From an uncultured Sphingobium sp. (GTDB taxonomy: Bacteria; Pseudomonadota; Alphaproteobacteria; Sphingomonadales; Sphingomonadaceae), in NCBI GenBank assembly GCA_913773715.1, contig CAJYHD010000193.1, positions 1-11,043 on the forward strand: a stretch of 11,043 nt of DNA, read 5' to 3'. Below the pieces are notes generated by a model that worked only from the letters and a program-made list of their open reading frames with translations, was not told the DNA's origin and searched no databases. Made by a program: the position numbers and the translations under genes. Numbering within the stretch: the stretch's first letter is position 1; the number at the start of each line of letters is the position of its first letter. Shown here piece by piece: positions 1 to 11,043 of this stretch.

Positions 1-90
1 CAGTACATCAACGGCTTCTACAATTCCCGCCGACGCCATTCATATCTGGGCGGCATCAGCCCGCTCGCCTTTGAGGCCAAGGTAGCATAA
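1..90 (+). CDS. IS3-family transposase (OrfB), C-terminal end only
   Basis: Frame 1 is open from the first base and ends in TAA at 88-90, giving 29 residues. They contain [20 protein letters not shown], the hallmark C-terminus of the DDE (rve) integrase domain of IS3-family OrfB transposases. In full-length relatives the catalytic DDE residues lie upstream of this stretch, so none is visible here. The protein would catalyse copy-out/paste-in transposition of the element. The IS right end probably lies about 30 nt downstream, inside dnaE2, so this copy broke that gene. The subgroup and whether the element is complete cannot be judged from this fragment. Confidence 0.85.
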
Positions 91-1399
91 TGAGATAGGT
101 GACCGGCACAAAACCGTTACAAGTCCAGGCCTTGCCGACCTCCGCAACGGCACCGCGCGTGCGATAGCGGGTGACGACCGCGGTCAGCGCCGAGCGGTCG
201 CGACCGTAGGTCTCGTAGATCCACTGGATGATTTCCTCGCGCCGCTCATGCTCGAAGTCTACGTCGATGTCGGGCGGCTCCCGGCGCTCGCCCGACACGA
301 ACCGCTCGAACAACAGCTCATGCTGGATCGGGTCGATCGAGGTGACGCCAAGCAGATAGCAGACGCAGCTGTTGGCGGCCGATCCGCGCCCCTGGCACAG
401 GATTCCGCGCCTTCGGCTCTCCGCGACGATCGAATTGACGGTCAGGAAATAGGGCGCGTAGCCGAGCTGGCCGATCAGGGTCAGCTCATGATCGATCTGG
501 TCACGATACCGCTGCGGGATGCCATCGGGGAATTTGACCGTTGCCGCTTCCTCGGTCAGCGCGACCAAGACTTCCTGCGCGGTCCGGCCTTCGATCACCT
601 GCTCGTAGGGATACTGATACTGGATCTCTCCGAGGTCGAACGTGCATTGCGTGGCGATGTCGGCGCTTGCCTGGATCGCAGCTGGAAAAGCTGCGAAGCG
701 ACGTTCCATCTCCGCCGGTGATTTAAGATCGCGGTCCATGAACCGTTCGCGGCGGAAGCCGAGTTCGTCAATCGTGCACTTCTCGCGGATCGCGCTCACG
801 ACGTTTTGCAGAGGTCGCCGCTCTGGGCTGTGGTAGAGGATATCGCCGGTGGCGACGCTGCGAACCCTGGCTCCGCGCGCCATGGCATCGAGCCGGTGCA
901 GCCGCTCGGCATCGTCGGGACGCCGTCGCAGCGACAGCGCGCAGAAGCCGCGCCCAACGAATATCTCGCGCAGGTCACGCAGATGGGCGGCCGTTATCTC
1001 GTCGGGCATGTCCGGCAACAGGATGCCGATCATGTCGTCGGCATGGGCAGCGACGTCGGCCCATTCGAGAATGCACTTGCCCTTGCCGCCGCGCCCCTTG
1101 CCGATCGACAGGAGCCTCGTGAGCCGCGACCAGGCCGGACGGGTTCGCGGATAGAGCAGCAGAGCGCGTCCGTCGGTCAGTTCGACACGCGAGCCCGCAA
1201 TCATGCGGACGCCCGTCGCTTTCTGGCCATCCCATCCGCGAACGACCCCCGCGACCGTATTCCAGTCGGCAAGGCCCATCGCGCGGTGACCGAGCAGCGC
1301 GGCGGCCGCGAACAGTTCTTCCGGCGAAGACGCGCCGCGCAGGAACGAGAAATGGCTCGCGACCTGAAGCTCGACATAGGTCGTCGGGGGCAGCGCCAT
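56..1399 (-). pseudogene. dnaE2: dnaE2 (imuC) error-prone DNA polymerase, truncated by IS
   Basis: DnaE2 is the polymerase of the ImuA-ImuB-DnaE2 mutasome, a C-family translesion enzyme (usually about 1,080 aa) induced by DNA damage. Here only the N-terminal ~426 residues are native: a PHP domain ([21 protein letters not shown], from about residue 8), then the start of the polymerase core with QGRGSAANS (336-344) and PPDIDVDF (375-382), holding the first two catalytic Asp (377, 379). After VGKAWT (about residue 426) the frame runs into the IS and stops at 56-58, adding about 21 foreign residues. The third catalytic Asp, fingers, beta-clamp-binding and OB regions are absent, so polymerase activity should be lost. 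The ATG at 1399 overlaps the imuB stop as TGATG, implying translational coupling; a longer in-frame extension to 1552 lies inside imuB and does not resemble DnaE2. The remaining part may lie beyond the IS, outside the window. Confidence 0.9.
91..121. mobile_element. Probable right terminus (IRR) of the IS3-family element
   Basis: After the transposase stop, sequence unrelated to dnaE2 continues to about 121 and then dnaE2 coding sequence begins. Read inward from the junction on the minus strand it starts TGTAACGGTTTTGTGCCGG. The TG start (CA at the outer end) fits IS3-family termini. The boundary is inferred from where the DnaE2 reading loses family similarity (around Gly-Lys-Ala, codons 422-424) and from the TG/CA rule. 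The left inverted repeat and the target duplication lie outside the window, so the exact base is uncertain by a few nucleotides. Confidence 0.5.
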
Positions 1400-3210
1400 C
1401 AGCCGAACATCCCGTGCATGTACCACGAAAGATCGCCGGTGGATTCCTCGACACCGTCGCCACGGCGGAACAGCCAGAAGCGAGCACCGCCCTCGGCCTC
1501 GACCCGAAAATAGTCGCGCACGGCCCACATCTCGCGGGCGTTGCGCCACCACTCGCCATGGACGCGCTCCGGGCCGTCGCCGGCGACAACGCGATAGCTC
1601 TGTCGCCGCCAGATGAACCGGCGCGGCGGATGGTCGGGCAACAGCGCGATCACGTTGGACAGGGGTTCAGGCCGCTTGAGCAGGCACACCGGACGCTTCC
1701 ACCCCGGCCAGCCCTTGGTCGCCGCGAGCGGGGCTACTCGCCGCATCGCACGCTCGGGCACGTCGCTCTCCTGCGCGGAAACGCGAAACAGCGCCGACGC
1801 ACCGGCTCGCGTGCCAAGCTGGTCTATCAGCGGTGCGAGGTCGCGCGCCTTCCCCGAGGTTTCCAGCAGTGCGCCGGCTGCCTGCGCGCCGAGCGGTTCG
1901 TGATGCGGAACCGCGAGGTGCATTGCCTCGACGCCAAGACCGGGATCGAGTTTGGACATCTTCAGCGCAAACATACGCTTGAGGTGGCGATCGTCGCGGG
2001 TCGCGCGCGAAGCGCCGACGCCGAGGCGCTGTGCCTCGCCATCGACACGGTCGGCGGTGAGCAGGACCGTGCGCGCGCCGAGGCCACGCGCGCGCAGCTC
2101 GATAACCATGTCATCGACGAGGTCGGCGATCACCTGCGCGATGCTCTCGGGCGTGCCGATCGGTTCGAGCAGGCGACGCGTGACGATCGGCACATCGGTC
2201 GGCACGACGGGAATGATCGGCTCGGCCGTCAGCCCCCGTGCCTGGTCCAGTCGCTCTACCGTGCGCAGACCGAGGCGACGCGCGAGCGGACCGCGCGGCA
2301 TCGGATAGAGATCGGCGATCCGCTCCAGCCCGAACCGTGCCGCCGCGACCAGCGCGTCGGGTTCGAGCCGAAGCGCGGAAAGCGGCAGGTCAGCGATCGC
2401 CTGCGCTTCATCACCGCTGCCGAGCAGCACGATCGGATCGCGACCGTATCGGGCGAGCGCGTGCGCCGCGCCGGGCGTGCCGGCGACGGCGATCCGCGCG
2501 GTAAAGCCGAGCCGCTTCAGGAAGGCCAGCAGCCGGCGGCAGAAGCGATCCTCGCCGCCGAACAGATGCGTCGTACCGGTGAGGTCGAACCATAGCCCGT
2601 CCGGACCGGAGACGCTGGCGGTCGGCGTCCATTGGCGGGCGGCATGGAGGGCTATCCGGTCGAGCCACGCGCGATCAGCCTCGGGTTCGGCATCGCGCAC
2701 ATCGAGATCGGCGACCAAAGCGCGGGCATGCGCGGCGGCCATGCCCGGACGCAGGCCTAATTCGAGCGCCCGGGGACAGGCGGAGGTGATCACATCCTTC
2801 TGGCCGGTACGCGTAATGAGCACGGTCGCCATGCCCCACAGCGTCGCCCAGGTCGGCGCTGCCACCGATGCCGGCGGGTTGCCGTCGTCGGAGCGCATCG
2901 CCCGAAACGGATGCTCGGCATGCTCGCTGCGCCGGCCCATCTCGCGCATGGTCGGGCGCTGGTGTGCCGGCAGGGCATCGATATCTGCTTGTGCCGGGCG
3001 GCGCCCGAGCGCGCCGTCCCTTGCCCAGCGCGCACCGGGACGCCAGCCACCGCCGCGCGGGACGGAGCAGGCGCCCGGATCATCGTCGATCGGGTCTTCG
3101 AAGCGCGGCCCGGCCGCCGTTCGCCCGTCAGGCGGCGTGGCTTGCCGCTCGTTCCTGCGCAGCCGTTCGATCGGCAGCTGCGGCAGGAAGAGCGAGGCGA
3201 CCCGTTGCAT
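1399..3210 (-). CDS. imuB: ImuB, inactive Y-family polymerase-like mutasome hub
   Basis: This is a 603-aa Y-family-like protein. In known systems ImuB does not polymerise; it bridges ImuA, DnaE2 and the beta clamp. The N-terminus [19 protein letters not shown] matches the family start and has no catalytic Asp where active Y-family enzymes have one. [12 protein letters not shown] (201-212) replaces the SIDEAYLDVT motif, so the Asp-Glu pair is also missing. [21 protein letters not shown] and the C-terminal WYMHGMFG are family signatures. Residues about 20-120 form a Pro/Arg/Gly-rich insert with [21 protein letters not shown], which I associate with sphingomonad ImuB. I chose ATG 3210 over the in-frame ATG at 3246 because the shorter form matches the family. 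It overlaps the imuA end by 83 nt and its stop overlaps the dnaE2 start. Confidence 0.92.
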
Positions 3211-3904
3211 CGCACGCCTCCAGTTCGAGGGAAAAGGGATCGCCATTGCGCTGGCGGACGAGTTCGACCTGCCAGCGGGGCCGCCCGACGCCCGGCCAGG
3301 GCAGTCGCTCAGAGGCCGTGCAGCCGATCCGCCAGCGCGTCATTGCCGACGACGGCGTGGACAGCGGACAGCGATCGCGCGAACGGCGACTGCGATAGAG
3401 CAGCATCGGCGTCCGGCCGTCGGATGCCGCGAGCTGGAGCCGGCGGGTGGCAGTCATGTCGGCGACCTTCACCTCGGCGATCACGCAGGCGAGCGAACCG
3501 TCGCGCAGCCCATCCTCGGCCATGGCGAGCACTTCCACGTCCTTGCGACCCTGCGCGTAGAGCACCTTGTCAGGGCCTAGCCCGACCTGTTCGAGGCCTG
3601 GCGCATAGAGGTCGAAGACGGTGACGGCCCACAGCACGGTGAAACCGGGCTGGTCGGCAAACCGCGCAGCGATCCCCGCCATGAACAGGCGGGCGGCCGC
3701 GTCGTCATTGAGGCTGGCAGAGCCAGCAGCGATCTCATGCAATCCGCCGCTGTCGAGACCGTGATCGGCAAGCCGCGCGTCGATCTCAGGCAGACCGAAG
3801 CCAAGCGCGCTACCCCGCGTCGCGCGGGCAGCCGCCATCTCGGCGCGAAGCGCGGCGAGCATCTCGGCTGAAGGTCGAGGCATGGTGGACAGAGGTGCGG
3901 GCAT
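3128..3904 (-). CDS. imuA: ImuA, RecA-like SOS mutagenesis protein
   Basis: This is a 258-aa RecA/SulA-related protein, the first gene of the imuA-imuB-dnaE2 operon, which supports damage-induced mutagenesis. FGLPEIDARLADHGLDSGGL with the following HEIA (about 36-58) and TRRLQLAA with the MLLYR that follows it (153-171) are ImuA signatures. Where RecA has its Walker A Lys/Thr loop, this protein has AAGSASLNDDAAARLF with no GKT/GKS, so ATP binding is doubtful, as in other ImuA proteins. The last 28 codons are also read in another frame as the start of imuB. ATG 3904 places the LexA box 20 nt upstream; ATG 3883 (MPRPSAEML) is a reasonable alternative, and neither has a convincing Shine-Dalgarno sequence. 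The gene appears intact. Confidence 0.92.
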   Translation of the reverse strand: MPAPLSTMPRPSAEMLAALRAEMAAARATRGSALGFGLPEIDARLADHGLDSGGLHEIAAGSASLNDDAAARLFMAGIAARFADQPGFTVLWAVTVFDLYAPGLEQVGLGPDKVLYAQGRKDVEVLAMAEDGLRDGSLACVIAEVKVADMTATRRLQLAASDGRTPMLLYRSRRSRDRCPLSTPSSAMTRWRIGCTASERLPWPGVGRPRWQVELVRQRNGDPFSLELEACDATGRLALPAAAADRTAAQERAASHAA

Positions 3905-3985
3905 CGGTCAGCATCGACTCACTTGTTCCCTATATGTTCCGATGAGTGATGCCGGTTCGTCAAGCGGCTTGCGATGACAGGATCG
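3905..3985 (-). promoter_or_regulatory. 81-nt spacer between SRAP and imuA
   Basis: This spacer holds the LexA box and presumed imuA promoter. I see no convincing intrinsic terminator for the upstream SRAP gene: only 4-bp stems such as CAAG-CCG-CTTG, without a T tract. SRAP transcripts may therefore read through into imuA in addition to imuA's own promoter. Confidence 0.5.
3925..3939. promoter_or_regulatory. LexA operator (SOS box) of imuA-imuB-dnaE2
   Basis: The sequence is GTTCCCTATATGTTC, an exact GTTC-N7-GTTC direct repeat (GAAC-N7-GAAC on the minus strand), the established LexA operator of alphaproteobacteria. It sits 20 nt upstream of the imuA ATG. A TTGACG hexamer on the minus strand (3963-3958) could be the -35 element, which would put a weak -10 (GAACAT, 3939-3934) inside the operator. 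LexA binding would then occlude the promoter. Confidence 0.9.
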
Positions 3986-4648
3986 TCAGAGCGTGAGCGT
4001 GGCCTGCTCGGGCTCATTTTTCGGCGGCGGCCAGACTTGGGTAACAGTGAGCATTCCGGCGGGCAGATATTTGAGGATGTCCTCTGCGGGCACCTCGGGA
4101 TTGAGCCAGTCCGCCCATTGATTGCGGGTGAGCGGAATGATCTGGCGATGGTGATAGGGCTTTATGTCGTCACCGGCATCCATGGTCAGCAGCGAGAAGG
4201 CTTCGCCGACCTTGGGATCATTCTGCCAGATGCCCGCCATGCAGAACCAGCGATGGTCCTTCATCTCGAACAGCCATTTGTCGAGCCGCTTGTCTTTCGG
4301 ACGCGGCACGGCCGGATCGGTGAACTCGTAGAAGCCGTCGCACAGGACGAGGCAGCGGTTGACGCTGAGGTCGGGCGGCTTGCCGCCGAATCCCTCGCTG
4401 CGCAAATTATAGACCGGCCCCTTCTTGCCGGGCCAACTCCAACGACGATTCACCAATTCGCCGATAGCGCGGTAATTGCCCGGTGGTCGCTCGACTGCAC
4501 GCACTATCGGAGCCGTGTCGGTCATCCGGATGTCAGCACGCGGATTATCGTCGAGCGCGCCCTCAGGCGTCTCGATATTGATTTCGAGATCGTCGAAATC
4601 CTCCATGATCGAGGCGATCTCGACCTCAAGGCGATAATCGTTGCACAT
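3986..4648 (-). CDS. SRAP (YedK/HMCES-type) abasic-site DNA-protein crosslinking protein
   Basis: This 220-aa SOS response-associated peptidase family protein starts MCNDY. Once the initiator Met is removed, Cys2 becomes the N-terminal nucleophile that forms a stable thiazolidine crosslink with abasic sites in single-stranded DNA, shielding them. The family's supporting residues are visible: Asn81 in VYNLRSEG, Glu108 in CDGFYEF, and His166 in PYHHRQIIPL (the HDRMP-equivalent). AGIWQ and FSLLTMDA also match the family. The catalytic set is complete, so it should be active. Its start is 38 nt from a LexA box shared with the divergent paralogue, and the mutagenesis operon follows on the same strand, fitting the family's SOS association. 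I leave the symbol blank because orthology to E. coli yedK is not shown. Confidence 0.92.
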   Translation of the reverse strand: MCNDYRLEVEIASIMEDFDDLEINIETPEGALDDNPRADIRMTDTAPIVRAVERPPGNYRAIGELVNRRWSWPGKKGPVYNLRSEGFGGKPPDLSVNRCLVLCDGFYEFTDPAVPRPKDKRLDKWLFEMKDHRWFCMAGIWQNDPKVGEAFSLLTMDAGDDIKPYHHRQIIPLTRNQWADWLNPEVPAEDILKYLPAGMLTVTQVWPPPKNEPEQATLTL

Positions 4649-4671
4649 CCGCCGGGTCTCGATCCCGAACC

Positions 4672-4700
4672 TTGCGATCCGACGATGTTCCAGTTATGTT
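4672..4700 (+). promoter_or_regulatory. Predicted sigma70-type promoter reading into SRAP-like gene and defence operon
   Basis: TTGCGA (4672-4677, 4 of 6 to consensus), a 17-nt spacer, then TATGTT (4695-4700, 4 of 6). Expected transcription start is about 4706-4708, at or beside the A of the ATG at 4708, which predicts a leaderless or nearly leaderless mRNA. The LexA box covers the second half of the spacer, the whole -10 and one base beyond it. Assignment is by eye only. Confidence 0.5.
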
Positions 4701-4701
4701 C
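4687..4701. promoter_or_regulatory. LexA operator in the divergent SRAP intergenic region
   Basis: The sequence is GTTCCAGTTATGTTC, a second exact GTTC-N7-GTTC SOS box. It lies 38 nt upstream of the minus-strand SRAP ATG and only 6 nt upstream of the plus-strand SRAP-like ATG. It overlaps the spacer and -10 of the plus-strand promoter I can draw, so LexA would be expected to repress that direction; repression of the minus-strand gene is also likely. Confidence 0.9.
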
Positions 4702-4707
4702 TCAGCA

Positions 4708-5241
4708 ATGAGCGCCACCGCAACCCCGTTCGACTCGGATGCGGCGGAGGGCATCCTTCGCCAGATCATTCGATACAAACCCGATGGCTCGGGCAAGAAG
4801 GAACTCGTCAACGCGCACTGGGGGATTAACCCCAGGTTTAGTGACGGGATCGAGTATCGTTTTGTGCGATCGGAAGGAAAAACTTTCCCTTCGCACCGAT
4901 GTCTGATCCCGGCCTCTGAATTCCGAATGAAGGTAGGGTCGAAGGAATATCGCGTCACGCTGGATGACGGCAACTTTTTCTATCTTGCCGGCGTGTGGGA
5001 GCCGGCGATGGCGGGCTGGCCTTTGTCATTCAAGATTATAACAGTGCATGCGGGCGCCGATGTGTCCGACTATCAGGAACGGCACGGCGGAATAATTCTC
5101 CGGCGCCAGGTGATGCAATGGCTCGATGGGACCGTGCCGGAATCCGACCTGCTGATAACGCCGCCTGCCCATATATTTTTCGTGGAAGAGATTGAGAGTA
5201 AATCGACGCGACAGAGAAGCTATTTTGGGTTCCGGCAGTAA
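4708..5241 (+). CDS. Degenerate SRAP-like paralogue lacking catalytic residues
   Basis: This 177-aa protein aligns by eye with the middle and C-terminal parts of the SRAP fold: AHWGINPRF (36-44), VRSEGKTF (53-60), HRCLIPASEF (63-72), YLAGVWEP (92-99), FKIITVHAGAD (108-118) and GGIILRRQVMQWL (127-139). It has no Met-Cys N-terminus. The NxR Asn position reads FVRSE, GFYEW is shortened to SEFRM, and HDRMP reads QERHG, so crosslinking seems impossible. A DNA-binding, regulatory or scaffolding role is only an inference. I chose ATG 4708 because upstream in-frame starts (TTG 4672, ATG 4696) fall within the promoter and operator; no Shine-Dalgarno is possible if transcription starts at 4707-4708. 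It ends 23 nt before the desulfurase on the same strand, so it is probably the first gene of that operon. Confidence 0.75.
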   Translation: MSATATPFDSDAAEGILRQIIRYKPDGSGKKELVNAHWGINPRFSDGIEYRFVRSEGKTFPSHRCLIPASEFRMKVGSKEYRVTLDDGNFFYLAGVWEPAMAGWPLSFKIITVHAGADVSDYQERHGGIILRRQVMQWLDGTVPESDLLITPPAHIFFVEEIESKSTRQRSYFGFRQ

Positions 5242-5253
5242 GCGAGCAGCGCT

Positions 5254-5257
5254 AGGA
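5254..5257 (+). promoter_or_regulatory. Ribosome binding site of the cysteine desulfurase
   Basis: AGGA lies 7 nt before the ATG at 5265, inside the 23-nt gap after the SRAP-like stop. It supports this start. The gap is too short for a terminator. Confidence 0.6.
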
Positions 5258-5264
5258 ACAAGCG

Positions 5265-6455
5265 ATGAACGCGCGTGAAGCACTGCACATCCCCCCGGTC
5301 TACCTTGATGGGTTCGCTACACTGCCGCTTGCGCCCGAAGCTCGAGCGGCCATGGTCGCGGTTTGGGACATTCCCGGAAGCGCAGGTTCGCCGAACCGAG
5401 CGGGCGAACATGCAGCCGATATCATCGCCGGCGGCCGGGCGCGCGTTGCCGATCTCATCGGAGCGGCACCGAGCGAGATCATCTTCACCTCCGGCGCGAC
5501 GGAAGCAAACAATCTCGCTTTGATCGGCGTCGCTGCAGCATTGGTTGACGAGCGGCCAGATCGGCGGCGCCTCGTCGTTTCCGCCGTCGAACATAAAGCG
5601 GTAATCGAACCTGCGGAGCGACTTAAGCGCTTGGGCTTCACGGTGGATTTTGCGCCAGTCGACGGTGAGGGAAGACTAGATCTGGAAGCTTTTGCTCGTT
5701 TGATGGGCGACGATGTCTTGATTGCATCGGTGATGCTCGTGAACAACGAAACGGGCGTCGTACAGCCAGTCCAGGAAGCCGCAAAGCATGCGCATGCCCA
5801 CGGTGCGCTCTTTCACACTGACGCCGCGCAAGGCGCAGGCAAGATCTCCATCGATGTTCTTGACCTGGACATCGATTATCTGAGTCTGTCAGGGCACAAA
5901 TGCTATGGTCCGATGGGTATCGGCGCTCTGTATGTCTCAGCAGTTGCTCCGAAGCCCGACGCGCTCCTTTTCGGCGGCGGCCAGCAGGCGGGAACTCGCC
6001 CAGGAACAGAGCCCGTTGCGCTCATCGCCGGCTTTGGAGCGGCCGCATCTGTGGCAACGGCTCAGCTAAGCGAGGATGCGAAGCACGCGTCCGGACTGAT
6101 TTCCAAATTGCTGTCGGGTCTGAGAGAGCGGCAGGTTCGGCTGGCGCCGGTCAACGGGAATGCCCAAACGGTGCCCGGCGGCATCGCGCTCAGCCTGCCG
6201 GGCGTCGACGCGGACACTTTATGCACGATGGTTGCTCGTCGCCTTTCACTGTCCACGGGCTCCGCATGCACGTCAGGGCAGATAAAAATCTCGCATGTCC
6301 TTGAAGCTATTGGACTTTCCGATAAGGAGGCGCGATCGGTAATCCGGATATTCTGCAACCGGTACACCACGGCTGTGGAAATCGACACGGCAATCGACGC
6401 GATTACGGATGCGATTGAGCGTTCTCACCTTGCTACTGGAGACGTTCACCAGTAG
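5265..6455 (+). CDS. dndA: Cysteine desulfurase, DndA/IscS-NifS family
   Basis: This 396-aa PLP-dependent class V aminotransferase-fold enzyme takes sulfur from L-cysteine as a persulfide on an active-site Cys and hands it to a partner. Visible residues are TSGATEANN (75-83) for PLP phosphate, His110 (AVEHK), Asn161 (NNETG), Asp186 (HTDAAQ), Lys212 in SGHK (PLP Schiff base), the GGGQQAGTRPGT loop (237-248) and the catalytic Cys335 in STGSACTSG. The length is normal and it looks active. Operon position with a PAPS-reductase-like gene argues for a DndA role (sulfur donor for DNA modification) rather than housekeeping IscS: no iscU, iscR or hscA is adjacent. The family assignment is firm; the dndA name rests on context. 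Confidence 0.85.
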   Translation: MNAREALHIPPVYLDGFATLPLAPEARAAMVAVWDIPGSAGSPNRAGEHAADIIAGGRARVADLIGAAPSEIIFTSGATEANNLALIGVAAALVDERPDRRRLVVSAVEHKAVIEPAERLKRLGFTVDFAPVDGEGRLDLEAFARLMGDDVLIASVMLVNNETGVVQPVQEAAKHAHAHGALFHTDAAQGAGKISIDVLDLDIDYLSLSGHKCYGPMGIGALYVSAVAPKPDALLFGGGQQAGTRPGTEPVALIAGFGAAASVATAQLSEDAKHASGLISKLLSGLRERQVRLAPVNGNAQTVPGGIALSLPGVDADTLCTMVARRLSLSTGSACTSGQIKISHVLEAIGLSDKEARSVIRIFCNRYTTAVEIDTAIDAITDAIERSHLATGDVHQ

Positions 6456-6464
6456 TTTTCCCTG

Positions 6465-7388
6465 ATGGCGAGGGATGGTTTAAGACTTGATTCGAAGGTG
6501 CAGTTCGCGGGGCATGAAACATTCCCGCTGCGCCTCCTGTGGCTGAAGAAAGCCTACGACGCGGTGGGGGATGAAGCCCCCATTGGAACATTCCAGGAAC
6601 AAGAGGCAATTGCACGCTTCGGCGTCGGGCGCAATATGGCTGTGTCGATGCGGTATTGGGCAAACGCCTCAGGCTTCTTCAAAGAGGACGAGCGTATCAT
6701 CCGGCCCACGGAACTCGGCCACGCCATCCTCGCAGATGACGGCCTTGATCCATATCTCGAGCAGGCAGCGACGATCTGGCTTGTTCACTGGCATATTGCC
6801 AGTTCGCAGGCGAAAGCGACGACCGCCTATTATGCCTTCAATGTTTTGAATGCGATCGAGTTCGATCCGGCAACCCTGCTCGACGAACTGTTCGGGGTCG
6901 TGTCCGCACGAGGTTGGCGCGCGACGCGTGGGACTTTGAAGCGGGACATCGAGGTTTTCCTGCGCAGCTACGTGCGGAAAGGTGAAACCTTCAGCGAGGA
7001 TGCAGCGGAACCCCTGCTGGCTGAACTAGCGCTCATCCGCGAAGCCCGGCTTGGTGGTTGGTACGAGTTTGTTCGCGGGCCGAAACCGACTCTCCATGAC
7101 GCGGTGTTTGCCTATGCCTTGGGCGCTTTTTGGGAGCGTAGCGGCGGCGCGACGACCATGACGGCCGAGCAAGTCTGCTATTCACCCGGCTCGCCTGGCC
7201 GGGTTTTCAAGCTCGACGAGGACAGCGTCATCACCCGGCTCATGCGCATCGACGATGTCACAGAAGGTGCGTGGCAATGGGTCGATACGGCCGGCTTGCG
7301 CCAGATTCAGCGGAAGGATGAGATCGACACCACGAGCCTGATTCCAGCGGCCTATCCAAACCGCGGCTCTTGGAGGAGCGCAGCGTGA
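6465..7388 (+). CDS. DUF4007 family protein of the sulfur-defence operon
   Basis: This 307-aa protein begins with the DUF4007 hallmark KVQFAGHETFPLRLLWLKKA (11-30), followed by FGVGRNMAVSMRYW (52-65), which looks like a winged-helix recognition segment, and DPYLEQAATIWLVHWHI (95-111). No enzymatic motif, signal peptide or membrane segment is seen. From memory, DUF4007 proteins occur beside PAPS-reductase-like and cysteine desulfurase genes in defence loci; their biochemical role is unknown to me. DNA recognition or transcriptional control, analogous to the position of DndB after DndA, is an inference. ATG 6465 follows the dndA stop by 9 nt without a clear Shine-Dalgarno, suggesting reinitiation. 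The stop overlaps the next start as GTGA. Confidence 0.8.
   Translation: MARDGLRLDSKVQFAGHETFPLRLLWLKKAYDAVGDEAPIGTFQEQEAIARFGVGRNMAVSMRYWANASGFFKEDERIIRPTELGHAILADDGLDPYLEQAATIWLVHWHIASSQAKATTAYYAFNVLNAIEFDPATLLDELFGVVSARGWRATRGTLKRDIEVFLRSYVRKGETFSEDAAEPLLAELALIREARLGGWYEFVRGPKPTLHDAVFAYALGAFWERSGGATTMTAEQVCYSPGSPGRVFKLDEDSVITRLMRIDDVTEGAWQWVDTAGLRQIQRKDEIDTTSLIPAAYPNRGSWRSAA
7372..7378 (+). promoter_or_regulatory. Strong Shine-Dalgarno fixing a GTG start for the ATPase
   Basis: GGAGGAG lies 6 nt before the GTG at 7385. It sits inside the last codons of the DUF4007 gene and decides the ATPase start at 7385 rather than an in-frame TTG at 7370, which precedes the site. Confidence 0.75.
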
Positions 7389-10300
7389 CGTTCCTGGCTT
7401 CCAAAGTTGCGATTGATCGACGGTTCGCGCGTTCTGCGCGCCTAGATGCCGACCTGAATGGTACGCCCCCGCTCGTCGGATATGTCCTGCAGGCGACGGT
7501 TGCGAAGGCACTTACGCTGCTGGCAGACAGCCAGATCGAGAGCCAGCAGGGTGCATTCACGTGGACCGGACCCTATGGTGGCGGGAAGTCCAGCGCCGCG
7601 CTGCTTCTGGCAAACCTTGTCGCTGGCGCCCGCGCTAACCGAAAGATCGCGAGGGACCTCGCTGGCACAGAGCTGACGGAGCTCTATGCCAAGGCATTCC
7701 CCAAGAGTGTTGGGGAGTGGAAGGTCGTGGCCGTGACGGGCGGGCGTGTCCGTTTGCGCGAGGCGATCGCCGACGCTGCCGCCAGCACGTTCGGCTGGGA
7801 CGAGGCCGCAAGGGCAAAGTTCGGATCCACCGATGAGGCTTTGATCACAGCGCTCGTGCCGTCGGGCAAGGCAAATGCCGGAGGCAGACTGCTCATCCTC
7901 GATGAGCTTGGGAAAATGCTCGAGCACGAGGCGCTTGAAGGCGGCGATGTGCATTTGCTGCAAGACCTTGCCGAACGGGCATCTCGCAGCGACGGGCGGC
8001 TGGTCGTCATCGGCATTCTTCATCAGTCTTTCGAACAGTATGCGGCCCGGGCAGCACGGGATGCACGGCAGGAATGGGCCAAGGTCCAAGGTCGCTATCA
8101 GGATATCGCTTTTCTCAGCGGTGCGGACGAAACCGTGGCGCTGCTTGGCCGAGCGATAGCGAGCGAGCCGCCTGCATCCGCGCTGGCGGAAGCCGCCAAC
8201 CTTGCAGACGCAATCGCCAAGCGCCGGCCGACCGAGGTGTCCGCGTTGACGCAGGCACTCGCCGAAACATGGCCGCTCAATCCTGTTACCGCACTCCTAC
8301 TCGGGCCGGTTTCGAGAGCCCGCTTTGCCCAGAACGAGCGAAGCGTTTTCGGTTTTCTGAGCTCGGCCGAGCCAGCGGGATTCCAGCAGTTTCTATCGTC
8401 CACGGCAGTGGGTGCCGGCACCTATGACCCGTCGATGCTGTGGGACTATCTCTCTGCCAATTTTGGCATGGCGCTCGCGAGTGGACCAGACGGCAGCCGG
8501 TTCAGCCTCGCATTCGAGGCGATTGAGCGAGCCGGCGCCAAAGGCGGAGCGCAACACGTCGCGCTTACCAAGGCAGCCGCCGTAATCGAGTTCTTCCGGA
8601 ATGGATCTGGACTGGCGCTCGCCGACGATATCTTGGCATCCGCATTACCGGGGATCGCTGAAGATGCCCGAACCGCGGCGATCAAGGATCTCCTCGACTG
8701 GGCGGTCCTGATCCGCCAGCCTCGCCTCGGTGGGTATGCCCTCTTCGCCGGCAGCGATTTCGATCTCGATGATGCGATCGGACGGGCGGTCGCGCCGGTC
8801 GGCAATCAGCAGCTTGAAGACATACCGCAGCGCGTCGGCTTTGGATTTGCGACTGCAAAGCGCCACTATTTTCTCACTGGTGCTCTTCGAACATTCGAGA
8901 TCGCACTTCAGATTGTCGGTTCGGACGACACCGCTGAAGAACTTGCGTCGACGCTCCTTAACCGGCCGAAGCGCGGTAGCGGGCTGCTCGTGCTGACGCT
9001 GTCAGACGGCTCCCTTCAGTCATCGGACGTTGATGCCCTTGCGAAGGCAACCGCCAAGAAGCTCAAGGGCCAAGGCAGGATCGTCGCGATCGGTGCCGCT
9101 GCTGACAGCTTTGCGCTCCGTTCAACCGCGGCCGAGCTGTTGGCGGTCGAACGTGTCATACGCGACCATCCACAGCTCGAAGGAGACCGCATCGCACGGC
9201 GTGAGATCGCAGCGCGGCAATCTCTCTGCGTCGATCAGCTTCATCGCACGCTGGAAGCCTCGCTCGAGACAGCGCGCTGGTTCCTCGCTCCCTCGCCGAG
9301 CAAAGGCCTTCGCGAGCCGCTCGCCATGGTCGCCAGTGCGCTTGCTGATGCTGGCTACCCGTCGGCGCCAATCCTGAAGAGCGAACTCCTCCAGCGCGAC
9401 AAGCCCTCTTCGAATGCCATGGCCGCGCTCCGCGACCTAGCGCACGCGATGGTGAACCGTTTCGCCGAGCTGGACCTCGGCATTACGGGTTATCCGGCCG
9501 AACTCGGTCTCTATTTGACGGTGCTCAAACCGTTTGGTCTACACCGACCGTCGGGAGACATCTTCACGTTCGCCGAGCCTGACGAGAGCGAGGAAGGCCT
9601 TTCCCTACGACCAGCGTGGGACGTGATCGATCAGGTTGGGGTCGAGGGGCTCGATACTGTCTACAAACAGTGGGCGCTTCCGCCATTTGGTTTGAAGGGC
9701 GGCGTCATGCCTGTCCTGGCCCTCGCCTACATGCTGGCAATGCGTGACAGCGTAGCGATCTATATCGATGGTGTTTATCAGACAGCGATCGACGATGTCG
9801 TCGTCGATAAGCTTCTGCAAAAGCCGGGCGGCTTCCGCCTACGTCGAATTGACCGCTCGATCCGTGAAACGGCCTTCCTGAGCGGGCTCGCCGAGCGCTT
9901 GGGCGTCGAAGCAAGCGAAGGCTCGCTTCCTGTGGCGGCCGCGCTCTTTCAGCGGTTCGAGGCACTGCCCGTATTCGCGAAGCGGACACAACGGCTGGAC
10001 GAAGATACCCGGACCGTTCGCTCCGTCGTGGTGAAGGCCGAGGATCCCGAAGCGCTCCTGTTCGATGCTCTGCCCGATACCTTCGGCGAAAGATTGACGC
10101 CCGACCTGGTCTACGAGGCGCTCCTGCAATGTGAGGCGGGGTATCCTGGGTTGCTCATCGAGCTTCGCCAGGCACTAGCTCGCGCGCTCGGCGTCGAACT
10201 CGACTCCTTCAGCGGGATTTCGGAGCGGGTCGCTTGTGTTCGCGGTCTCACCAACGATTATGCTTTTGACGCCCTCGCGGATCGAGCAGCCGCTATCGAG

Positions 10301-10690
10301 GATGGCACCGGTGACCTTGAGAGCCTCGTGAGCGTCCTCCTGCATCGCCCGGCACGGAGCTGGTCCGATCGCGACCGTGAAGAGGCGCTTACGGAGATCG
10401 CCCGGTTTGGTCGACGCTTCCGGGAGCTAGAGGCACTCGCGGTTGTGCGGGATCGCCAATCGCATACCGAAGCCCTCGCTCTGGTCGTTGGGCTTGACCC
10501 CAAAACCCCGCCGCTGCTGCGTAGCTTCGTCCTGAACGATAAGGAGAAGAAGGCGGCAGCAAGCATGGCGGACCGCGTCGTCGCTGGTCTTCGGGCAGAC
10601 GATAAAACTGGAAGGCTTCAGCTAGCAGCGCTTGCCCGAGCGGTTGCGATGCTCGCGGCTGAGACAGATACTGAGGTGGAAGCAGCATGA
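7385..10690 (+). CDS. Large P-loop ATPase (BrxC/PglY-like) of the sulfur-defence operon
   Basis: This 1,101-aa ATP-binding protein has Walker A GPYGGGKSS (about 62-70, Lys68) and Walker B LLILDELGK (about 169-177, Asp173/Glu174), then QDLAERASRSDGRLVVIGIL, resembling a sensor segment of AAA+-type ATPases. The remaining roughly 850 residues hold no motif I can name; they are soluble-looking, without membrane segments. N-terminal organisation and size resemble the large BrxC/PglY ATPases of BREX, but not the SMC-like coiled-coil DndD (about 660 aa). It probably powers DNA engagement or translocation for the modification/defence complex; substrate and partners are inferred from the operon. Start GTG 7385 overlaps the DUF4007 stop and has a strong Shine-Dalgarno. 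Its stop overlaps the next ATG. Subfamily naming is uncertain. Confidence 0.75.
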   Translation: MTFLASKVAIDRRFARSARLDADLNGTPPLVGYVLQATVAKALTLLADSQIESQQGAFTWTGPYGGGKSSAALLLANLVAGARANRKIARDLAGTELTELYAKAFPKSVGEWKVVAVTGGRVRLREAIADAAASTFGWDEAARAKFGSTDEALITALVPSGKANAGGRLLILDELGKMLEHEALEGGDVHLLQDLAERASRSDGRLVVIGILHQSFEQYAARAARDARQEWAKVQGRYQDIAFLSGADETVALLGRAIASEPPASALAEAANLADAIAKRRPTEVSALTQALAETWPLNPVTALLLGPVSRARFAQNERSVFGFLSSAEPAGFQQFLSSTAVGAGTYDPSMLWDYLSANFGMALASGPDGSRFSLAFEAIERAGAKGGAQHVALTKAAAVIEFFRNGSGLALADDILASALPGIAEDARTAAIKDLLDWAVLIRQPRLGGYALFAGSDFDLDDAIGRAVAPVGNQQLEDIPQRVGFGFATAKRHYFLTGALRTFEIALQIVGSDDTAEELASTLLNRPKRGSGLLVLTLSDGSLQSSDVDALAKATAKKLKGQGRIVAIGAAADSFALRSTAAELLAVERVIRDHPQLEGDRIARREIAARQSLCVDQLHRTLEASLETARWFLAPSPSKGLREPLAMVASALADAGYPSAPILKSELLQRDKPSSNAMAALRDLAHAMVNRFAELDLGITGYPAELGLYLTVLKPFGLHRPSGDIFTFAEPDESEEGLSLRPAWDVIDQVGVEGLDTVYKQWALPPFGLKGGVMPVLALAYMLAMRDSVAIYIDGVYQTAIDDVVVDKLLQKPGGFRLRRIDRSIRETAFLSGLAERLGVEASEGSLPVAAALFQRFEALPVFAKRTQRLDEDTRTVRSVVVKAEDPEALLFDALPDTFGERLTPDLVYEALLQCEAGYPGLLIELRQALARALGVELDSFSGISERVACVRGLTNDYAFDALADRAAAIEDGTGDLESLVSVLLHRPARSWSDRDREEALTEIARFGRRFRELEALAVVRDRQSHTEALALVVGLDPKTPPLLRSFVLNDKEKKAAASMADRVVAGLRADDKTGRLQLAALARAVAMLAAETDTEVEAA

Positions 10691-11043
10691 CGCACGAGCG
10701 CCATATCCTGGGCCTCTCGGGCGGCCGGGACAGTGCCGCTCTAGCGGTTTACATGCGGCAATATCGGCCAGAGCTTCCTATCGAATATTTCTTCACCGAC
10801 ACGGGCAAGGAGCTGCCCGAAGTTTATAAGTTCCTCGACAAGCTTGAGGGGTTCCTCGGTCGGCCGATCGAGCGGTTGAACCCTGATCGAGACTTTGATT
10901 TCTGGCTCGAAGAATACGGCAATTTTCTCCCATCTCCGCGCACGCGTTGGTGCACGCGTCAGCTTAAACTTCGGCCCCTCGAGCATTGGCTGCGGGAAGA
11001 CCTGGACAGCGGCACGATCGTGCACTCCTACGTTGCTATCAGG
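10687..11043 (+). CDS. PAPS reductase-like PP-loop protein (DndC/BrxP-type), 5' part
   Basis: The first 119 residues are in the window and the gene runs off the right edge. LSGGRDSAAL (10-19) is the PP-loop (SGGxDS) that binds ATP or adenylyl-sulfate nucleotides, with Arg in place of the usual Lys. FFTDTGKELPEVYKF (35-49) and RWCTRQLKLRPLEHWL (86-101) are typical of phosphoadenosine phosphosulfate reductase-family proteins including DndC, which uses sulfur from DndA to form the phosphorothioate bond. ATG overlaps the ATPase stop as ATGA, and GAGG (10673-10676) is a plausible Shine-Dalgarno. With a BrxC-like ATPase next to it, it may instead be the BrxP of BREX type 4. Ordinary sulfate-assimilation CysH is unlikely because no cys genes surround it. 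Confidence 0.85.
   Translation, partial: MTHERHILGLSGGRDSAALAVYMRQYRPELPIEYFFTDTGKELPEVYKFLDKLEGFLGRPIERLNPDRDFDFWLEEYGNFLPSPRTRWCTRQLKLRPLEHWLREDLDSGTIVHSYVAIR

Follow-up and report, generated by a model that had tools for sequence, protein, structure and literature searches.

The accessible portions of PMC8092258 and PMC9646914 describe two phosphorothioation-based defense systems, SspABCD-SspE and SspABCD-SspFGH. SspE has been reported to be inactive in the absence of the phosphorothioate mark, and SspFGH to damage unmodified cells by attacking unmodified self DNA (PMC8092258, available portion). SRAP genes accompanied by imuA-imuB-dnaE2 form known SOS gene neighborhoods, as described in the accessible part of PMC3765255. 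We analyzed an 11,043-nucleotide stretch of DNA from an uncultured Sphingobium sp. (contig CAJYHD010000193.1; the whole stretch is referred to here as the window), in which these two types of locus adjoin. At the DNA level, the window is best matched by sphingomonads. Its sequence supports a LexA operator on a conserved promoter aimed at an SRAP-like gene, with sspABCD next to it as one tight run. Our best explanation, to which we give a probability of roughly 0.64, is that a LexA-repressed SRAP promoter and an inserted sspABCD cassette together lead to SOS-raised phosphorothioation.

The cassette lies entirely on the plus strand. It begins with sspA (5265-6455), coding for a cysteine desulfurase (SspA model, 376.3 bits; PF00266), and continues with sspB (DUF4007; 6465-7388; SspB, 347.9 bits; PF13182, 267.9 bits) and the ATPase gene sspC (7385-10690; SspC, 1123.5 bits when scanned from the TTG at 7370). 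The GTG start of sspC, which creates a GTGA overlap with sspB, was placed by inference, since relatives are annotated with a 4-nt overlap. The last gene, the PAPS-reductase-like sspD (10687-11043; SspD, 201.8 bits, aligned to positions 1-115 of the 277-position model), is cut by the contig end, and the effector lies off the contig. Homologs of SspA to SspD are thus present in one predicted operon, the best PADLOC match of each being an Ssp model, and we assign the cassette to SspABCD, the single-stranded phosphorothioation system. The initial annotation had called it Dnd- or BREX-type, a name that we replace because Ssp models outscore those of Dnd and BREX. DndA was rejected (358 bits, against 376 for SspA; TIGR03235, 330 bits with a cut-off of 480), as was DndC (27 bits, against 202 for SspD; the curated DndC model gave 24 of 290 bits on this partial protein). 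A Dnd system was also rejected, DndB, DndD and DndE having no match among the six proteins scanned. BREX fared no better (BrxC, 272 bits against 1123 for SspC; BrxP, 24 against 202 for SspD), and no match to PglZ or BrxL was found among the same six proteins.

On the other side of the window, imuA, imuB and dnaE2 occupy the minus strand from 3904 towards lower positions, with a strict GTTCN7GTTC LexA operator upstream of imuA (3925-3939, plus strand). ImuA matched NF033429 with 54.6 bits, under the cut-off of 150 for that model, and ImuB matched the IMS domain with 42.6 bits. We read this region as an SOS locus composed of imuA-imuB-dnaE2 and a divergent SRAP pair around one LexA operator. SRAP gene 1 (3986-4648, minus strand; PF02586, 75.1 bits) encodes a member of the SOS response-associated peptidase family that keeps Cys2; its MCN, N81, E108 and H166 are invariant in 8 of 8. 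SRAP gene 2 (4708-5241, plus strand; PF02586, 44.9 bits) takes its last six residues from ssp-side DNA. We placed its start at the ATG at 4708; the first listed start, the TTG at 4672, falls on the -35 element. None of the 120 proteins listed for it, the window's own included, has a cysteine at position 2. Aligned to gene 1, gene 2 starts after the Cys2 position and has lost N81 and H166 while keeping E108. SRAP gene 2 therefore lacks Cys2, which we take to be the catalytic residue of the SRAP peptidase and AP-site crosslinker, and it is probably non-catalytic. Searches of the PDB with single SRAP proteins gave no match; SRAP profiles matched SRAP-type structures. Since the printed profile matches stop short of the N-terminus, the active-site roles used here are presumed.

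The operator of the SRAP pair, GTTCCAGTTATGTTC, is located between the two SRAP genes at 4687-4701 (plus strand). A motif scan confirmed the exact position and letters of this perfect LexA box. The earlier proposal that it overlaps the promoter of the SRAP-like gene was borne out as well: the promoter (4672-4700, plus strand) consists of a -35 element, TTGCGA (4672-4677), a 17-nt spacer and a -10 element, TATGTT (4695-4700), and the latter falls within the box. The window contains four strict GTTCN7GTTC sites (3925-3939, on the imuA side; 4687-4701; and, on the minus strand, 5256-5270 and 6586-6600), compared to 0.29 expected, and none of 200 shuffles reached four. Only the first two are taken as operators. 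All 12 sphingomonad genomes that we tested have the motif upstream of lexA, which makes 4687-4701 a credible LexA operator, and the available part of PMC12700426 reports it as the LexA motif in Caulobacter too. Its spacer, at 3.7 bits, is an average one for LexA, a score reached by 1.9% of random spacers; we count this against our explanation. SRAP gene 2 thus carries, over its promoter, a GTTCN7GTTC site that is valid in this family, as a member of the LexA regulon should.

Of 26 other SRAP-pair loci, 25 carry a strict box: all 16 from genomes and 9 of the 10 from plasmids and the viral collection. In 15 of the genome loci, the distance from the box end to the start codon of SRAP gene 2 is -8 to 8 nt; in the sixteenth, L087, the box ends 77 nt before an extrapolated start. 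We compared 24 promoter rows, with the window and some near-identical copies among them. In 21 rows, a TTG[C/A] element precedes the -10 position in the plus direction by exactly 17 nt. The exceptions are L086, with a spacing of 16 nt, and L070 and L082, which fall outside the pattern used. No ssp gene was present in the flanks examined of the 26 loci. As SRAP-pair loci without ssp carry the box, the operator did not arise for the defense genes.

The two remaining strict sites were judged unlikely to be operators. The match at 5256-5270 covers the sspA ribosome-binding site and the ATG-AAC start, which explain it as a coincidence, and its spacer score is low: 38% of random spacers match it with a 10-spacer matrix. 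With a 27-spacer matrix, built without one of the two boxes that precede lexA in L110, it scores 1.07 bits, a value reached by 7.7% of random spacers; in leave-one-out scoring, 26 of the 27 training boxes score higher. In L001 and L133, where the GAAC words at the sspA start persist, the spacers score lower still and are equalled by 15% and 30% of random ones, respectively. Conserved sspB codons (GTFQEQ) account for the site at 6586-6600, although its score is reached by only 3.7% of random spacers. Many other ssp loci have a nearly identical site within sspB.

The gene order and spacing described initially were correct. The SRAP-like gene stops at 5241 and the sspA ATG follows at 5265 (23 nt); sspA stops at 6455, 9 nt before the sspB ATG at 6465; and the last two junctions are GTGA (7385-7388) and ATGA (10687-10690). 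The terminator scan placed no site in the 23-nt gap, in line with the claim that no terminator lies there. Its two sites, at 4953 and 5001 (1.9 expected by chance), are both inside the SRAP-like gene. The promoter scan found no promoter-like site in 4600-6600, and it missed the SRAP promoter itself too; being too strict for this genus, it provides weak evidence by its silence. The junction between the SRAP gene and the incoming ssp DNA (5220-5222) maps to 5220/5221, in the last codons of SRAP gene 2. By our reading, similarity to the SRAP-2 family stops at about codon 5218-5220, whereas DNA similarity to the ssp locus L133 starts at 5222, with 15 of the first 16 alignment columns matching, leaving only 44 nt of ssp-side DNA ahead of sspA. 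The insertion replaced the original end of SRAP gene 2 together with whatever followed it. We interpret ssp as a lineage-specific insertion at the end of the rightward SRAP gene. In relatives, the slot behind the gene 2 promoter holds an AlkB-like gene (21 nt away in L070, overlapping in L100), an imuA homolog (L087, 18 nt away) or a partial methylpurine-glycosylase domain (L081, 37 nt away). Repair-type genes thus fill this slot in some relatives, which we count in favor of our explanation.

According to our model, the sspABCD cassette entered the final codons of the rightward SRAP gene, bringing along 44 nt of DNA upstream of sspA, and the SRAP promoter, which LexA represses, most likely drives its transcription. 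A junction within the SRAP gene and so little ssp-side DNA favor such read-through. DNA damage would then cause RecA filament formation, LexA cleavage and more phosphorothioation. If the host has an SspE-type effector, encoded off the contig, the rising mark would license it, because SspE is reportedly inactive without the mark. The operator, promoter architecture, junction, gene order and Ssp identity can be read from the DNA; the read-through, SOS induction and effector arming we infer from them. Because LexA promoters leak, however, induction may be of minor importance.

An unlikely account, although the most serious competitor, is that the operator controls the SRAP pair only and that sspABCD has its own promoter, which could sit inside SRAP gene 2 or in the retained 44 nt. 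The 15 of 16 columns from 5222 that match L133 could represent such an element, and other ssp loci adjoin many different neighbors without SRAP. Moreover, L133/L138, a close relative of the window cassette, has an apparently intact SspFGH (in L138, SspH and SspG match without a break, and the SspF frame is open over 622 codons), which would require steady modification; if the window's host has SspFGH, strict repression of sspABCD would be harmful, since SspFGH reportedly damages unmodified cells. Against this account stand the tight same-strand spacing, the replacement of the native gene 2 end and what followed it and, weakly, the empty promoter scan.

Two further accounts are very improbable. 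The box also stands upstream of SRAP gene 1, at a distance from its start (38 nt) that is ordinary for an operator, and could serve the leftward gene only, with no promoter in the plus direction; however, the TTG[C/A] spacing in 21 of 24 rows and, in 15 of the 16 genome loci, the position of the box end at the start of gene 2 speak against this. Equally improbable is an assembly chimera joining the SOS locus to an unrelated ssp locus. The contig is short, with one end in an IS fragment and the other inside sspD, and the sharp junction was seen in no other record examined. However, the SRAP frame continues to a clean stop, GC content is alike on either side (0.55-0.61), and a protein search counts two contigs for the window's SspA and SRAP-2, which may be copies from one assembly.

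With respect to transcription from the LexA promoter, we also considered how general such a link might be. The idea that the box and the SRAP-like/ssp linkage are conserved elsewhere held for the box (25/26 SRAP-pair loci) and failed for the linkage (0/76): the stretches examined at 76 other ssp loci contained no SRAP gene. For this reason, the arrangement looks like promoter capture in one lineage rather than a standing design. Among 63 ssp loci, window included (sspA in line in 30, divergent in 30, not found in 3), five strict upstream boxes were detected compared to 0.47 expected. Those of the window and L001 are at the sspA start codon, and those of L055, L056 and L057 belong to one lineage. 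Among later genome loci, L119 and L133 are of the start-codon type, and the spacer of L120 and L134 is matched by 78% of random ones. A general LexA link for Ssp was therefore rejected. The single lineage consists of plasmids, p1 and p3 of Sphingobium xenophagum and pBAR3 of Sphingomonas bisphenolicum, in which the SspFGH arm is damaged; it lends the idea of SOS control some independent support. The listings of our literature searches, which covered few subscription papers, showed no work describing Ssp or Dnd genes under LexA control, and LexA or SOS control of phosphorothioation or defense appears neither in these listings nor in the available portions of PMC8569181, PMC12345140, PMC10853773, PMC8092258, PMC9646914 and PMC11931770.

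In restriction systems, one usually expects steady modification. As SspE reportedly needs phosphorothioate, control of the mark could itself be an immune switch, and DNA damage may arm the window's phosphorothioation-based anti-phage defense. Genes could thereby enter the SOS regulon through a LexA promoter whose downstream slot is exchangeable, holding alkB-like genes or imuA in relatives and ssp here. More speculatively, and in our view doubtfully, the modification rather than the nuclease would be damage induced, so that SspE acts only in DNA-damaged cells, an arrangement that would have arisen at least twice in sphingomonads (the window and L055-L057) and be tolerated only where SspFGH is absent or broken.

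Compared to the SspABCD-SspE and SspABCD-SspFGH systems, the window has sspA, sspB, sspC and sspD in the same order, but they stand behind a LexA promoter, with the effector off the contig. As in the plasmids p1, p3 and pBAR3, a lexA-type operator lies upstream of sspABCD in a sphingomonad; in the plasmids, however, it is located between divergent sspE and sspABCD, in different upstream DNA that lacks an SRAP gene. Finally, the window shares imuA, imuB, dnaE2 and SRAP genes with the SOS neighborhoods in the accessible part of PMC3765255. Where some relatives have an alkB-like gene or an imuA homolog in the slot, and others no co-directional gene, the window has a phosphorothioation cassette.

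From position 1 to about 128 the window is part of an IS3-type element. Next come, on the minus strand, dnaE2 (its N-terminal portion), imuB and imuA, then a LexA box (3925-3939) and, again on the minus strand, SRAP gene 1 (3986-4648). A further LexA box (4687-4701) separates this gene from SRAP gene 2 (4708-5241, plus strand), behind which lie sspA, sspB, sspC and sspD in that order, the last as its first 119 codons only. In a protein search, the window's SspA and SRAP-2 (SRAP gene 2) proteins were found on two contigs, the longest being 11,043 bases, so that the window is probably a complete contig. Its best plasmid DNA matches come from sphingomonads. The dnaE2 similarity ends at about codon 423, at the IS3-type fragment (1-128), and the contig's imuA-imuB-dnaE2 mutagenesis module is therefore probably interrupted by it.

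The initial annotation had called the sulfur genes a Dnd- or BREX-type system. In PADLOC, the encoded proteins scored 376 (SspA), 348 (SspB), 1,123 (SspC) and 202 bits (SspD), and the competing models scored lower (DndA, 358; BrxC, 272; DndC, 27; BrxP, 24 bits). Since the window scores also stay below the NCBIfam cut-offs for DndA and DndC, that name is wrong: the cassette is Ssp.

The strict box, GTTCN7GTTC, occurs four times in the window, compared to 0.29 expected, and is identical to the Caulobacter LexA motif as described in PMC12700426. All 12 related genomes compared, picked mostly for carrying SRAP gene 2, have one or more strict boxes beginning 26 to 71 nt ahead of lexA. The box at 4687-4701 is thus a credible LexA operator. 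A search of 298 genomes of one family matched SRAP gene 2 at E <= 1e-10 in 26. We compared nine plasmid loci (L063-L071), one contig from a viral collection (L072) and the 16 genome loci (L074-L088 and L100) matching with more than 90 bits; among the 30 genome-search loci, 13 weaker matches (L089-L099, L101 and L102) and L103, which shows L078 again, were set aside. The strict box lies upstream of SRAP gene 2 in all 16 genome loci and in 9 of the 10 others, the tenth (L070) having it with one mismatch. The LexA box noticed over the SRAP-like promoter, with sulfur genes behind it, is confirmed and recurs in strict form at 25 of 26 other loci, which are not all independent (L064/L068, L065/L075 and L067/L079 are near-identical pairs). 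The box ends -8 to 8 nt before the gene start in 15 of the 16 genome loci, and 77 nt before an extrapolated start in L087.

We aligned the promoters on the box (24 rows, including the window; L071, L087 and L088 omitted). Read towards SRAP gene 2, TTG[C/A] precedes the -10 position by exactly 17 nt in 21 rows; the spacing is 16 nt in L086, and L070 and L082 fall outside the pattern used. The -10 position is mostly TATGTT. On the plus strand of the window, TTGCGA (4672-4677) and TATGTT (4695-4700) are 17 nt apart, and the transcript would be expected to begin at about the ATG at 4708, nearly leaderless. There is good support for SRAP gene 2 being under LexA control.

In sphingomonads, a conserved SRAP paralog that lacks Cys2 and a neighbouring SRAP gene of the Cys2 type flank a single LexA operator, and the same arrangement is present on Sinorhizobium meliloti pSymA (L071). 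In the IMG/VR contig L072, the pair and its box occupy 5300-6522, and SRAP gene 2 has 70% identity to that of the window. Cys2 is absent from all 120 SRAP-2 proteins listed (P0121-P0240, the best 120 of 602, including the window's own). That a probably non-catalytic SRAP is so widely kept suggests a separate role.

No ssp genes were seen at the 26 loci in the stretches examined, which took in about 1.5 kb to either side at genome loci and 2 to 6 kb downstream at the others. With strict boxes at such loci, the operator is not tied to ssp; it goes with the SRAP pair and was most likely in place before the ssp insertion. Conversely, the SRAP-sspA linkage (sspA then named dndA) did not recur: no SRAP gene stands beside ssp at 76 other ssp loci (genome loci L001-L054 and L119-L132, plasmid loci L055-L061 and viral-collection locus L073) within stretches of which many, chiefly L119-L132, reach no more than a few hundred bases upstream of sspA. 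Four of L119-L132 were also examined at 14 to 18 kb (L133-L136), and some species may be counted twice among the 76. Two ssp loci have dnaE2 nearby, perhaps for no other reason than that both travel as mobile cargo: imuA-imuB-dnaE2 lies about 4.3 kb upstream of sspA in L012 (1059-4560), and in L134 (15453) dnaE2 follows the sspD match at a distance of about 3.6 kb.

The place directly behind SRAP gene 2 is an exchangeable slot of the LexA promoter, filled by ssp in the window and by repair-type genes in four loci. L070 and L100 carry an AlkB-like oxygenase there, in L070 at 21 nt from an SRAP gene 2 annotated in two pieces and in L100 overlapping it. In L087 the slot holds an imuA homolog at 18 nt (tblastn identity, 57%; Pfam SulA match under the cut-off), and in L081 a frame at 37 nt matches the initial third of a methylpurine-glycosylase domain and shows other similarity thereafter. 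A downstream gene was looked for at 16 loci: 5 lack a co-directional frame of at least 100 codons within 150 nt and several others have only hypothetical frames; four of the downstream frames submitted to Pfam gave no match.

The junction itself can be placed. SRAP-2 family similarity ends at about codon 5218-5220, and DNA similarity to the ssp locus L133 runs from 5222 to 11040 (77%); its first 16 alignment columns contain 15 matches. The cassette therefore carries 44 nt of its own DNA ahead of sspA and has replaced the SRAP stop and the DNA following it. Of the 120 listed SRAP-2 proteins (the best of 602, window included), 105 end in a Q-x-x-L-x-L-like pattern; the window's protein, ending QRS-YFGFRQ, is by our reading among the 15 that do not, and its tail resembles none of 59 others compared. 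In L001, the gene that precedes sspA, at a distance of 9 nt, encodes an unrelated glutamine amidotransferase, and plasmids of the L055 lineage begin to resemble other ssp plasmids in DNA near sspA, so that the upstream DNA appears to be swapped frequently at ssp loci.

That lineage comprises the conjugative plasmids p1 and p3 of S. xenophagum and pBAR3 of S. bisphenolicum (L055-L057). Here 198 nt (L055 3703-3900) separate sspA from a divergent sspE (PADLOC SspE, 897 bits) and hold GTTCTCTATTCGTTC or GTTCTCTGTTCGTTC, a lexA-type candidate operator surrounded by TTGATG-17-TACTGT, which we read as a promoter. GTTCTCTGTTCGTTC is one base off the lexA box of L106, and 0.7 to 0.8% of random spacers score as high as these boxes. 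Damage to the SspFGH arm takes two forms. In pBAR3, SspG and SspH are whole and of SspF only the last third remains, close to IS6100; in p1, SspF and SspG are full length and SspH, missing from the annotation, is split over two frames, as in p3 over the part examined, although p1 and p3 are from one strain and a sequencing error is possible. In the related L058, L060 and L061, which have no such box, SspH matches without a break over the part examined. The lineage is a candidate independent parallel to the LexA-ssp arrangement of the window.

According to PMC8092258 and PMC9646914, SspE needs phosphorothioates to act and is harmless without them, whereas SspFGH damages unmodified cells. Repression of sspABCD by LexA would therefore be safe in a host with SspE or no effector and harmful in one with SspFGH. 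The nearest ssp relatives of the window are split: L001 has SspE behind sspD (768 bits), whereas L133 and L138 have an apparently intact SspFGH (SspH continuous over 1-1801 at 85%, SspG whole and a 622-codon open frame over SspF). In L133, a protein-kinase gene and a GmrSD_N gene (14985-17127) lie between sspD and sspH and are possibly further effectors.

LexA control of sspABCD is likely, at nearly two chances in three. DNA damage, phage replication included, would then increase the phosphorothioate mark, and the rising mark would license any effector encoded beyond the contig end; we infer these steps from promoter to phenotype. The arrangement appears to be a promoter captured in one lineage, with one independent, candidate parallel, and what is new here is a regulatory variant of an already known system, Ssp.
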